NCBI RefSeq assembly: GCF_000255295.1
Contig: NC_017030.1
Coordinates: 4,588,001 to 4,652,000 of the forward strand
Source of the DNA: Corallococcus coralloides DSM 2259
GTDB taxonomy: Bacteria > Myxococcota > Myxococcia > Myxococcales > Myxococcaceae
Direction of reading: 5' to 3'
DNA: 64,000 nucleotides
The notes beneath the pieces were generated by a model that was not told where the DNA came from, ran no database searches, and saw only the letters and a list, made by a program, of their open reading frames with translations. Numbering within the stretch: the stretch's first letter is position 1; each line of letters begins with the position of its first letter. Positions 1 to 64,000 of the stretch are shown here, piece by piece. The position numbers were made by a program, and so were the translations under genes.

Positions 1-2
1 GG

Positions 3-155
3 CAGATCATGACGGCGGCGGCGCTGCTGGCGAAGAAGCCGAAGCCCACCGACGCGGAGATTGATCAATCGCTGGCGGGCAACCTCTGCCGCTGCGGGAC
101 GTACACGCGCATCCGCACCGCCGTGAAGAAGGCGGCGGGACTGCCGACGGAGTGA
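3..155 (+). CDS. (2Fe-2S)-binding subunit of a molybdenum hydroxylase, C-terminal fragment
   Basis: Only the last 50 codons are in the window, so the gene is cut at the left edge. The visible part reads [20 protein letters not shown] followed by [11 protein letters not shown]. The Cys-Arg-Cys-Gly-Thr-Tyr pattern is the second cluster-binding motif of the small [2Fe-2S] subunit of the xanthine dehydrogenase/isoquinoline 1-oxidoreductase family. This subunit carries electrons from the molybdopterin subunit to an acceptor. Its stop codon overlaps a possible GTG start of the next gene, and the large subunit follows directly, which is the usual order for two-subunit isoquinoline 1-oxidoreductase-like enzymes. 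The substrate cannot be told from the sequence. Confidence 0.85.
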
Positions 156-166
156 GGACCGCCACC

Positions 167-2434
167 ATGCAAGACACGCGCATCCGTCTGTCGCGCCGTT
201 CCGTGCTCGAAGGAATGGGCCTCGTGGCCGCGGGCCTGGGGTTGGAGGTGTTCCTGCCCGCGAGGGCGCACGCCGCGCCCATGCCCACGGCGATGCCGGA
301 GGTGCCCACGAATGGCCTCCGGGCCAACGTCTTCGTGCACGTGGCGCCGGACGGCGTGGTGACCATCGTCTGCCACCGCTCGGAGATGGGGCAGGGCGTG
401 CGCAGCTCGCTGCCGGTGCTCATCGCGGACGAGCTGGGCGCGGACATGGCCCACGTGAAGGTGGTCCAGGGCGACGGCGACGAGGCCTACGGCGACCAGA
501 ACACGGACGGCTCCAGCAGCGTTCGGAAGATCTTCGACGACCTGCGCTACGCGGGCGCGACGGCGCGCACGATGCTGGTTGCGGTGGCGGCGAAGCGCTG
601 GAAGGTGGCGCCCACGGAGTGCGAGGCGCGCGACCACGCCGTGTTCCACAAGGGCACGCAGCGCACGCTCAAGTTCGGCGAGCTGGCCGGTGACGCGGCG
701 AAGCTGAAGGTCCCCAAGAAGGAAGCGGTGACGCTCCGTCCGCGCAGCGAGCTCAAGCACCTGGGCAAGGAGCTGCCGCTGCTGGACGGTCCGGACATCG
801 TGACGGGCCGGGCGGTGTTCGGCGCGGACGTCGTGTTGCCGGGGATGCGCACGGTGGTCATCGCGCGTCCGCCCGTGGCGGGAGGCAAGGTAGCCCGCTA
901 CGACGCGACGAAGACGCTGGCGGTGCCGGGCGTGCGGCAGGTGGTGGAGCTGCCGGCGGCGACGAAGCCCTTCCTGTTCCAGCCGTTGGGAGGCCTGGCG
1001 GTGGTGGCGGACCACACCTGGGCGGCGATGAAGGGCCGCGCGGTGCTGGACGTGACGTGGGAGGGCGGGGAGAACGCCGTCTACGACTCGGAGGCGTACC
1101 GCGAGCAGCTGCTGGCGGTGATTGGCAAGCCGGGCAAGGTGGTGCGCAACGTCGGCGATGCGGAGGGCGCGCTGGCGAAGGCGGCGAAGCGGGTGCAGGC
1201 CACGTACAACACGCCGCACCTGGCGCACGCGCCCATGGAGCCGCCCGCGGCGGTGGCGAAGGTGGAGAACGGCACCTGCGAGGTGTGGGCCACGACGCAG
1301 AATCCGCAGGCCGCGCGCAGCGAGGTGGCGAAGGCGCTGGGCATCGACCCGTCGAAGGTGACCGTCCACGTGACGCTGCTGGGCGGCGGGTTCGGCCGCA
1401 AGTCGAAGCCGGACTACGTGGTGGAGGCGGCGCTCGTCGCGAAGGCGGTGGGAGCGCCGGTGCGCCTCCAGTGGACGCGCGAGGACGACGTGCGCCACGA
1501 CTACTACCACTCCACGAGCGCGCAGCGGCTGGAGGCGGGCCTGGACGCGAGCGGCAAGGTGGTGGCGTGGCACCAGCGCATCGCGTTCCCGCCCATCGGC
1601 TCCACGTTCTCCGACGCGACGTTCGCGGGGGACGGAGAGATGGGGCAGGGCATCGTGGACCTGCCGCTGGCCATCCCGGACGTGCGGATGGAGAACTGCG
1701 AGGCGCGAGCGCACACGCGCATCGGCTGGCTGCGGTCCGTGGCGAACATCTACCACGCGTTCGCGGTGCAGAGCTTCATCGACGAGCTGGCGCACGAGCG
1801 CGGCACGGATCCGCGAGACACGTTGCTGGAGGTGCTGGGGCCGTCGCGCATCGTGACGCCCAAGGACCTGGGCGTGGCGAAGATTCCGAACTACGGCCAG
1901 TCTATTGAAGAGCACCCGGTGGACACGGCGCGGCTGCGCAGGGTGATTGAGCGGGTGACGGGCCTGTCGCGCTGGGACGAGCGCAAGCGGGAGGGCAGGG
2001 CGCTGGGGCTGGCGGCGCACCGCAGCTTCCTGACGTACGTGGCGGTGGTGGTGTCGGTGGTGAAGGACGCGGACGAGCGCATCCGGGTGGACGAGGCGTG
2101 GATCGTCGCGGACGCGGGCACCATCGTGAACATGGAGCGCGTGCGGGCGCAGATGGAGGGCGCGGTGGTGTTCGGCCTGAGCCTGGGGCTCTACGGCGCC
2201 ATCACGATGAAGGACGGCGCCGTGGTGGAGAGCAACTTCCGCGACTACCGCCTGGCACGCATCGCGGAGACGCCGAAGCGCATCCACGTGGACATCATCC
2301 CCAGCGACGGCCGGCCCGGAGGCGTGGGAGAGCCCGGAGTGCCCCCCGTGGCTCCGGCCCTGGCCAACGCCGTGTTCGCGCTCACGGGGACGCGCGTGCG
2401 CGAGCTGCCCTTGGTGAAGACCGTGAAGGTGTAG
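167..2434 (+). CDS. Molybdopterin-binding subunit, isoquinoline 1-oxidoreductase (IorB)-like, Tat-exported
   Basis: The 755-residue protein starts at the ATG at 167, preceded by a GAGGA-type ribosome site; a GTG at 152 overlapping the upstream stop would add five residues. Residues 9-15 (SRRSVLE) followed by a hydrophobic stretch and an AHA cleavage region form a twin-arginine signal, so the enzyme is folded with cofactor and exported to the periplasm. HRSEMGQGVRSS near residue 67 and GGGFGRKSKPD near residue 406 are typical of the molybdopterin-cytosine-dinucleotide binding subunit of the aldehyde oxidase/xanthine dehydrogenase superfamily. The order small subunit then Tat-exported large subunit matches IorAB. 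Moco genes moaA and moeA lie elsewhere in the window. The substrate is unknown; many homologues are annotated simply as aldehyde or xanthine dehydrogenases. Confidence 0.9.
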   Translation: MQDTRIRLSRRSVLEGMGLVAAGLGLEVFLPARAHAAPMPTAMPEVPTNGLRANVFVHVAPDGVVTIVCHRSEMGQGVRSSLPVLIADELGADMAHVKVVQGDGDEAYGDQNTDGSSSVRKIFDDLRYAGATARTMLVAVAAKRWKVAPTECEARDHAVFHKGTQRTLKFGELAGDAAKLKVPKKEAVTLRPRSELKHLGKELPLLDGPDIVTGRAVFGADVVLPGMRTVVIARPPVAGGKVARYDATKTLAVPGVRQVVELPAATKPFLFQPLGGLAVVADHTWAAMKGRAVLDVTWEGGENAVYDSEAYREQLLAVIGKPGKVVRNVGDAEGALAKAAKRVQATYNTPHLAHAPMEPPAAVAKVENGTCEVWATTQNPQAARSEVAKALGIDPSKVTVHVTLLGGGFGRKSKPDYVVEAALVAKAVGAPVRLQWTREDDVRHDYYHSTSAQRLEAGLDASGKVVAWHQRIAFPPIGSTFSDATFAGDGEMGQGIVDLPLAIPDVRMENCEARAHTRIGWLRSVANIYHAFAVQSFIDELAHERGTDPRDTLLEVLGPSRIVTPKDLGVAKIPNYGQSIEEHPVDTARLRRVIERVTGLSRWDERKREGRALGLAAHRSFLTYVAVVVSVVKDADERIRVDEAWIVADAGTIVNMERVRAQMEGAVVFGLSLGLYGAITMKDGAVVESNFRDYRLARIAETPKRIHVDIIPSDGRPGGVGEPGVPPVAPALANAVFALTGTRVRELPLVKTVKV

Positions 2435-2449
2435 GCGGAAGCCTCGCCG

Positions 2450-3688
2450 TCACGGCACCCACAAAGCGCCGTCCGTCAGGGGGACTTCGGAGCCGCCGCC
2501 CCCCATTCCGCCCCAGATGAAGAGGGCGCTGCCCGTCCACATGCCCACGTGTCCGGACCGTGCGGACGGGGCACCCTGGGTGCGCAGCGGCGCCCACGTG
2601 TCCGTCTCCGGGTCGTAGGCCGCACCGTCCGAGCAGGCCCCGCCGCCCGAGCCGCACTTCGTCGACGCGCCACCCCAGATGACCATCTTCGACCCGGTCC
2701 ACACAGCGGCGTGCCCGGTGCGAGGGGAGGGTGCGCCCCTGGCGGAGATGGGGGACCACTTCCGGGACACCGGGTCGAACGCGGCGCCCTGCTCGCAATA
2801 GACCGGGTCCTGCGGGTCGTCGCCGCAGCCAATCCCGCCCCAGATGATCATCTTCGAGCCGGTCCACACCGCCGTGTGCGCCCACCGGCCCGTGGGCGCC
2901 CCTTCGGTCGGCATCGCCAGCCAGTGGCCCACGAAGGGGCCGTAACTCGAGCCGTCCGCCTGGGCTACGTTCACGGTGCCGCCGCCGCCGTTTCCGCCCC
3001 AGTAGAGCACCTCGCCGCTGAGCTCTCCGGTCCACACCGCGGAGTGATAGCGGCGCCCCACGGGGGCCTCGACGAAGTTCATGGTCGTCCAGATGCCCGC
3101 ATCGACGTGGTAGCGGGCCCCGTCCCGGAACACGCGCCCCTGCTGGAGATCCTGACCCCCCCACACCACCATCACCTCACCGGTCCAGGTGGCCGTGTGT
3201 CCCCCGCGCGGAGAGGGCGCGTCCTGGGACGTGATGGAGCTCCAGGTGTCGGTGGCCGGGTCGTAGGTCGCGCCGTCGCCGCAGGGGCCCAGGGGGCTTC
3301 CACAGCCGAGCCCACCCCAGACCATCATCTTCTCGCCAGTCCACACCGCCGAGTGCAGGGTGCGCGCGGACGGCGCCCCCTGGGTCGACAGGGGCGTCCA
3401 GGTCTTCGCCTCCAGGTTGAACCGGGCCCCGTCACCGCAGACGCCGTTGACGGTGCAGTCGCCCAGCCCGCCCCAGAGCAGGACGTTCTGGCCATCGAAG
3501 ACACCCGCCACCTGGAGCCCCGTGCCCAGGGGCGCACCCGAGGGCAGAGGCGTCCAGGTGCCCTGCTCCGGGGCCTCCGTCCCGGTCTGCTTCTGCGGAC
3601 TCGAACAGCAGACCAGCGACAGGAGGACCAGGCCCGACATCAGGCGCATCCGAAACGGCTTCACCGCGTCACGCTCCGAATGCGCCAT
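2450..3688 (-). CDS. Secreted kelch-repeat protein
   Basis: The protein has 412 residues. After a hydrophobic segment (SGLVLLSLVCCSS), probably a lipoprotein-type or Sec signal although the residue before the Cys is unusual, it consists of about seven tandem kelch-like repeats. Each repeat has the form GAPSPRTGHAAVWTGSKMVI followed by WGG, as in Kelch_1/galactose-oxidase beta-propellers. Such propellers bind proteins or glycans; no enzyme active site is visible. The start at 3688 has an AAGGA site nine bases upstream, inside the 17-base gap after the preceding gene; an internal ATG at 3649 would give a more ordinary signal length but lacks a ribosome site. It is the last gene of a three-gene minus-strand operon. 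A partner-binding role for the HExxH protein upstream is conceivable but inferred. Confidence 0.85.
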   Translation of the reverse strand: MAHSERDAVKPFRMRLMSGLVLLSLVCCSSPQKQTGTEAPEQGTWTPLPSGAPLGTGLQVAGVFDGQNVLLWGGLGDCTVNGVCGDGARFNLEAKTWTPLSTQGAPSARTLHSAVWTGEKMMVWGGLGCGSPLGPCGDGATYDPATDTWSSITSQDAPSPRGGHTATWTGEVMVVWGGQDLQQGRVFRDGARYHVDAGIWTTMNFVEAPVGRRYHSAVWTGELSGEVLYWGGNGGGGTVNVAQADGSSYGPFVGHWLAMPTEGAPTGRWAHTAVWTGSKMIIWGGIGCGDDPQDPVYCEQGAAFDPVSRKWSPISARGAPSPRTGHAAVWTGSKMVIWGGASTKCGSGGGACSDGAAYDPETDTWAPLRTQGAPSARSGHVGMWTGSALFIWGGMGGGGSEVPLTDGALWVP

Positions 3689-3705
3689 CTGTCATTTCCT
3701 TCCAG

Positions 3706-4569
3706 TTACCAGGGACGCGGGCTGCCGCAGGTGTAGCCCGGGCCGTTGATGAAGCGGGACGCGGCGCGCGCATTGGCATCCGACGCCGCGGTCTGCCGCA
3801 CGCTCAGCGGAATCCACCAATGGGATTGATCCGCCACATCGCAGAGGAACTCCACCTGCACCTGGTTGGGCGAGTGGAACTTGCTGGCGGTGCCATTGTT
3901 CTCCCACATGGCGCCAAAGGGATACTTGGAGATGCCGTGGAAGTAGAAGTAGTCGCAGCCGTTGATGGTGCACGCGCCCTGCGGGCCGGGGCGGTGACCG
4001 CCGGTGTTGCCGTTGTCGAAGTTGTACTTGTCGAAGTAGGCGTGCCAGCCCTCGTGCATGTAGTCACCCGCGCGCGAGCCCGGGTTGGAGTTGCTGACGT
4101 TGGGGTTGTAGAGCGGGCACGCGGTCTCCACGCGGTCCGTGTCCCACGGCCAGAAGCGCGGGGTGAAGGTCCCGAAGACGTCCGTGCGGTCGGTGATGCT
4201 GTGGTAGAGGCTGTCGTGGAAGTTGCTGCTGCGCGCCTCCGCCGTGGCCCGGTAGTCCTCGGTGCCGTGGAAGGACTGGTTCCAGTCATCCTCCATGCCG
4301 TACGTCAGCAGGTAGGACGCGTTCCAGTGCTTGGGGAACTCCAGGTTGACGTTGCAGGCGGCGTTCCAGCCGCGGTTGCTCCAGTCTCCGGAGCGCAGGC
4401 CGTAGGCCTTGTACTGCCAGAGGAAGAAGTCCTGCCAGCAGCCGTGGGTGTTCCAGAGGTCCCGGTCCGCCTGGCTCGCGGCGGTCTGGGTGCAGACGGC
4501 GCCGGCTTCGGTGGCCAGGCCGAAGGCCAGGACGGACGACATCAGGGCAATGCCTTGCTTGAGATTCAT
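3706..4569 (-). CDS. Exported uncharacterised protein with HExxH motif
   Basis: This 287-residue protein carries a Sec signal (MNLKQGIALMSSVLAFGLAT, cleavage after AGA). I do not recognise a named family. The mature part is rich in Trp, Tyr, Asn and Cys. At about 0.6 of the length lies GDYMHEGWHAYFDKY, which contains HEGWH, a match to the HExxH zinc-peptidase signature. A further His (FYFHGISKYPFG) about 45 residues later could be a third ligand. Cys residues near both ends suggest disulfides, consistent with a protein acting outside the cytoplasm. The gene lies 33 bases after the HEAT-like gene and 17 bases before the kelch gene, so all three are probably one transcript. Peptidase activity is inferred only from the motif. 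Confidence 0.8.
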   Translation of the reverse strand: MNLKQGIALMSSVLAFGLATEAGAVCTQTAASQADRDLWNTHGCWQDFFLWQYKAYGLRSGDWSNRGWNAACNVNLEFPKHWNASYLLTYGMEDDWNQSFHGTEDYRATAEARSSNFHDSLYHSITDRTDVFGTFTPRFWPWDTDRVETACPLYNPNVSNSNPGSRAGDYMHEGWHAYFDKYNFDNGNTGGHRPGPQGACTINGCDYFYFHGISKYPFGAMWENNGTASKFHSPNQVQVEFLCDVADQSHWWIPLSVRQTAASDANARAASRFINGPGYTCGSPRPW

Positions 4570-4602
4570 GGGCGTTCTCGCTCCTCAGGTCGTGAGGGAA
4601 GG

Positions 4603-5463
4603 TCAGAACTTCGGAGGGGTCTCGTCGAACGTGTTGGGCTTCTCCTCGGGCGGGCGCGGGTCCTTGCGCACGGGATCCGGCGCCTGCACTTCCGGGTGGG
4701 CCTTCAGGTAGGCGGTGAGCTTGCGGTTGAACGCATCCGCGCCTTCGCCGGTGACGCGCCGGACGCGGTCCAGGTACAGCCGCTCCTCCTTGCGGACGAA
4801 CGGCTCCAATGCCTTGCGAGCCTCCAGCGAGTCCCCGCGGTTCCAGAGGTACGCGCTGATGGCCTCCGCGCGGACGATGACGGAGGGGTGGTTGCCGGCC
4901 TGGTACGCCACCTCGCGGTCGAACTCCTCGTTGCGCAGGTACGCGACGCCCGCGATGGCCTTGGCCTGCAGGCGCGCCTGCTGGGCCTCTTCCTGGAGCT
5001 CGCCTTCGATGACGGTGCCCTTGGTGGGCAGGGGCTTGCGGACGAACTCCACGAGGAACTTCGCGCCGTCGTAGGTCCGCATCTCTCCCAGCAGGCCCAG
5101 GCCGACGAGGGCGCGGCTGGTGTCGCCGGACTCGTGGGCCGCGAGGATTTCCTCCATGAAGGCCTGGACGAGCTCCGGCTGTTTCGCGGCGGAGGCCAGC
5201 GCCCGGCGCGCGGTGCTCTGCTCTTCCACCACGGACTCACCGGCCCAGGTGATGAAGGCATTGACGCTCTTGCGAGCATCCGCCGCGTTCATCTTCGGAG
5301 GCGAGTGCAGGGGCCGGCCCGCGATGACACGGCTGGGAGGAATGTTCGACGGATTTTCCGAAGTGGGCTTGTCCTGCGCGACGGCCGCGGAGCCGGACAT
5401 CAGCCCCAGGGTCACGACCAAAGTGCCCGCGCGCGAGAGGACTCGCCTGGTGTTGCGCTGCAT
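4603..5463 (-). CDS. Exported HEAT-like helical repeat protein
   Basis: The start chosen at 5463 has a perfect GGAGG eight bases upstream; the open frame continues further upstream without support. The 286-residue protein begins MQRNTRRVLSRAG followed by a hydrophobic stretch ending AAVAQ, a Sec signal. The mature part is helical with short repeated blocks (ALVGLGLLGEMRTYDGAKFL, KAIAGVAYLRNEEFDREVAY, RAEAISAYLWNRGDSLEARK) resembling HEAT/armadillo-type scaffolding. The C-terminus is rich in Pro, Lys and Glu. It is the first gene of the operon with the HExxH protein and the kelch protein. No catalytic motif is seen. A scaffold function is inferred. Confidence 0.8.
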   Translation of the reverse strand: MQRNTRRVLSRAGTLVVTLGLMSGSAAVAQDKPTSENPSNIPPSRVIAGRPLHSPPKMNAADARKSVNAFITWAGESVVEEQSTARRALASAAKQPELVQAFMEEILAAHESGDTSRALVGLGLLGEMRTYDGAKFLVEFVRKPLPTKGTVIEGELQEEAQQARLQAKAIAGVAYLRNEEFDREVAYQAGNHPSVIVRAEAISAYLWNRGDSLEARKALEPFVRKEERLYLDRVRRVTGEGADAFNRKLTAYLKAHPEVQAPDPVRKDPRPPEEKPNTFDETPPKF

Positions 5464-5716
5464 GGTGTTGCCTCCATTCACAGACGTGAAGGAGGTGCCC
5501 GCCAAAGGGGCTCCCCCTGCCACGACGCGCCGCTACCGCCGCGACCCGTGGCTGGGCTGACCCATTTCAATCGCCGTACCAGCACGCTCCCAGAGGGAGG
5601 GGAGGGTATGGCGGCTCCCCTTTGTTGCTTCCAGAGCGACAGACCGTGTTGCTCGCGTTGTCTGAGAGGCACCCGCTGGCTTTCGCCGCCGTCACAGGGC
5701 CTTTAACGTGGGGCGG

Positions 5717-6844
5717 ATGCGCTGTGGCACCCACCGCTGGTCCGTTTCCGGCCCCTTCCTGACCATCGAGCACGAAGTCCGCCCCATCGAAGGATGGCTG
5801 TACCGTGGCGCGCTGCTGCTGTCGCTGGCTTTCCCGGTCATCGCCTTCACGACGGGCTTCTTCGCCGGTGAAGTGCGCGTCTGGATCCTGATGGTGGCCC
5901 TGGGCGGCCTGGCGGTCCATCACCTCACGTCGCGGTGGAAGGTGTTGCTGAACCTGGAGACCCGCTCCGTGTGGCGCCGCACCGGCTACCGGGAGGCCCT
6001 GGGCGCGAAGACCGAACCCTTGGAGACATTCACGGCCGTGGCCCTCTACCAGCGTGACAAGGGGTCCACGGAAGGCCTCTTCATCGCGAAGGTCTACGTC
6101 GTGGCGCTGTTGGGGACCTCGGAGACGGTCGTGCTGTCCCACAGCGATGACCGCGAGGAGGCCGTGGAGCTGGCACAGGCCGTCTCCAAGTTCCTCGGGC
6201 TGGGCCTCAGTGTGGAGGGCGGGCAGAGCCGCTCCGTCACCGCGCGCCTGGAGGAAGCGCCGCTCTCGGGGGAGCGTCTTCCAGACCTGCCCCATGGCAG
6301 CGGCATCCAGTTCCGGCAGGACGCCCGGGGGCTGACGCTGGAGCTGCCGCCCTGTGGATGGCGTCCCGCCTACGCGGCGCAGGGAGCGTTCGCCGTCCTC
6401 GTGGCGGTAGGCGGGCCCCTCTTCTTGCTGAGGCAGTTGCGTCAGACTCTCGGCCAGCAGGCAGCCTCCTCGCAGGTGATGGTGATTGCGAGTTCGCTCT
6501 TCATCGCCTGCGGTGCCTTCTTCTGGTGGTGGGTCGCCCGGGAGGCCACCAGCCGGTGGTCCATCAACGCCTCTTCCCGAGGCATCGAGGCGACGCGGTA
6601 CGGCCCCTGGAGGGCCCGGAAGGTCCTGCGGCTGCCCAGGTCCCGCATTGAGGACATCGACGTGCGCGACGCGCGGACGCATGTCTCCCGGGGCCGAGGC
6701 ATCGTCATCGAGCACGACAAGGGCAGCGAGCTGCTGGGCATGGACCTGTCGCAGGAAGAGCTGGAATGGGCGGGGACAGTGCTGCGCCGAGCCCTGGCGA
6801 CCCGGACAAGCCCCGCTGCTCCATCTTCGCACGCGAGGTCCTGA
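5717..6844 (+). CDS. Uncharacterised membrane protein with four predicted TM segments
   Basis: The gene encodes about 375 residues from the ATG at 5717 (a GTG at 5708 would add three). Two hydrophobic segments lie near the N-terminus (LYRGALLLSLAFPVIAFTTG and VWILMVALGGLAVHHL). Two more lie after residue 215 (FAVLVAVGGPLFLL and VMVIASSLFIACGAFFWWWV). Between and after these pairs are soluble stretches of 100 or more residues with a mixed strand/helix appearance, which could be pleckstrin-like, but I cannot name a family. It is transcribed divergently from the HEAT/HExxH/kelch operon across a 253-base gap. No clear ribosome site decides the start. The function is unknown. Confidence 0.75.
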   Translation: MRCGTHRWSVSGPFLTIEHEVRPIEGWLYRGALLLSLAFPVIAFTTGFFAGEVRVWILMVALGGLAVHHLTSRWKVLLNLETRSVWRRTGYREALGAKTEPLETFTAVALYQRDKGSTEGLFIAKVYVVALLGTSETVVLSHSDDREEAVELAQAVSKFLGLGLSVEGGQSRSVTARLEEAPLSGERLPDLPHGSGIQFRQDARGLTLELPPCGWRPAYAAQGAFAVLVAVGGPLFLLRQLRQTLGQQAASSQVMVIASSLFIACGAFFWWWVAREATSRWSINASSRGIEATRYGPWRARKVLRLPRSRIEDIDVRDARTHVSRGRGIVIEHDKGSELLGMDLSQEELEWAGTVLRRALATRTSPAAPSSHARS

Positions 6845-6923
6845 ACTGGATGGGGAGGCAGTAGCAGGTGCGCCACTGCCCCTCCATCCATCGCTAGCTA
6901 GTCCAGGCGCGGTGTCGTCAAAG

Positions 6924-7421
6924 TCACGGGTTCGGAGCGGAGGGCTCTCGCTTGGCCGTGCCAGCGACCTTGATGGCGAGGTAACCGTGAAACTGTCCGT
7001 CTGGCGCGTACACGACCTCGTACCGAATGCAGTCGGGCCCTCCGTCCTTGGCAAGCGATACGGGGAATCTCATCTGGCCGCCATAGATGTCGCCCTTCCT
7101 GAGACGCAGCACATCCTGGCGATCGTCTGGATTCGCAGCGTAGTCGACATGTGCCAGACCGATGTCTTCATGCGTGTCGCAGGTCCACGCTCTGTCAAGA
7201 ATGAGGGTCTTCCATCCCAGGATGTTCGGAACGTCTACATCCTCCATTGCATACAGCTCGATCCGCCCCTCCAACATGGAGCCGTCGTATTTAACGTCCT
7301 TGAAGGTCAGGTCGATCAGCGCGGTGTCAGCCGGGCCAAGTCCGTACTCATTGAGCTTGAGCATCGATGAGTGGGAACAGCCGCTGAGGAGTGCCATGAG
7401 GGCGAGGAATGTCTTTTCCAT
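6924..7421 (-). CDS. Small lipoprotein, candidate immunity protein for the RHS tip
   Basis: The 165-residue protein has a short signal with lipobox LLSGC at residues 11-15, so it should be lipid-anchored. The mature part is a mixed alpha/beta sequence with two Cys (RAWTCDTHED and GGPDCIRYEV); no known family is recognised. Its ATG lies 6 bases after the stop of the large RHS gene, and no strong ribosome site is present, suggesting translational coupling. A small gene directly after the C-terminal tip of an RHS protein is the standard place for an immunity gene. Here the anchoring fits protection against an extracytoplasmic metallopeptidase. Base composition is lower in GC than in the RHS core (31 of 60 bases in 7201-7260). 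The immunity role is inferred. Confidence 0.75.
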   Translation of the reverse strand: MEKTFLALMALLSGCSHSSMLKLNEYGLGPADTALIDLTFKDVKYDGSMLEGRIELYAMEDVDVPNILGWKTLILDRAWTCDTHEDIGLAHVDYAANPDDRQDVLRLRKGDIYGGQMRFPVSLAKDGGPDCIRYEVVYAPDGQFHGYLAIKVAGTAKREPSAPNP

Positions 7422-7427
7422 GCTGAT

Positions 7428-10400
7428 CTAGTTCTTTGCGAAGCAGCCTTCAATGCCATTGCCGGCAATGCCAGGGATGCCGGCGCCCCTTCGGGGGTCG
7501 CCACTGTCATTGAGATGTTTCTGGCCACATGTGTGTGAGAACTCATGAACCAGAATCTTGATGAGGCATTCGGGTTCGCTGGTTTTCAACTTGTCCCTGT
7601 CGAACTTCCTCTCACACCAGATGACGGAATTGGTTCCAGGCCTCTTTCGGAGATCGGTCCCTACGTAGAGCGGCTTGCAGAAGAGGTTTCCGTTCAGCAG
7701 CTCAGGGGCCGCGGCCCACGGAGCGGGAGTGCCGTGGCTGTCCTTGCAATACGGGCTGGTTGAGTCGCACTCGACATGCAGGTTTTCGCACTGCTGGACG
7801 ATGCAGTCGCGCATACACGGATCCTTGACGTGTTTTTGCGCGTAATCCTTGCACTCTTGGGTTCGCTTGGGCTTCAGGAGATCAGCGGGGCAGGTGTCTC
7901 CAGCCGTGAACAGGCCATCCGGATCAATCGAATTCGTGGGGTTCGACTGTGCGTACTGGTAGGCGGAAAGGTTGGTGACCTCGCTGGTGGTGGTCTTCCC
8001 CCCAGGCGCGGCTTTCTGGAGGAGGGGCTCCGGCTGAAGATAGTGCCCCACCGCAGGGTCGTAGAAGCGGTTCCAGTTCTCGAAGAGGTCGGTCTCGGCG
8101 TCGTGGTACTGGCCGGGGAAGCGAAGAGGTGTCCAGAAAGGGGATGCGCCCGTCTGGAAGCGGCGGTACTCGTAGGCGGAGATGACGGCGCCCTTCTGCT
8201 GCTTGGAGCCTTGGGGGAAGCCCGTCGTCGAGCAGTTGCAGACGTCTTCGTGGCAGCCCAAGTCATTGCAGGTGACGCCCTGGGTGCAGGAGGCGATGCC
8301 GGAGTTGAGGATGGCGGCGCGGACACCGGAAGCGCCGGGAGTAACCCAGTCTGTCCAGCCGCGGCCATCGGCCCACGCGCCGCGCGTCGTCAAGTCAGCG
8401 CTGGAGGCTTCATCGCGAATGGCGACGGAGTCACTGCGGTCGGCGTAACCGCTGTTGCACTGCTTGGACTCACTCCAGAGGTCGAGCCCGTCGAAGAGGA
8501 CGCGCTGCTGGAGGGTGGTGCCGGTAACGTCAGGCTGCTTCATGACGCCGCCGAAGGTGGTGGTGGTCACCTTGTAGGGATGGGGGGTTTCGATGTCGAC
8601 GCTGACACGGTTGACGTGGCCGAAGGCGTCGTACTCGCCGGTGCCGGTGACGCGGCCCTGGCCGTCCAGCGTGAGGACGGGCTTGCCGAGGTAGTCGGTG
8701 ACGAGGTGGTAGGTGCCGCAGGCGGCCGCCTGGCCGTCGCGGGCGCAGTCGGCGGTGGCGTCGGAGAGGTGGGCCCAGGAGGCGTCCAGCTTGCCGCGAA
8801 TGACGGCGACGGGCCGGCCGTCCAGCCAGACATACTCGTCCACCGGGTGGGTGGTGGAGGTGAAAGCAGAGCCATTGCCCTGGTCCACCAGGAGGCCCTG
8901 GGACTGGTTGTAGAAGTACTCGTCCTTGATGGCGGTGGGGTAGTCCTTGAGGCGGCGTCGGCCCTGGGCGTCGTAGAAGTAGTTGAACGTCAGGCCATTG
9001 ACGCTGATGGCCTTGAAGACGGTGTCGGCGCCGCCGTTGGAGGAGGGCCCAGAGGTGAAATCAAGGTGGAAGGCGTTGCCGAGTGCGTCGGCCGGACGCC
9101 AGAGCTTCTGGGAGACGCGGCCGTCGGCGTCGTAGGTGAAGGAGTGGCCGAGGGTGGCGCCCGTCTGGGTGGAGTCGCGGGAGACGAGCCGGTCCGGGTG
9201 GCCGGCGCTGGAGTAGGTGAGAGCCCAGGTGTTGGCCTCGCCGGACTCGGAGGTGCGGTTGCCGCGAGCGTCGTAGCCGAAGCCGCGCGAGGTGAAGGCG
9301 CCGCCCGTGGTGGAGAGAGTGCCGGTGGCGGACGTCAGGCGCAGCAGGCCGTCGTAGCCGTAGGTTTCGGTGAGAGGCGAGGTGGCGCCCAGCAGGCATG
9401 AGTCGGAGCGCACCAGCTGGTCCGCCCGCCACGTGTACACCTGCTTGAGGATGCCACCGTTGCCGCTGCCCGGGGTGAAGTTGGCGCCCGAGGCGAGCGT
9501 GGACACCCAGAGGGCGCGAAGGCGGCCGGTGGCGTCTCCCGTCCCGACGCTGGGAATCGTGGTGGGGCAGGAGGCGGGGGCGGCAGCGGCGTTGTCACCC
9601 AAGGCATACTCGACGCTGCCATTGCCGATGGCGGCACCGAAGTGCATGCGGTAGCCGCGCAGGCCGCCGTAGGGCTCCCAGTCCACCTGGGAGAGCAGGG
9701 CGGTCGAGGAGGAGGTTCCTCCCGTACCGTAGGTGAAGACATTCACGCGCTCGATGCGGTCGGTGAGGGCTCCGGTGCCGTAGCCGTAGATGACGACGCG
9801 GCCGTAGGGGTACGTCACCTGCGTGAGGTTGCCGTTGAGGCTGTAGGCGTAGAGCGTGTGGGGATTCTGGAAGGGCGTACCGGTGCAGGTGGTGGCGCCC
9901 GTGCGCAGGCGCACTTCCTTCACCTTGCGGCCCCAGGCGTCGTAGCTGAACCAGATGCGGCCGAAGGAGTCGTCCTGGTAGCGCATGCGGCCCAGTGTAT
10001 TGGTTAGCGTGCCGCAGGAAGCGTCGGGGCTCACCGCGGCGTCATAGCCCAGCGCGTAGAGCGTCTCCGCGCCGCCTGAGACCAGCGGCGAGACGTGGGA
10101 GACGGAGAGCGGCCGTCCCATGGCGTCGTAGCCGTAGGCGAGGTGGTCGCGGACGTGGGCCGAGGCCATGGCGGGCGTCTGCTTCACCACGGAGTGTCCC
10201 TGCGAGTCGTAGGCGAAGCGGGTAGTGCCCGCCGTGCTTCCGCTGCCAGTGGCCGCGAGCGTCGCCTCCACCACGTTGCCGAAGTCGTCGTACTGGTAGC
10301 GCGAGGCATTGGCGGAAGGCGTTGCCGTCGCGCAGTTGGTGCTGGCGGCAAGGCCCGTGTCTACGCTGGTGACGTTGCCATGCGCGTCACGCTTGAAGCA

Positions 10401-13175
10401 GGTGCGTGTCGTGGTGCCAGCCGTCGGATGCTCATCAATGCGCTGCAGCTGATTGGCACCGTCATATTGCATCGCGGTGCAGGCCGCCGACGTCGGCTGG
10501 CCGTCCGTGCCCACCGCGCACCATGCAGGAGGCGCGTTGAAGGGCTTGCCTTCACCCGTGAGGTTGTTGGTGGCGTCGTAGCTCTTCGTGGCAACGAAGC
10601 TGCCCGTGCCCGTGCCCGTCTTCGTCCAGGTGGGACGGCGGTGCGCGTCCACGGCGTAGGAGAGAAGTCGACGGGTGTTGCCGGAGGCGTCGAGGTAGCG
10701 CTCCTCATTCACCGTGCCGTCGGGCCAGTAGGTGTACGTCACCTTCTCAGACCAGGTGGCCGCGGTCGCGGTGGAGGACCTGGCCTTCCACTGGAGCTTG
10801 TCGGTGAGGGTGCCGCCCGTGCAACCGGAGGTGGTGCCCTGGCGGTAGCAGGAGACGTCGTAGTTGCCCTCCGGCAGTTGCACGTATGTCTGATTGCCTG
10901 CGGAGTCGTAGCCGTAGCCGGTCACCACGTCCGGTTGACCCGTGACCCTCACGGTCTGCGTCAGGAGTTGCTTGTCGAGATAGGTGGAGAGGAAGGTGAC
11001 GCCGTTCGCGTCGACCATCTCCGTGACATGCCCGCCAGCGTCATAGGCGTTGAAGAGCGTGTCGATGGGCGTGCTTGTGAGGCCGGCCGGGTACAGGGCC
11101 ACCTTCTGCAACTGGTTGCGGCGGGGCGTCGTCTCCGTGTCCGCCCAATAATAGTTGCGCGTCACGGGGAACACCGTGCCGGTGGCGCAGTCCGTGGCGG
11201 CCTCGCTTGAGACGAGGCAGGGGCCATGTTGCTCGACGGTGCGGCCGAAGGGGTCCGCCGTGCTCTCGCCTGTACGGATAGTGAGGAAGAAGGTGCCCCG
11301 CCACTGCTGCTCGCTGCTCCAGGTGCCGGTGGAGGCGTTGAAAACGCGCGTCCAGCCGGAGCTTATGGCGGCCGAGAGGCGGCCGGTGGCGTCGTAGCGG
11401 TTGAAGGTACGGGCCTTCTGGCCAGCCGCGCCCAGCACGCTGGCCTTCTCCGAGGAGGACAGCAACTGCTCGCCGTTGGGGCCGTAGGTGTAAGAGAAGG
11501 CTTCTTCCGCCAGGGCGCCGGTGCCCGTCATGTCCTGGGCACCGCGCTTGACGCTCGTCTTCTCCAGAAGCGAGGCCGGCACGCTGGTGCTCGACGGGGC
11601 GGCGTAGGAGTAGACCTCCCAGAAGTCGCGCTTGTCCTTCTTGGCCTTGAGGAAACCGGGGGAGGTGCTGGTGGCGCACTCCCACTCGTTGCGCTCGTTG
11701 CCGGGGCTGCACGCGCCCGCGACGGTGCAGGAATCAACCGTCCGGTAGAGACGGGGGCCCGTGGCCTGGCTGGCGTTGGTGAGCGTCTCGAAGGACTGCA
11801 TGAAGCCGGCAGAACCGCTGGTGCCGTCACCGCGGCCGGCGTTGCTGTTGGTGAGGTCGCGCTTGCTGGGGGCCACGCCGCAGCAGTTGCTGCCGGGCTG
11901 GCAGGAGGTGCTCTGCGAGGTGCCCACCGCTAGCTGCTCCCCGGCGCCCGTCACCGACGTCACCTTGCCAGTGGAGCTGCCCTGTGAGTCCAGCGAGTAG
12001 GTGTGCGTCATGACGAGCACGTTGCCGGTGGAGACCTTCAGCGCATTGCTGGTGAAGGTGTACGTGCGCACGGTGCTGGGCGTGGTGGCGGAGACAATAT
12101 GCCCGGCGACTTCCGTGCTGCCCTCCAACTGGTAGGCGTAGGTGACGGCAGGCGAGGACTCTCCCCGGCGCGTGACACTGCGAAGCACGCAGTGCGAGCC
12201 GTTGTAGGGGTAAGGCCTGTGGAGTGAGACGTACTGGAAGTCCATGGCGCCGGATGCGCCGGTGACGGAGGCCAGGTAGGGGACGCCTGGGGTGCTGCCC
12301 ATCGCGGCGGCTGGTAAGCACACTGGGCCGGGCGGCGCGGCATAGGCCAGGGTGGCCAGCGTGACATCCTTAGGCGAGACGATGCGGCTGAGGAAGTAGC
12401 GCGTCTGGCCGCCGACGGACTCCAGGTGCTTGGCCTCGAAGACGAGCTTGCGGCCGCCGACTTCCACCAGCGTGAAGCCCGTGGCCGTCTTCTGCAGCCG
12501 CTCGCGCTTGCTGCCGGAGTTGGTGGAAGCGGTGGCCGAGCAGGTGGTGCCGGTGCAGGGGGTGAAGTGGGACTGAGCGCCATTGCCCCGGACGACCGTC
12601 CAGCGCGAGGACGTCAGGTGCACGAAGCTGTAGTACTCGTGGGACCAGTGGAGGGAGGACTGACTGCCGAGGACGCCGCCGAAGGGCTTGGGCACATTGT
12701 TGACGACGTTGCCGGTGTAGGACCAGGCGGCGGAGTCGGACGTGTAGAAGCGGCGCAGTGTCAGGGCGCCCGTGGCGCTGCCCAGCTCCAGGTCGGTCTC
12801 CACCAGGATGCTCTCGCCAGAGGCGGCATTGACCGGGTCACCCGCGGTCGGGAGGCGCTCGCCTTCCGGGCTGCAACGGCAATTGCCGTCCTCGCAGGGC
12901 AGGGGCGGGGTGGCGCAAGCCCAGGTGCTGCGGCAGCAGCTGGCGGCGTTGTTGGGGGCGCCCGGGGCGGGGTTGACGGGGTTGCAGAAGGGGTCGTCCT
13001 TGCAATTCGTGAGGTCGCCGCAGCGGGAGCTGCCGTCACAGGTGCACTGCACCTGTTTGCCATCATCGCAATGAGTGATGATGTTGTTGACACACGAGTC
13101 CTGGGCAAGGCCGACGCCGGGCAGACACGCCAGCACCGCGGCCAGCAAGGCCAGAGGCTTGAAGGAAGATGACAT
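7428..13175 (-). CDS. Secreted RHS-repeat protein with C-terminal HExxH (metallopeptidase-like) tip
   Basis: The protein has 1915 residues from the ATG at 13175, where a Sec signal begins (MSSSFKPLALLAAVLACLPG, cleavage near GLAQ). After it comes a Cys-rich stretch (about residues 25-110), then a DUF6531-like opening (AGDPVNAASGES). A long series of RHS/YD repeats of the type YDAxGR follows, and then the RHS-associated core (FPGQYHDAETDLFENWNRFY, DPAVGHYLQPEP) ending at DPDGLF. The last 159 residues form a distinct tip with twelve Cys and the motif LVHEFSHTCGQKH (7533-7547 encodes HEFSH). That tip resembles a zinc metallopeptidase; being Cys-rich it should act outside the cytoplasm. RHS proteins encapsulate and deliver such tips. 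A 137-residue Cys-rich lipoprotein gene precedes it by 35 bases and a lipoprotein gene follows by 6. Confidence 0.92.
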   Translation of the reverse strand: MSSSFKPLALLAAVLACLPGVGLAQDSCVNNIITHCDDGKQVQCTCDGSSRCGDLTNCKDDPFCNPVNPAPGAPNNAASCCRSTWACATPPLPCEDGNCRCSPEGERLPTAGDPVNAASGESILVETDLELGSATGALTLRRFYTSDSAAWSYTGNVVNNVPKPFGGVLGSQSSLHWSHEYYSFVHLTSSRWTVVRGNGAQSHFTPCTGTTCSATASTNSGSKRERLQKTATGFTLVEVGGRKLVFEAKHLESVGGQTRYFLSRIVSPKDVTLATLAYAAPPGPVCLPAAAMGSTPGVPYLASVTGASGAMDFQYVSLHRPYPYNGSHCVLRSVTRRGESSPAVTYAYQLEGSTEVAGHIVSATTPSTVRTYTFTSNALKVSTGNVLVMTHTYSLDSQGSSTGKVTSVTGAGEQLAVGTSQSTSCQPGSNCCGVAPSKRDLTNSNAGRGDGTSGSAGFMQSFETLTNASQATGPRLYRTVDSCTVAGACSPGNERNEWECATSTSPGFLKAKKDKRDFWEVYSYAAPSSTSVPASLLEKTSVKRGAQDMTGTGALAEEAFSYTYGPNGEQLLSSSEKASVLGAAGQKARTFNRYDATGRLSAAISSGWTRVFNASTGTWSSEQQWRGTFFLTIRTGESTADPFGRTVEQHGPCLVSSEAATDCATGTVFPVTRNYYWADTETTPRRNQLQKVALYPAGLTSTPIDTLFNAYDAGGHVTEMVDANGVTFLSTYLDKQLLTQTVRVTGQPDVVTGYGYDSAGNQTYVQLPEGNYDVSCYRQGTTSGCTGGTLTDKLQWKARSSTATAATWSEKVTYTYWPDGTVNEERYLDASGNTRRLLSYAVDAHRRPTWTKTGTGTGSFVATKSYDATNNLTGEGKPFNAPPAWCAVGTDGQPTSAACTAMQYDGANQLQRIDEHPTAGTTTRTCFKRDAHGNVTSVDTGLAASTNCATATPSANASRYQYDDFGNVVEATLAATGSGSTAGTTRFAYDSQGHSVVKQTPAMASAHVRDHLAYGYDAMGRPLSVSHVSPLVSGGAETLYALGYDAAVSPDASCGTLTNTLGRMRYQDDSFGRIWFSYDAWGRKVKEVRLRTGATTCTGTPFQNPHTLYAYSLNGNLTQVTYPYGRVVIYGYGTGALTDRIERVNVFTYGTGGTSSSTALLSQVDWEPYGGLRGYRMHFGAAIGNGSVEYALGDNAAAAPASCPTTIPSVGTGDATGRLRALWVSTLASGANFTPGSGNGGILKQVYTWRADQLVRSDSCLLGATSPLTETYGYDGLLRLTSATGTLSTTGGAFTSRGFGYDARGNRTSESGEANTWALTYSSAGHPDRLVSRDSTQTGATLGHSFTYDADGRVSQKLWRPADALGNAFHLDFTSGPSSNGGADTVFKAISVNGLTFNYFYDAQGRRRLKDYPTAIKDEYFYNQSQGLLVDQGNGSAFTSTTHPVDEYVWLDGRPVAVIRGKLDASWAHLSDATADCARDGQAAACGTYHLVTDYLGKPVLTLDGQGRVTGTGEYDAFGHVNRVSVDIETPHPYKVTTTTFGGVMKQPDVTGTTLQQRVLFDGLDLWSESKQCNSGYADRSDSVAIRDEASSADLTTRGAWADGRGWTDWVTPGASGVRAAILNSGIASCTQGVTCNDLGCHEDVCNCSTTGFPQGSKQQKGAVISAYEYRRFQTGASPFWTPLRFPGQYHDAETDLFENWNRFYDPAVGHYLQPEPLLQKAAPGGKTTTSEVTNLSAYQYAQSNPTNSIDPDGLFTAGDTCPADLLKPKRTQECKDYAQKHVKDPCMRDCIVQQCENLHVECDSTSPYCKDSHGTPAPWAAAPELLNGNLFCKPLYVGTDLRKRPGTNSVIWCERKFDRDKLKTSEPECLIKILVHEFSHTCGQKHLNDSGDPRRGAGIPGIAGNGIEGCFAKN

Positions 13176-13210
13176 GAATTGAGGAGTTCCTGAAAGAAGC
13201 CAGGCGGATG

Positions 13211-13624
13211 TCAGCGGTTGGTTTCGGGAGCCCGAGAAGCAGCGGCGGCGGCCTTCCAGGAGGAAGGCGGCACGCACAAGCGCTCCGGGGTGTTGGGCAG
13301 CAGTTGCTGGCAACGCCAGTCAACGGGGCAGTCCGTGGGCTTCTGGCAGGTGCGGCTGCAGAAGTAGCCCACTTCCGCGCGGGCGGCGCCCCCTGGAGCG
13401 GCGTGCAGGCACAGCCCGGACGCACAATCCGAGTGCGAGCCCTGGGTGCAATCCTCACCCAAAGCCATACGCCCCGTGCCACTCCCCTGGGGCCGGTGCT
13501 CCGTCAGGACTGGCGGCGAAGCCGCCGCTGCGCTCTCGCGCGAGGTCCCGCTCTCGCTACACCCTGCCAGGGACAGCAGGGCCAACCCCCCCCAGAAACG
13601 ACTTCCCCCAACGCACACCCTCAT
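13211..13624 (-). CDS. Cys-rich lipoprotein upstream of the RHS gene
   Basis: This 137-residue protein has an N-terminal signal and lipobox LSLAGC (Cys at residue 22). After an Ala/Ser/Pro linker it contains a Cys-rich module with CTQGSHSDCASGLC, CSRTCQKPTDCP and WRCQQLLPN, a pattern common in extracellular Cys-rich domains of myxobacteria. It is the first gene of the RHS operon: an exact TTGACA hexamer lies about 50 bases upstream and the RHS start follows 35 bases after its stop. The RHS protein itself also begins with a Cys-rich region, so the two may contact each other on the cell surface; this is inferred. No enzymatic motif is visible. Confidence 0.82.
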   Translation of the reverse strand: MRVCVGGSRFWGGLALLSLAGCSESGTSRESAAAASPPVLTEHRPQGSGTGRMALGEDCTQGSHSDCASGLCLHAAPGGAARAEVGYFCSRTCQKPTDCPVDWRCQQLLPNTPERLCVPPSSWKAAAAASRAPETNR

Positions 13625-13627
13625 GTC

Positions 13628-13651
13628 GGACTTCTCCTATTTCCGAAGTCC
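13628..13651. repeat. 7-bp inverted repeat at the start of the RHS operon
   Basis: GGACTTC (13628-13634) and GAAGTCC (13645-13651) are perfect inverted copies separated by 10 bases. The repeat overlaps the proposed -10 region and places the Shine-Dalgarno region of the Cys-rich lipoprotein gene in the loop and arm. It could be an operator or an mRNA hairpin limiting translation. Confidence 0.45.
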
Positions 13652-13679
13652 TAAACAGTATTCTCTCAAACATTGTCAA
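13650..13679 (-). promoter_or_regulatory. Candidate sigma-70-type promoter of the RHS operon
   Basis: On the minus strand a perfect TTGACA (13674-13679) is followed after 18 bases by TTTAGG (13650-13655) in a locally AT-rich stretch. The start codon of the first gene is at 13624, giving a short leader. The -35 is exact; the -10 matches three of six positions. Confidence 0.45.
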
Positions 13680-13835
13680 GAAGACATTCTGGAGCGCATG
13701 AAAAGCTTTGCCGTGCAAGCTGTCAGTGACGAAACCCGAGCCGGAACCGTGACGTCTGATTCTGGCCAGGGTCCCTGTCCCCACGGCCCTATCCGCACGG
13801 GTTGAAGCGGACTTCCCCCTGCGCTACACCGCTCC

Positions 13836-15864
<2,029 letters not shown>

Positions 15865-15994
15865 CGGGCGCCGGTGGGCGGGGGCCTGCACGCTCGGCCC
15901 CTGTCCGCTGGATGACAGGAACCGACACGCCATGCCATGGTGCGCTCATCCGGGCGCACCCGTCGCGCCCCATTCAATTTTGGAGGGCGTTTCC

Positions 15995-16399
15995 ATGGAC
16001 CCGAGTCAGCGCGAGGAGCAGCAGTTCGGCACGTTCATCACCGGCTCGCCGACGGCGACGTCGGATGAGAAGACGATGGGGATGCTGGCCCACCTGGGCT
16101 CCATCGCCGGTGTCGTCGTGGGCGCGGGCTTCCTGGGCTGGGCGGTGCCGCTGTTCCTGATGCTGACCAAGGGCAAGGAGTCGTCCTTCGTCCGCGCGCA
16201 CGCGGTGGAGTCGCTCAACTTCCAGATCACCACCTTCATCGCGATGGCCATCTCCGCGGTGCTGATGTGCGCGGTGATCGGCTTCGTCCTGGCGCCCCTG
16301 GTGGCGATCGTGTCGATCATCTTCACGGTCATCGCCGGCCTGAAGGCCAACGACGGCGAGCTCTACCGCTACCCCGTGAACATCCGGCTGGTGAAGTAG
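15995..16399 (+). CDS. DUF4870 domain membrane protein
   Basis: The 134-residue protein starts at the ATG at 15995, with TGGAGGG nine bases upstream. After a hydrophilic N-terminus it has TSDEKTMGMLAHLGSIAGVV, the characteristic start of DUF4870 (Tic20-like) proteins. Three hydrophobic segments follow, with the cytoplasmic motif RAHAVESLNFQIT between the second and third and TVIAGLKANDGELYRYPVNI at the end. These are small integral membrane proteins of unknown function found widely in bacteria. It lies 130 bases after thiC on the same strand and ends 3 bases before the convergent moaA stop. No link to thiamine synthesis is indicated. Confidence 0.88.
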   Translation: MDPSQREEQQFGTFITGSPTATSDEKTMGMLAHLGSIAGVVVGAGFLGWAVPLFLMLTKGKESSFVRAHAVESLNFQITTFIAMAISAVLMCAVIGFVLAPLVAIVSIIFTVIAGLKANDGELYRYPVNIRLVK

Positions 16400-16402
16400 C
16401 CC

Positions 16403-17407
16403 TCAGCCGCCAATGCCCATCATGGGCAGGAGCGTGGCGCCGTTTCCGGCCTCCGTGAAACGGTGCCCCTCCGGCTTCTCCCCGAGCGCGCGGCGCACGG
16501 CCACGGCCAGCTCCGCGTCCGTCGCGCCGCCCCGGATGAGCTGATGCAGCGGCGCCTGAGCCCGGCCGCCCAGGCAGCTGCGCAGGTCGCCGTTGGACGC
16601 CACCCGCACCCGGTTGCAGCCCCCGCAGAAGTTCTGCGTCAGCGGCGAGATGAACCCCACGCGCCCGCTGTCCATGCGCCAGTAGCGCGCCGGTCCGGAC
16701 GTGGGCGACGCGGCGCTCTCCTGCGGCTCCTCGGTGAGGACGCTGCCGGAGGCCGCCAGGCGCTCCAGCAGCTCCGCCGTGGGCACCGGCGTGCCCTGGC
16801 CAAAGGGCATCAGCTCGATGAAGCGCGGGGTGATGCCGCGCGCGTGCGCGTACGTCACCAGCTCCGGTACCTCCGCGTCGTTGATGCCGCGCATCACCAC
16901 GACGTTGAGCTTCAGCGACTGGAAGCCCGCGCCCGCCGCCGCGTCGATGCCGCGCAGCACCGCCTCGAAGTCGCCCTGCTTGGAGATGCGCCGGAACACC
17001 TCCGCGGACAGCGTGTCCAGGCTCAGGTTGAGCTGGGTGACGCCCGCGTCGCGCAGCGGCCCGGCCAGTGACTCCAGGCGGCTCGCGTTGGTGGTGATGG
17101 CCAGGTGCTCCACGCCGGGCACCGCGGCGATGCGTTTCGCGATGTCGAGGATGTCCGGCCGGGCGAGCGGCTCGCCGCCCGTCAGGCGCACGCGGCGGAT
17201 GCCCATGCGCGCGAAGACGGAGACGATGCGCTCGAACTCGCCCGCGTCGAGCAGGTCCTTCTTCCCGCCCCAGGATGCCGGCGAGCAGTAGGTGCAGCGG
17301 AAGTTGCAGCGGTCCGTGACGCTCAGCCGCAGGTACGTCATGCGCCGCCCCTGCGCGTCACACAGCGGTGGGGCGAGCGGATCGGGAGCGGGCAGGGGGG
17401 CGGTCAT
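16403..17407 (-). CDS. moaA: GTP 3',8-cyclase MoaA
   Basis: MoaA is a radical-SAM enzyme making the first intermediate of molybdenum cofactor from GTP, together with MoaC. With the start MTAPLPAPDPLA at 17407 the protein has 334 residues; ATGs at 17428 and 17437 would extend it and cannot be excluded. The N-terminal SAM cluster motif is CNFRCTYC (Cys 34, 38, 41). The C-terminal cluster motif is NFCGGCNRVRVASNGDLRSC, and the protein ends in Gly-Gly, which is required in MoaA proteins. Radical-SAM GGEP is present (RLTGGEPLARPD). It follows the HD-GYP gene on the same strand after a short gap. Users of the cofactor in this window include the IorB-like enzyme, and moeA is at 54 kb. Confidence 0.95.
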   Translation of the reverse strand: MTAPLPAPDPLAPPLCDAQGRRMTYLRLSVTDRCNFRCTYCSPASWGGKKDLLDAGEFERIVSVFARMGIRRVRLTGGEPLARPDILDIAKRIAAVPGVEHLAITTNASRLESLAGPLRDAGVTQLNLSLDTLSAEVFRRISKQGDFEAVLRGIDAAAGAGFQSLKLNVVVMRGINDAEVPELVTYAHARGITPRFIELMPFGQGTPVPTAELLERLAASGSVLTEEPQESAASPTSGPARYWRMDSGRVGFISPLTQNFCGGCNRVRVASNGDLRSCLGGRAQAPLHQLIRGGATDAELAVAVRRALGEKPEGHRFTEAGNGATLLPMMGIGG

Positions 17408-17474
17408 CGCGGGGCCTTCCGCCTTCATGGATAGCAACCCCCGTGCGGAAAGGCACCGCTTCCCGCGGTCTGCC

Positions 17475-18707
17475 TCAGCCTTCGGTCCCGGACGCCGAGC
17501 GGATGGCGGCGGGCGGCGCGCCGATGGGCGTGGCGCTGGGGCCCACGGGCGGAGAGTCCGGCTCGTCGTCCAGGTCGGTGAGCCGCGCCAGCTCGGCCTC
17601 GGACTCCGCGGCGTCCGCGGCGGCCTGCATCGGGTTGAGCTTCTTCTCCGCCATCTCCTTCTTGATGCGGATGAGGCCCTCCTCGCCGATGTCCAGGAAC
17701 GCCTTCACGACCTCGGGGTCGAACTGCGTGTTGGCGCAGCGCTTGATCTCCTGGATGGCGTTCGCGAACGTCGTGCCCTTGCGGTACGGCCGGTCGCTCG
17801 TCATCGCGTCCAGCGTGTCCGCCACCGCGAAGATGCGCGCGCCGATGTGGATCTCGTTGCGCTGGAGGTTGCGGGGGTAGCCCGCGCCGTCGTAGCGCTC
17901 CTGGTGCGACAGGACGATGTCCGCCGGCGTGGAGAGGAAGGGGATGTTCTGGATCATCTGGAAGCCGATCTCCGGATGACGCCGCATCTCCAGCCACTCG
18001 TCGGGGGTGAGCTTGCCGGGCTTGAGCAGCACCGCGTCCGGCACGCCGATCTTCCCGATGTCGTGCAGCAGCGCCCCGCGGCCGATCTCCTCCATCTCCT
18101 TGCCGTGGATGCCCATGCGGGTGGCGATGGCGGAGGTGTAGCTGACCACGCGCTGGGAGTGGTCGCTCGTCTCGTGCTCGCGCGCGTCCAGGGCCGCCAC
18201 CAGCGCCAGCAGCGTGTTCTGGTACGTGTTCGCGATGTTGTGCAGCGCGCTGCGCAGCTCGGCGGTGCGGTCGCGCACCTTGCCCTCGAGCTTCTTCTGA
18301 TAGCGCTTGCGAGCCATCTCGATGCGGCGCTTGGCGAGCGCGCGTTCGATGGCGCGGATGAGGTCCGTGAGCTTGGGTGGCTTGAGCAGGTAGTCCACCG
18401 CGCCCCGGCGCAGACAGTCCACGGCGGACTCGGTGTCGCCGTAGCCGGTGAGCATGATGACGGACGTGTCCGGCAGCCGCTCGCGCAGGTTCTCCAGCAG
18501 CCAGAGTCCGTCGCGGCCCGGCATCTTCATGTCGCTGATGACGAGCGGCGTCTCTTCTTCACCCGCCACGTCGAGCGCCATCTCGGCGCCGTTGGCCACG
18601 ACGCAGTTGTAGCCCTCCTCACGGAGGAGCACGGAGATGACGTCGCGGACGGAATCGTCGTCGTCGACGATCAGGATTCTGGGCGGTGCGGGGGGGATGG
18701 CTTCCAC
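17475..18707 (-). CDS. Response regulator with HD-GYP domain
   Basis: With a GTG start at 18707 the protein has 410 residues; an ATG at 18785 would add 26 non-conserved residues. Residues 11-125 form a CheY-like receiver (RILIVDDDDSV, phospho-acceptor Asp 59 in VISDMKMPG, and KPP at 110-112). A coiled-coil stretch (about 126-160) links it to an HD-GYP domain with LLHDIGKIGVPD (HD at 215-216) and HQERYDGAGYP (268-278). HD-GYP domains hydrolyse cyclic di-GMP. The tail is acidic/Pro-rich and probably disordered. No cognate kinase gene is adjacent. The output is therefore probably c-di-GMP degradation controlled by phosphorylation, an inference from the domains. Confidence 0.92.
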   Translation of the reverse strand: MEAIPPAPPRILIVDDDDSVRDVISVLLREEGYNCVVANGAEMALDVAGEEETPLVISDMKMPGRDGLWLLENLRERLPDTSVIMLTGYGDTESAVDCLRRGAVDYLLKPPKLTDLIRAIERALAKRRIEMARKRYQKKLEGKVRDRTAELRSALHNIANTYQNTLLALVAALDAREHETSDHSQRVVSYTSAIATRMGIHGKEMEEIGRGALLHDIGKIGVPDAVLLKPGKLTPDEWLEMRRHPEIGFQMIQNIPFLSTPADIVLSHQERYDGAGYPRNLQRNEIHIGARIFAVADTLDAMTSDRPYRKGTTFANAIQEIKRCANTQFDPEVVKAFLDIGEEGLIRIKKEMAEKKLNPMQAAADAAESEAELARLTDLDDEPDSPPVGPSATPIGAPPAAIRSASGTEG

Positions 18708-18879
18708 GGCCGAAGATTCTAGAGGTTTCCAGGGATTAAAGGCGAACGAGTGCGAGAAATCATCACCCCCTCGCCTCCCTGCCATCCAGGGCGGGGTGCG
18801 AGCCCTGGTTCCGGAGTGAACGTCTCCGGTCCTCGAGGCATTCCCCGCCTTCCGGAGTAGGGCGGGCAGGCACGCCGCG

Positions 18880-19995
18880 TCAACCGCGAGCCATCGTCCC
18901 CCGGTCGTAGCGGAAGGGGGTGAGGTCCACCGAGGGCTTCTCCCCCAGCACGGCCTGGGCGACGAGCTTCGCGGTGATGGGGGCGAGCAGGATGCCGTTG
19001 CGGAAGTGGCCGGTGGCGAGGAACAGGCCGGGTGTAGGGCCCTCTCCGATGTACGGCAGCGCGTCCTGGGTCCACGGGCGGAAGCCGGCCCAGGTCTCCG
19101 TGATGGGCGCGCTGGCCAGGTCCGGGCACAGCTGCAGGGCCATGTCGAGGATCCGCGCCAGCCCCGCCGCGGTCACCTGCTTGTCGAAGCCCACGTGCTC
19201 CATGGTGCTCCCGGCGATGATCCGCCCATCCGCGCGCGGCACCAGGTAGCCCTTGGCGGACGTCACCACGCGCTCCAGCAGGGGCAGCCGCGTCTGCAGC
19301 TGCACCATCTGTCCTCGCGCCGGGCGCACCGCCTGCGCCGACACGCCCGCACCCTGGACCAGGGAGGACCACGAGCCCGCCGCCAGCACCACGGCGTCCG
19401 CGCGGAGCACCTCGCCGTCCAGGTCCACGCCCACCGCGCGGCCGTGCTCGTGCACCACGCCGCGCACGTAGCCGCTCTTGAACACCGTGCCCACGCGCGC
19501 GGCGGCCATGGTGAGCGCGCGCACGAGGAGCCGGTTGTCGACCTGGTGATCATCCGGGAAGTGCGCGGCGCCCACGGCGGCGGGGGACAGGTGGGACTCC
19601 AGCTCGCGCGCGGCCTTGCTGTCGAGCAGCTCGGCGCGCAGCCCCATGCCGTGCTGCCAGCCCACGGTGGACTCCACGTGATGGAGATCCGACTCGTCGA
19701 ACGCGACGCGAAGCAGGCCGCACGGCCGGTACGCGATGTCCACGCCGGAGAGCTCGCGCAGCTCCGCGGCGAAGCTTCCATAGAGGGCGCGGCTGCGCAG
19801 GCACAGCTCGAAGAAGGGGCCCGGTCCTTCGGACTCCCACTGGGGCGCGAGGATGCCGCCCGCGGCGCTGGAGGCTTCGGCTCCGGGGATGGAGCGCTCC
19901 AGCACCGTCACGCGCGCGCCCGCCTGCCGGAGTTTCAGCGCGATGCCACAGCCCATCACGCCACCGCCCACCACGAGGACGTCGGAGGTTGCCAT
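18880..19995 (-). CDS. thiO: Glycine oxidase ThiO
   Basis: The start at 19995 (MATSDVLVVGGGVMGCGIAL) places the FAD-binding GxGxxG motif at the very N-terminus, normal for the DAO family; the open frame extends 14 residues further without support. The 371-residue length fits ThiO. Signatures include the DAO-family GILAPQWE region, RPARGQMVQL, and the C-terminal ETWAGFRPWTQDALPYIGEG plus TGHFRNGILLAP. ThiO oxidises glycine to dehydroglycine, the precursor for the thiazole ring of thiamine. No thiS/thiG genes are next to it. It is divergent from the his leader across about 100 bases and lacks a visible riboswitch, unlike thiC. Another amino-acid oxidase specificity is possible but less likely. 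Confidence 0.88.
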   Translation of the reverse strand: MATSDVLVVGGGVMGCGIALKLRQAGARVTVLERSIPGAEASSAAGGILAPQWESEGPGPFFELCLRSRALYGSFAAELRELSGVDIAYRPCGLLRVAFDESDLHHVESTVGWQHGMGLRAELLDSKAARELESHLSPAAVGAAHFPDDHQVDNRLLVRALTMAAARVGTVFKSGYVRGVVHEHGRAVGVDLDGEVLRADAVVLAAGSWSSLVQGAGVSAQAVRPARGQMVQLQTRLPLLERVVTSAKGYLVPRADGRIIAGSTMEHVGFDKQVTAAGLARILDMALQLCPDLASAPITETWAGFRPWTQDALPYIGEGPTPGLFLATGHFRNGILLAPITAKLVAQAVLGEKPSVDLTPFRYDRGTMARG

Positions 19996-20060
19996 GCGCC
20001 GCTTGTGCTCAAGCGAGCACGGGTTTGCAAGCGTCAAGACAGGCCATGACCCGGGGTGAC

Positions 20061-20089
20061 TTGACGGTGAGGCCTCCGGTCGTTAACCC
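20061..20089 (+). promoter_or_regulatory. Candidate promoter of the histidine operon
   Basis: TTGACG (20061-20066) and TAACCC (20084-20089) are 17 bases apart. The predicted transcription start would fall next to the GTG at 20097 that opens the leader peptide. The -10 is a poor match, so this is tentative. Confidence 0.35.
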
Positions 20090-20096
20090 TAGGGCC

Positions 20097-20189
20097 GTGC
20101 GTTCCACGTCCCTGCATCATCACCATGCGCATCATCGGCCGGCCCATGACGGGACCGTTCGCCGCGCGCATGCCTGGGTGACGCACTAG
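20097..20189 (+). CDS. hisL: His leader peptide (histidine-operon attenuator)
   Basis: This 30-codon frame from GTG 20097 to TAG 20187-20189 contains nine histidine codons. They run CAT-CAT-CAC-CAT at 20115-20126, CAT-CAT at 20130-20135, then single ones at 20145, 20169 and 20184. Such a density just upstream of hisG, followed 35 bases later by an intrinsic terminator, is the hallmark of a ribosome-stalling leader. When charged tRNA-His is scarce the ribosome should stall in the His run and prevent terminator formation. In-frame alternatives begin at ATG 20046 or GTG 20067, and the His run is the same in all. No good Shine-Dalgarno precedes the GTG, so the start is uncertain and a leaderless mRNA is possible. 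Confidence 0.8.
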   Translation: MRSTSLHHHHAHHRPAHDGTVRRAHAWVTH

Positions 20190-20224
20190 AACGCACCCAC
20201 TTCCGGCAGATGCCGCAGTGATCG

Positions 20225-20255
20225 AAGGCCCGTCCCCCCAGGACGGGCCTTTTTT
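20225..20255 (+). terminator. Attenuator (intrinsic terminator) before hisG
   Basis: AAGGCCCGTCC (20225-20235) and GGACGGGCCTT (20241-20251) form an 11-bp perfect stem with a 5-base loop, followed by a T-run to 20255. Its 5' arm CCCGTC (20229-20234) can instead pair with GACGGG (20148-20153) inside the leader gene, a candidate antiterminator. CATGCGC (20124-20130) and GCGCATG (20166-20172) give a candidate early hairpin overlapping the His codons. Confidence 0.9.
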
Positions 20256-20288
20256 CGTTTCCGCCACCGCAGTCCCCCGAGCCCACCC

Positions 20289-21146
20289 ATGTTGAAGATT
20301 GCCCTGCCCAACAAAGGACGTCTGTCCGAGGAAGTGCGCGAGCTGTTCAACGACGCGGGCCTGGAGGTGCGCGCTCGGGGCGAGCGGGCCCTCACCGCAT
20401 CGCTGGGCGGCGAGTTCGAAGCCATCTTCGTCCGCGCCCAGGACATCCCGGAGTTCGTCGCGGATGGCGCCGCGCAGGCGGGCGTCACCGGCTGGGATCT
20501 GGTGAACGAGGCCGGGCGCGAGCTGGAGCCGCTGATGGACCTGGAGTTCGGCCGCTGCCGGTTGGTGGTGGCCGCGCGCGACGAGAGTGGCATCTCCCGC
20601 GTGGAGGACGTGAAGGAGGGGATGCGGGTGGCCTCCTGCTTCCCCCGGCTGACGCAGGCCTTCTTCCAGCAGCGAGGGCAGAAGGTGACAGTGGTGCCGG
20701 TGAGCGGCGCGGCGGAGATCGCTCCGCACCTGGGCATCGCGGACATCGTGGTGGACCTCACGTCCACGGGGTCCACGCTGAAGATGAACGGCCTCAAGGA
20801 AGTGGCCACCGTGCTGGAGTCGAGCGCCCGGCTGGTGGCGTATCCGCGCAATGACTCGGAGGCCCGGCGCGCGCTGGAGGAGCTGACGCAGGCGCTGGGG
20901 TCGGTGCTGGCGGCGCGCGGGCGGCGCTACCTGATGGCCAACGTCCCGAAGACGTCCCTGGAGCAGGTGCGCGAAGTGCTGCCCGGCCTCAACGGCCCCA
21001 CGGTGGTGGACGTGATGAACGGGGGGCACTTCGTCGCGGTGCACGCGGTGGTCTCGTCGCGGAACCTCTACCGCACGGTCAACGCGCTGAAGGCGCTGGG
21101 CGGGCAGGGCATCCTCGTCACGCGCATCGAGAGGTTGATGGCATGA
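20289..21146 (+). CDS. hisG: ATP phosphoribosyltransferase, long form (HisG)
   Basis: HisG condenses ATP and PRPP, the first and feedback-controlled step of histidine synthesis. The 285-residue length, with an N-terminal catalytic part (LKIALPNKGRLSEEVRELFN) and a C-terminal ACT-like regulatory part (SLEQVREVLPGLNGPTVVDV), marks the long, HisZ-independent form. The PRPP-binding loop VDLTSTGSTLKMNGLK is present around residue 160. It is the first structural gene after the attenuator. The stop overlaps the hisD start by four bases (ATGA). Confidence 0.96.
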   Translation: MLKIALPNKGRLSEEVRELFNDAGLEVRARGERALTASLGGEFEAIFVRAQDIPEFVADGAAQAGVTGWDLVNEAGRELEPLMDLEFGRCRLVVAARDESGISRVEDVKEGMRVASCFPRLTQAFFQQRGQKVTVVPVSGAAEIAPHLGIADIVVDLTSTGSTLKMNGLKEVATVLESSARLVAYPRNDSEARRALEELTQALGSVLAARGRRYLMANVPKTSLEQVREVLPGLNGPTVVDVMNGGHFVAVHAVVSSRNLYRTVNALKALGGQGILVTRIERLMA

Positions 21147-22444
21147 GCGCCTCCATCCTCAAGTACCAGGGCGCATTGTCCTCGCTGGAGCCTGACGCGC
21201 AGCGGAGGCTGTTGGCCCGCACGGGGGAGTCGGATGCCCTGGTGGCTTCCCGTGTCCAGGCACTCATTGCCCGGGTCCGCACGGAAGGTGACCGGGCCCT
21301 CTTCGACTTCGCGCGGGAGTTCGACCGCGTGGAGCTGGCGGCCCTGGAGGTTCCGCGTGAACGGTGGAACGCGGCGTTGGAGTCGATTCCCTCCGACGTG
21401 CGCGAGGCACTGACCCGTGCGGCGCGCAACATCGCCCGGGCTCATGCGGCGCAGCGGCCCCAGTCCATCGAAGTGGAGACGGAGCCCGGGGTCATCGTGG
21501 GGCGCCGGCCGGATCCGCTGAGCCGCGTCGGTGTGTATGCCCCTGGCGGCCGGGCGGTGTACCCCAGCAGCGTGCTCATGGGCGTGGTCCCCGCGAAGGT
21601 CGCGGGCGTGGGCGAGATCACCGTCTGCTCGCCGCCAGGGCCGGATGGCTTGCCTGGCGCGGGTGTGCTCGCGGCGGCAGCGCTCGCGGGCGCGGATCGG
21701 GTGTTCGCATTGGGCGGTGCGGGCGCGGTGGCCGCGCTGGCCTACGGCACCCAGAGCGTTCCCCGCGTGGACCGCATCGTCGGACCGGGCAACGCGTACG
21801 TAGCGGCCGCGAAGCTTCAAGTGGTGGACGCCGTCGCCATCGACGCGCCCGCGGGCCCGAGCGAAATCCTGGTGGTCGCCGACGCGAGCGCCCGTCCGGA
21901 CGCCGTGGCGCGTGAGTTGCTGGCCCAGGCGGAGCACGACCCCGAGGCCTGCTGCGTGGCGCTGGTGGTGGGCGCTCCGCTGGCGCAGGCGGTGCGGGAC
22001 GCGGTGGAGCAGCAGGCCCGCATCGCCCGGCGTGGCGACATCGTCCTTTCCGCGCTGGGGAGCCGGGGCGCGGTGCTGCGCATCGATTCGCTGGAGGAGG
22101 CGTGGCCCTTCGTCGCGGAGTTCGCTCCGGAGCACCTGCTGCTCGCGACGGCGAAGCCCTCGGAGGACCTGGCGCGGGTTCGAAACGCGGGCACGGTGTT
22201 CGTGGGACAGCGCGCGTCGGTGGCCTTTGGTGACTACCTCACCGGTGCGAACCACGTGCTGCCCACGGCGGGACTGGCCCGGGCGTACTCGGGGCTGAGC
22301 GTGCTGGACTTCTACCGGTGGACCACGTGGCAACGCGTGACACCGGAAGCGGCGGCGGCGATGGCGGACGACGTGGGGACGCTGGCGGACAGCGAGGGCC
22401 TCTTCGCTCACGCGGCCGCGGCTCGGGCCTGGAGGGTGCCGTGA
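21143..22444 (+). CDS. hisD: Histidinol dehydrogenase HisD
   Basis: HisD oxidises L-histidinol to L-histidine in two NAD-dependent steps, the last reactions of the pathway. The 433-residue length is standard. Conserved stretches include YAPGGRAVYPSSVLMGVVPA, VDRIVGPGNAYVAAAK, IDAPAGPSEILVVAD, LAQAEHDPEACC and LTGANHVLPTAGLAR with the zinc-ligand and catalytic His/Glu residues. The start overlaps the hisG stop by 4 bases, and the stop overlaps the GTG of hisC by 4 bases, indicating translational coupling through the operon. Confidence 0.97.
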   Translation: MSASILKYQGALSSLEPDAQRRLLARTGESDALVASRVQALIARVRTEGDRALFDFAREFDRVELAALEVPRERWNAALESIPSDVREALTRAARNIARAHAAQRPQSIEVETEPGVIVGRRPDPLSRVGVYAPGGRAVYPSSVLMGVVPAKVAGVGEITVCSPPGPDGLPGAGVLAAAALAGADRVFALGGAGAVAALAYGTQSVPRVDRIVGPGNAYVAAAKLQVVDAVAIDAPAGPSEILVVADASARPDAVARELLAQAEHDPEACCVALVVGAPLAQAVRDAVEQQARIARRGDIVLSALGSRGAVLRIDSLEEAWPFVAEFAPEHLLLATAKPSEDLARVRNAGTVFVGQRASVAFGDYLTGANHVLPTAGLARAYSGLSVLDFYRWTTWQRVTPEAAAAMADDVGTLADSEGLFAHAAAARAWRVP

Positions 22445-23478
22445 TTCCATTCCGCGAGACGTACCGGGACATCCCTTTGTACTCCCCGGCGAAGAAGCCG
22501 TGCCGGGTGGACCTGAGCGACAACACCAACCTCTTCGGCGCACCTCCGTCCGCGGATCGCGTGCTGCGGGAGGAGGGCTTCCTTCGGCTGGCTCGCTATC
22601 CCGCCGGATATGCGCCGGACCTCAAGCGCGCAGTGGCAGCCTACGCGGGCGTCGCGGTGGAGAACGTGACGACGGGCTGCGGCTCGGACGACGTCATCGA
22701 CTGTGCGCTGCGGGCCTTCCTGGAGCCCGGGGACGCGGTGGCCTTTCCGGATCCCACGTTCGTGATGGTGCCCATGTTCGCCCGGCTGAGCGCGCTCAAG
22801 CCCGTGCCCGTGCCGCTGCGCTCGGACCATGGGCTGGACGTGGACGGCCTGCTCGCCACGGGGGCGAAGCTCATCTACGTGTGCACGCCGAACAACCCCA
22901 CCGGCACGGTGGCCTCGCGCGCGGCGCTGGAGCGGCTGGTGGACTCCGCTTCGGGCGTGGTGCTTGTTGATCAGGCCTATGTGGAGTTCACGCGGGGCGG
23001 GGACTTCCTCGACTTGGCGCGGACGCGGCCCAACGTGCTGGTGACGCGCACGATGTCCAAGGCGTTCGGACTCGCGGGCCTGCGGGTGGGCTGGGGCGTC
23101 GGGGCGCCGTCGCTGGTGGCGGAGGTGGAGAAGGCCCGGGGGCCCTACAAGCACACGGCGCTGGGCGAGGCCGTGGCGGTGGCCGCGCTCACGGATGACG
23201 TCGCGTGGATGGAGGCCTGCGCGGCGGAGGCGGTGGTGAACCGCGAGCGGCTGCGCGGCGCCTTGAAGGCGCTGGGGCTGGAGCCGCTCCCTTCGGAGGG
23301 CAACTTCCTCCTCGTCCCCGTGCCGGAGGCGCGGCAGGTGGGCGAGGCGCTGCGGGAGCGCAACGTGAACGTGCGGGTGTTCGAAGGGCTCACGGGCGTG
23401 GGCGATGCGCTGCGCATCGGCTGCGGTCCCTGGCCGATGATGGCTTCAGCGCTGAAGGCCCTGAAGGAGGTGCTGTGA
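22441..23478 (+). CDS. hisC: Histidinol-phosphate aminotransferase HisC
   Basis: HisC is the PLP enzyme transferring an amino group from glutamate to imidazole acetol phosphate. The GTG at 22441 overlaps the hisD stop by 4 bases; the frame upstream is open but lies inside hisD. The 345-residue protein has VDLSDNTNLFGAPP near the N-terminus, CTPNNPTG in the middle, and TMSKAFGLAGLRVGWGV with the PLP-binding Lys. The C-terminus DALRIGCGPWPMM carries the phosphate-binding Arg region. The stop shares one base with the hisH start. Confidence 0.95.
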   Translation: MIPFRETYRDIPLYSPAKKPCRVDLSDNTNLFGAPPSADRVLREEGFLRLARYPAGYAPDLKRAVAAYAGVAVENVTTGCGSDDVIDCALRAFLEPGDAVAFPDPTFVMVPMFARLSALKPVPVPLRSDHGLDVDGLLATGAKLIYVCTPNNPTGTVASRAALERLVDSASGVVLVDQAYVEFTRGGDFLDLARTRPNVLVTRTMSKAFGLAGLRVGWGVGAPSLVAEVEKARGPYKHTALGEAVAVAALTDDVAWMEACAAEAVVNRERLRGALKALGLEPLPSEGNFLLVPVPEARQVGEALRERNVNVRVFEGLTGVGDALRIGCGPWPMMASALKALKEVL

Positions 23479-24071
23479 TGCGGGTGACCCTGTTCGACTA
23501 TGGCGCGGGCAACCTGCACTCGCTGATCAAGGCGCTGGCCACCACACCCGGCGCGGACGTGCGTGTGCAGGAGGATCCACTGCGCGCGCTGGATACCGAC
23601 GTCCTGGTGCTTCCCGGCGTGGGAGCATTCGGTTCGGCGGCGGCGCGGCTCGCTCCGGGACGCGAGGCGATGCGCAAGGCGCTGGATGCCGGCCTGCCGT
23701 GCCTGGGCATCTGCCTGGGCATGCAGCTGCTCTTCGAGGAGAGCGACGAGGGGGCAGGGCAGGGACTCGGCTACTTCCCGGGCCGGGTGACCCGGCTGGC
23801 CGCGCGCCATGTTCCTCAAATTGGCTGGAACGACATTGAGGAGGACCGGGCGCTCCAGTCCGCGCGCTTGTCCACCGTGTACTACGCGCACAGCTTTGTC
23901 TGCCGCGCCGTGGATGCGCGCGAAGTGGTGGGCTGGACCACCCACGAGGGCGACCGGTTCCCCGCCTCCGTGCGGCGCGGCAACGTGCTGGGCGTGCAGT
24001 TCCACCCGGAGAAGTCCTCCCACGCGGGCGTGCGCTTCGTGCAGGCATTCCTCCAGGAGGTGTCCTCATGA
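23478..24071 (+). CDS. hisH: Imidazole glycerol phosphate synthase glutaminase subunit HisH
   Basis: HisH releases ammonia from glutamine and passes it to HisF. The ATG overlaps the hisC stop by one base, giving 197 residues. The triad of a class I glutamine amidotransferase is visible: the nucleophile in CLGICLGMQLLFEES, and His and Glu in GVQFHPEKSSHAG. The N-terminal VTLFDYGAGNLHSLIKAL and the loop LPGVGAFGSAAARL are typical of HisH. The stop overlaps hisA by 4 bases. Confidence 0.95.
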   Translation: MRVTLFDYGAGNLHSLIKALATTPGADVRVQEDPLRALDTDVLVLPGVGAFGSAAARLAPGREAMRKALDAGLPCLGICLGMQLLFEESDEGAGQGLGYFPGRVTRLAARHVPQIGWNDIEEDRALQSARLSTVYYAHSFVCRAVDAREVVGWTTHEGDRFPASVRRGNVLGVQFHPEKSSHAGVRFVQAFLQEVSS

Positions 24072-24784
24072 TCGCCATCCCGGCCATCGACCTGAGGGAA
24101 GGGGCGTGCGTGCAGCTCGTGGGGGGCTCCTACGATGCGGAGCGCGTGCGCGTGAATGATCCGCTGGATGCCTTGAAGCAGTGGCTCGCGTTGGGCTTCC
24201 GCACGTTCCACGTCGTGGACCTGGACGCGGCGCTGGGCAAGGGCTCCAACGCGGATGTGGTGGCCCGGCTGGTGTCGCATGCCCCGGGCCTGACCTTCAC
24301 GGTGGGCGGCGGTGTTCGTGAGGCGTCGCGCGTGGAGGCGGTGCTCGCGGGCGGGGCGTCCTCGGTCGTCGTGGGGACCCGCGCCATCGAGGACCTGGCC
24401 TGGCTCACCGAGGTCGCGGAGCGCTTCCCCGGCCGCGTGGTGGTCGCCGCGGACGTGAAGGGCCGCGAGGTCGTGACGCGCGGCTGGACGTCCGGCAGCG
24501 CTCGCGACATCCGCGACGTGCTGTCCGCGCTGGAGCCCCTGCCGCTGGGCGGGATGCTTGTCACCGCGGTGCACAAGGAGGGGCAGCTGGGCGGCGTGGA
24601 CCTGCCCTTGATGGAGGAGGTGGCCCGTTCGAGCCGGCACCGGCTCTACGCCTCCGGCGGCGTGACGACGCTCGAGGACCTGCGCTCGCTGGCGAAGGTG
24701 GGCGCATACGGAGCGGTGGTGGGCATGGCGCTGTACACGGGTCGGTTGGATGCGCGCGCGGTCGCGCGGGAGTTCACGCAATGA
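24068..24784 (+). CDS. hisA: ProFAR isomerase HisA
   Basis: HisA isomerises ProFAR to PRFAR; it is a 238-residue beta/alpha-barrel. The N-terminal IPAIDLREGACVQLVGGSYD contains the catalytic Asp, and the phosphate sites are VGGGVREASRVEAVLAGGAS and YASGGVTTLEDLRSLAKVGA. The second catalytic Asp lies in AADVKGREVVTRGW. Both ends overlap neighbours by 4 bases. It is distinguished from the related HisF by these N-terminal and central motifs. Confidence 0.95.
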   Translation: MIAIPAIDLREGACVQLVGGSYDAERVRVNDPLDALKQWLALGFRTFHVVDLDAALGKGSNADVVARLVSHAPGLTFTVGGGVREASRVEAVLAGGASSVVVGTRAIEDLAWLTEVAERFPGRVVVAADVKGREVVTRGWTSGSARDIRDVLSALEPLPLGGMLVTAVHKEGQLGGVDLPLMEEVARSSRHRLYASGGVTTLEDLRSLAKVGAYGAVVGMALYTGRLDARAVAREFTQ

Positions 24785-25326
24785 GCACGGTCACCACGGT
24801 CGTCCGCGAAACGAAGGAGACCCAGGTCACGGTGGAGCTGGCGCGCGGAACCGGCGTGGCCCGGGTGGACACGGGCCTCAAGTTCTTCGACCACATGCTC
24901 GCCACGTTCGCGCGCTACGCGGGGCTGGACCTGACCCTGCACGCCCGCGGAGACCTGCGCCACCACCTGATGGAGGACGTGGCCATCACCCTGGGCACCG
25001 CCGTCCAGCGCGTCATCCCCGCCACCGCCGCGCGTTACGGCGAGCGCACCCTGCCCATGGATGACGCCCTGGTGCAGGCGTGCCTGGACGCAGGCGGGCG
25101 CTTCTACTACCGGGGCCCGTTGAAGAACCGGCTGTACGAGCACTGGATGCGCTCGTTCTGCGAGCACTCGCGCATCACGCTCCACCTGCGCGTGCTGCGC
25201 GGCAAGGACAGCCACCACCTCACCGAGGCGGCCTTCAAGGCGCTGGGGCTCGCGCTGCGCGACGCGATGGTGGACTCCGGCGTCGTCTTCAGCATGAAGG
25301 GCAGTGTCTCCCTGGAGGTGAAGTGA
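24781..25326 (+). CDS. hisB: Imidazoleglycerol-phosphate dehydratase HisB (divergent)
   Basis: This is a monofunctional dehydratase of 181 residues, slightly short for the family (commonly about 195-200). Family features are [20 protein letters not shown], the first metal site HHLMED (usual form DxHHTxED, so the Asp and Thr are replaced), [16 protein letters not shown] and the second site [20 protein letters not shown]. The stretch between residues 105 and 130 is unusual compared with well-known HisB proteins. The metal-ligand HHxxE cores are kept, and no other hisB is visible, so it is likely active. No phosphatase domain is fused; that role is probably taken by hisN. It overlaps hisA by 4 bases and hisF by one. 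Confidence 0.9.
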
Positions 25327-26087
25327 TGCTCCGCCGACGGATCATCGTCTGCCTGGACGTGAAGGGCGGCCGAGTGGTGAAGGGCGTCCAGTTCGAGGGC
25401 CTGCGCGACGTGGGCGACCCGGTGGAGCTGGCCCGGCGCTATGAGGAGGCGGGAGCGGACGAGGTGACCTTCCTGGACATCTCCGCGAGCGCCGAGGAGC
25501 GCCAGACGCTGTGGGACCTGGTCCAGCGTACCGCTGAGCGCCTCTTCATCCCACTCACGGTGGGCGGAGGCGTGCGCACCGTGGACGACGTGGGCCGCGC
25601 GCTGCGGGCCGGCGCGGACAAGGTGAGCATCAACTCCGCGGCCGTGGCCACGCCGGAGCTGCTCACCGGCTGCGCGGAGCGCTTCGGCGCCCAGTGCGTG
25701 GTGGCCAGCATCGACGCGAAGCGCGAGGGCGACCGCTACCGCGTCTATACGCACGGTGGCAGGCGGCCCACCGTCCTGGACGCCGTGGCCTGGGCGAAGG
25801 AGTGCGTCCGGCGCGGCGCGGGCGAGGTGCTGCTCACCAGCATCGACCGGGACGGGGCGCGCACGGGCTATGACCTGGACCTGACCCGCGCGGTGGCGGA
25901 GGCGGTGGACGTGCCCGTCATTGCCTCCGGGGGCGCGGGCCGCGCGGAGCACGTGCGCGATGCCCTGACCCTGGGCGCGGCGGACGCGGCGCTCGTCGCC
26001 GGCATCCTCCACGACGGCCTCACCACGGTGGGCGCCTTGAAGTCCCTGCTGAACGACAACGGCATCGCCATCCGGAGCACGACATGA
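25326..26087 (+). CDS. hisF: Imidazole glycerol phosphate synthase cyclase subunit HisF
   Basis: HisF cyclises PRFAR with ammonia from HisH to imidazole glycerol phosphate and AICAR. The ATG at 25326 overlaps the hisB stop by one base and gives 253 residues. The N-terminus [20 protein letters not shown] holds the catalytic Asp. [53 protein letters not shown] (second catalytic Asp) and [15 protein letters not shown] follow as expected for the barrel. It overlaps hisN by 4 bases. Confidence 0.96.
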
Positions 26088-26866
26088 ACGCGGACCCGCG
26101 AGACTTGATGGAGGCCGCCGCCGACGTGGCGCGCAAGGCCGGTGACGTGGCGCTGGACTTCTTCCGGCGCGGCATCGCCGTGGACACCAAGAGCGACGGC
26201 ACGCCCGTGACGGTGGCGGACCGCACCGCCGAGTGGACCGCTCGCGAATGGCTGGAGGCGCGCTTCCCCCAGGACGGCATCCTGGGCGAGGAGTTCGGCG
26301 AGTCCCGGCCGGGCGCGAAGCGCCGGTGGATATTGGATCCCATCGACGGCACGAAGACGTTCATCCGGGGCGTGCCGCTGTGGGGCACGCTGGTCGCGGT
26401 GGCGGAAGGGGAGACCATTCTCGCGGGCGCGGCCTACTTCCCGGCCGTGAACGAGCTGGTCGTCGCGTCGCCGGGCCTGGGCTGCTTCTGGAACGGCTCC
26501 GCGGCGCACGTGTCGGAGCAGGACTCGCTGGCGCAGGCCGTGGTGCTCGTCACCGATGAGCGCTTCCTCCAGAACCCCGCGAAGGGCGCGGCCTGGAAGG
26601 AGCTGTCCCGGCAGGCGTCCCTCTCCCGCACGTGGGGGGACTGCTACGGCTATCTCCTCGTCGCCACCGGCCGCGCGGAGGTCATGGTGGACGAAGGCCT
26701 GTCGCCCTGGGACGCGGCGGCCCTGCAGCCCATCATCGAGGAGGCGGGCGGCGTCTTCACCGACTGGAAGGGCACTCGCACGGCGTTCGGCGGTGACGGC
26801 ATCGCCACCAACGCGGCGCTGTCGCAGCGCGTGCGCGAGCTGCTGCGCACGGGAGTCCAGCCATGA
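26084..26866 (+). CDS. hisN: Histidinol-phosphatase HisN (inositol monophosphatase family)
   Basis: The 260-residue protein belongs to the metal-dependent inositol monophosphatase family. Motifs are [28 protein letters not shown] (metal-binding DPIDGT) and [18 protein letters not shown] (WDxAA). Its position inside the his operon, overlapping hisF and hisIE by 4 bases each, indicates the histidinol-phosphate phosphatase step, as described for HisN of actinobacteria and several other groups. This complements the lack of a phosphatase domain in hisB. Activity on other sugar phosphates cannot be excluded. Confidence 0.92.
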
Positions 26867-27480
26867 CGTTGGAGCTCTCCAGGCTCGACTTCGACAAGGG
26901 CCAGGGACTGGTGACGGTGGTGACGCAGGACGCGAGCACCGGCGACGTGCTGATGGTGGCGCACGCAGACCGCGAGGCGCTGGAGCGCACGCTCGCCACG
27001 GGCGAGATGCACTACCGCTCCCGCACGCGCGGCCTCTGGCACAAGGGCGCCACCAGCGGGAACACCCAGAAGGTCGTCTCCCTCACCGCGGACTGCGACG
27101 GAGACGCGGTGCTCGCACGCGTGCGCAAGGCCGGCCCCGCGTGCCACACCGGCGAGGAGACGTGCTTCGGCGAGGGCCGCTGGGACGCGCTCGCGCACCT
27201 GGACGCGACGCTCTCCGCCCGCGCGGCCGGCTCCCAACCCGAAGGCGCGAAGCCCAGCTACACCCGGCGCCTCCTGGAGGACCGGAACCTGCGCCTGAAG
27301 AAGGTGGGGGAGGAGGCCGCGGAGCTCGTCACCGCCTGCGCGGACGCGGACACGCACCGGGCCGCGGAAGAGGCCGCCGACGTGCTCTTCCACGCGCTCG
27401 TCGCGGTGCGGGCCCTGGGCGTGACGCTGGACGATGTGAAGGCCGTCCTCGCCGCCCGCGCACGTCCAAAATCACCCTGA
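26863..27480 (+). CDS. hisIE: Bifunctional phosphoribosyl-AMP cyclohydrolase / phosphoribosyl-ATP pyrophosphatase HisIE
   Basis: HisIE performs the second and third steps of the pathway. In the 205-residue protein the N-terminal cyclohydrolase (about 1-115) shows [20 protein letters not shown] and the zinc/magnesium site region [14 protein letters not shown] and [11 protein letters not shown]. The C-terminal pyrophosphatase (about 118-205) shows [20 protein letters not shown] and the E-x-x-D helix [18 protein letters not shown]. It is the last gene of the operon, overlapping hisN by four bases. No obvious terminator follows. Confidence 0.95.
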
Positions 27481-27708
27481 ACTCCCCGGATAGCCCGGCG
27501 TGTCGGTTGCGACCCAGGCGGAGTTGTCCAGCTGCACTGCATCCTCACAGCGTGGCTGGCACACAGGCGCGCCAAAGGTGCATGGGTGTGTCCGCTACTC
27601 TTCAACCGCCTTTGTGATCCTGGTACAGATTCCGCCCTGCGACACGGGCCGTGCCCGACGAAGCGGCCCCGTCGTCATCAGCGTTAGCGTTCGCATCCCG
27701 GAGGCTTC

Positions 27709-28152
27709 GTGTCTGCCACGTACCAATCCGAACTCATCGACCGCGTCCTGTTCTCGCGGTGGCACAACCCGCCGACGAAGGACGATGTCCAGGCCATCAT
27801 GGCGCAGATGGAGGACGCGACGCAGCGGCTGGGGCAGAACGTGCTCTACATCGCGTCCATCAGCCCCAAGGCGAAGGTTCCCGACGCGACCGAGCGCGCG
27901 CACCTGAACCAGATGGTCGCCGAGGGCCGCCGCTACTGTGAGCAGTCCTGGCTCGTGTACGAGGGCACGGACCTGCAGCACAACCTGCAGCGAGTCATCA
28001 TCTCGGGCGTGCTCATCCTCACGCGCACGTTCGACAACTACCTGTCGGTCGCCAAGTCGGCGGACGCAATCGTCAAGGACGTGTCCACCGCCCTGAAGAA
28101 GGACGCGTCCGGCATCTTCCGCCAGGCGCGCGACCGCGGCCTCATCGCCTGA
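27709..28152 (+). CDS. Uncharacterised cytoplasmic protein, STAS-like in appearance
   Basis: The gene starts with GTG at 27709, preceded at close range by GGAGG, and encodes 147 residues without a signal or membrane segment. The pattern of alternating strands and helices (DRVLFSRWHNPPTKDDVQAI, NVLYIASISPKAKVPD, RVIISGVLILTRTFDNYLSV) suggests a small alpha/beta domain such as the STAS-like/SpoIIAA-like folds seen in many myxobacterial proteins, but I cannot assign a family. It stands alone, 228 bases after the his operon and convergent to the next gene. Confidence 0.75.
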   Translation: MSATYQSELIDRVLFSRWHNPPTKDDVQAIMAQMEDATQRLGQNVLYIASISPKAKVPDATERAHLNQMVAEGRRYCEQSWLVYEGTDLQHNLQRVIISGVLILTRTFDNYLSVAKSADAIVKDVSTALKKDASGIFRQARDRGLIA

Positions 28153-28168
28153 AGACCCACGCGGGCGA

Positions 28169-28187
28169 CGTCGGAGCCCCTCCGACG
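28169..28187. terminator. Hairpin between convergent genes
   Basis: CGTCGGAG (28169-28176) and CTCCGACG (28180-28187) form an 8-bp perfect stem with a CCC loop, 17 bases after the stop of the 147-residue gene and 24 bases before the convergent stop. No T-run follows in either direction, so it may be a weak or Rho-assisted terminator. Confidence 0.4.
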
Positions 28188-28211
28188 CCGCGTGCGTGAT
28201 GGCGCCCGTGT

Positions 28212-29339
28212 CTACCGGGCGCCGATGATCTCCAGCTCCTTCAGCTCCACCCCCGGCCGCTCCGGAAGGACGCTCACCGCGTCCACGTCGAGCAGGGGGA
28301 CCCCGGGCTTGCAGATCTCCCACCTGCCCGTGCCGTGGAAGCGGCAGACGGTGGGATCCACGAAGAAGCCCTTGCCCCCCGGCTGCGCGTGCCCCACGCC
28401 GTCCGGCGCGCGGACGTGTGCCCGCAGGGAGCCCGGCCCCGTGGCCCGCACCTGGAAGGACACCACATACTTCAGCGACGGCGCGTACCCCAGCCGCAGC
28501 GCGGCGTCCGTGCCCGCGTCCGCCATGGGCAGCTTCACCCCGGACAGCTCGTCCCGGTCGAACGCGCGGAAGGCATCTCCGGGCCCCGTCGGCTGATCCG
28601 GCTCGATGGGCTTCGTCTCCACCGCGTCCGCCCTGTTCAGCGTCGCCAGCATGGGCGCCCGCTGGGCCTGATGCACCGCCGCCGCGTTCAGGAGCGGCGC
28701 GGGCAACTGCCCCGTCTTCACGCACGTGGGCGCCAGCGCCTCCGTGAGCGCCAGCAGCTGCGGCTCCACCTCCGGCCCCGTCACGGCCGCGGGGCCCACG
28801 GCCTGGCGCGCGAGCTCCTGGCAGGCCGCGCCCAGGGCGGGCCCCGCGTGCTCCAGGCTCCAGCTTGCCTCCTGGAGGGGCGGGTTCTCCCGGCGCGCGG
28901 CCTCCTGCAACGCACGTGTGACGGCCTGGCCGCAGGGATTGTCAGCGGGCGCACACCGCTCGCACAGGGTGGCGAGCAGCTCGCGGGGCAGGTCGTCCTT
29001 CGCCGTGAGGGGCGCGCGGGAGGCCAGGGCAGGGCCCCGGGCGCAGGCGGCCGCGGGAGGCGTGGGGCAGTCGCCGAGCTGGCGGCGTGCGTCACTCCAG
29101 GCCGTGCCCGCGTCCCCTCCGGTGCCTCCGTCGCTCTGGAGGAGGTCCCCCAGGACGGCGTCCAGGCCCCGGCACGCGGCGGGGCCCAGGTCGGGCGGGG
29201 TGATCTTCACAGGGGCCGCGCCCGGCGCCTTCCCGGGGGCCGGAGCGGGCGGGGCTTGATGCGACACGTAATAGAGGCGCGCGAACGCCAGCAGCGCTAC
29301 TAGCATCAAGAGAAGCGTGTGGAGCGGGAAGCGACGCAC
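28212..29339 (-). CDS. Uncharacterised membrane-anchored periplasmic protein
   Basis: The start at GTG 29339 is set by AAGGAG seven bases upstream; an ATG at 29396 is possible but has no such site. The 375-residue product begins VRRFPLHTLLLMLVALLAFA, a single N-terminal membrane anchor, followed by a Pro/Ala linker. The main part is helical and contains paired Cys (PAACRG, GDCPTPPAAACARG, LCERCAPADNPC, GAACQELA), suggesting disulfides outside the cytoplasm. The C-terminal 130 residues look beta-rich (KYVVSFQVRATGPGSLRAHV, CRFHGTGRWEICKPGVPLLD), like a carbohydrate-binding or jelly-roll module. No family is recognised. It is divergent from lpdA. Confidence 0.78.
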   Translation of the reverse strand: MRRFPLHTLLLMLVALLAFARLYYVSHQAPPAPAPGKAPGAAPVKITPPDLGPAACRGLDAVLGDLLQSDGGTGGDAGTAWSDARRQLGDCPTPPAAACARGPALASRAPLTAKDDLPRELLATLCERCAPADNPCGQAVTRALQEAARRENPPLQEASWSLEHAGPALGAACQELARQAVGPAAVTGPEVEPQLLALTEALAPTCVKTGQLPAPLLNAAAVHQAQRAPMLATLNRADAVETKPIEPDQPTGPGDAFRAFDRDELSGVKLPMADAGTDAALRLGYAPSLKYVVSFQVRATGPGSLRAHVRAPDGVGHAQPGGKGFFVDPTVCRFHGTGRWEICKPGVPLLDVDAVSVLPERPGVELKELEIIGAR

Positions 29340-29420
29340 GAGCAAACTCCTTGATTCCGACCGGGACCGGGGGTTATCAGCGCCCGCGAGTTCCATCCGC
29401 AAAAATGACCGGAGGCGTGT

Positions 29421-30818
29421 GTGGCTGAGACTTTCGACGTGGTGATCATCGGCTCGGGTCCTGGCGGCTATGTGGGCGCCATCCGCGCGGCCCAGCTCGG
29501 GCTGAAGACGGCCATCATCGAAAAGGACAAGCGCCTGGGTGGCACGTGTCTGCACCGCGGCTGCATCCCCACCAAGTCGCTCCTGTGGACGGCGTCGCTC
29601 TTCCACCACATCAAGGAGTCGTCCGACTTCGGCATCGACGTGGCGAACCCGACCGTGAACTGGGCCAACGCCCAGAAGCACAAGGACAAGGTCGTCACGA
29701 AGGGTGCCAACGGCATCGACTTCCTGATGAAGAAGAACAAGATCACCGTGGTGAAGGGCCACGGCCGCATTGCCGGCAAGGGCAAGGTGGAGGTCACGGC
29801 GGAGGACGGCTCCAAGCAGACCCTGGAGACGAAGAACATCATCATCGCCACGGGCTCAGTGCCCAAGTCCCTGCCGAACGTGGCGGTGGACCACAAGCGG
29901 GTGATGAACAGTGACTCCATCCTGACCATCGACCGCATCCCCAAGAGCATCATCGTCCTGGGCGCGGGCGCGGTGGGCTGCGAGTTCGCCTCCGTGTTCA
30001 ACCACGTGGGCAGCAAGACGGCCATCGTGGAGTACATGCCCGCGCTGCTCCCCATCGAGGACGCGGACATCTCCAAGGAGCTGGACAAGATCTTCCGCCG
30101 CCGCGGCATCGACGTGCACACGGGCTCCGCGGTGCAGAAGGTGGAGCACACGGCGGACGGCGTGCGCGTCACCATGAAGGTGGGCGAGGAGACCAAGACG
30201 CTGGAGGCCGAGATCCTCCTGTCGGCGGTGGGCCGCGCGCCCGTCACCGAGGACGTGGGCCTCAACAAGACGTCCATCCAGGTGGACCGCGGCTTCATCA
30301 AGGTCGACACGCTGTGCCGCACCAGCGAGCCCAACGTCTACGCCATTGGCGACGTCATCCCCACGCCGATGCTGGCGCACATGGCCTCCGCCGAGTGCGT
30401 GATGGTGGTGGAGCACATCGCCGGGAAGAACCCCGCGCCCATCAACTACGACCTGACCCCGTCCGCCACGTACTGCTACCCCGAGGTGGCGTCCGTGGGC
30501 CTCACGGAGAAGAAGGCCAAGGAGCGCGGCTACGACGTGAAGGTGGGCATCGCCCCCTTCGGCGCCGTCACCAAGTCGGCCATCTCCAACGAGTCGGTCG
30601 GCCTCATCAAGATCGTCTCCGACAAGAAGTACGACGAGGTGCTGGGCATCCACATCATCGGGCCGCACGCCACGGAGCTGCTCGCCGAGGCCTGCGTCGC
30701 GATGAAGCTGGAGATCACCACCGAGGAGCTGGCCCACACCATCCACGCGCACCCGACGCTCTCCGAAATCATGCACGAGGGCGCCGAGGCCACGCTGGGT
30801 CACCCGCTGCACTTCTAG
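29421..30818 (+). CDS. lpdA: Dihydrolipoyl dehydrogenase (E3)
   Basis: The gene starts with GTG at 29421 with GGAGG upstream. The 465-residue flavoprotein reoxidises dihydrolipoyl groups of 2-oxoacid dehydrogenase and glycine cleavage complexes. FAD-binding VVIIGSGPGGYVGAIRAAQL is at the N-terminus, the redox disulfide is CLHRGC (Cys 43 and 48), the NAD site is IIVLGAGAVGCEFASVFNHV, and the C-terminal TIHAHPTLSEIMHEGAEATL carries the catalytic His-Glu pair. A lipoylated E2 and lipA/lipB are encoded 17-22 kb to the right. The 3' end overlaps the convergent WYL gene by four bases. Confidence 0.96.
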   Translation: MAETFDVVIIGSGPGGYVGAIRAAQLGLKTAIIEKDKRLGGTCLHRGCIPTKSLLWTASLFHHIKESSDFGIDVANPTVNWANAQKHKDKVVTKGANGIDFLMKKNKITVVKGHGRIAGKGKVEVTAEDGSKQTLETKNIIIATGSVPKSLPNVAVDHKRVMNSDSILTIDRIPKSIIVLGAGAVGCEFASVFNHVGSKTAIVEYMPALLPIEDADISKELDKIFRRRGIDVHTGSAVQKVEHTADGVRVTMKVGEETKTLEAEILLSAVGRAPVTEDVGLNKTSIQVDRGFIKVDTLCRTSEPNVYAIGDVIPTPMLAHMASAECVMVVEHIAGKNPAPINYDLTPSATYCYPEVASVGLTEKKAKERGYDVKVGIAPFGAVTKSAISNESVGLIKIVSDKKYDEVLGIHIIGPHATELLAEACVAMKLEITTEELAHTIHAHPTLSEIMHEGAEATLGHPLHF

Positions 30819-31813
30819 CGGGCGCGGCGGCCCGGCCTCTTCTGGCCGGGCCCGCCGTAGAGCGCCGACAGTGAGGCCGCCAGCGCGGCCAGCCGTTGGC
30901 GCAGCGCTTCCGGGGCGAGCACCTCCACGCCCGCCCCGATTTCGCACAGCTGGGAGACCGCGATGGACTCCCGCTCGAAGTCCAGCGTCACCTTCCGCTT
31001 CCCACCGCGTGCCGCGGGCGCCTTGTCGATGCGCTCACCGTCGGCCGGGGGACGCATCCTCCGCAGCGCCGCTTCCCCTTCCTGCGTGCAGGAGAGCGTG
31101 ACCTCGTAGCGGGGGCGCTCGGTGGCGAACTTCGCGCACCAGTCCTTCCAGAACGCGGGCAGGTCGAAGCCCTGCGGGCGGGTGAAGCCCTGGGGGGAAA
31201 GCCGCACGTCGCCAATGCGCCCGCCCCGGAAGACGCGCGGGCCCTTGTCCGTCCCCGCGACGAGGTACCAGCGGTCCGCCTTGATCACGAGCCCGTAGGG
31301 GTCCACCGTCCGGCGGGAGCGGGCGCCGTCGAAGTCCTGGTAGCTCAGCGACACGCGGCGGTCCTGCCAGGCTGCGTCGCGCAGCTTGCCCAGGTGCGGC
31401 AGGGGCTCGCGGCCGGTGAACCAGCCGGAGGCGTCCACGTGCAGCCGCTGGCGCGCGTGCTCCAGCGCCGGCTGCTGGAGGGTGGGGAGGGCCGCGGCCA
31501 GCTTCACCAGTCCCGTGCGCAGCGGCCCGGACAGGCCCAGGTCGTCCAGGGCTCCCGGGGCGCCCACGGTGGCCAGGGCCTGGAGCTCCGGGCGGGTGAG
31601 GCCGGTGAGCTGCGTGCGCCAGCCCTCCATCAGGGCCACGCCGCCGGTGGCGCCGCGGGTGGCGTAGACGGGGACGCCCGCGGTGGAGAGGGCGTCCAGG
31701 TCCCGGTGCACGGTGCGGCTGGAGACCTGGAGCTCGCGCGCCAGCTCGCCCACGGTGCTGCGAGAGCGCGCCTGGAGGCGCATCAACAGGTGGACGAGGC
31801 GATCCGCGCGCAT
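30815..31813 (-). CDS. WYL-domain transcriptional regulator (YafY/DeoR-like)
   Basis: The start MRADRLVHLLMRLQARS at 31813 opens directly with the winged helix; the open frame continues 14 residues upstream without support. The 332-residue protein has an N-terminal HTH_11 (TVGELARELQVSSRTVHRDL) and a WYL region (RRTVDPYGLVIKADRWYLVA, FRGGRIGDVRL) with a C-terminal WCX extension. Such regulators often sense a small nucleotide-like ligand or single-stranded DNA and commonly act on a divergent gene. Here that is the SDR gene starting 102 bases away. The last codons contain a GC-rich hairpin that may terminate lpdA. Confidence 0.92.
   Translation of the reverse strand: MRADRLVHLLMRLQARSRSTVGELARELQVSSRTVHRDLDALSTAGVPVYATRGATGGVALMEGWRTQLTGLTRPELQALATVGAPGALDDLGLSGPLRTGLVKLAAALPTLQQPALEHARQRLHVDASGWFTGREPLPHLGKLRDAAWQDRRVSLSYQDFDGARSRRTVDPYGLVIKADRWYLVAGTDKGPRVFRGGRIGDVRLSPQGFTRPQGFDLPAFWKDWCAKFATERPRYEVTLSCTQEGEAALRRMRPPADGERIDKAPAARGGKRKVTLDFERESIAVSQLCEIGAGVEVLAPEALRQRLAALAASLSALYGGPGQKRPGRRAR
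30826..30856. terminator. GC-rich hairpin shared by lpdA and the WYL gene
   Basis: CCCGGCC (30831-30837) and GGCCGGG (30844-30850) pair around TCTTCT, extended outward by GGCGG/CCGCC with one bulged base. It lies 12 bases beyond the lpdA stop and within the last codons of the WYL gene. It has no strong T-run on the lpdA side. Confidence 0.5.
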
Positions 31814-31915
31814 GGGCCCTCTGGGTTTCGGGAGAGGTGCAGCCTGGGCCGGCAATCATGACAGGGGTTGTCAGGATTGGGGATGCAGGGTGGCGCGTGA
31901 AAGGGGAGCACTGAC

Positions 31916-32872
31916 ATGAAGCCACTCGAAGGACAGGTGGCCCTGGTCGCGGGAGCGACGCGGGGCGCGGGCCGGGGAATCGCGACGATGCTGGGAGCGG
32001 CGGGGGCCACGGTGTACTGCACCGGGCGCAGCGTAAGGGGTGGGCTTGCGAGCGGAGCCTCGCGGCCGGAGACGATTGAAGAGACGGCGGAGCAGGTGAC
32101 GGCGCTGGGCGGGAAGGGCATCGCGGTGCGGGTGGACCACACCGTGGAGGAGGAGGTGGAGGCGCTGTGTCAGCGCATCCGCGCGGAGGCCGGGAAGCTG
32201 GACGTGCTGGTCAACGACATCTGGGGCGGGGAGACGCTGCACGAACTGGGGCTGCCGTTCTGGAAGCAGTCTCCGGCGAAGGCGCGGCTGATGTTCGACC
32301 GCGCCGTGTACACGCACGTGGTCACCAGCCGCTACGCGGTGCCGCTGATGCTGGAGCGCGACCGGGGGCTCATCGTGGAGGTGACGGATGGAGACTCGTT
32401 CGGCTACCGGGGCGGCGTCTCGTACGACGTGACGAAGATGGCGGTCATCCGGCTGGCCTTCGCGATGTCGAGGGACCTGCGCCGCACGAACATCACGGCG
32501 CTGGCGGTGACGCCGGGGTTCCTGCGCTCCGAGGAGATGCTGGATGGCTTCGGGGTGAAGGAGGCGAACTGGCGCGACGCGGTGAAGAACGTCCCGGACT
32601 TCATCGCGTCGGAGACGCCGTCGTATGTGGGCCGCGGGGTGGCGGCGCTCGCGGCGGATCCGAACGTCCACCGCAGGGCGGGGCGCGTGGTCGCGTCGTG
32701 GACCCTGGCGCGCGAGTACGGGTTCACAGACCTGGATGGCTCGCAGCCGCACTGGGCGGATTACTTCGAGCGGACGTATGGGAAGCCGTACACGGTCGCG
32801 GATGAGGCCGCCTATGCGTCATGGCTTGGCGGCTCCATCGAGATTGTCTGCCCGGACTGGCCGAAATACTGA
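31916..32872 (+). CDS. Short-chain dehydrogenase/reductase (SDR)
   Basis: This 318-residue oxidoreductase of the Rossmann type starts at ATG 31916 after AAGGGGAG. The cofactor loop is VAGATRGAGRGIATMLGAAG, with an Arg-containing stretch (TGRSVRG) that suggests NADP(H). The usual NNxG is replaced by VNDIWGGE, and the catalytic pair is in GVSYDVTKMAVIRLAF (Tyr and Lys). The substrate is unknown. It is divergent from the WYL regulator, a frequent arrangement for an SDR and its controller. Confidence 0.9.
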   Translation: MKPLEGQVALVAGATRGAGRGIATMLGAAGATVYCTGRSVRGGLASGASRPETIEETAEQVTALGGKGIAVRVDHTVEEEVEALCQRIRAEAGKLDVLVNDIWGGETLHELGLPFWKQSPAKARLMFDRAVYTHVVTSRYAVPLMLERDRGLIVEVTDGDSFGYRGGVSYDVTKMAVIRLAFAMSRDLRRTNITALAVTPGFLRSEEMLDGFGVKEANWRDAVKNVPDFIASETPSYVGRGVAALAADPNVHRRAGRVVASWTLAREYGFTDLDGSQPHWADYFERTYGKPYTVADEAAYASWLGGSIEIVCPDWPKY

Positions 32873-32936
32873 CCGTGCACGGCCCATCCCCGGCGGCCGG
32901 GCGAAGCGCTATGGTCTGACGCGAGAGGTCGCGAAC

Positions 32937-34562
32937 ATGGCCAAGGGGCACCGCAGGAACGACGAGCCGGATCGGATCGACGAGACCCGGGTCGCACCGT
33001 TGGACGACGACCTGGACGAGACGGACGAGGTCCGCACCGAGCAGACCCAGGTGCCGCCCGCGGTGCAGCGCGACGCCGCGGAGGCAGCCCGTTCCTCCGC
33101 GGCGACTCCCGGCCGGAAGTCCTGGGGCAACCAGGCGCGGACCGCGCCCCCCACGAGTGCGGCCCCGCGCGCACCTGAGTTCACGGGCCTGGAGACGCGG
33201 ATGACGCCGCCTCCCGTTCCCGACGATGACCTGGTCCTGGAGACCCGCGTGGATGGGCTGTCGCCCCCGCCACCGCCTCCAGGCCCGGGCGCGTGGGAGG
33301 AGGAAGACGACGCTGCGTTCGCTGCTCCGGCGACCACCGCGCGTCCGTCGCGTGAGGGCGAGGGTGCCAGGCAGGGGCGCACGGGAGAGGGTGGTCGCCC
33401 ACCGCGTGGAGGCGCCCGCGAGAACGGGCAGGGCGCTCCAGAGGCCGTGCGCCCCGGTCGCGCGGTGACGCGCGAAGAAGGCCAGGACCTTCCGGAGATC
33501 GTCCGTCCCAATCGCGGTGGTGGCTCGCGCGACGAAGGCCAGGGCCTTGCGGAGAACGCACGCTCGGGCCGTGGCGGCTCGCGCGAAGAAGGGCAGGGTC
33601 TTCCTGAGAACGCACGTTCGGGCCGTGGCGGCTCACGCGACGAAGGCCAGGGCCTTGCTGAGAACGCACGCTCGGGTCGTGGTGGCTCGCGTGACGAAGG
33701 TCAGGGCCTTCCGGAGATCATCCGCCCGAGTCGCGGCGGTGCTCGCGAAGAAGGCCAGGGCCTTCCGGAGATCGCCCGCCCTCCCCGAGGAGCGGGCTCC
33801 GCTCGTGGCGGTGCGCGCGAAGAGGGCCAGGGCCTTCCTGAAATCGCCCGCCTGGGCCGTGACGGCGCGAAGCAGGGGGAGGGCTTCGAGCTGCCGGAGA
33901 TCATCCGCGCGGGCCGTGGCGCCGAGCTGGACGGCAGCTCTTCCGAGCCTCCTCGCAAGGCCAGCCGGCCGGAGCCGATGATCTTCGCTCCACTCCCGTC
34001 CGCGCAGGCGGCGAGCCAGTCCGAAGCGACGCCCGAGCTGCGCACGATGTTCGCCACCCACTCCGCGCTGCTCGCGGAGCGCCTCAAGGCCGAGCTCCAG
34101 CACAAGATCTACGGCCGCTCCCCGCACCGCATCCTCCGCGTGGACGAACCCGAAGGCCCCAGCACCGCGGGCGGCAAGCAGGCCCGTCAGGCCATCTCGC
34201 TCGTGGACCGCAAGGGGAGCGCCCCCGCGCTCGTCGCGGGCTGGGTGGACGTGGCCAAGGGACAGGCCTCGCTGCGCAACCACGAGGCCGTGGCCAAGCG
34301 CTACGAGTTCCAGCACGGCACGCCGCTGGAGCTGGTCCCGGAGGAGTACGAGAAGTTCCTCACCGACGTGGACGAAGTGCTGCGCACCGCCGCCATCCAG
34401 GTCCGCATCCTCGTGCCGGACGAATCCGCGCCCACGCGCGCCACCGTCGGTCAGCAGGCACCGCGCGCCTCCGGCCTCGCCGTGCGCTGGGTGATGCTGC
34501 TCGTCATCGTGGCCTTCCTGCTGGGGCTCGGCGCAGGCGCCACGCTGCTCCGCGGCGGCTGA
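32937..34562 (+). CDS. Repeat-containing protein with C-terminal membrane anchor
   Basis: The start is chosen at ATG 32937 (MAKGHRRNDEPDRIDETRVA), because the frame upstream lies inside the SDR gene. The 541-residue protein has an acidic N-terminal part with ETRVA/ETRM/ETRVDG motifs, then nine imperfect 18-residue repeats of the form GGSRDEGQGLAENARSGR (about residues 158-327). A globular region follows (ATPELRTMFATHSALLAERL to about residue 500), and a single C-terminal membrane helix (VMLLVIVAFLLGLGAGATLL) ends in LRGG. It therefore looks tail-anchored with the bulk in the cytoplasm. No domain is recognised. ETR-type short motifs resemble phosphorylation sites bound by FHA domains, but this is speculative. 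Confidence 0.82.
   Translation: MAKGHRRNDEPDRIDETRVAPLDDDLDETDEVRTEQTQVPPAVQRDAAEAARSSAATPGRKSWGNQARTAPPTSAAPRAPEFTGLETRMTPPPVPDDDLVLETRVDGLSPPPPPPGPGAWEEEDDAAFAAPATTARPSREGEGARQGRTGEGGRPPRGGARENGQGAPEAVRPGRAVTREEGQDLPEIVRPNRGGGSRDEGQGLAENARSGRGGSREEGQGLPENARSGRGGSRDEGQGLAENARSGRGGSRDEGQGLPEIIRPSRGGAREEGQGLPEIARPPRGAGSARGGAREEGQGLPEIARLGRDGAKQGEGFELPEIIRAGRGAELDGSSSEPPRKASRPEPMIFAPLPSAQAASQSEATPELRTMFATHSALLAERLKAELQHKIYGRSPHRILRVDEPEGPSTAGGKQARQAISLVDRKGSAPALVAGWVDVAKGQASLRNHEAVAKRYEFQHGTPLELVPEEYEKFLTDVDEVLRTAAIQVRILVPDESAPTRATVGQQAPRASGLAVRWVMLLVIVAFLLGLGAGATLLRGG
33408..33918 (+). repeat. Nine tandem 54-base coding repeats
   Basis: The array encodes units GGARENGQGAPEAVRPGR through GGAREEGQGLPEIARLGR; most units are 54 bases and one carries an 18-base insertion. 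The central units (33519-33690) are nearly identical at DNA level, so recent unit duplication is likely. They are in frame within the membrane-anchored protein and are not a CRISPR array. Confidence 0.85.
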
Positions 34563-34668
34563 AGGCCCGTCACTGTCCGCTGAACGAAGGGGCGCTGCGC
34601 ACCGGTGCGATGGCCCGGCCGCCGCGCCCCTTCCACCTTGGTGTCTCCCCATCCGGCCGGAGGCACCC

Positions 34669-34881
34669 ATGGCGTCACCCCATCGCCGTCCGAAGTCCCA
34701 CTTGCGCAAGCTGCTGGGCGGCTGCGTCGTGTCCGTCGCGCGGGCCTTCGCCCCCACCTCCGTGCTCGCGGACGGTCCTCCGGTGATGGATGTCCGGCCG
34801 CGTTACGGACGCATTCCGGTCCCGGGCCGCGACTCTCAAGCGCTCGGAATCCGAGGTGCGGATCCACGCCTCGGTGGATGA
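34669..34881 (+). CDS. Small hypothetical protein
   Basis: This 70-codon frame has GGAGG six bases before its ATG and a high share of G/C at third positions, both in favour of coding. The product begins MASPHRRPKSHLRKLLGGCV with a moderately hydrophobic stretch ending VLADG that might be a signal, followed by a short polar tail rich in Arg and Gly. No family is recognised. It sits in the 423-base space between the repeat protein and the alpha-2-macroglobulin gene. I see nothing else in that space apart from short GC-rich hairpins. Confidence 0.45.
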   Translation: MASPHRRPKSHLRKLLGGCVVSVARAFAPTSVLADGPPVMDVRPRYGRIPVPGRDSQALGIRGADPRLGG

Positions 34882-34985
34882 CGCGGGAGTGACAGCGGGG
34901 CGGGGTGCCCCGTGGTACGGTGCTCGCGTCATTTTTCAGGGGGACATTCACGAGTGCCCGCCCTGGAAACCTCGTGAGCCCCACC

Positions 34986-37900
34986 ATGCGCAGACTTTCT
35001 CTGCTGGCCCTCTGCCTCGTCGTCGCCACCGCGTGTTCATGCGGCGACAAGGACTCGAAGGGCGGCCCCTCGCAGACCGGCACCGCGCCGACTCCGCCCT
35101 CGAAGTCCCCTGGCCTCGCCGTCGAGCCGCTGCCCGAGCCTCCCGCGCTGAAGATCGACGCCGAGGACGCTGCGTCGCAGGGCCCGCTCTCCATCGCGGC
35201 CGCGCGGCCGACGGGTCAGGTCTACGGCAGCGCCCGGCCGACCATCACCTTCACCAAGCCGATGATCGCCCTGGGCTCGGTCGCCGCGGAGCGTGGCCTG
35301 GCGGCCCCCGCGACCATCACCCCCGCGCTGCAAGGCGAGTGGCGCTGGCTGGGCTCCGCGAGCGTGGAGTTCGTGCCCAGCGCACCCGTGAAGCTGAGCA
35401 CGCAGTACACGGTGACGGTGCCCGCGGGCCTCAAGGCCATGGACGGCACCGCGCTGGCGCAGCCGTACACCTTCCAGTTCGAGACGCCGCGCCCCTCGCT
35501 CCAGTCCACGCAGCCGGAGCCGGAGTTCCGCTGGCTGCAGCCGGAGCAGATCTTCACGCTGACCTTCAACCAGGCCGTGAAGGACCTGGCGCAGCACGCG
35601 CGCCTGGAGCCCGCGACCGGCGCGCCCGTGCCGCTCACGCTGGTGAAGACGTCGCCGCTCGCGGACGTGAAGGAGGTGCAGGTGGGCAGCGGCCCGGAGC
35701 GTCGCTCCCAGGACCGGCGCGTGCGGTACGAGCTCAAGCCCGCGCAGAAGCTGCCCTCGGGGACGCAGTTCACCCTGGTGGTGGACGGTGAGCTGACGGG
35801 CACGGACGGCCCGCTGCCCATGGGCGAGGCGGTGAGCCACCCCTACGCCACCTACGGCGCGCTGAAGGTGGAGTCCGCGGGCGCGTGCGTGTTCACCTGG
35901 GGCGAGGAGCAGTGCTCCTACGGCCCGCTCATCCTCTTCACGTCCAACGAGCTGGACGCCGCCTCGCTCAAGGGCAAGGTGACGCTGGAGCCGAAGGCGG
36001 AGATCGACTGGGACCGCGTGCAGACGCAGCTGCCGTGGGCGGGCTCGGAGGTGAAGCACCCCTACGTGTCGCTGCCCGGCCGCTACCGCCCCGGCACCAC
36101 GTACAAGATCAAGGTCGCGGAAGGATACAAGGACCTCTTCGGCCAGACGGGCCCCGCCTTCCAGGGCCAGGTGAAGCTGTCGGACGTGGAGCCGTCCTTC
36201 GACTCCGGCTCGCGCGAGGCGCTGGTGGAGGCGTCCGGTGACGGCTCCATCCCCATGGTGACGACCAACGTCCCGGAAGTGCAGGCGGAGGTGTGGTCGC
36301 TGTCTCCCGCGCAGCTCGCGCAGCTCATCGACACCAACGAGTGGCCGTCCTCGGAGCCCTACCGGACGACGTTGGACACGAAGTCCGCGCGCAACGTGGA
36401 GCGCACCACGCCGCTCGACCTGCGCCCGGCGTTCAACGGGGCGAAGACGGGCCTGTTCCTCGCGCGGCTCGAAGCGCCGTCGCTCAAGCAGAAGTATCCG
36501 CGCCGCGTGATTGGCCAGGTGACGGACCTGGCGGTGCACGCGAAGCTGGGCGCGGCCTCCGGCGTGGTGTGGGTGACGTCGCTGGCGACGGGCGCCCCGG
36601 TGCCGGACGCGCAGCTGACGCTCTGGGACAAGCAGGGCACGGAGCACTGGACGGGCACGACGGACGCCAACGGCCTGGCGAAGGTGCCGGGCCTGTCGGA
36701 GCTGCTCAAGCCCAAGAGCGAGTCTTCCTGGGACACGCCCTGGGCCATGGTGTCCGCGGTGAAGGACACGGACATCGGCGTGACGCTGTCCACGTGGGAG
36801 GGCGGCATGTCGCCCGGCGCGTTCTCGCTGCAGAGCGCGTGGGAGGGCCGCGTCGCGGACAGCCTGGGCTTCGTGTTCGCCGACCGCGGCATCTACCGCC
36901 CCGGTGACGACGTGATGCTCAAGGGCGTGGCGCGCTACCGCCGCCTGGGCGTGCTCAAGTCGCCGGCCGCGAACACGAAGGCGCAGGTGACGGTGACCAG
37001 CTCGCGCGGCGAGAAGGTCTTCCAGACGGAGGCCACCGTCACGAAGTACGGCACCTTCCGCGCGGACCTCAAGCTGGGCAAGGACATGCCGCTCGGCTAC
37101 TACGACGTGGCCGCGAAGCTGAAGGTCGGCGGCGAGACGCTGAACTACGGCGGCACCTTCCGCGTGGAGGAGTACCGCGCGCCGCAGTTCCGCGTGGACG
37201 TGGCGGTGCCGAAGAAGGACGTCGCGGCCGGCGATCCGCTCACCGCTCGCGTGGACGCACGCTACCTGTTCGGCGGCGCCATGGGCGACGCGCAGGTGCG
37301 CTGGAACGTGCAGCGCGTGAGCTCCTTCTTCACGCCCCCGGGCAATGAAGCCTTCACCTTCGGGGTGAACACCTGGTGGTGGGACGATGAACAGCCGGAG
37401 CACAGCGCTGAGTCGTTCGGCTCCGGTGACGGCCGCACGGACGCGCAGGGCCAGCTGGCCCTGGCGGTGGGCAACGCGGACGCGCCCGGCGGCAAGACGT
37501 GGGAGTACACGCTGGAGGCGGAGGTGGAGGACGTCAACCGCCAGCGCGTCGCCAACCGCAACCTCATCATCGTGCACCCGGCGGACGTCTACGCGGGCCT
37601 GCGCACGCTCTCCACCGGCTTCGCGGAGGCCGGCAAGGAGGTGGGCCTGGAACTGGTGGCGGTGTCTCCCGAGGGCAAGCGCCAGGACGGCGTCGCGGTG
37701 GACGTGAACATCAAGCGCCGCGAGTGGAAGTCCATCCGCAAGAAGGGCGACGGCGGTCAGTGGTTCACCGTCACGGAGCCGGTGGAGACGGAAGCGGCGA
37801 AGTGCAATGTGAAGAGCGCGGCGACGCCGCAGCAGTGCAAGTTCACCCCGGCCGAACCCGGCCTGTACGTGATGGAGGCGGTGGCTACGGACGCGAAGGG

Positions 37901-40883
37901 TCGCAAGGCGACGACGCGCGACTCGCTCTACGTCACCGGCTCCGGCTGGGTGTCCTGGCAGCGCAACGACACGGACCGCATCGACCTGGTGGCGGACAAG
38001 CAGCTGTACGACGTGGGTGACACCGCGAAGGTGCTGGTGAAGAGCCCGTACCCGCAGGCGGACGCCATCCTCACGGTGGAGCGCGAGGGCGTGCTCAGCG
38101 TGCGCCGCGTGAAGCTCAAGGGCAGCGCCACCGCGCTGGACGTCCCGCTGGGTGAGGGCGCCATCCCCAACGTCTTCGTGGGCGTGGTGCTGGTGCGCGG
38201 CCGCGTGGAAGCGGCCAAGGGCATCGAGTCCGGAGACGACCCGGGCCGCCCCGCGGTGCGCGTGGGCTACACCCAGCTGCGGGTGGAGAAGAAGGCCAAG
38301 CGTCTGTCGGTGGCGCTGACGCCGGACGCGCCGGAGAAGCGCCCGCGCGACAAGGTGACGGTGGACGTCGCGGTGAAGGACGCGGCGGGCAAGGGCACGA
38401 AGTCCGAGGTCACGCTCTGGGCCGTGGACGAGGGCGTGCTGCGGCTGACGGGTTACAAGACGCCGGATCCGCTGGACGCGATGTTCCAGGAGCGCGGCCT
38501 GTCGGTGCGCATTGGCGAGCCGCTCATCCACCTGGTGCTGCGCAAGCTGTACGGCGAGAAGGGCTCGCGGCCGGGCGGCTCCGGCGGCTCCGACACGACG
38601 GGCTCCGGCATCCGGTCCAACTTCAAGACGACGGCGGTGTTCCAGTCGGTGGAGACGGACGACCAGGGCCAGGCCAAGGTGGAGTTCACGCTGCCGGACA
38701 ACCTGACCACCTTCCGCATCATGGCGGTGGCCGTGACGGACGCGGACCGCTTCGGCGTGGGCGAGAGCAAGGTGCAGGTGGCCAAGCCGCTGCTGGCGCT
38801 GCCGGCGCTGCCCCGGCTGGTGCGCGTGGGCGACAAGGCGGAAGCCGGCGTGGTCATCCACACCACCAACCCGGCCATCAAGGAGGCCAAGGTCACCGCG
38901 CAGCTCACGGGCGTGCGCGTGGAGGGACCGGCGGAGAAGACGGTGCAACTGGACGGCAAGGCCCGCGAGGTGCGCTTCACCTTCGTGGCCGAGCAGCCGG
39001 GCACCGCGGTGCTGCGCTTCGCCGTCGCCGGTGGCGGTGAGACGGACGCGGTGGAGCAGAAGATCCCCGTGCAGCTGCCGGTGGGCATGGAGGCGGTGGC
39101 GGTCTACGGCGATACCACCAGCGAGCGCGTGGAGGGGCTCAAGCCGCCGGGCGGTGTGCGTCCGGGCATGGGCGGCCTCACGCTGACGATGTCCTCCACG
39201 GTGATGGGCGGGTTCGACGAGTCGATGAACCAGCTGGTGGACTACCCCTACGGCTGCCTGGAGCAGATGTCGTCGCGGCTGGTGCCGTTCGTCGCGCTGC
39301 GCGAGCTGTCCGGCAAGTTCGGCGTGGCGTGGACCGGCGGCTCCGAGGAGCAGAAGCAGGCGTTCGTGCGCGGCTTCCTCAGCGAGGACGCACTGAAGAC
39401 GCAGGGCTCGTTGGATCCGGACACGGTGGTGACGGCGACGGTGCGCAAGATTCAAGCGCTCCAGAACCACGACGGCGGCTTCCGCTTCTGGGCCTCCAGC
39501 GAGTGCTCGTCGCCGTATGCGTCCGCGTACGCGACGCTGGCGTTGGCGCGCGCGAAGGAGGTGGGCTACCCGGTGGACGCGGCCGTGCTCGACAAGGCGA
39601 AGAAGTTCCTGGCGGACAAGGTGGCGGCGGGCGTGTGCACGCAGTGCGCCTACGGCTGCAGCTCGCTGGGGCTGGAGACGCGGGCCTTCGCGCTCTACAC
39701 GCTGGCGCGCATGGGGGCGCCGCGGCCGTCGTACTACAACGAGCTGTTCGAGCAGCGGGAGAAGCTGCCGCTCTTCGCGCGGGCGATGCTGACGGACGCC
39801 ATCTTCGTGGGGAAGGGCAACCGCGCGCAGGGCCAGAAGCTGCTCCAGGAGCTGCTCAACACGGCCCAGGAGACCGCGGCGGGCGTGCACTTCCAGGAGA
39901 CGGACCCGAAGACGTACGCGCCGCTCTGGTCCTCCGACACGCGCACCACGGCGCTGGTGCTCCAGACGCTGGTGGACGTGCAGCCGGATCACCCCTACGT
40001 GTCGAAGATGGGGCGCTACCTGGCATCCGCGCGCGAGGGTGACGGTCGCTTCCGCAACACGCAGGAGGCGGCCTTCACGCTGATGGCCCTGTCGGAGGTG
40101 GTGCGCCGCAAGGAGACGGCCGTGCCGTCCTTCGAGGCGGTGGTGAAGCTGGGCGGGCAGGTGATTGCCTCCGCCGACTTCAAGGGCCGCGACATGGGCG
40201 TGAAGACGGTGCAGGTGCCGGTGGAGAAGCTGGGCCCGGCGGACAAGGCGCAGCCCTTCACCTTCGGGGTGAACGGCACGGGCAACCTCTACTACGGGGC
40301 GCTCCTGCGCTACGCGCCGGCGCAGCTGCCGGTGGACCCTCTGGACCGGGGCATCATCGTCCAGCGCTGGTTCGAGCCGTACACGGGCGGCGGCCAGGCG
40401 AAGGCAGCGCGCGCGGGCGAGCTGGTGCGCGTGCGAGTGCGCGTGGCCACGCCCATGCGGCGCAACTTCGTGGCGGTGGACGTGCCGCTGCCCGCGGGCC
40501 TGGAGCCGGTGGACACGTCGCTGGCCAGCACGGCGAGCCTGCCGGGCCCCGCGGGCTCGGGCCAGGAGGAGGGCCCCGGCGAGGGCTACGAGTATGAGAG
40601 CGAGGAGGACCTGTCGGAGACGGACGAGGGCAACAACGTCTGGGCCACGCGCTTCTGGTCTCCGTTCAACCACACGGAGATGCGGGATGACCGCGTGGTG
40701 TTCTTCGCCGACGAGCTGCCGCCCGGCGTGCACGTGGCGAGCTTCGTCGCCCGGGCCACGACGCCGGGTGACTTCCTGCTCAAGCCCGCGCACGCGGAGG
40801 AGATGTACGCGCCGGAGGTGTTCGGCCGCTCCGAGGGTGGACGCTTCCCGGTGCTGCTGCCGGACGAGGTCGCTTCGAAGTGA
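34986..40883 (+). CDS. Bacterial alpha-2-macroglobulin lipoprotein (thioester type)
   Basis: The 1965-residue protein starts at ATG 34986; an in-frame GTG at 34974 is an alternative. The N-terminal signal MRRLSLLALCLVVATACSCG has lipobox ATAC, so it is anchored to a membrane in the periplasm. The body follows the bMG plan of serial macroglobulin domains, including EGGMSPGAFSLQSAWEGRVA and FVFADRGIYRPGDDVMLKGV (about residue 640). The thioester region YPYGCLEQMSSR (Cys 1424) and C-terminal alpha-toroid and receptor-like domains follow. Bacterial alpha-2-macroglobulins trap foreign peptidases covalently. The pbpC gene follows with an overlap, the classic pairing in which peptidoglycan repair and peptidase trapping are co-expressed. 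Confidence 0.95.
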   Translation: MRRLSLLALCLVVATACSCGDKDSKGGPSQTGTAPTPPSKSPGLAVEPLPEPPALKIDAEDAASQGPLSIAAARPTGQVYGSARPTITFTKPMIALGSVAAERGLAAPATITPALQGEWRWLGSASVEFVPSAPVKLSTQYTVTVPAGLKAMDGTALAQPYTFQFETPRPSLQSTQPEPEFRWLQPEQIFTLTFNQAVKDLAQHARLEPATGAPVPLTLVKTSPLADVKEVQVGSGPERRSQDRRVRYELKPAQKLPSGTQFTLVVDGELTGTDGPLPMGEAVSHPYATYGALKVESAGACVFTWGEEQCSYGPLILFTSNELDAASLKGKVTLEPKAEIDWDRVQTQLPWAGSEVKHPYVSLPGRYRPGTTYKIKVAEGYKDLFGQTGPAFQGQVKLSDVEPSFDSGSREALVEASGDGSIPMVTTNVPEVQAEVWSLSPAQLAQLIDTNEWPSSEPYRTTLDTKSARNVERTTPLDLRPAFNGAKTGLFLARLEAPSLKQKYPRRVIGQVTDLAVHAKLGAASGVVWVTSLATGAPVPDAQLTLWDKQGTEHWTGTTDANGLAKVPGLSELLKPKSESSWDTPWAMVSAVKDTDIGVTLSTWEGGMSPGAFSLQSAWEGRVADSLGFVFADRGIYRPGDDVMLKGVARYRRLGVLKSPAANTKAQVTVTSSRGEKVFQTEATVTKYGTFRADLKLGKDMPLGYYDVAAKLKVGGETLNYGGTFRVEEYRAPQFRVDVAVPKKDVAAGDPLTARVDARYLFGGAMGDAQVRWNVQRVSSFFTPPGNEAFTFGVNTWWWDDEQPEHSAESFGSGDGRTDAQGQLALAVGNADAPGGKTWEYTLEAEVEDVNRQRVANRNLIIVHPADVYAGLRTLSTGFAEAGKEVGLELVAVSPEGKRQDGVAVDVNIKRREWKSIRKKGDGGQWFTVTEPVETEAAKCNVKSAATPQQCKFTPAEPGLYVMEAVATDAKGRKATTRDSLYVTGSGWVSWQRNDTDRIDLVADKQLYDVGDTAKVLVKSPYPQADAILTVEREGVLSVRRVKLKGSATALDVPLGEGAIPNVFVGVVLVRGRVEAAKGIESGDDPGRPAVRVGYTQLRVEKKAKRLSVALTPDAPEKRPRDKVTVDVAVKDAAGKGTKSEVTLWAVDEGVLRLTGYKTPDPLDAMFQERGLSVRIGEPLIHLVLRKLYGEKGSRPGGSGGSDTTGSGIRSNFKTTAVFQSVETDDQGQAKVEFTLPDNLTTFRIMAVAVTDADRFGVGESKVQVAKPLLALPALPRLVRVGDKAEAGVVIHTTNPAIKEAKVTAQLTGVRVEGPAEKTVQLDGKAREVRFTFVAEQPGTAVLRFAVAGGGETDAVEQKIPVQLPVGMEAVAVYGDTTSERVEGLKPPGGVRPGMGGLTLTMSSTVMGGFDESMNQLVDYPYGCLEQMSSRLVPFVALRELSGKFGVAWTGGSEEQKQAFVRGFLSEDALKTQGSLDPDTVVTATVRKIQALQNHDGGFRFWASSECSSPYASAYATLALARAKEVGYPVDAAVLDKAKKFLADKVAAGVCTQCAYGCSSLGLETRAFALYTLARMGAPRPSYYNELFEQREKLPLFARAMLTDAIFVGKGNRAQGQKLLQELLNTAQETAAGVHFQETDPKTYAPLWSSDTRTTALVLQTLVDVQPDHPYVSKMGRYLASAREGDGRFRNTQEAAFTLMALSEVVRRKETAVPSFEAVVKLGGQVIASADFKGRDMGVKTVQVPVEKLGPADKAQPFTFGVNGTGNLYYGALLRYAPAQLPVDPLDRGIIVQRWFEPYTGGGQAKAARAGELVRVRVRVATPMRRNFVAVDVPLPAGLEPVDTSLASTASLPGPAGSGQEEGPGEGYEYESEEDLSETDEGNNVWATRFWSPFNHTEMRDDRVVFFADELPPGVHVASFVARATTPGDFLLKPAHAEEMYAPEVFGRSEGGRFPVLLPDEVASK

Positions 40884-43186
40884 TGAAGCGCCTCACGCTT
40901 CGCGGGGCAGTGCGCGCCGTGGCGGTACTGGCGGCGCTCCTGGTGGTGGGCTGCGCGGGCTTCATCGCGTGGCCCCTGCCGGGGACGTTGTTGTCCCGTG
41001 AGGCGCTGTCCTCGCTGGTGCTCACCGACCGCACGGGCCACGCCCTGCGCGAGGTGCTCTCCCGCGAGGACGGGCGCAGTGTGGGCCTTCCGGAGGGACG
41101 CATTCCTCCGAAGGTGCGGCAGGCGTTCATCGCCGCGGAGGATCAACGCTTCACGTGGCATCCGGGCGTGGACGTGGTGGCGGTGGCCCGGGCGGTGCGA
41201 GACAACGTGTCGGCGGGACGCATCGTGTCCGGCGCGTCCACGATTCCGCAGCAGCTGGCGCGCAGGCTGGTGCCCCGGGAGCGCTCCTGGTGGGGCAAGG
41301 CCGGCGAGGCGCTGTGGGCGCTGCGGCTGACGGCGCACCTGTCCAAGGAGCAGGTGCTGCTGGAGTACCTGGACCGCGTGCCGCTGGGGAACTCCACGTT
41401 CGGCGTGGAGGCGGCGGCGCGGCGGTACTTCGGGCGGCCGGCGGAGCGGCTGTCGGCGGGACAGGCGGCGCTGCTCGCGGGGATGGCCCGGTCGCCCGCG
41501 CGGAGGGATCCGTACCGGCGGCCGGAGATGGCCAAGGCCGGGATGCGCGACGTGCTGTCACGCATGGTGGAGGAGGGCTTCCTGACGAAGGAGGAGGCGC
41601 GGCTGGCGGAGGAGACGCCGCTGGACCTGGTGCCTCCGGAGCGCGTGTTCGAGGTGCCGCACCTGACGACGGCGCTGCTCCAGCGGCTGCCGGAGCTGGG
41701 GTTGGATCGGGCGTCGCGCATCGAGACGACCATCGACCCGGCGCTCCAGACGGCGGTGGAGAAGGCCATCACGGAGGAGCTGCGCGGCCTGGCGCACCGG
41801 CGCGTGGGCGAGGCGGCGGCCATCGTCATCGACAATGCGTCGGGCGAGGTGCTCGCGTACGTGGGGTCCTCGGACTTCCTGGACGAGGAGAAGGGCGGGC
41901 AGAACGACGGCGTGCGTTCGCTGCGGCAGCCGGGGTCGGCGCTCAAGCCGTTCGCGTACGGGCTGGCGCTGAGCAAGGGCTTCACGCCGTCGAGCGTGCT
42001 CGCGGACGTGGAGGTGCACCTGGCGACGCCGGGTGGCGCGTACGTGCCGAAGAACTACGACCGGCGCGCGCACGGCCCGGTGCGGCTGCGGGCGGCGCTG
42101 GCGTCCAGCTACAACATCCCGGCCGTGCGGGTGGCGGACGCGCTGGGGCCGGAGCAGGTGCTGCGCGTGCTGCGCGAGGCGGGCTTCCAGAGCCTCAAGG
42201 AGAGCGCGTCGCACTACGGTGTTGGCATCGTGCTGGGCAACGGGGACGTGACGCTGCGCGAGCTGGCGCGGGCGTACCGGGGACTGGCGCGGGGTGGGGT
42301 GGTGGGGCCGTTGAGGGAGGTTCGCGCGGCGTTCGGGCCGGATGGCAGGCCGCTGAGGATTCCGCAGGAGTTGGAGGAGCACCGCTTCCTGGCGGCACGG
42401 CCGGTGGAGCTGCTCACGGACGTGCTGGCGGACGAGGCCGCGCGGGCACCGGCCTTCGGTCTGGACAATGCGTTGCGGCTGCCGTTCCGGGTGGCGGCGA
42501 AGACGGGGACGAGCCGGGCGCACGTGGACAACTGGGCGGCGGGCTTCACGCGGGAGCGCACGGTGGCGGTCTGGGTGGGCAACTTCGACGGCACGCCGAT
42601 GCGCGGCGTGTCCGGCATCACGGGCGCGGGCCCGGTGTTCGCGCGGGTGATGGCGCTGGCGATGAGGGGTCTGCGCGCCGCGCCGTTGGTGGACCGGAGC
42701 CACTTCGATGCCGCGGAGATCTGCCCGCTGTCGGGTGAGCGCGCGGGACCGAACTGTCCCGGAGCGATGAAGGAGGTCTACCTGCCGGGCACGGCGCCGC
42801 GCCACACGTGCACCATGCACCGGGGCGACGGCTCGCTGGACGTGGGCCCGGCGTATCTCGCGTGGGCGCAGGCGGAAGGACTGGCCTCCACGTCGGTGAG
42901 CGCGGAGGGCGGGCCGGGGATGCAGCCCGGCTTCATCCTCCCGGCGAACGGGGACGAGTTCCTGGTGGAGCCCGAGCTGCCCGAAAGCGCGCAGGCCGTG
43001 CCCGTGCGGGTGATGGCGCCGCAGGGAGCGAAGCTGCTGGAGCTGCGCACGGACGACGGCCGCCGCATCGAACTGCGTCCGCCCTTCGTGACACGGCTGC
43101 CAGCGGTGGCGGGTGAGCGCCGGTTGGAGCTCTGGGCGCCCGGTGGCTCCGAGCCTCTGGCGGTGACGCGGTTCCGGGTCCGATGA
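40883..43186 (+). CDS. pbpC: Penicillin-binding protein 1C
   Basis: PbpC is a bifunctional class A enzyme with glycosyltransferase and transpeptidase modules. The ATG at 40883 overlaps the alpha-2-macroglobulin stop; the GTG just before it would add one residue. The 767-residue protein has an N-terminal anchor (VAVLAALLVVGCAGFIAW) and GT51 motifs AAEDQRFTWHPGVDVVAVAR, ASTIPQQLARRL and DRVPLGNSTFGVEAAARRYF. Transpeptidase motifs are SALK (in RQPGSALKPFAYG), SSYN and KTGTS. A C-terminal BiPBP_C-like beta domain ends the protein, typical of the 1C subfamily. It is co-transcribed with the macroglobulin upstream and the SpoIID-domain gene downstream, which overlaps by 4 bases. Confidence 0.96.
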   Translation: MKRLTLRGAVRAVAVLAALLVVGCAGFIAWPLPGTLLSREALSSLVLTDRTGHALREVLSREDGRSVGLPEGRIPPKVRQAFIAAEDQRFTWHPGVDVVAVARAVRDNVSAGRIVSGASTIPQQLARRLVPRERSWWGKAGEALWALRLTAHLSKEQVLLEYLDRVPLGNSTFGVEAAARRYFGRPAERLSAGQAALLAGMARSPARRDPYRRPEMAKAGMRDVLSRMVEEGFLTKEEARLAEETPLDLVPPERVFEVPHLTTALLQRLPELGLDRASRIETTIDPALQTAVEKAITEELRGLAHRRVGEAAAIVIDNASGEVLAYVGSSDFLDEEKGGQNDGVRSLRQPGSALKPFAYGLALSKGFTPSSVLADVEVHLATPGGAYVPKNYDRRAHGPVRLRAALASSYNIPAVRVADALGPEQVLRVLREAGFQSLKESASHYGVGIVLGNGDVTLRELARAYRGLARGGVVGPLREVRAAFGPDGRPLRIPQELEEHRFLAARPVELLTDVLADEAARAPAFGLDNALRLPFRVAAKTGTSRAHVDNWAAGFTRERTVAVWVGNFDGTPMRGVSGITGAGPVFARVMALAMRGLRAAPLVDRSHFDAAEICPLSGERAGPNCPGAMKEVYLPGTAPRHTCTMHRGDGSLDVGPAYLAWAQAEGLASTSVSAEGGPGMQPGFILPANGDEFLVEPELPESAQAVPVRVMAPQGAKLLELRTDDGRRIELRPPFVTRLPAVAGERRLELWAPGGSEPLAVTRFRVR

Positions 43187-44595
43187 ACGCGGCGGGCGTG
43201 GCCGTGCTCATCGCCGCGCTGGTGGCGGGCACGGTGCCTGACGCTGAGAGCACGGGCTCGTTGGATGACACCGTGCCTGTGCGAGGCGCGCTGAACACAG
43301 CAGCTGATACGCATGCCCGCTCCACTTCACGGCCCGCGCGCGCGGCCACTTCACCGGCGGATGCGGGCGCATCCTTCGCACCCGCGGCCCGGGCTCGTCA
43401 GCGCTCGGAATCACGGCCCGCGCGGTCTTCGCCAGCAGCCACTTCACCGGCGGATGCGGGCGCGTCCTCCACGCCTGCCGCTCGTGCGCGCAAGCCCGCG
43501 GCCGATACGAACGTTCGCTTCACTTCACGGCCCGCGCGGTCGTCGCCACCGGCCAGCTCATCAGCCCGCACGCGTCAGCCCGTGGTCGATACGCAGGTCG
43601 ACGTTCGCATCCTCTCCAAGCACCGGCCCGCGAGGCTGCGGCTGGACGGTCCGCGCTCGCTGGAAGTCGTGGCGTCGGGAAATACGCTCGTGGTTGATGG
43701 CCGGCCCCAGCCTCACTCCCTGCGACTTGATGCTGGCCGCTGGCATGTCCGGGGCCGGGGCCTGGACCGGGGCTATGACGCCGCGCTTTCGCTGGAGGCC
43801 AAGGACGGTGAGCTGATCGTCGTCGCCACCTTCGCGCTGGAGACCTACGTCGCCGCTGTCACCGCGAGCGAGACCGAGGTCGACACCCCTTTCGAGGCGC
43901 TCCGTGCCCAGGCCATCACCGCGCGCAGCTACGTGCTTGCTTCCGGCAAGCGGCACGACGAGGCCCGGGCCTGCGATCTCACCCACTGTCAGGTCCTTCG
44001 CGGTGAGGGCTTCGCCCGCCACCTGCGCCGCGCTCGCGATGCCACCCGCTCCACGGAAGGCATCGTGCTTCGCCTTCCCGGCGGCGCCGTGGCCCTCGCT
44101 CCATTCCACGCAAGCTGCGGCGGACATACCGCGGAGCCCGTGGCCGTGTTCGGTGCCCCGGACCTCACGGGTGCCGCCGCCGTGCCTGATCGCTGTCCCG
44201 CGTCTCCGTGGCGCGCCGTCGTGCCTCGCGCGCTGGTGACGGCCGCCGCGTCGGTCGCCGTCGGCGGCCCTGCCCAGGCGGAGGATCTGCTGCTGGACCG
44301 GGACTCCAGCGGCGCGGTGGTGCGCGTCGTGGACCGCGCTTCGGGGCGCGATGGCAGCGGTGACGCGTTCTTCCGCGCGCTCGGTGCTCGTGCGGGTTGG
44401 GATCGGATCCGCAGCGCGCGGTTCTCGATGACGCTTGGCGGTGACCAGGCACTCCTCGAAGGACAGGGGCACGGCCACGGCGTCGGCCTCTGTCAGGCCG
44501 GCGCGGCCCTGCTCGCACGCCAGGGCTGGACCGCGGAGCAGTTGCTCGCGCACTACTTCCCGCGCGCCCTCCTGGAGAAGCCTCGGGACAAGTGA
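43183..44595 (+). CDS. Exported SpoIID/LytB-domain protein
   Basis: The gene overlaps pbpC by four bases. The 470-residue product has a short N-terminal signal (MNAAGVAVLIAALVAGTVPD). A low-complexity Ser/Pro/Arg/Ala linker of about 115 residues with repeated blocks (TSRPARSS, TSPADAGAS, PAARAR) follows, then a SpoIID domain. Domain motifs include LETYVAAVTASETEVDTPFE, LRAQAITARSYVLASGKRHD, and the C-terminal EGQGHGHGVGLCQAGAALLA. SpoIID-type domains cut glycan strands that lack stem peptides or stimulate amidases. Its place in the macroglobulin/pbpC operon links it to peptidoglycan remodelling in the periplasm. The exact reaction in this protein is not shown. Confidence 0.92.
   Translation: MNAAGVAVLIAALVAGTVPDAESTGSLDDTVPVRGALNTAADTHARSTSRPARAATSPADAGASFAPAARARQRSESRPARSSPAATSPADAGASSTPAARARKPAADTNVRFTSRPARSSPPASSSARTRQPVVDTQVDVRILSKHRPARLRLDGPRSLEVVASGNTLVVDGRPQPHSLRLDAGRWHVRGRGLDRGYDAALSLEAKDGELIVVATFALETYVAAVTASETEVDTPFEALRAQAITARSYVLASGKRHDEARACDLTHCQVLRGEGFARHLRRARDATRSTEGIVLRLPGGAVALAPFHASCGGHTAEPVAVFGAPDLTGAAAVPDRCPASPWRAVVPRALVTAAASVAVGGPAQAEDLLLDRDSSGAVVRVVDRASGRDGSGDAFFRALGARAGWDRIRSARFSMTLGGDQALLEGQGHGHGVGLCQAGAALLARQGWTAEQLLAHYFPRALLEKPRDK
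43313..43560 (+). repeat. Degenerate coding repeats in the SpoIID linker
   Basis: Blocks around CACTTCACGGCCCGCGCG and CACTTCACCGGCGGATGCGG recur two to three times in this interval, encoding TSRPAR and TSPADAGAS units. They lengthen the unstructured linker between signal and catalytic domain. Confidence 0.6.
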
Positions 44596-44804
44596 ACGCG
44601 AGGGCCGCGATGGCCTCCCGTTCGCAGTCGTCCGCGAAGGTGGCGGCCCTCCAGGGGCTCTCCCCCGGCCTCTCCGTAGGGGCTTATCAGCAACCGCCGT
44701 GCTCCGTATCGATTGCACCAGAGCCCTCAGCCCCGCGCGGTCCCGTGGGGAGGTGGCTTCGCGCACCGGCCATCCCGGTGCGGAACCCAACCGGGAGGCA
44801 TGAC

Positions 44805-46283
44805 ATGGCGTTCAATCTGATCGAAGCAGTCGGCTCACAATTCATGCAGAAGGGATTGCTCCAGAAGATCAGCGGTTCGCTCGGCGAGGATCCGCAGGCC
44901 ACCACCAAGGCGCTGCCGGGCGCCATCGCCGCCGTGGCCGCGGGCGTCGTGGATCAGGGCGGGAACGAGGCCGGTGCCCACCGCCTGCTGACGAAGCTCA
45001 ACGAGGGCGGCTACACCGGACCGGACGCGGCCCCACGCGCCGGTGGCGTCGGCGAGGGGCTCCTCGACGAGGAGGAGAGCGGGAAGGGGATGCTGAGCGG
45101 CATCTTCGGCAACAAGCTGGGCGGCGTCACCGAAGGGCTCACGCGCTTCGGCGGGATGCGCAACGCCGGCTCGGCGACGCGGCTGTTGTCCCTGGCCGCA
45201 CCCATGCTGATGGGCGTCCTGGGCAAGCAGGTGCGCGACCAGCGCATGGGTTCCTCCGGGCTGATGCAGCTGCTCAACGGCCAGCGCAACAACATCGCCG
45301 CCGCGCTGCCCGCGGGACTCGGCGGCATCCTGGGCTTTGGAGGTGCGCGCCACGCCGTCGCGGAGGTCATCGAACCCCACCGCGAGACCGTGACGCAGGT
45401 CCGTGAGACAGCGCCCGTGCGCGAGGCCCACACCGTGCGCGAGACGACGCCCCGGACGACCTACAACCGCCCGCCGGAGAAGAAGAGGAGCATCGCCGGC
45501 TGGGCGGTCCCGCTGGCCCTGCTCGCCCTGGTCGTGCTCGCGTGGGGCGCCCTGCGTGGCCGCCGGGACGAGCGCCGGGCGCCGCAGGTGACCCGCACCA
45601 CGACACCTGCCCCGCAGGAGCGCGTCGCGCAGACCCCCCAGCCCGCGCAGACCCCGCCCGTGGCGCCTCCCGCGGAGCCGCCGACCCCGCCCGCGACGGG
45701 TGGCGCCGGCACGGTGGAGAACGAGGGCACGGGCGGCTCCGGTACGCAGCCAGGTGAGAGCGCCAACATGGCGGCCGACGCGGGCACGGGCGGCTCCGGC
45801 GGCGACGTGGAGAAGGAGACCGCGGGCGCGGCGGACACCCAGAAGCCGGAGGAGGCGGGCACCGGCGGCTCGGGCCAGGAGAAGATGCGCGCGAGCGACC
45901 CCAACAGCCTGCGTGAGGCCTTCAACGGCCCGAGCGCGGAGCAGGGCTTCGTGCTGGAGGGCGTGGAGTTCAAGACGGGCTCGTCGCAGCTCACCGCGAA
46001 GAGCCAGAAGATGGTGGGCGAGCTGGGCACGCTGATGGAGGAGAAGTCCGACGCGCGCGTGCGCATCAACGGCTTCACCGACTCCACCGGCGACGCGGAC
46101 GCCAACCGTCAGCTGTCGGAGAGCCGCGCGGAGAGCGTGCGCCGGGCGCTCGTGCGCCGAGGCATCCCGCAGGACCGCATCGAAGTCAGCGGCGAGGGTG
46201 ACGCGAATCCCATCGCCTCCAACGACACTCCCGAGGGCCGCGTGCAGAACCGACGCATCGAGGTGCAGGTGCTCGGTCAGTGA
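44805..46283 (+). CDS. DUF937/YidB-like protein fused to an OmpA peptidoglycan-binding domain
   Basis: The start MAFNLIEAVGSQFMQKGLLQ at 44805 has GGGAGG upstream; the frame before it belongs to intergenic sequence. The 492-residue protein has an N-terminal DUF937 (YidB-like) part (about 1-190, with GMRNAGSATRLLSLAAPMLM and GLGGILGFGG). A single membrane helix follows (SIAGWAVPLALLALVVLAWG, about 230-250). A Gly/Thr-rich linker with three GTGGSG units leads to an OmpA-like C-terminus (LEGVEFKTGSSQLTAKSQKM, NGFTDSTGDADANRQLSESR, RVQNRRIEVQVL). It would span the inner membrane and bind peptidoglycan. It follows the SpoIID gene by 209 bases on the same strand. Confidence 0.9.
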   Translation: MAFNLIEAVGSQFMQKGLLQKISGSLGEDPQATTKALPGAIAAVAAGVVDQGGNEAGAHRLLTKLNEGGYTGPDAAPRAGGVGEGLLDEEESGKGMLSGIFGNKLGGVTEGLTRFGGMRNAGSATRLLSLAAPMLMGVLGKQVRDQRMGSSGLMQLLNGQRNNIAAALPAGLGGILGFGGARHAVAEVIEPHRETVTQVRETAPVREAHTVRETTPRTTYNRPPEKKRSIAGWAVPLALLALVVLAWGALRGRRDERRAPQVTRTTTPAPQERVAQTPQPAQTPPVAPPAEPPTPPATGGAGTVENEGTGGSGTQPGESANMAADAGTGGSGGDVEKETAGAADTQKPEEAGTGGSGQEKMRASDPNSLREAFNGPSAEQGFVLEGVEFKTGSSQLTAKSQKMVGELGTLMEEKSDARVRINGFTDSTGDADANRQLSESRAESVRRALVRRGIPQDRIEVSGEGDANPIASNDTPEGRVQNRRIEVQVLGQ

Positions 46284-46317
46284 TCCCCCGGCACGCGGCC
46301 CCGGCGGCGTCCGGTCC

Positions 46318-47151
46318 TCATGGGGAGGGCCGGGCGCCGCTGTCTTGAGTCACGGCGGACGGCTCCGGCCGGTGCAGCGGTTCGCCCAGCAGGTCCGCCA
46401 GGTCGAACGCGTCCAGCAGCGCGTGGCCCTTCAGGTCGTTGTTGAAGAACACCCACGCCGTCCGGCCCGAGTCGCGCCAGGCCTCGAGCCCTTGCGCCAC
46501 CCGCCGGAGTGCGCGGCGCCCATAGCGGCCCTCGTAGCGCCCGTGCGCGCCATGGAAGCGCAGGTAGCGGAAGCCGCCGGTGGGGCGGGGTACCGGCACG
46601 TCCACGAGGTCGTGCTCGCACACCGCCGCGCCGTACGCGTCCAGCAACGCGAGCACCTCCGGGTGGTACCAGGCCGCGTGCCGGAACTCGAAGACGTGCT
46701 GGACGCCGCCCGGCAGGTGGGCGAGGAAGCGCTCCAGCCGCTCGGGGTCCGGCTTCGTCATGTTCGGCGGCAGCTGCCACAGGATGGGCCCCAGCAGGCT
46801 GCCCAGGCGGAAGACCCGCGAGTGGAAGAGCTCCACGCCCTCGCCGACCTCCTTGAGGCGCTTCAGGTGCGTGAGGAAGCGGCTGCCCTTGCACGCGAAG
46901 CGGAACCCGCGCGGCACCTGCTCCCGCCAGCCGTCCACGGCCGCCTCCGTGGGCAGGCGGTAGAACGTGGCGTTGAGCTCCACGGTGGAGAACACGCGCG
47001 CGTAGTAGGGGAGCCAGCGGCGGACCGGCAGCCCGTCCGGATAGAAGAGCCCCTTCCAGTGCTTGTAGACGTACCCGCTGGTCCCCAGGTGGATGGCCGC
47101 CATGGGCTGGAGGATGGGCACGCCCCCCGCGCGTGGCCGCGCCCTGTCCAC
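46318..47151 (-). CDS. DUF72 domain protein
   Basis: DUF72 proteins are TIM-barrel-like cytoplasmic proteins of unknown function. The family start IHLGTSGYVYKHWKGLFYPD is present, with FYRLPTEAAVDGWREQVPRG, SRFLTHLKRL and the C-terminal YLRFHGAHGRYEGRYGRRAL and WVFFNNDLKGHALLDA. The GTG at 47151 has GGGAGG nine bases upstream and is chosen, giving 277 residues; the ATG at 47103 would start right at the conserved domain but has no ribosome site. It is divergent from lipA across 110 bases that hold an inverted repeat. Confidence 0.88.
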   Translation of the reverse strand: MDRARPRAGGVPILQPMAAIHLGTSGYVYKHWKGLFYPDGLPVRRWLPYYARVFSTVELNATFYRLPTEAAVDGWREQVPRGFRFACKGSRFLTHLKRLKEVGEGVELFHSRVFRLGSLLGPILWQLPPNMTKPDPERLERFLAHLPGGVQHVFEFRHAAWYHPEVLALLDAYGAAVCEHDLVDVPVPRPTGGFRYLRFHGAHGRYEGRYGRRALRRVAQGLEAWRDSGRTAWVFFNNDLKGHALLDAFDLADLLGEPLHRPEPSAVTQDSGARPSP

Positions 47152-47193
47152 CGCGTTACACCTCCCGGAAGTTGTCCTCGGGGTTGGCCCGCG

Positions 47194-47210
47194 CTAACGC
47201 GAGGCGTTAG
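47194..47210. repeat. Perfect 7-bp inverted repeat, candidate operator
   Basis: CTAACGC (47194-47200) and GCGTTAG (47204-47210) flank GAG. The repeat lies in the divergent region between the DUF72 gene and lipA, about 11 bases upstream of a candidate -35. It could be a binding site for a dimeric regulator of lipA or of both genes. Confidence 0.5.
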
Positions 47211-47220
47211 GGCTTCACGC

Positions 47221-47248
47221 TTGACCCTGCTTTCACCCACCCTCTAGA
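47221..47248 (+). promoter_or_regulatory. Candidate promoter of lipA
   Basis: TTGACC (47221-47226) and TCTAGA (47243-47248) are 16 bases apart, ending 13 bases before the lipA ATG. The short leader would leave only a weak AAGG ribosome site. Tentative. Confidence 0.4.
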
Positions 47249-47261
47249 AGGCCCGCGACCC

Positions 47262-48191
47262 ATGGCGACTCCCGACCGGTTTCCCCTCCCACAGGTCTCT
47301 GAAAGCACCCGTAAACCCGAGTGGTTGAAGGTGCGCCTGCCTCATGGCGAGGGCTATGAGCGGGTGAAGGCCATCGTGAAGCGGGTGGGGCTGTCCACGG
47401 TGTGCGAGGAAGCCCGCTGCCCGAACATCGCCGAGTGCTGGGGCGGTGGCACCGCCACGGTGATGCTGATGGGCGAGGTGTGCACGCGCGCCTGCCGCTT
47501 CTGCCACGTGAAGGTGGGGGCGCCCCCGCCGCTGGACCCGATGGAGCCCATCCATCTGGCGCAGGCGGTGCGGGAGATGAACCTGGAGTACATCGTCGTC
47601 ACGTCGGTGAACCGCGACGACCGTCCGGACGGTGGCGCCGGCCACTTCGCGTCCGCCATCCGGGAGCTGCGCAAGGAGAGTCCGCGCACGCTCGTGGAGG
47701 TCCTCATCCCCGACTTCAAGGGGAAGGAAGAGGACTTGGCCACGGTGGCGCAGGCGAAGCCGCACGTGGTGGCGCACAACGTGGAGACGGTGGAGCGGCT
47801 GACGCCCACGGTGCGCGACCGCCGCGCGACGTACCGCCAGTCCCTGCGCGTGCTGGAGTACCTGAAGAACCGCCCGGAGAAGGTCTACACCAAGACGTCC
47901 GTCATGGTGGGCCTGGGCGAGACGGACGAGGAGCTGGAGCGCACGTTCAAGGACCTGCGCGATGTCGGCGTGGACGTGCTCACCCTGGGCCAGTACCTGC
48001 AGCCGTCGCAGTACCACCTGCGCGTGGAGCGCTTCGTGACGCCCGCGCAGTTCGAAGCCTACAAGGCGCTGGCGGAGTCCTTCGGATTCCTCTACGTGGC
48101 TTCCGGGCCGCTGGTTCGCTCCAGCTACCGCGCCGCCGAGTTCTTCATGAAGGGCCTGATGGAGCGCGAGCGCGTCGAGCGACTCGGCTGA
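47262..48191 (+). CDS. lipA: Lipoyl synthase LipA
   Basis: LipA inserts two sulfurs into protein-bound octanoyl groups to make lipoyl. The 309-residue protein has the auxiliary cluster motif CEEARCPNIAEC (Cys 48, 53, 59) and the radical-SAM motif CTRACRFC (Cys 74, 78, 81). The C-terminal SSYRAAEF region carries the Ser that ligates the auxiliary cluster in LipA proteins. It is directly upstream of a lipoyl-bearing E2 and two genes away from lipB, so octanoyl transfer, sulfur insertion and a target protein are encoded together. Confidence 0.97.
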   Translation: MATPDRFPLPQVSESTRKPEWLKVRLPHGEGYERVKAIVKRVGLSTVCEEARCPNIAECWGGGTATVMLMGEVCTRACRFCHVKVGAPPPLDPMEPIHLAQAVREMNLEYIVVTSVNRDDRPDGGAGHFASAIRELRKESPRTLVEVLIPDFKGKEEDLATVAQAKPHVVAHNVETVERLTPTVRDRRATYRQSLRVLEYLKNRPEKVYTKTSVMVGLGETDEELERTFKDLRDVGVDVLTLGQYLQPSQYHLRVERFVTPAQFEAYKALAESFGFLYVASGPLVRSSYRAAEFFMKGLMERERVERLG

Positions 48192-48234
48192 CCGGACGCA
48201 CCCCTTCCCCAACCAGAGAGAGACACTCCCGCTC

Positions 48235-49506
48235 ATGGCGACTTTCGAATTCAAGCTCCCGGATCTCGGCGAAGGCGTGGCGGAGGGCGAGCTCGTCAAG
48301 TGGCACGTCAAGGAGGGCGACCTGGTGAAGGAAGACCAGGTGCTCTGTGAGGTGATGACGGACAAGGCGACCGTCACGGTGCCCAGCCCCCACGCCGGCC
48401 GCGTCGTGAAGACGCACGGCCGTGAGGGCGACATGGCGAAGGTGCACCAACTGCTGGTGACGCTGGAGATGGAGGGCGGTGCTCCCGCGGCGCAGGCTCC
48501 TGCCCATGGGGCCCCGGCGTCCCACGGCGCTCCGGCTGCGAGCCCCGCCCAGGCGGCGGCGCCCGCGGCCGCGGCTTCCTCCACGAAGGTGCTGGCCACG
48601 CCCGTCACGCGCCGCATGGCGCGCGAGCATGGCCTGGACCTGGCGGAGATCTCCGGCACTGGTCCGCAGGGCCGCGTGACGAAGGCGGACGTGGTGGCGG
48701 CGCTGGAGGGTGGCAACGGCGCGCCGAAGAAGAACGAGGTCGCGGCCTCCGCGCCCCAGGCCGCGCGTCCGGCGGCGCCGCCGGTGGCCTCCGGCAAGGG
48801 CGACGAGCGCATCGCGCTGCGCGGCCTGCGCAAGAAGATCGCCGAGAAGATGGTGCGCTCGAAGTTCACGATGCCGCACTTCGCGTTCGTGGAGGAGGTG
48901 GACGCCACGGACCTGGTCGCGCTGCGCACGCGGCTCAACAGCCAACTGGCGGCGGCCGGGGACGGCACGAAGCTGACCTACCTGCCGTTCATCGTGAAGG
49001 CGACCATCGCCGCGATGAAGAAGTTCCCGCACCTCAACGCGAACTTCGACGAGGCGACGCAGGAGCTGGTGGTGCGCGGCGAGTACAACATCGGCATCGC
49101 GGTGGCCACGCCGGACGGCCTCACGGTGGCGGTGGTGCGCAACGCGGACCAGCTCACGCTGGGCGAGCTGGCGAAGGAGATCTCCCGCCTGAGCGTCGCG
49201 GCGCGCGACCGCAAGCTGAAGATGGAGGAGCTGACGGGCGGCACCTTCACGATTACGTCGCTGGGGCAGAGCGGCGGCCTGTTCGCCACGCCCATCCTGA
49301 ACCACCCGGAGGTGGGCATCCTGGGCGTTCACAAGCTGAAGAAGCGCCCGGCGGTGAAGAACGACCAGGTCGTGGTCCGGGACATGATGAACCTGTCGCT
49401 GTCCTGCGACCACCGCGTCATCGACGGCGATGTCGCGGCGAGCTTCGTGTACGAGATCATCAAGTACCTGGAAGCGCCGGACCTGCTGTTCCTCGCGATG
49501 GCGTGA
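48235..49506 (+). CDS. 2-oxoacid dehydrogenase E2 (dihydrolipoamide acyltransferase)
   Basis: The 423-residue protein has one lipoyl domain (residues 1-78; EVMTDKATVTVPSP with the lipoylated Lys 44) and an Ala/Pro linker. An E1/E3-binding domain follows (LATPVTRRMAREHGLDLAEI, GPQGRVTKADVVAAL, about 120-160). The catalytic domain ends SCDHRVIDGDVAASFVYEII, giving the active-site His 393 and Asp 397. The VMTDKATV sequence resembles branched-chain 2-oxoacid E2 proteins more than classical pyruvate E2, but the E1 genes are not nearby, so the substrate is open. It sits 43 bases after lipA. E3 is probably the lpdA product at 29.4 kb. Confidence 0.94.
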   Translation: MATFEFKLPDLGEGVAEGELVKWHVKEGDLVKEDQVLCEVMTDKATVTVPSPHAGRVVKTHGREGDMAKVHQLLVTLEMEGGAPAAQAPAHGAPASHGAPAASPAQAAAPAAAASSTKVLATPVTRRMAREHGLDLAEISGTGPQGRVTKADVVAALEGGNGAPKKNEVAASAPQAARPAAPPVASGKGDERIALRGLRKKIAEKMVRSKFTMPHFAFVEEVDATDLVALRTRLNSQLAAAGDGTKLTYLPFIVKATIAAMKKFPHLNANFDEATQELVVRGEYNIGIAVATPDGLTVAVVRNADQLTLGELAKEISRLSVAARDRKLKMEELTGGTFTITSLGQSGGLFATPILNHPEVGILGVHKLKKRPAVKNDQVVVRDMMNLSLSCDHRVIDGDVAASFVYEIIKYLEAPDLLFLAMA

Positions 49507-49527
49507 GGACACGCGTCGTGGGGCACT

Positions 49528-49559
49528 CCCGACCGCTCCTGCTCCGGGGAGCGGCCGGG
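49528..49559 (+). terminator. Hairpin after the E2 gene
   Basis: CCGCTCC (49533-49539) pairs with GGAGCGG (49548-49554), extended by CCCG/CGGG outside one mismatch. It lies 22 bases after the E2 stop and has no T-run, so it may be only a partial terminator before the next gene at 49606. Confidence 0.4.
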
Positions 49560-49605
49560 ACGCGGGGGACCTCCGGACCAGCAACGTTGAAGGCGGGCAT
49601 CCGCG

Positions 49606-51291
49606 ATGGCCGACAATCCCCGTGAGTTGATCCGCGCCGCGCAGACCGCCGAGCTCCAGGGAGACCGTGCGCGAGCGGCGGAGTGCCTGGAGCAGGCCGC
49701 CGCGCTGTACCAGAAGTCCGGGCACACCTCGCGCGCCTCGCAGCTGTTGAGGCAGGCGCGCCAGTTGAAGGCCCGCGACCCGGACGTCAGCCCGGCCTTC
49801 ACCGCGGCGATGACGGGCAACAAGGAAGCGGCGGCCTACCGCACGGTGAGCTGGGGCGACGCCGTCTCCAACGCGTTCAACGACAAGGTGGACGCCGTGG
49901 TGCACACGCTGGAGGAGCCCACCGTGACCGGTGGCTCGGCGTTGCCCACCGAGCCCGGCCTGCCCAAGCTCGCCGGAAGGATCGCCGCCATCGGTGCGCC
50001 GTCCCCGGCCGAGGCCATCACCCCGCCTGACGGGACCGTCTCCGCGAGCCAGGCTCCGAACAAGGCCACCGTTTCCGAGGGAACCGCCGGTATTGATGCC
50101 GGAAGTCCAAGTGCGGAGAAGGAGACGCCCGCTTCCGGCGGTGAGCGGCAGTCGCCCGCGTTCGCCTCGGAAGATGACTCGCGGGGTGCGTCGGGTGACG
50201 ACGACGTCGTCGTCCCGGGCGGAATGCTCCTGCCTCCGGAAGAGGACGAACTCGACCCCGCGACCGGCCTGCTGCGCGCCTCGGGCGCCGAGGACACTGT
50301 CGTCCCCGGAGGACTCCTGCGGCCGCCGGACGAGGACACCTCGCCCGTGCACGCCGAACCCGCGCGGGGCCGCCGGCGCGAGAAGCGCATCATCGAACGG
50401 GGCCCCACCCGCGCGGACCCGGCCCTGGACGCATGGTGCTCGTTCTGCTGCCGGCCCCGGGGCGAGGTGGGCGACCTGGTGGCGGGCCCGGCGGGCGCGT
50501 TCATCTGCAAGGGCTGCCTGGGCGAATCCCAGGGCCTGCTGGGCGACGTCGTCGCTCTGTCCTCCGTGCGCAAGCCCGTGCCCGTGGTGGAGGAGCCGCG
50601 CGCCGGAGTCGTGGAGATGGTGGGCCACGACGAGGTGAAGACCCTGCTGGAGCGCACGCTCCAGGCGGGCGCTCGGTGCCTGCTGCTCGTGGGGCCGGAG
50701 GGCTGCGGCAAGAGCCTCTTCTTCCAGTCGCTCCAGCGGCGCGGCCTGGGCGTGCTCGCGTCCATGGACGCGCTGGAGTCCACGCCGGGCACGGAGCCGC
50801 TCCTCGTGGAGGACGTCGACCGCCTGGAGCCCCGGGCCCAGGCCACGCTGACCGCGTTCCTCGCGAACCGCCCGGCGCGCGCGGTGGTGATGAGCGCGCG
50901 CGGCGCCGTGTCGTCGCTGGGCCTGTGGGTGCGAGGGGAGGGCGGCAGCCTGCCCGTCCCCACCACCGCGGGCATGATCGAAGCCGTGCAGGGCACCGTG
51001 CCGGTGTCGCTCCTGGAGCGAGTGCAGGTGCTGCTCCCGGTGCGCCGCCCCACGGTGCCGGAGCTGGTCGAAGTGGCCCGCCGCACCCTGTCCCTGCGCC
51101 AGCCGGCGGTGACGTTGTCCGAAGAAGTCCTGGGGGCGTTCGCCGCCGAAGCGGTCCGCTCTCCACGCGCGGGGCATGAGCTCCAGGCGCTGCTGTCGCG
51201 CGTCTACGCGGGCAGCTGGAGCCTGGAAGCGGCCCAGACGCCCGCCGCGCCATCCCACAACCCACGAGGGGGGCGAAAGGGATCACCATGA
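49606..51291 (+). CDS. TPR-like / ClpX-type zinc finger / ATP-binding domain protein
   Basis: The 561-residue protein starts at ATG 49606. The N-terminal 60 residues form TPR-like helices (AAQTAELQGDRARAAECLEQ, AAALYQKSGHTSRASQLLRQ). A disordered acidic linker with repeated VVPGG-LL-PPxE blocks reaches residue 275. Then CSFCCRPRG...FICKGCLGE gives Cys 278, 281, 301 and 304 in the CX2C-X19-CX2C spacing of the ClpX zinc-binding domain. The C-terminal part has a P-loop (GPEGCGKS, 363-370), a Walker-B-like LLVEDVDRL and an AAA-type lid (LVEVARRTLSLRQPAVTLSE). No known gene with this order comes to mind. It overlaps lipB by four bases and follows the E2 gene, suggesting a role in assembly or quality control of lipoylated enzymes; this is inferred. 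Confidence 0.82.
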   Translation: MADNPRELIRAAQTAELQGDRARAAECLEQAAALYQKSGHTSRASQLLRQARQLKARDPDVSPAFTAAMTGNKEAAAYRTVSWGDAVSNAFNDKVDAVVHTLEEPTVTGGSALPTEPGLPKLAGRIAAIGAPSPAEAITPPDGTVSASQAPNKATVSEGTAGIDAGSPSAEKETPASGGERQSPAFASEDDSRGASGDDDVVVPGGMLLPPEEDELDPATGLLRASGAEDTVVPGGLLRPPDEDTSPVHAEPARGRRREKRIIERGPTRADPALDAWCSFCCRPRGEVGDLVAGPAGAFICKGCLGESQGLLGDVVALSSVRKPVPVVEEPRAGVVEMVGHDEVKTLLERTLQAGARCLLLVGPEGCGKSLFFQSLQRRGLGVLASMDALESTPGTEPLLVEDVDRLEPRAQATLTAFLANRPARAVVMSARGAVSSLGLWVRGEGGSLPVPTTAGMIEAVQGTVPVSLLERVQVLLPVRRPTVPELVEVARRTLSLRQPAVTLSEEVLGAFAAEAVRSPRAGHELQALLSRVYAGSWSLEAAQTPAAPSHNPRGGRKGSP

Positions 51292-52373
51292 ACACGCTCA
51301 CCGTCTTCCGCCTGGGCCGGGTGGAGTACGAGGACGGACTGAAGCTGATGCACCTGTTCGGCGAGGCCCGCCTGCAGGAGCGCATCGGGGACGCGCTGCT
51401 GCTCCTGGAGCACCCGCCCGTCCTCACGCTGGGCCGCGCCGCGAAGCGCGAGAACATCACCGCCACGGACGCGCGCCTCTCGGAAGAGGGCGTGGAGGTG
51501 TTCGACACCAACCGCGGCGGCGACGTCACCTACCACGGCCCCGGACAGGTGGTGGGCTACCCCATCCTCCTGTTGCCGCCCGAGCGCCGCGACGTGCGCC
51601 GCTACGTGCGCGACGTGGAGCGCGGCCTCATCCAGACGCTCGCGGCCTTCGGCCTCACCGCCGGCGCCATCCCCAAGTGGCCGGGCGTGTGGCTGGGGCA
51701 GGAAGGTTCACCGGACGCGCGGAAGATCGGCGCCATTGGCGTGCACCTGTCGCGCTGGCTCACCACGCACGGCTTCGCGCTCAACGTGAACACGAACCTG
51801 GAGCACTTCCAGCTCATCGTCCCGTGCGGCATCCGCGAAGCGGGCGTCACGTCCATGCAGCGCGAGCTGGGCCACCCCGTGTCCGTCCCGGACGTGGAGG
51901 AGGTGCTCGCGCGCGAGTTCACGCAGGTGTTCGACGCCCAGCGCGTGGACGGCACGGTGGACCTGCGCACGGTGAGCGTCGCCGTGATGCACGGCCGGGG
52001 GCTCGAAGCGCGCGTGCTGCTGCTACGCCGGACGCCGGAGCGCGGAGGCTTCTGGCAGACGGTGACGGGGCGCCTGGAGCCGGGCGAGTCCCCCGTGGAG
52101 GCCGCCCGCCGCGAGGTGGCGGAGGAGACGGGCCTCCAGCTCCCCGTGGTGGACCTGGCCTACCGTCACGCGTTCGCGCTGGGGGACGCGCTGCCACCGA
52201 AGCTGGTGGAGGAGCACGGCTTCACGGTGCACGCAGCGCCGGACACCCAGGTGCGCCTGGGCCCGGAGCACGATGCCTTCGAGTGGGTGGACGTGCCCAC
52301 CGCGCTCGCGCGGCTGCCCTTCCGGGGCCTGCGCGAGACGGTGACCCGGGCGCTCAAAGCGCCCAGGCCGTGA
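51288..52373 (+). CDS. lipB: Octanoyltransferase LipB fused to a Nudix hydrolase
   Basis: LipB moves octanoyl from acyl carrier protein to lipoyl domains. Residues 1-215 are the transferase: TNRGGDVTYHGPGQVVGYPI, ARKIGAIGVHLSRWLTTHGF (catalytic Lys) and FQLIVPCGI (catalytic Cys). After a short linker, residues 225-350 form a Nudix domain with the complete Nudix box at 261-283 (G-x5-E-x7-R-E-V-x-E-E-T-G-L, beginning GRLEPGESPVEAA). At 361 residues the protein is about 140 longer than ordinary LipB. The Nudix substrate is unknown; a nucleotide or CoA/acyl-adenylate would fit, but this is speculation. The start overlaps the zinc-finger/ATPase gene by 4 bases. Confidence 0.95.
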   Translation: MNTLTVFRLGRVEYEDGLKLMHLFGEARLQERIGDALLLLEHPPVLTLGRAAKRENITATDARLSEEGVEVFDTNRGGDVTYHGPGQVVGYPILLLPPERRDVRRYVRDVERGLIQTLAAFGLTAGAIPKWPGVWLGQEGSPDARKIGAIGVHLSRWLTTHGFALNVNTNLEHFQLIVPCGIREAGVTSMQRELGHPVSVPDVEEVLAREFTQVFDAQRVDGTVDLRTVSVAVMHGRGLEARVLLLRRTPERGGFWQTVTGRLEPGESPVEAARREVAEETGLQLPVVDLAYRHAFALGDALPPKLVEEHGFTVHAAPDTQVRLGPEHDAFEWVDVPTALARLPFRGLRETVTRALKAPRP

Positions 52374-52379
52374 CGCCCG

Positions 52380-53282
52380 TTACAGCTGGATGACCATCGC
52401 CTCTTTCGCGGCGATGGTGGCCTTGCGGTGCTTGCGCACCTCGCGCAGCAGCTTGTCCATGCCCGCGTCGTCGCGGCCCGGGTCGTGGTGGAAGAGCACC
52501 AGCTGCTTCACCTCGCTGGCGTCCGCCGCGCGCACCGCCGCTTCCCATGTCGAGTGGCCCCAGCCCGTGCGGGCAGGGCCCGTGAGGCCGCGGTACTCGG
52601 CCTCCGTGTACATGGAGTCGTAGATGAGCGCGTCCGCGCCCCGCGCGAAGTCGAACAGCTTCGCGTCCAGGTCGGTGCCGTGCTCCACGTCCGTCGCGTA
52701 CACCAGCGAGCGCCCGCCGAAGTCCACCCGGTAGCCCACGTTGCCGCCCGGGTGGTTCAGCTCCAGCGTGCGCACGACGGCCTTGCCCACCGGGATGTCC
52801 TCGCCCACCACCACGTCCCGGTACGCCAGGCGCGTGCGGAACACGTCCTCCGCCGTCACCGGGAAGTAGGGGTGCACCATCTGCCCGGCCAATATCTGCT
52901 TGAGCGACTTGCCGTCCCGAGGTGACCCGTACAGCGTCACGTCGTTCGCCGGAGAGAACATCGGCGAGAAGAACGGCAGGCCCTGCAGGTGGTCGTAGTG
53001 GTAGTGCGAGATGAAGATGGACGCCTTGACGGGCTTGCGCGTCGCCACCAGCGCATCTCCCAGGCCTCGCGCTCCCGAGCCCAGGTCGAAGATGAGCAGC
53101 TCGTCGCCGCAGCGGACCTCCACGCACGGCGTGTTGCCGCCGTAGCGCTTCGTCGCCGGGCCTGGGGAGGGGATGGAGCCGCGCACCCCCCAGAAGCGCA
53201 CCTCGAAGCGCGCGGTGCTCCGCCGGGCCGGGCGCTCAGCCGGCCTTGGCTTCGGTGTCGTCGTCCTCCGCGAAGAGCTCAA
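52380..53282 (-). CDS. MBL-fold metallo-hydrolase
   Basis: This is a 300-residue metallo-beta-lactamase-fold enzyme. Motifs are RFWGVRGSIPSPGPATKRYG, FDLGSGARG, SHYHYDHLQGLPFF (metal-binding HYHYDH at 93-98), YATDVEHG and LVLFHHDPGRDD. This set resembles phosphodiesterases of the PhnP/class III cAMP phosphodiesterase type rather than lactamases or RNase Z; the substrate is unknown. The ATG at 53282 lies inside the end of ribA, giving a 47-base overlap in another frame. Starting after the ribA stop would leave only a GTG immediately before the conserved RFWG. The first 25 residues are basic and low in complexity, so the true start is uncertain. Confidence 0.88.
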   Translation of the reverse strand: MSSSRRTTTPKPRPAERPARRSTARFEVRFWGVRGSIPSPGPATKRYGGNTPCVEVRCGDELLIFDLGSGARGLGDALVATRKPVKASIFISHYHYDHLQGLPFFSPMFSPANDVTLYGSPRDGKSLKQILAGQMVHPYFPVTAEDVFRTRLAYRDVVVGEDIPVGKAVVRTLELNHPGGNVGYRVDFGGRSLVYATDVEHGTDLDAKLFDFARGADALIYDSMYTEAEYRGLTGPARTGWGHSTWEAAVRAADASEVKQLVLFHHDPGRDDAGMDKLLREVRKHRKATIAAKEAMVIQL

Positions 53283-53910
53283 TCAGGTGCCCCGTACGCT
53301 CGCGCTTCGTCTTCAAATAGTCGACGTTATGCGGATTGTGCTCGGTCCGGGAAGGGATTCGGCGCCGAACCGCCACGCCTTCCTCCACCAGCCCGGCGAT
53401 CTTCAGCGGGTTGTTGGTGATCAGGTCCACCGACCGCACGTCCAGCGACCGCAGCATTTCCGCAGCGATGTCGTAGGAGCGCAAGTCATCCGCGAACCCC
53501 AGCTGGCGGTTGGCCTCGTAGGTGTCCAGCCCCTTGGACTGCAGGGCGTAGGCCTTGATCTTGTTGCCCAGGCCGATGCCCCGGCCCTCCTGGCGCAGGT
53601 AGAGCACCACGCCCAGCCCGTTCTGGGACACGAAGTCGAGCGCCCGGTCCAGCTGCTCGCGGCAGTCGCACTTGAGGCTGCCGAACACCTCGCTCGTGAG
53701 GCACTCGGAGTGGATGCGCACCGGCACCCCCTCCATCCCCTTGGGGTCGCCCACCACCAGCGCCACGTGCTCGCGGCCGTTCCGCTTGTCGCGGAAGACG
53801 ATGGTCTTCAGCACCCCGCGGGCCGTGGGCACGTCCGCCTCCGAGTACCGCTCCAGGTGCTGGGTCGGCTTTCGGGTCGGCAGGACCTGAGGTGAGCGCG
53901 TGTCGGACAT
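53236..53910 (-). CDS. ribA: GTP cyclohydrolase II RibA
   Basis: RibA opens GTP to the pyrimidine precursor of riboflavin. The 224-residue protein has the zinc site HSECLTSEVFGSLKCDC (Cys 70, 81, 83), the GTP-binding LYLRQEGRGIGLGNKIKAYA and LRSYDIAAEMLRSLDVRSVD with LITNNPLKIAGL. It is the stand-alone form without the RibB domain. No FMN riboswitch is visible in the 120 bases upstream. The 3' end overlaps the MBL-fold gene. Confidence 0.96.
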   Translation of the reverse strand: MSDTRSPQVLPTRKPTQHLERYSEADVPTARGVLKTIVFRDKRNGREHVALVVGDPKGMEGVPVRIHSECLTSEVFGSLKCDCREQLDRALDFVSQNGLGVVLYLRQEGRGIGLGNKIKAYALQSKGLDTYEANRQLGFADDLRSYDIAAEMLRSLDVRSVDLITNNPLKIAGLVEEGVAVRRRIPSRTEHNPHNVDYLKTKRERTGHLIELFAEDDDTEAKAG

Positions 53911-54032
53911 GGTAGGTCGTCTCCCAGAGAGGGGCCGTTACTTCTCGCCCCCCTGGATGCAAGTCAAGGTGACACCCCGATGGGTGTGGTGAAACCCGCC
54001 TGTTTGGATGCGGCGGACGTGGACTGCGTTGC

Positions 54033-55274
54033 TCAAGCGACCCACGAGAGGGGGAGCAGCTCCACATGGGAGCCATCAGTCAAGCTGCTGGTATCTCGGG
54101 GAAAGTGAAGCAAATGTGTGGCTGCCGCAGCTGAACGCAGGGCCCCCGACGTCTGAGTCCCCAGGGGTTTCGCCCACAGCTCGCCCGCCCGCCAGGTGGC
54201 CGTGACGCGCACAAAGTGGGCAAGCCCCGGGGCCTTGGAGAGCCTGCCCTCCAGGCGGCCGGCGACGCGGGGTGGCTCCACGTCCGCGTGCCCCAGGAGC
54301 CGGCGCAGGGCGGGGCGCACGAAGAGCTCGAAGGTCACCAGGGACGACGTGGGGTTGCCGGGCAGGCCCATGAACAGGGTGGAGCCCCGCTGGCCCACCA
54401 CCAGCGGCTTGCCGGGCTTGATGGCCACGCGCCAGAAGCGCTGCTCCACGCCCAGGGCCTCCAGGGCGTCCTTCACGAAGTCGTGGTCGCCCACGGAGAC
54501 TCCCGCGCTGGTGAGCACCACGTCGAAGCCTTCCGTGCGCGCCAGGGCCTCCTGGACGGCCTCACGCGTGTCCCGGGCGATACCCAGGCGCGTGGGCACG
54601 CCGCCCGCGCGCCGCACCGCCAGGGCCAGGGCGGGGGCGTTGATGTCCACGATGCCGTCGCCAGGGGGCTCGTCCACGCGGCACAGCTCGTCCCCGGTGG
54701 ACAGCACCGCCACGCGCGGCCGGCGGGGCACCGGCACCGTGCCCTGGCCCTGTGCCCACAGGAGCCCCAGCTCCGGGATGCCCAGGGGCGTGCCGCGCCG
54801 CAGCAGGACGTCGCCTTCCTTCGCGTCCTCGCCCCGGGGGCGGATGAAGTTCCCGGGCCCCACGGACTCCAGGATCTCCACGGCGTCCGGCTCGTCGTTG
54901 GTAGCGGTGGGGACGGGGCGGGTGCGCTCGCGCATCACCACCGCGTCCGCGCCCGGGGGCAGGGGCGCCCCGGTCATGATCCGCGCGCAGGTGCCGGGGA
55001 CGACCTCCCGGGTGGCGCGTCTGCCGGCGAACACCGTCTCGCCCACCGCGAGGCGCACGGGCAGGGGGCCCGCCAGGTCCCGGGCCTGGACCGCGTAGCC
55101 GTCCATGGCGGAGTTGTCCCAGGGGGGCAGGGTGCGGCGGGCGGGGACGTCCTCGGCCAGCGCGCGGCCCAGGGCGTCATCCCCGGGCACCCACTCGGTG
55201 GCCAGCGGCGTGCACAGCCCGAGGATCCGCGCTCGGGCCTCCTCCACCGGCAGCAATGCGGGGGCGTCACTCAT
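54033..55274 (-). CDS. moeA: Molybdopterin molybdenumtransferase MoeA
   Basis: MoeA inserts molybdate into adenylylated molybdopterin. The start MSDAPALLPVEEARARI at 55274 gives 413 residues; the frame continues to 56909 only as an antisense shadow of the next gene. Signatures are LPPWDNSAMDGYAVQARDL, GAPLPPGADAVVMRE, RVAVLSTGDELC, the MoCF-type TSAGVSVGDHDFVKDAL (the usual TSGG has one Ala) and GLPGNPTSSLVTFELFVRP. All four MoeA domains appear intact. It complements moaA at 16.4 kb and could serve the exported IorAB-like enzyme; other Moco genes are not in the window. Confidence 0.95.
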   Translation of the reverse strand: MSDAPALLPVEEARARILGLCTPLATEWVPGDDALGRALAEDVPARRTLPPWDNSAMDGYAVQARDLAGPLPVRLAVGETVFAGRRATREVVPGTCARIMTGAPLPPGADAVVMRERTRPVPTATNDEPDAVEILESVGPGNFIRPRGEDAKEGDVLLRRGTPLGIPELGLLWAQGQGTVPVPRRPRVAVLSTGDELCRVDEPPGDGIVDINAPALALAVRRAGGVPTRLGIARDTREAVQEALARTEGFDVVLTSAGVSVGDHDFVKDALEALGVEQRFWRVAIKPGKPLVVGQRGSTLFMGLPGNPTSSLVTFELFVRPALRRLLGHADVEPPRVAGRLEGRLSKAPGLAHFVRVTATWRAGELWAKPLGTQTSGALRSAAAATHLLHFPRDTSSLTDGSHVELLPLSWVA

Positions 55275-55436
55275 GCTGTTTTCCCACCCAAAGTCCGTGG
55301 GAAAATCAAGTGTTAGTTTGACAGCCCAGCTGATCATCGTTACAAGCAACCGTGATCGCGAGGCTCGCGTCCAACAGCAGGGGCGTCCCGCCAACCCGTT
55401 GATAGCACACGGGAAATTTCCAAGGAGACAGCGTCG

Positions 55437-56828
55437 ATGGCCAAGCCCAAGTCCGGGGCGAAGAAGCCGACTCCCGCTGCAAAAGCCGGTGCGAAGCCTG
55501 CCGCGAAGAAGGACAACGCGGCCCGCCTGGATCTGATCAGGAACGCCTCGAAGAAGGTGGCGACGGCCGCGACGAAGGTCGTCAAGGCGGTGGCTGAAGG
55601 GGCGAAGGGAAAGGTCGCGGCGGCGAAGAAGGCGGTGGCGGAGAAGGTGGAGAAGGCCCCCGCGGCCGCCAAGAAGGCGGCGGCCAAGGCTGCTCCCACG
55701 ACGCCTCCCGCGAAGGCCGGCAAGGCCGCGCCCGCCGCGAAGGCCGCGCCTGCCGCCCCCGCCGGGAAGAAGGGTGCCGGGAAGGCGGGTGGAAAGACTC
55801 CGTCGGCCGTCCCCGCCGGTCCTCCCGTGGAGAAGCCGCGCCCGCGCGCGACGAAGCTTCCGCCCGTGGGCGAGCCGCTCACGAAGCGTGAGATGGAGCA
55901 GCTGCTCACCGCCGGCGAGGGCCGCGGCGTGATGGGCGAGGGCAGCCTCAAGGGCCGGCTCATCCTCAGCGGCGAGATGCCCCACCTGGTCGTCGTGGGC
56001 CGCGACAAGCGCGAGCTGACGTTCCTGTTGCAGGGACCGGATCAGGAAGTGCTGCCGGCCTACGTGGACCACAAGGTCTCCGTGAGCGGCCTCATCAAGA
56101 AGACGACCAACCACAGCGGCGTGGTGGAGGTACGCAAGTACTCCGCCAAGAAGCCCGAGGTGGAAGAGGTCGCGCCGCCTCCGTCGGACTCGGAGCCGAA
56201 GCTGCGCTACCTGTCGCCCGGCGAGGTCTCCATGGCCATCGCCGCGGGCATGGGCGCCGGCATCAAGGGCTTCGCCAGCATCCGGGGCAACCTGGAGATG
56301 ATGGGCGAGGACTTCGTGCTCGTCGTGTCCAACGGCGGCACGCGCCAGCAGGTGTCCTTCGCCATCGAGGGCAAGGCGGCGGTGAAGAGCCTGCGCAAGC
56401 ACGTGGGGCAGACGCTCCAGGTGACGGGCGTGGTGGACAAGACGTCCGGCTGGGGCGGCCGCATCACCGCGGAGACGGTGGAGCCGCGTCCGTCCGAGGC
56501 GCGCTCGGTGTCGCGCGACGAGATGGAGCTGGTGCACATCGAGGGTGAGGTGCCCACGTCCGTGGACGTGAAGCTCAACCACGGCCTCACGGTGCGCCTG
56601 CCGGAGCAGCCCGGCGCCACCTGGGCCATCGAGCCGACGCTGGCCAAGCGCGTGGGGCTGCGCGAGGCCAACTTCGAGCCGGGCCCCAACGGCAGCCCGG
56701 CCACCCGCGAGTTCTTCTTCACGCCGCGCAACCCCGGCAACTTCGAAGTGGAGTTCTTCCTCGCCAAGGCGTTCACGCCGGGTGTGGTGGAGCGCTCCTT
56801 CAAGATCAACGTCACCGTCAAGCCCTGA
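55437..56828 (+). CDS. Histone H1-like tail joined to OB-like and Ig-like domains, uncharacterised
   Basis: The 463-residue protein starts at ATG 55437 with AAGGAG upstream. Residues 1-135 are Ala/Lys/Pro-rich (KKAVAEKVEKAPAAAKKAAA), like the DNA-binding tail of histone H1 and of some bacterial nucleoid proteins. Two beta-rich segments follow (SLKGRLILSGEMPHLVVVGR, DHKVSVSGLIKKTTNHSGVV; and SIRGNLEMMGEDFVLVVSNG, HVGQTLQVTGVVDKTSGWGG) that look like duplicated OB folds. The last 100 residues (VKLNHGLTVRLPEQPGATWA, FFFTPRNPGNFEVEFFLAKA) resemble the chagasin/I42 inhibitor fold. There is no signal peptide, so it should be cytoplasmic. Nucleic-acid binding is likely from composition; the rest is inferred. 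Confidence 0.82.
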   Translation: MAKPKSGAKKPTPAAKAGAKPAAKKDNAARLDLIRNASKKVATAATKVVKAVAEGAKGKVAAAKKAVAEKVEKAPAAAKKAAAKAAPTTPPAKAGKAAPAAKAAPAAPAGKKGAGKAGGKTPSAVPAGPPVEKPRPRATKLPPVGEPLTKREMEQLLTAGEGRGVMGEGSLKGRLILSGEMPHLVVVGRDKRELTFLLQGPDQEVLPAYVDHKVSVSGLIKKTTNHSGVVEVRKYSAKKPEVEEVAPPPSDSEPKLRYLSPGEVSMAIAAGMGAGIKGFASIRGNLEMMGEDFVLVVSNGGTRQQVSFAIEGKAAVKSLRKHVGQTLQVTGVVDKTSGWGGRITAETVEPRPSEARSVSRDEMELVHIEGEVPTSVDVKLNHGLTVRLPEQPGATWAIEPTLAKRVGLREANFEPGPNGSPATREFFFTPRNPGNFEVEFFLAKAFTPGVVERSFKINVTVKP

Positions 56829-56844
56829 CGGCTTGGGCGCACGG

Positions 56845-56879
56845 GCCCTCCCTGGACCGCAAGGTCTGCCAGGGAGGGC
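56845..56879 (+). terminator. Strong hairpin between the H1-like gene and rnr
   Basis: GCCCTCCCTGG (56845-56855) pairs perfectly with CCAGGGAGGGC (56869-56879), and inside it ACC-GCAA-GGT closes a GCAA tetraloop with a three-base bulge. It lies 17 bases after the upstream stop. There is no T-run, so it may act with Rho or as an mRNA-stabilising structure. Confidence 0.55.
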
Positions 56880-56955
56880 GAATGGGGGCCGGGGGGTTCC
56901 CGCCCGCACCCTTCGGGCTTACCCGTTCCCTCAGCGGCCTTGCCGCATCCCCACC

Positions 56956-59900
56956 GTGAGCCTCTCCCAAGACCACATCCGACAGCTGCTCGCCGAAGCC
57001 GACCACCCCCTGGGCGTGAAGGAGCTCCTTCGTGTCGCGGGGCTGAATCCCGGCCAGCAGACCGACCTCAAGCGCGCCCTGCGTGAGCTGGTGCGCGCGG
57101 GCGCCATCGTCAAGGACGGCAAGCGATTCCGCCTGGAAGGCCCCCGCGTGCCCCGGGCGCCCGAGTCCGGCTTCGAGTCCCGCCGGGACGCGTCCGCGCC
57201 ACCCTTCAAGAAGCGGGGCCCCGCGCCGGGCAGCGGGCGGGAGGAGCGCCGGGGCGGCTTCCGCGAGGACCGTCCAGGCTTCCGTGGCGGCGGCGACTTC
57301 CGGCGCTCGCTGCAGCGCGGCTCCCGGGACGACCGCTTCGAAGAGTCCGGGCAGCCCGCGGTGGAGGGCATCCTCCACATGCACCGGGACGGCTTCGGCT
57401 TCGTGCACCCGGTGTCGGGCGAGGGGGAGAACATCTTCCTGCCGCCCGGCGAGGCGCAGCGGGCGCTCGATAACGACCGCGTCCTCGTGGAGGTGGCGGG
57501 GCGGCCGGGCCGCTTCGAGGGCCGGCTGGTGCGGGTCATCAACCGGCGGCGTGAGCTGGCGGTGGGCACGTACGTGGCGCAGGGCCGGCACTCGCTGGTG
57601 ATGACCACGGACTCGAGCCTTCCGGGCCCCATCCGCGTGCCGCCGACGCAGATGGCGCGCGACGGCGACCTGGTGAAGGTCCGGCTGGGCGTGGGCGCGG
57701 ACCTGCTGGAGCCCGGGCAGGGGCTGTTCGGCGAGGTGGCCGGTTCGCTGGGCCGGCCGGGCGACCCGAGCGCGGAGGTGCTGGGGTCCGCGTTCGCGCA
57801 TGGCTTCAACGACGAGTTCCCGCCGGAGGTGATGGACGAGGCGGACGCGTTCGCGGTGAAGGTCACGGAGGCGGAGGCCACGGAGGGCAATCGCCGCGAC
57901 CTGCGCAAGATGCCGCTCATCACCATCGACGGTGAGGACGCGCGCGACTTCGACGACGCCGTGTACGCGGAGCCCCAGGCCGGAGGTTGGCGGCTGGTGG
58001 TGGCCATCGCGGACGTGTCGCACTACGTGAAGGAGCGCAGCGCGCTGGACGCGGAGGCGCTCAACCGCGCCACGTCGGTGTACCTGCCGGACCGCGTGCT
58101 GCCCATGCTGCCGGAGCGCCTGTCCAACGGCATCTGCTCGCTGCGCCCGGACGAGGACCGGCTGTGCATGGTGGCGGACATGACGTTCGACCGCCACGGC
58201 CAGCGGCGCACGCACGAGCTGTACCCGGCGGTGATGCGCAGCGTGGCGCGCTGCACGTACAACGAGGTGCAGGACGTCCTGGACGGCAAGGACGTGCCGC
58301 ACCGCAACTTCCTCAAGCCCCAGTTCGAGCAGTTGATGGCGCTGGCGCGCGCGCTGATGGGCATGCGCAAGGCGCGAGGCGCCATCGACTTCGACGTGCC
58401 GGAGCACAAGGTGGTGCTGGGCGAGGACGGCGTGCCGCAGCGCATGGAGAAGCGCGAGCGCAAGGACAGCCACCGGCTCATCGAGGAGTGCATGCTGGCC
58501 GCCAACGAGGCGGTGGCCACGTACTTCCAGGACGAGGGCCTGCCCACGGTGTACCGGTTCCACGGCGAGCCGGATCCGCAGAAGCTGGCGGCGTTCGCGG
58601 TGCTGGCGGAGGCGTACGGCTTCCAGCTCAACGTGGAGGACGGCGTTTCGTCCAAGGAGCTGGACGCGTTCATCACGCAGCTGGAGGGGCACCCGGAGCA
58701 GCGGGCGCTGAACCAGCTGTTGCTGCGCTCCATGATGCAGGCCGTGTACACGGCGACGCGCGTGGGCCACTACGGCCTGGCGGCGGAGAACTACCTGCAC
58801 TTCACGTCGCCCATCCGGCGCTATCCCGACCTGCTGGTGCACCGCGTCCTGAAGGCGGTGTGGGCACGCAAGGGCAAGAAGCCCTCGGATGCGCAGCTGG
58901 ATCGCGAGGAGGAGCGGCTGGAGGGCATGGCGCAGCAGTGCTCGGAGCGCGAGCGCGCGGCCATGACGGTGGAGCGCGAGGTGGTGGCGTTCTACGCGGC
59001 CCTGATGATGAAGGACCGCGTGGGCGAGGAGTTCGACGCGACCGTGGCGGGCATCGCCGAGTTCGGCTTCTTCGTGGAGCTGGACGAGGTCCACGTCGAG
59101 GGCCTGGTGAAGGGCGAGTCGCTGGGGCCGGGCTCCAAGCTGGACAAGCGCACGCACTCGCTCGTGTATCCGAATGGCCGGCGCGTTCGCGTGGGACAGA
59201 AGCTGCGCGTGCGGCTGCTGTCCGCGAACACGACGGCGCGGAAGATCGACTTCGAGGCGCTCCAGTTCGAGGACGAGGCCCCGCTGCAGAGCACCGGCGG
59301 CGCACGTCCGCCACCGCGCCGCCGCGAGTACGTGAACGAGGCGCCGGGCCGTCACAAGGGTGGCAGGCCCGGACGCAGCGAGCGCGAGGCCGCGAAGACG
59401 GGCCGCACGCCGTCGCGCAAGCCCGCGGGGAACGCGGACGCGGAGCAGTGGCGGTCGCTCGCGGAGGCGGAGGAGACGCCGTTCGGCGTGAAGAAGGCGT
59501 GGGAGCCGCCCACGCCCGAGGACGCCGCCACCGTGGAGGCCGCGACGGTCTCCGGGTACGGCGACGAGGTCCTGGGAGAAGCGCCGGCCGCGTCGCGTCC
59601 TCGAGGACGGTTCAGCCGGGAAGGGCGCCGCGAGGAGGCCGCTCCCGCCCGCGCCACCTCCCGCTTCCTGCGTTCCCGCCAGGAAGAGGCCCCCGCGCCA
59701 AAGGCGGAGCCCGCCATCCCGGCCAAGGGCAAGCGCAAGGTCATCCGTCCCTCGCTCCCCGCGACCGATGAGGGCAGCGAGCCCGGCACGGCGTCCCGCG
59801 ACGACCTTGCCGGCGCGGACCGCCCCGGTGACGAGGCCGTGCGCGACGCGAAGCGCTCCCGTGAGGCCTGGGACGCGGATCGCTCCGGCGACGCGGCTCC

Positions 59901-60204
59901 TTCCCGCGCGAAGCCCTCTCGCGAGGCCTTCACTCCGCCCGCCTTCGACTCCGAGGACGGCGCGCCTGCTGCTTCACCGCACCCGGGCTTCGACCGGATC
60001 CGCGCGCTGGCCGCGCAGCGGGGCCAGCTCCCCACGGGGGCGGCTCCGGGCCGCGCGGGCGCGTCCAAGAAGGTCCGCAAGGCGGCCTCTGGCGCGAGCG
60101 CGAAGGCGAAGCCCTCGAAGAAGTCCGCGCCGAAGAAGGCCGGCGGCTCGAAGGGCGCGGGCAAGAAGCCGGGGCGGGGCGCTCCGGGCAAGCGCAAGCG
60201 CTGA
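56956..60204 (+). CDS. rnr: Ribonuclease R with extended basic C-terminal tail
   Basis: RNase R is a 3'-5' exoribonuclease that degrades structured RNA. The GTG at 56956 (VSLSQDHIRQLLAEADHPLG) begins at the winged-helix domain. The 1082-residue protein then has an Arg/Gly-rich linker (about 75-130), cold-shock domains (VEGILHMHRDGFGFVHPVSG), the RNB catalytic domain (DGEDARDFDDAVYAEPQAGG, Asp residues near 325) and an S1 domain (about 690-780, FDATVAGIAEFGFFVELDEV). About 300 further low-complexity residues rich in Lys, Arg, Ala, Pro and Glu follow, ending SKGAGKKPGRGAPGKRKR. Typical enterobacterial RNase R is about 810 residues, so the tail and the N-terminal linker are expansions, probably for RNA or ribosome binding. 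No clear ribosome site precedes the GTG. Confidence 0.94.
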   Translation: MSLSQDHIRQLLAEADHPLGVKELLRVAGLNPGQQTDLKRALRELVRAGAIVKDGKRFRLEGPRVPRAPESGFESRRDASAPPFKKRGPAPGSGREERRGGFREDRPGFRGGGDFRRSLQRGSRDDRFEESGQPAVEGILHMHRDGFGFVHPVSGEGENIFLPPGEAQRALDNDRVLVEVAGRPGRFEGRLVRVINRRRELAVGTYVAQGRHSLVMTTDSSLPGPIRVPPTQMARDGDLVKVRLGVGADLLEPGQGLFGEVAGSLGRPGDPSAEVLGSAFAHGFNDEFPPEVMDEADAFAVKVTEAEATEGNRRDLRKMPLITIDGEDARDFDDAVYAEPQAGGWRLVVAIADVSHYVKERSALDAEALNRATSVYLPDRVLPMLPERLSNGICSLRPDEDRLCMVADMTFDRHGQRRTHELYPAVMRSVARCTYNEVQDVLDGKDVPHRNFLKPQFEQLMALARALMGMRKARGAIDFDVPEHKVVLGEDGVPQRMEKRERKDSHRLIEECMLAANEAVATYFQDEGLPTVYRFHGEPDPQKLAAFAVLAEAYGFQLNVEDGVSSKELDAFITQLEGHPEQRALNQLLLRSMMQAVYTATRVGHYGLAAENYLHFTSPIRRYPDLLVHRVLKAVWARKGKKPSDAQLDREEERLEGMAQQCSERERAAMTVEREVVAFYAALMMKDRVGEEFDATVAGIAEFGFFVELDEVHVEGLVKGESLGPGSKLDKRTHSLVYPNGRRVRVGQKLRVRLLSANTTARKIDFEALQFEDEAPLQSTGGARPPPRRREYVNEAPGRHKGGRPGRSEREAAKTGRTPSRKPAGNADAEQWRSLAEAEETPFGVKKAWEPPTPEDAATVEAATVSGYGDEVLGEAPAASRPRGRFSREGRREEAAPARATSRFLRSRQEEAPAPKAEPAIPAKGKRKVIRPSLPATDEGSEPGTASRDDLAGADRPGDEAVRDAKRSREAWDADRSGDAAPSRAKPSREAFTPPAFDSEDGAPAASPHPGFDRIRALAAQRGQLPTGAAPGRAGASKKVRKAASGASAKAKPSKKSAPKKAGGSKGAGKKPGRGAPGKRKR

Positions 60205-60255
60205 ACGTGGGGCCGGGCCTTCCGGCCGCGCCGCCGTTCCACTCAAGGAGGCCGT

Positions 60256-60474
60256 GTGGGTGCTGTGCGAATCGTGGGGTTGATGCTCGCGGTGGCGGGC
60301 GGAGTGCTGCTGTTCACCGGGCTCAAGGCGCGGGACTCGCTCACGGAGCGCGCCACGGAGCTCATCACCGGCCGCAACACCGAGCAGACCACGCTCTACG
60401 TCGCGGGCGGCGGCGCCGCGCTGGTGGGCGGCGTGCTGCTGGCCCTCTTCGGGGGAGGACGAGGCCGGCGTTAG
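60256..60474 (+). CDS. DUF3185 small membrane protein
   Basis: The gene starts with GTG at 60256 after AAGGAG. The 72-residue product has two membrane helices (IVGLMLAVAGGVLLFTGLKA and LYVAGGGAALVGGVLLALFG) separated by SLTERATELITGRNTEQT, the layout of the DUF3185 family. The function is unknown. It lies 51 bases after rnr on the same strand and is probably co-transcribed. Confidence 0.82.
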   Translation: MGAVRIVGLMLAVAGGVLLFTGLKARDSLTERATELITGRNTEQTTLYVAGGGAALVGGVLLALFGGGRGRR

Positions 60475-60495
60475 GCCCCGTCCCCTCCACCCGGA

Positions 60496-61335
60496 CTACT
60501 TGGTGGCGCCGGAGGCCTGCGCGGCCTTGGCGCGCTTGGTCGCCTCGCCGAACTGCTTGGTCGCCTCGTTGGCCTGGGCCGTCAGCTCCTCGACGCGCTT
60601 GGCGTGAGCGGCGGCGCTGGCCTTGGCGGCGGCGACGCGCTCCGCGGCGTCCGGATCCACCACGGCCTTCTTGCCCTTCTCCGGCTTGGGCGGCGTGGCG
60701 GCCTCGATGGCCTCCTGCTCGGCGGCCTGCTGCAGCGACTTCTCGTGCTCGATGTACTTGAACATCACGACGCGCTTGTTCAGGTACGGGTTGGGCAGGT
60801 CCGGGTTGATGGCGATGACCTGATCATACGTCTTCAGCGCGAGCTCCAGCTCCGCGGGGACCGCGGGCGCGGACATGGAGCGGGCGCCACCGCGCTGCGA
60901 GTGCACCTCCGCGATCCAGCCGAGCGCGTCGGTGTCCTTCGGGTTGATCTTCAGGCACTCCTCGAAATACTGCTTCGCCTTGTCCAGCGGGCCGCTCTTC
61001 GCGTACATCGCCGCGACGTTGCGGTAGACGTCGGCCTTCTCAGCGGGCGTCTTCGCGTAGTCCAGCAGCTTCAGCGCGGCCTGCGCGGCCTCCTCCGTCT
61101 GGCCCGCCTGCATGTGCGCGAAGGCCTTCTTCTCCCAGACCTTCTCCTGGTTCGGGTCGATCTTCAGCGACTCCTCGTACTCCTTCACCGCCTCCGCGTA
61201 GTTCTTGTCGGCGAGGAAGTTGGTGCCCTTGACCCGGTGCTCCTTGGCCTTCTCTTCCTTCTCATCCGCGCAGCCGAAGGAACCGCCCAGGGTCAGCACA
61301 CCCAGCATCAAACCCACGCTACCCAGCCGCTTCAT
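60496..61335 (-). CDS. TPR-repeat lipoprotein
   Basis: With the ATG at 61335 (MKRLGSVGLMLGVLTLGGSF) the protein has 279 residues and a lipobox SFGC at residue 22. Residues 30-165 contain three to four tetratricopeptide repeats (GTNFLADKNYAEAVKEYEES, EKVWEKKAFAHMQAGQTEEA, YFEECLKINPKDTDALGWIA). The C-terminal third is a Glu/Ala/Lys coiled-coil-like stretch (ERVAAAKASAAAHAKRVEEL). TPR lipoproteins scaffold envelope complexes; no partner is indicated by the neighbours, which are convergent (DUF3185) or an ABC importer transcribed in the same direction upstream. Confidence 0.88.
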   Translation of the reverse strand: MKRLGSVGLMLGVLTLGGSFGCADEKEEKAKEHRVKGTNFLADKNYAEAVKEYEESLKIDPNQEKVWEKKAFAHMQAGQTEEAAQAALKLLDYAKTPAEKADVYRNVAAMYAKSGPLDKAKQYFEECLKINPKDTDALGWIAEVHSQRGGARSMSAPAVPAELELALKTYDQVIAINPDLPNPYLNKRVVMFKYIEHEKSLQQAAEQEAIEAATPPKPEKGKKAVVDPDAAERVAAAKASAAAHAKRVEELTAQANEATKQFGEATKRAKAAQASGATK

Positions 61336-61457
61336 GCCCAATGCCTTTCGTGAAGTTCCAGGGGGCACGTCCCAGCCGGGGGCCCCACGCGGCGCGGAAT
61401 ATACCCGAACTCGCCTCGTGTACCCCCCGTCCTGAAGGCCCGGGCCGGCAGGGCGCT

Positions 61458-62399
61458 TCAGGAGCGTGCGCGCGCGAGCAGGGAGACGAGCAGGGGCGCG
61501 CCCAGGGCGGCCGTCACCACTCCCACGGGCAATTCACGCCCGGGGAGGATCACCCGCGCCGACGCATCGCACAACGCGAGGAACGCGGCCCCCACCACCA
61601 CGGACCCGGGCAGCAGCACCCGGCGACTCACACCGAGCGTCCGGCGCACCAGGTGCGGGACGATGAGCTCCACGAAGGCGATGGGGCCGCACCACGCGAC
61701 GCAGGCGGCGACGCCCAGCGCCCCCAGGCCGATGGCCACCGTGCGCACGCGGCGGACGGGGACGCCCTGGGACTCGGCGTGCTCCTCTCCGGCGATGAAG
61801 ACCTCCAGCGCGCGGGTGAGGGCGAGCAGCCCCACGACGGTGACCGCCGCGAACGGGAAGAGGAGCCGCACGCCCGAGTAGCCCACCTGCGGCAGGTGGC
61901 CGAGCGACCATCGCATGGCGGCCATGAGCTCGGCGGAGTCCGCGGTGAACTGCAGGCCGGTGGCGATGGCGCTCGCCGCCATGGAGCAGGCGATGCCGGC
62001 GAGCACCACGTCGTTCATCCGCACGCGGCGGCCCGCGGCGATGGCGGCCACCACCAGGCTGACGCCAAGCGCCCCCAGGAAGGCCGCGGCGGTGATGAGC
62101 GGCAGCCAGCCCGATGCCAGCCGCGCCCCCAGGATGATGGCCACCAGCGCGCCCAGGGTCGCCCCCGCGGTGGTGCCCACGGTGCTGGGCGCGGCGAGCG
62201 GGTTCGCGAAGAGGGACTGGTACACCGCGCCCACCAGCGACAGCGTGCCGCCCACCAGCATGGCCATCAGCGTGCGGGGCACGCGCAGCTGCCAGAAGAC
62301 GAAGTCCGCCGACTCGGGAGAGAACCCCGGCCCGATGAACGGCGCCACCGCGCACGCGGCCACGCAGACCGCCACGAGGATCCAGGCCTTCACCTTCAC
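61458..62399 (-). CDS. FecCD/BtuC-type ABC transporter permease
   Basis: The GTG at 62399, preceded by GGAGG, overlaps the ATPase stop by 4 bases and gives 313 residues. The sequence is strongly hydrophobic with about nine to ten helices. It contains FecCD signatures QLRVPRTLMAMLVGGTLSLV, GAVYQSLFANPLAAPSTVGT, AMRWSLGHLP and the C-terminal HLVRRTLGVSRRVLLPGSVV followed by ILPGRELPVGVVTAALGAPL. It forms the membrane channel of an importer for iron-siderophore, haem or cobalamin. The substrate cannot be fixed from the sequence. Confidence 0.94.
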   Translation of the reverse strand: MKVKAWILVAVCVAACAVAPFIGPGFSPESADFVFWQLRVPRTLMAMLVGGTLSLVGAVYQSLFANPLAAPSTVGTTAGATLGALVAIILGARLASGWLPLITAAAFLGALGVSLVVAAIAAGRRVRMNDVVLAGIACSMAASAIATGLQFTADSAELMAAMRWSLGHLPQVGYSGVRLLFPFAAVTVVGLLALTRALEVFIAGEEHAESQGVPVRRVRTVAIGLGALGVAACVAWCGPIAFVELIVPHLVRRTLGVSRRVLLPGSVVVGAAFLALCDASARVILPGRELPVGVVTAALGAPLLVSLLARARS

Positions 62400-63190
62400 G
62401 GAGCACCTCCGCTCCGGGGCAGGCCCACGAAGATGCGGTGGCCCTCCACGGAGGTCGCGTGCATGCGCACGCCGAACAGCTCGCCCAGCTGTTCGCCCAG
62501 GTCGGGGGCGTCGAGGTTCCTCTCGAAGGCCACGCGGCCCTGGGACAGGCCCACGACGCGGGGGGCGCGCGTGCCCGGCGCGTGGGCATGCGAGAGCACG
62601 TTGACGTCGTGGGTGACGCAGAGGATGCCGCGTCCCGCGCGCCAGAGGTGGCCCATGCGCGCGTACAGCTCCAGCTGCTGCGCGGGGTCCAGGAAGTTGG
62701 CGGGCTCGTCCAGCAGCACCAGCGGGGTCTCCTGCGCGAGCAGCCCCGCGACCGCCACGCGCTGCCGCTCGCCGCCGGACAGCTCCGTGATGGGGCGCAG
62801 GGCGAAGGACTGCGCGCCTGCTTCCGCCAGCGCCTGGTGCGCCGCTGTCTCGGAGGCCCGGCGGGATTCGGGGAAGCGGTAGCGCGCGGAGACGACCTGC
62901 TCCAGCGCGGTGATGGGCTCCGCCGCCTCCAGCCGCTGGGGCAGCCACGCGAGCCTCGCCGCGCGCTCCCGGGGGGCGAGGCTCGACACGTCCTGCCCGT
63001 CCACGAACGCATGGCCGGCATCCGGACGCAGCAGGCCCAGCGCCGCGCGCAGGAGCGTGGACTTGCCCGCGCCGTTGGGCCCGACGATGGCCACGAAGTC
63101 TCCGGGGGCCACGCGCAGGGACACGCTGTCCAGCAGCGTCCGACCTCGCGCCCGCACCGTCACCGCGTCCAGCGTCAGCCCGGCCGTCAT
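62396..63190 (-). CDS. ABC transporter ATP-binding protein (FepC/BtuD type)
   Basis: This 264-residue ATPase starts at ATG 63190, overlapping the binding-protein stop by 4 bases. It has Walker A (VGPNGAGKSTLLRAAL), the Q-loop region WLPQRLEA, signature LSGGERQRVAVAGLLAQ, Walker B (LVLLDEPANFLDP) and the H-loop (CVTHDVNVL). The last 40 residues (GVRMHATSVEGHRIFVGLPR) form the short C-terminal part common in this subfamily. It powers the permease encoded downstream. Confidence 0.95.
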   Translation of the reverse strand: MTAGLTLDAVTVRARGRTLLDSVSLRVAPGDFVAIVGPNGAGKSTLLRAALGLLRPDAGHAFVDGQDVSSLAPRERAARLAWLPQRLEAAEPITALEQVVSARYRFPESRRASETAAHQALAEAGAQSFALRPITELSGGERQRVAVAGLLAQETPLVLLDEPANFLDPAQQLELYARMGHLWRAGRGILCVTHDVNVLSHAHAPGTRAPRVVGLSQGRVAFERNLDAPDLGEQLGELFGVRMHATSVEGHRIFVGLPRSGGAP

Positions 63191-64000
63191 CGCGCGGAGG
63201 GCAGGGTGCCCAGGGCGGCGCGGAGCCGCTCGACGACGTCGAGGATGGCGGGCCCGGTGGACTGCACGTCGGGTCCGGTGACCAGCCGCACCCGGTCCTC
63301 CCGCGCCGCGCGCAGTCCGGTGAGCTGCTTCCACGGGGCCAGCAGCTGCGCCTGCTTCGCGGCATCCAGGGACGGCGCGCTGATCAGCACCAGCACCGCG
63401 TCCGGATCCAGCGCGATGACGCCCTCCAGCGACAGGTTGGGAGGCCCCGTGACGTCCTCCGCGACCGCGTTGCGAGCCCCCGCTGCCTCCAGCGCCGCGC
63501 CGTGCAGCGACGCGCGCTTCATGTACCAGACCTCCGACAGGGTGCCCGCCGTGTCGCCCAGCACCAGCAGCACGCGGGGAGCATCCTTCGGCGCGGGGCG
63601 CGACAGCGTCTGGTTCAGCTTCTCCGCGAGCGCGGTGGCCTGGGGCTCGCGCCCGCTCAGCCGGCCCAGCTCCTTCACGCTCTCCACGACCTCCGGGAGC
63701 GAAGTCCAGGGCAGCACCTTCAGCGGCGCGAGCGCGGAGAGCGACTCCGCGGGGGCCTGCTTCACCTGTTGATCCACGAGCAGCGTGGGCTTGAGCTTCG
63801 CGATGGCCTCGAAGTTCGGCGCGAACGTGGTGCCCACCCTGGGCAGGGCGGGCGTGCCCTGGGGCAGGGCGGTGTAGTCGGACACGCCCACGATCTCCGC
63901 GCCCGCGCCCAGGGCGAACAGCGTCTCCGTGACGGAGGGCGACAGCGAGACGATCCGCCGCGCCTGGGCTTCCGGAGCGGGGGACGCGGGACGCTGGCAG
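63187..64000 (-). CDS. ABC transporter substrate-binding protein (BtuF/FecB type), 5' end cut
   Basis: The frame is open to the right edge. The first visible codon encodes Cys (63997-63999) in CQRPASPAPEAQARRIVSLS, so the cut is probably right at the lipobox and only the signal peptide is missing. The 271 visible residues have the cluster A binding-protein pattern: IVSLSPSVTETLFALGAGAE, IVGVSDYTALP, NFEAIAKLKPTLLVDQQ and NLSLEGVIALDPDAVLVLIS. An internal GTG at 63891 is not the true start. It is the first gene of a three-gene importer operon (binding protein, ATPase, permease), each overlapping the next. Haem, ferric siderophore or cobalamin are the likely ligands. Confidence 0.93.
   Translation of the reverse strand, partial: CQRPASPAPEAQARRIVSLSPSVTETLFALGAGAEIVGVSDYTALPQGTPALPRVGTTFAPNFEAIAKLKPTLLVDQQVKQAPAESLSALAPLKVLPWTSLPEVVESVKELGRLSGREPQATALAEKLNQTLSRPAPKDAPRVLLVLGDTAGTLSEVWYMKRASLHGAALEAAGARNAVAEDVTGPPNLSLEGVIALDPDAVLVLISAPSLDAAKQAQLLAPWKQLTGLRAAREDRVRLVTGPDVQSTGPAILDVVERLRAALGTLPSAR

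Follow-up and report, generated by a model that had tools for sequence, protein, structure and literature searches.

The his operon of Corallococcus coralloides DSM 2259 is preceded by a short histidine-rich reading frame and a terminator-like hairpin. Do these form a switch that senses histidine, and how would such a switch be read by the ribosome? The window (the whole stretch of DNA that was analysed, 64,000 nucleotides) comes from a complete genome of 10.08 Mb, whose HisG is 92–99% identical to that of the closest named relatives, Corallococcus. Pfam assignments yield a nine-gene operon, hisG-D-C-H-A-B-F-(inositol-phosphatase-like)-IE:

20289..21146, + strand: hisG, long form (HisG + HisG_C; PF01634 and PF08029)
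21143..22444, + strand: hisD (PF00815)
22441..23478, + strand: hisC (PF00155; exact start inferred from the hisD overlap)
23475..24071, + strand: hisH (PF00117; start inferred)
24068..24784, + strand: hisA (PF00977)
24781..25326, + strand: hisB, IGPD (PF00475)
25323..26087, + strand: hisF (PF00977; start inferred)
26084..26866, + strand: inositol-monophosphatase-like gene (PF00459)
26863..27480, + strand: hisIE (PF01502 and PF01503)

The inositol-monophosphatase-like gene at 26084..26866 probably encodes the missing histidinol-phosphate phosphatase (hisN), a role assigned by its position in the operon. The ATG of hisG has no recognisable Shine-Dalgarno sequence in 20270–20288. The gene upstream of the leader lies on the opposite strand, that is, it is divergent, and starts near 19995. 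Elsewhere in the window there is a TPP riboswitch at 13835–13947, + strand (Rfam RF00059, 75 bits).

The region between the divergent gene and hisG contains the following elements:

20061..20066, + strand: TTGACG, -35 box of the promoter that serves the leader, 36 nt ahead of the GTG at 20097
20084..20089, + strand: candidate -10 box TAACCC at a 17-nt spacer, placed by its position relative to TTGACG
20097..20189, + strand: leader peptide ORF, 30 codons, from the GTG start to TAG at 20187–20189, probably leaderless (sequence, conservation, start-codon profile)
20115..20135, + strand: regulatory His codons HHHHAHH, proposed ribosome stalling site (the sole such run in the window)
20124..20130, + strand: strand 1, CATGCGC, partner of 20166–20172 when free of ribosome (fold, RNAalifold)
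20148..20234, + strand: antiterminator, a predicted 87-nt end-to-end hairpin closed by GACGGG/CCCGTC (-41 to -42 kcal/mol; swap test)
20166..20172, + strand: strand 2, GCGCATG, common to the 1:2 hairpin and the antiterminator (fold, RNAalifold)
20224..20252, + strand: intrinsic terminator hairpin (-22.7 kcal/mol; terminator scan, conservation, compensatory changes)
20250..20255, + strand: terminator T run (sequence)

The product of the leader ORF is VRSTSLHHHHAHHRPAHDGTVRRAHAWVTH. The first-pass annotation had described a 30-codon frame at 20097–20189 with nine His codons, six of them in the seven codons 20115–20135, an 11-bp perfect stem with a T run ahead of hisG, and an early hairpin between CATGCGC (20124–20130) and GCGCATG (20166–20172). 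All these coordinates are exact on the sequence, and RNAalifold also finds the early hairpin, with modest covariation, two pairs being changed on both sides. The perfect stem spans 20225–20235/20241–20251 and extends to 12 bp over 20224–20252 if one G-U pair is included.

Chance is a poor explanation for this arrangement. A run of at least six His in seven codons occurs in the 64-kb window, over all six frames, at 20115 only, and the mean over 40 shuffles is 0.0. The fold of the leader RNA has a z-score of -5.4 against dinucleotide shuffles, and a terminator-like hairpin with a T run just 5' of hisG has a chance expectation of 0.3 in the 500-bp region. As a whole, the pattern is well beyond what chance would give. 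The leader has a run of end-product codons, an intrinsic terminator before the first gene and a mutually exclusive antiterminator, the features of the attenuator class. Hence the his operon is very probably controlled by ribosome-mediated transcription attenuation, the leader peptide probably being made from a leaderless transcript. The same ribosome-mediated reading, proposed in the first pass, gains support from the His run, the terminator, the competing fold and their conservation in relatives.

The predicted course of events is as follows. Transcription would begin at the GTG at 20097 or no more than a few bases away, and the ribosome would load straight onto the 5' end. Under a shortage of histidyl-tRNA, it would stall at the His codons 20115–20135, covering strand 1; 20148–20234 could then fold as the long antiterminator, sequestering the 5' arm of the terminator, and the polymerase would continue into hisG. 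With ample histidine, the ribosome would reach the stop codon at 20187–20189 and cover the 5' half of the antiterminator hairpin, so the terminator 20224–20252 would form and the transcript would end after about 160 nt. If the leader is not translated, the 1:2 hairpin 20124–20130/20166–20172 would form first, again leading to termination. We infer stalling, read-through, the histidine response and the transcription start from the sequence parts, their conservation, the promoter-to-start spacing and the compensatory evolution of both competing hairpins, all of which are observed. Computed fold energies favour the terminator with the inner hairpin at equilibrium, -52.9 against -42.0 for the antiterminator; therefore the switch must be kinetic, and the order of events matters. 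Separately, the start of the leader, 20097–20104 (GTGCGTTC), is perfectly complementary to 20188–20195 (GAACGCAC), just past the stop codon; this pairing closes the whole leader in the full fold and is known here from Corallococcus.

For the comparative analysis, loci were sampled by class-wide HisG searches, fetched regions and a scan of named genomes, giving 119 distinct upstream regions, 71 from the Myxococcaceae and 48 from others. A covariance model built from the leader was run on 195 Myxococcota and 249 Gemmatimonadota genomes.

The antiterminator was noted in the first pass as a contact of GACGGG (20148–20153) with CCCGTC (20229–20234). The positions are right, but a 6-bp contact understates the structure, as these pairs close the hairpin 20148–20234. 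When the RNA upstream of 20147 is removed, which mimics a stalled ribosome, this segment folds into a single hairpin of about -41 kcal/mol, and in 114 of 114 relatives tested the corresponding segment closes end to end. The covariation count on the closing helix in the Gemmatimonadota shows no excess (163 of 500 shuffles reach the score); it is uninformative because these pairs are almost invariant, and the interior was therefore tested by an alignment-free swap. MAFFT-based RNAalifold on the antiterminator segment gave no double changes; for the Gemmatimonadota, poor alignment of the hairpin interior explains this. In the swap, 5' halves, into which the coding tail of the leader extends, are combined with noncoding 3' halves. 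With 26 Gemmatimonadota and Eisenbacteria sequences, thinned to less than 75% similarity, own halves give on average -26.1 kcal/mol against -21.9 kcal/mol for swapped ones, and none of 5000 permutations reaches this difference; the Myxococcaceae behave similarly (p = 0.003, n = 9, thinned to less than 85%). The proposal of mutually exclusive folds is thus borne out, at the level of sequence comparison, by the swap test and by the antiterminator sharing sequence with the leader ORF as well as with the terminator's 5' arm. The reading frame of the antiterminator arm varies: it is GAC GGG in most Myxococcaceae and xxG ACG GGT in the Gemmatimonadota, and the arm persists in the frame-shifted leaders L010 and L170. 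Across these frames, the arm is conserved as RNA.

The terminator is equally persistent. A strong hairpin with a T run is found in 116 of the 119 regions, its core mostly being CCCGTCC..GGACGGG; the other three (L068, L080, L178) are weak in the terminator test, having hairpins without a good T run. Compensatory stem changes, suggested earlier as a check, are present: 17 cells in each of the two alignments, and no shuffle is as high in either group. Just 5' of the terminator there is a motif CGCAGYGA at 20214–20221 (CGCAGTGA), strongly conserved in most Myxococcaceae. It is part of the 3' side of the antiterminator, yet is unusually invariant.

The start of the leader deserves separate consideration. 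Across three phyla, 113 of the 119 regions have TTGAC at a distance of 34–39 nt from the start codon, on its 5' side: 68 of 71 Myxococcaceae, where 36 nt is the most frequent spacing, and 45 of 48 others. In the Myxococcaceae, the profile anchored at the start codon has a conserved TA at -13/-12. Of the 71 Myxococcaceae regions, 62 start the leader with GTG and 9 with ATG, the T and G of the codon being invariant; all 48 others use ATG. Given the TTGAC spacing and the standard promoter geometry, transcription should begin no more than a few bases from the start codon, so that translation of the leader probably takes place on a leaderless transcript; the earlier suggestion of a leaderless peptide thus receives comparative support. 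An attenuator transcribed from further upstream, with a conventional 5' untranslated region, seems unlikely. It would fit the frame being open far upstream in Corallococcus, and a sigma-70 scan with an E. coli-style consensus finds no promoter site here, the -10 box being weak by that rule. Against it stand the recurrence of TTGAC at the same distance in three phyla, the lack of a Shine-Dalgarno-like profile 5' of the start codon in the aligned regions, in-frame stops at most 10 codons upstream of the start in 16 of the 119 regions, and the same 36-nt spacing in a leader upstream of thrS.

The latter was recovered as a weak match to the covariance model (G000:C1:7173857-7173957) and is a Thr-codon-rich leader (VNLVIHTTATTTTTASAG...) 5' of thrS. 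It occupies L212:301-384 (G000:C1:7173857-7173940) and is also seen in L214, L226-L231 and L233-L235. TTGAC is exactly 36 nt upstream of its GTG, a spacing shared by those other Corallococcus genomes that were checked and by several more Myxococcaceae genera (g3 and g19). Between the leader and thrS there is a conserved GC-rich hairpin without a clear T run and with a GGCGGG/CCCGCC alternative. Judging by these sequence features, the Myxococcaceae seem to have a second element resembling a leaderless attenuator. The other weak model matches looked like noise where inspected. In the same genome, the stretches scanned at two anthranilate-synthase-type genes, four acetolactate-synthase-like genes and a leuA-like gene contain no comparable leader.

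Beside its role in cis, the terminated leader RNA of about 160 nt, or the peptide, could also act in trans. The general layout, a leaderless attenuator RNA, is that of rnTrpL of Sinorhizobium (PMC7298713), whose leader RNA or peptide is reported to act in trans; for the his leader we regard such an additional role as improbable.

How far does the attenuator extend? Wherever a Myxococcaceae locus encodes a HisG of about 67% identity or more, a His run precedes hisG, typically as HHHHAHH, and all members of the family with the element have at least five His per eight codons. The run is also present in nearly all loci of the Gemmatimonadota and Candidatus Eisenbacteria, typically as HHHAHHxHGPTGRG, with a few loci having four His in eight codons instead of at least five; the hisG-hisD-hisC order recurs there in loci of sufficient length. 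The first pass had named disappearance of the His run or terminator stem in close relatives as grounds for rejecting the attenuator. This is not what is seen: the His run, a terminator-like hairpin, the start codon and the antiterminator arm are all kept in essentially every Myxococcaceae genome whose long-form hisG is orthologous, and conservation reaches beyond the phylum. At loci of other families of the same order the His run is absent, and their HisG is of the short form, about 38% identical.

The covariance model gives a consistent picture. It matches at hisG in 71 of the 195 Myxococcota genomes, all of them Myxococcaceae and together making up all genomes of the family with this long-form hisG; the weakest true match has E = 7.4e-9, and the next class starts from E = 3.5e-5. 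With strict filters and a cut-off of E <= 1e-6, the model also matches in 78 of 249 Gemmatimonadota genomes, and the best ten of the 78 all precede hisG. The element is carried by dozens of Gemmatimonadota genomes and some Eisenbacteria. In one of the Gemmatimonadota with a split operon (G292, contig G292:C210), the leader occurs twice, as L241 and L242, one copy being 5' of hisG and the other, about 9.5 kb away, 5' of hisC. To judge from this arrangement, the attenuator seems to have been duplicated along with the split.

The HisG tree, which leaves the order of the deep branches open and in which the Myxococcus row L141 is wrongly labelled 'gem', groups the Myxococcaceae with the Gemmatimonadota and Eisenbacteria, apart from another family of their own order. 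Together with the shared leader, this suggests that the operon may have spread horizontally with its switch.

Two more observations concern the genomes sampled. About 20 of 96 Myxococcaceae genomes lack both hisG and hisB (G008-G010, G012, G043, G044, G046, G050-G052, G090-G092 and others), many of them being more than 95% complete; histidine synthesis has probably been lost repeatedly in these lineages. The his locus of L114, titled 'Comamonas sp. KCTC 72670', is Myxococcus-like, and that of L159, titled 'Candidatus Kuenenia stuttgartiensis', is Gemmatimonadota-like; both are probably mislabelled or misbinned.

The same comparison bears on two readings that dispense with attenuation. The ORF might encode a functional small His-rich protein, for example a metal-binding one, the hairpin being incidental, and the peptide sequence is indeed conserved in the Myxococcaceae; however, the length of the peptide, the frame of its tail and the sequence after the His run vary among relatives while the RNA elements persist, every copy whose position was checked precedes his genes, and the terminator sits between the ORF and hisG, which makes this explanation very improbable. 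Equally improbable is a plain intergenic terminator or insulator with no translational regulation: the hairpin is indeed a strong intrinsic terminator, but with the upstream gene divergent it ends no upstream transcript, and the His-rich ORF and the competing fold are always present.

We lean towards regarding the attenuators of the Myxococcota, Gemmatimonadota and Eisenbacteria as a distinct leaderless ribosome-mediated class that spread with the long-form-HisG operon, was duplicated when the operon split, is paralleled at thrS and needs ribosomes to initiate on the emerging 5' end. If so, these phyla would couple transcription and translation at the leader. Indeed, attenuation needs a ribosome close behind the RNA polymerase, and therefore a conserved attenuator is a natural test of such coupling, genetically tractable, for example, in Myxococcus xanthus. 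A textbook control mechanism is thereby extended to phyla for which no report was found, and is tied to leaderless translation. The family is ready for a covariance model, of which Rfam has none.

The Rfam scans, also at a relaxed threshold, matched no leader family usefully: His_leader (RF00514) has no match at the gathering score or at E <= 5, and the T-box has none in the window or in a sensitive local scan. The first-pass annotation knew of no his attenuation in myxobacteria, and our literature search for a his attenuator in Myxococcus, other myxobacteria or Gemmatimonas likewise found none in its coverage, which excluded subscription papers and the Lopatovskaya et al. 2010 survey. Ribosome-mediated attenuation and leaderless leader peptides are already known; the apparent novelty lies in the lineages, in a his attenuator that is leaderless and in an element undetected by any Rfam model.

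Among known systems, his attenuators are described for the Proteobacteria and some Firmicutes (PMC9413887), and have not been found in the Actinobacteria (PMC1262725). The Firmicutes candidates (the Bacillus cereus group, Peptostreptococcaceae and Lutispora, Erysipelotrichales) similarly have a His leader peptide, a terminator and an antiterminator 5' of his operons, but they belong to other phyla and have three to five His codons per run, a leaderless arrangement being unmentioned in the passages concerned (PMC9413887). The Corynebacterium ilvB, trpE, leuA and aroF leaders also encode peptides with amino-acid codons, but differ in operons and phylum; the ilvB peptide, according to the title of Morbach et al. 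2000 (cited in PMC4046766), is formed without a ribosome binding site. The Sinorhizobium meliloti trpL attenuator RNA, rnTrpL, starts with the ATG of the leader peptide and hence is leaderless (PMC7298713), as is predicted here, but it is alphaproteobacterial and senses Trp, not His. Similar in design is hisL of E. coli and Salmonella (RF00514), with a run of His codons in a short ORF and mutually exclusive antiterminator and terminator 5' of hisG. Compared with it, the Corallococcus leader is longer, its start is probably leaderless, and its His codons are interrupted by Ala. Enteric his antitermination is generally described as a series of helices, whereas here a single long 2:3 antiterminator is predicted.
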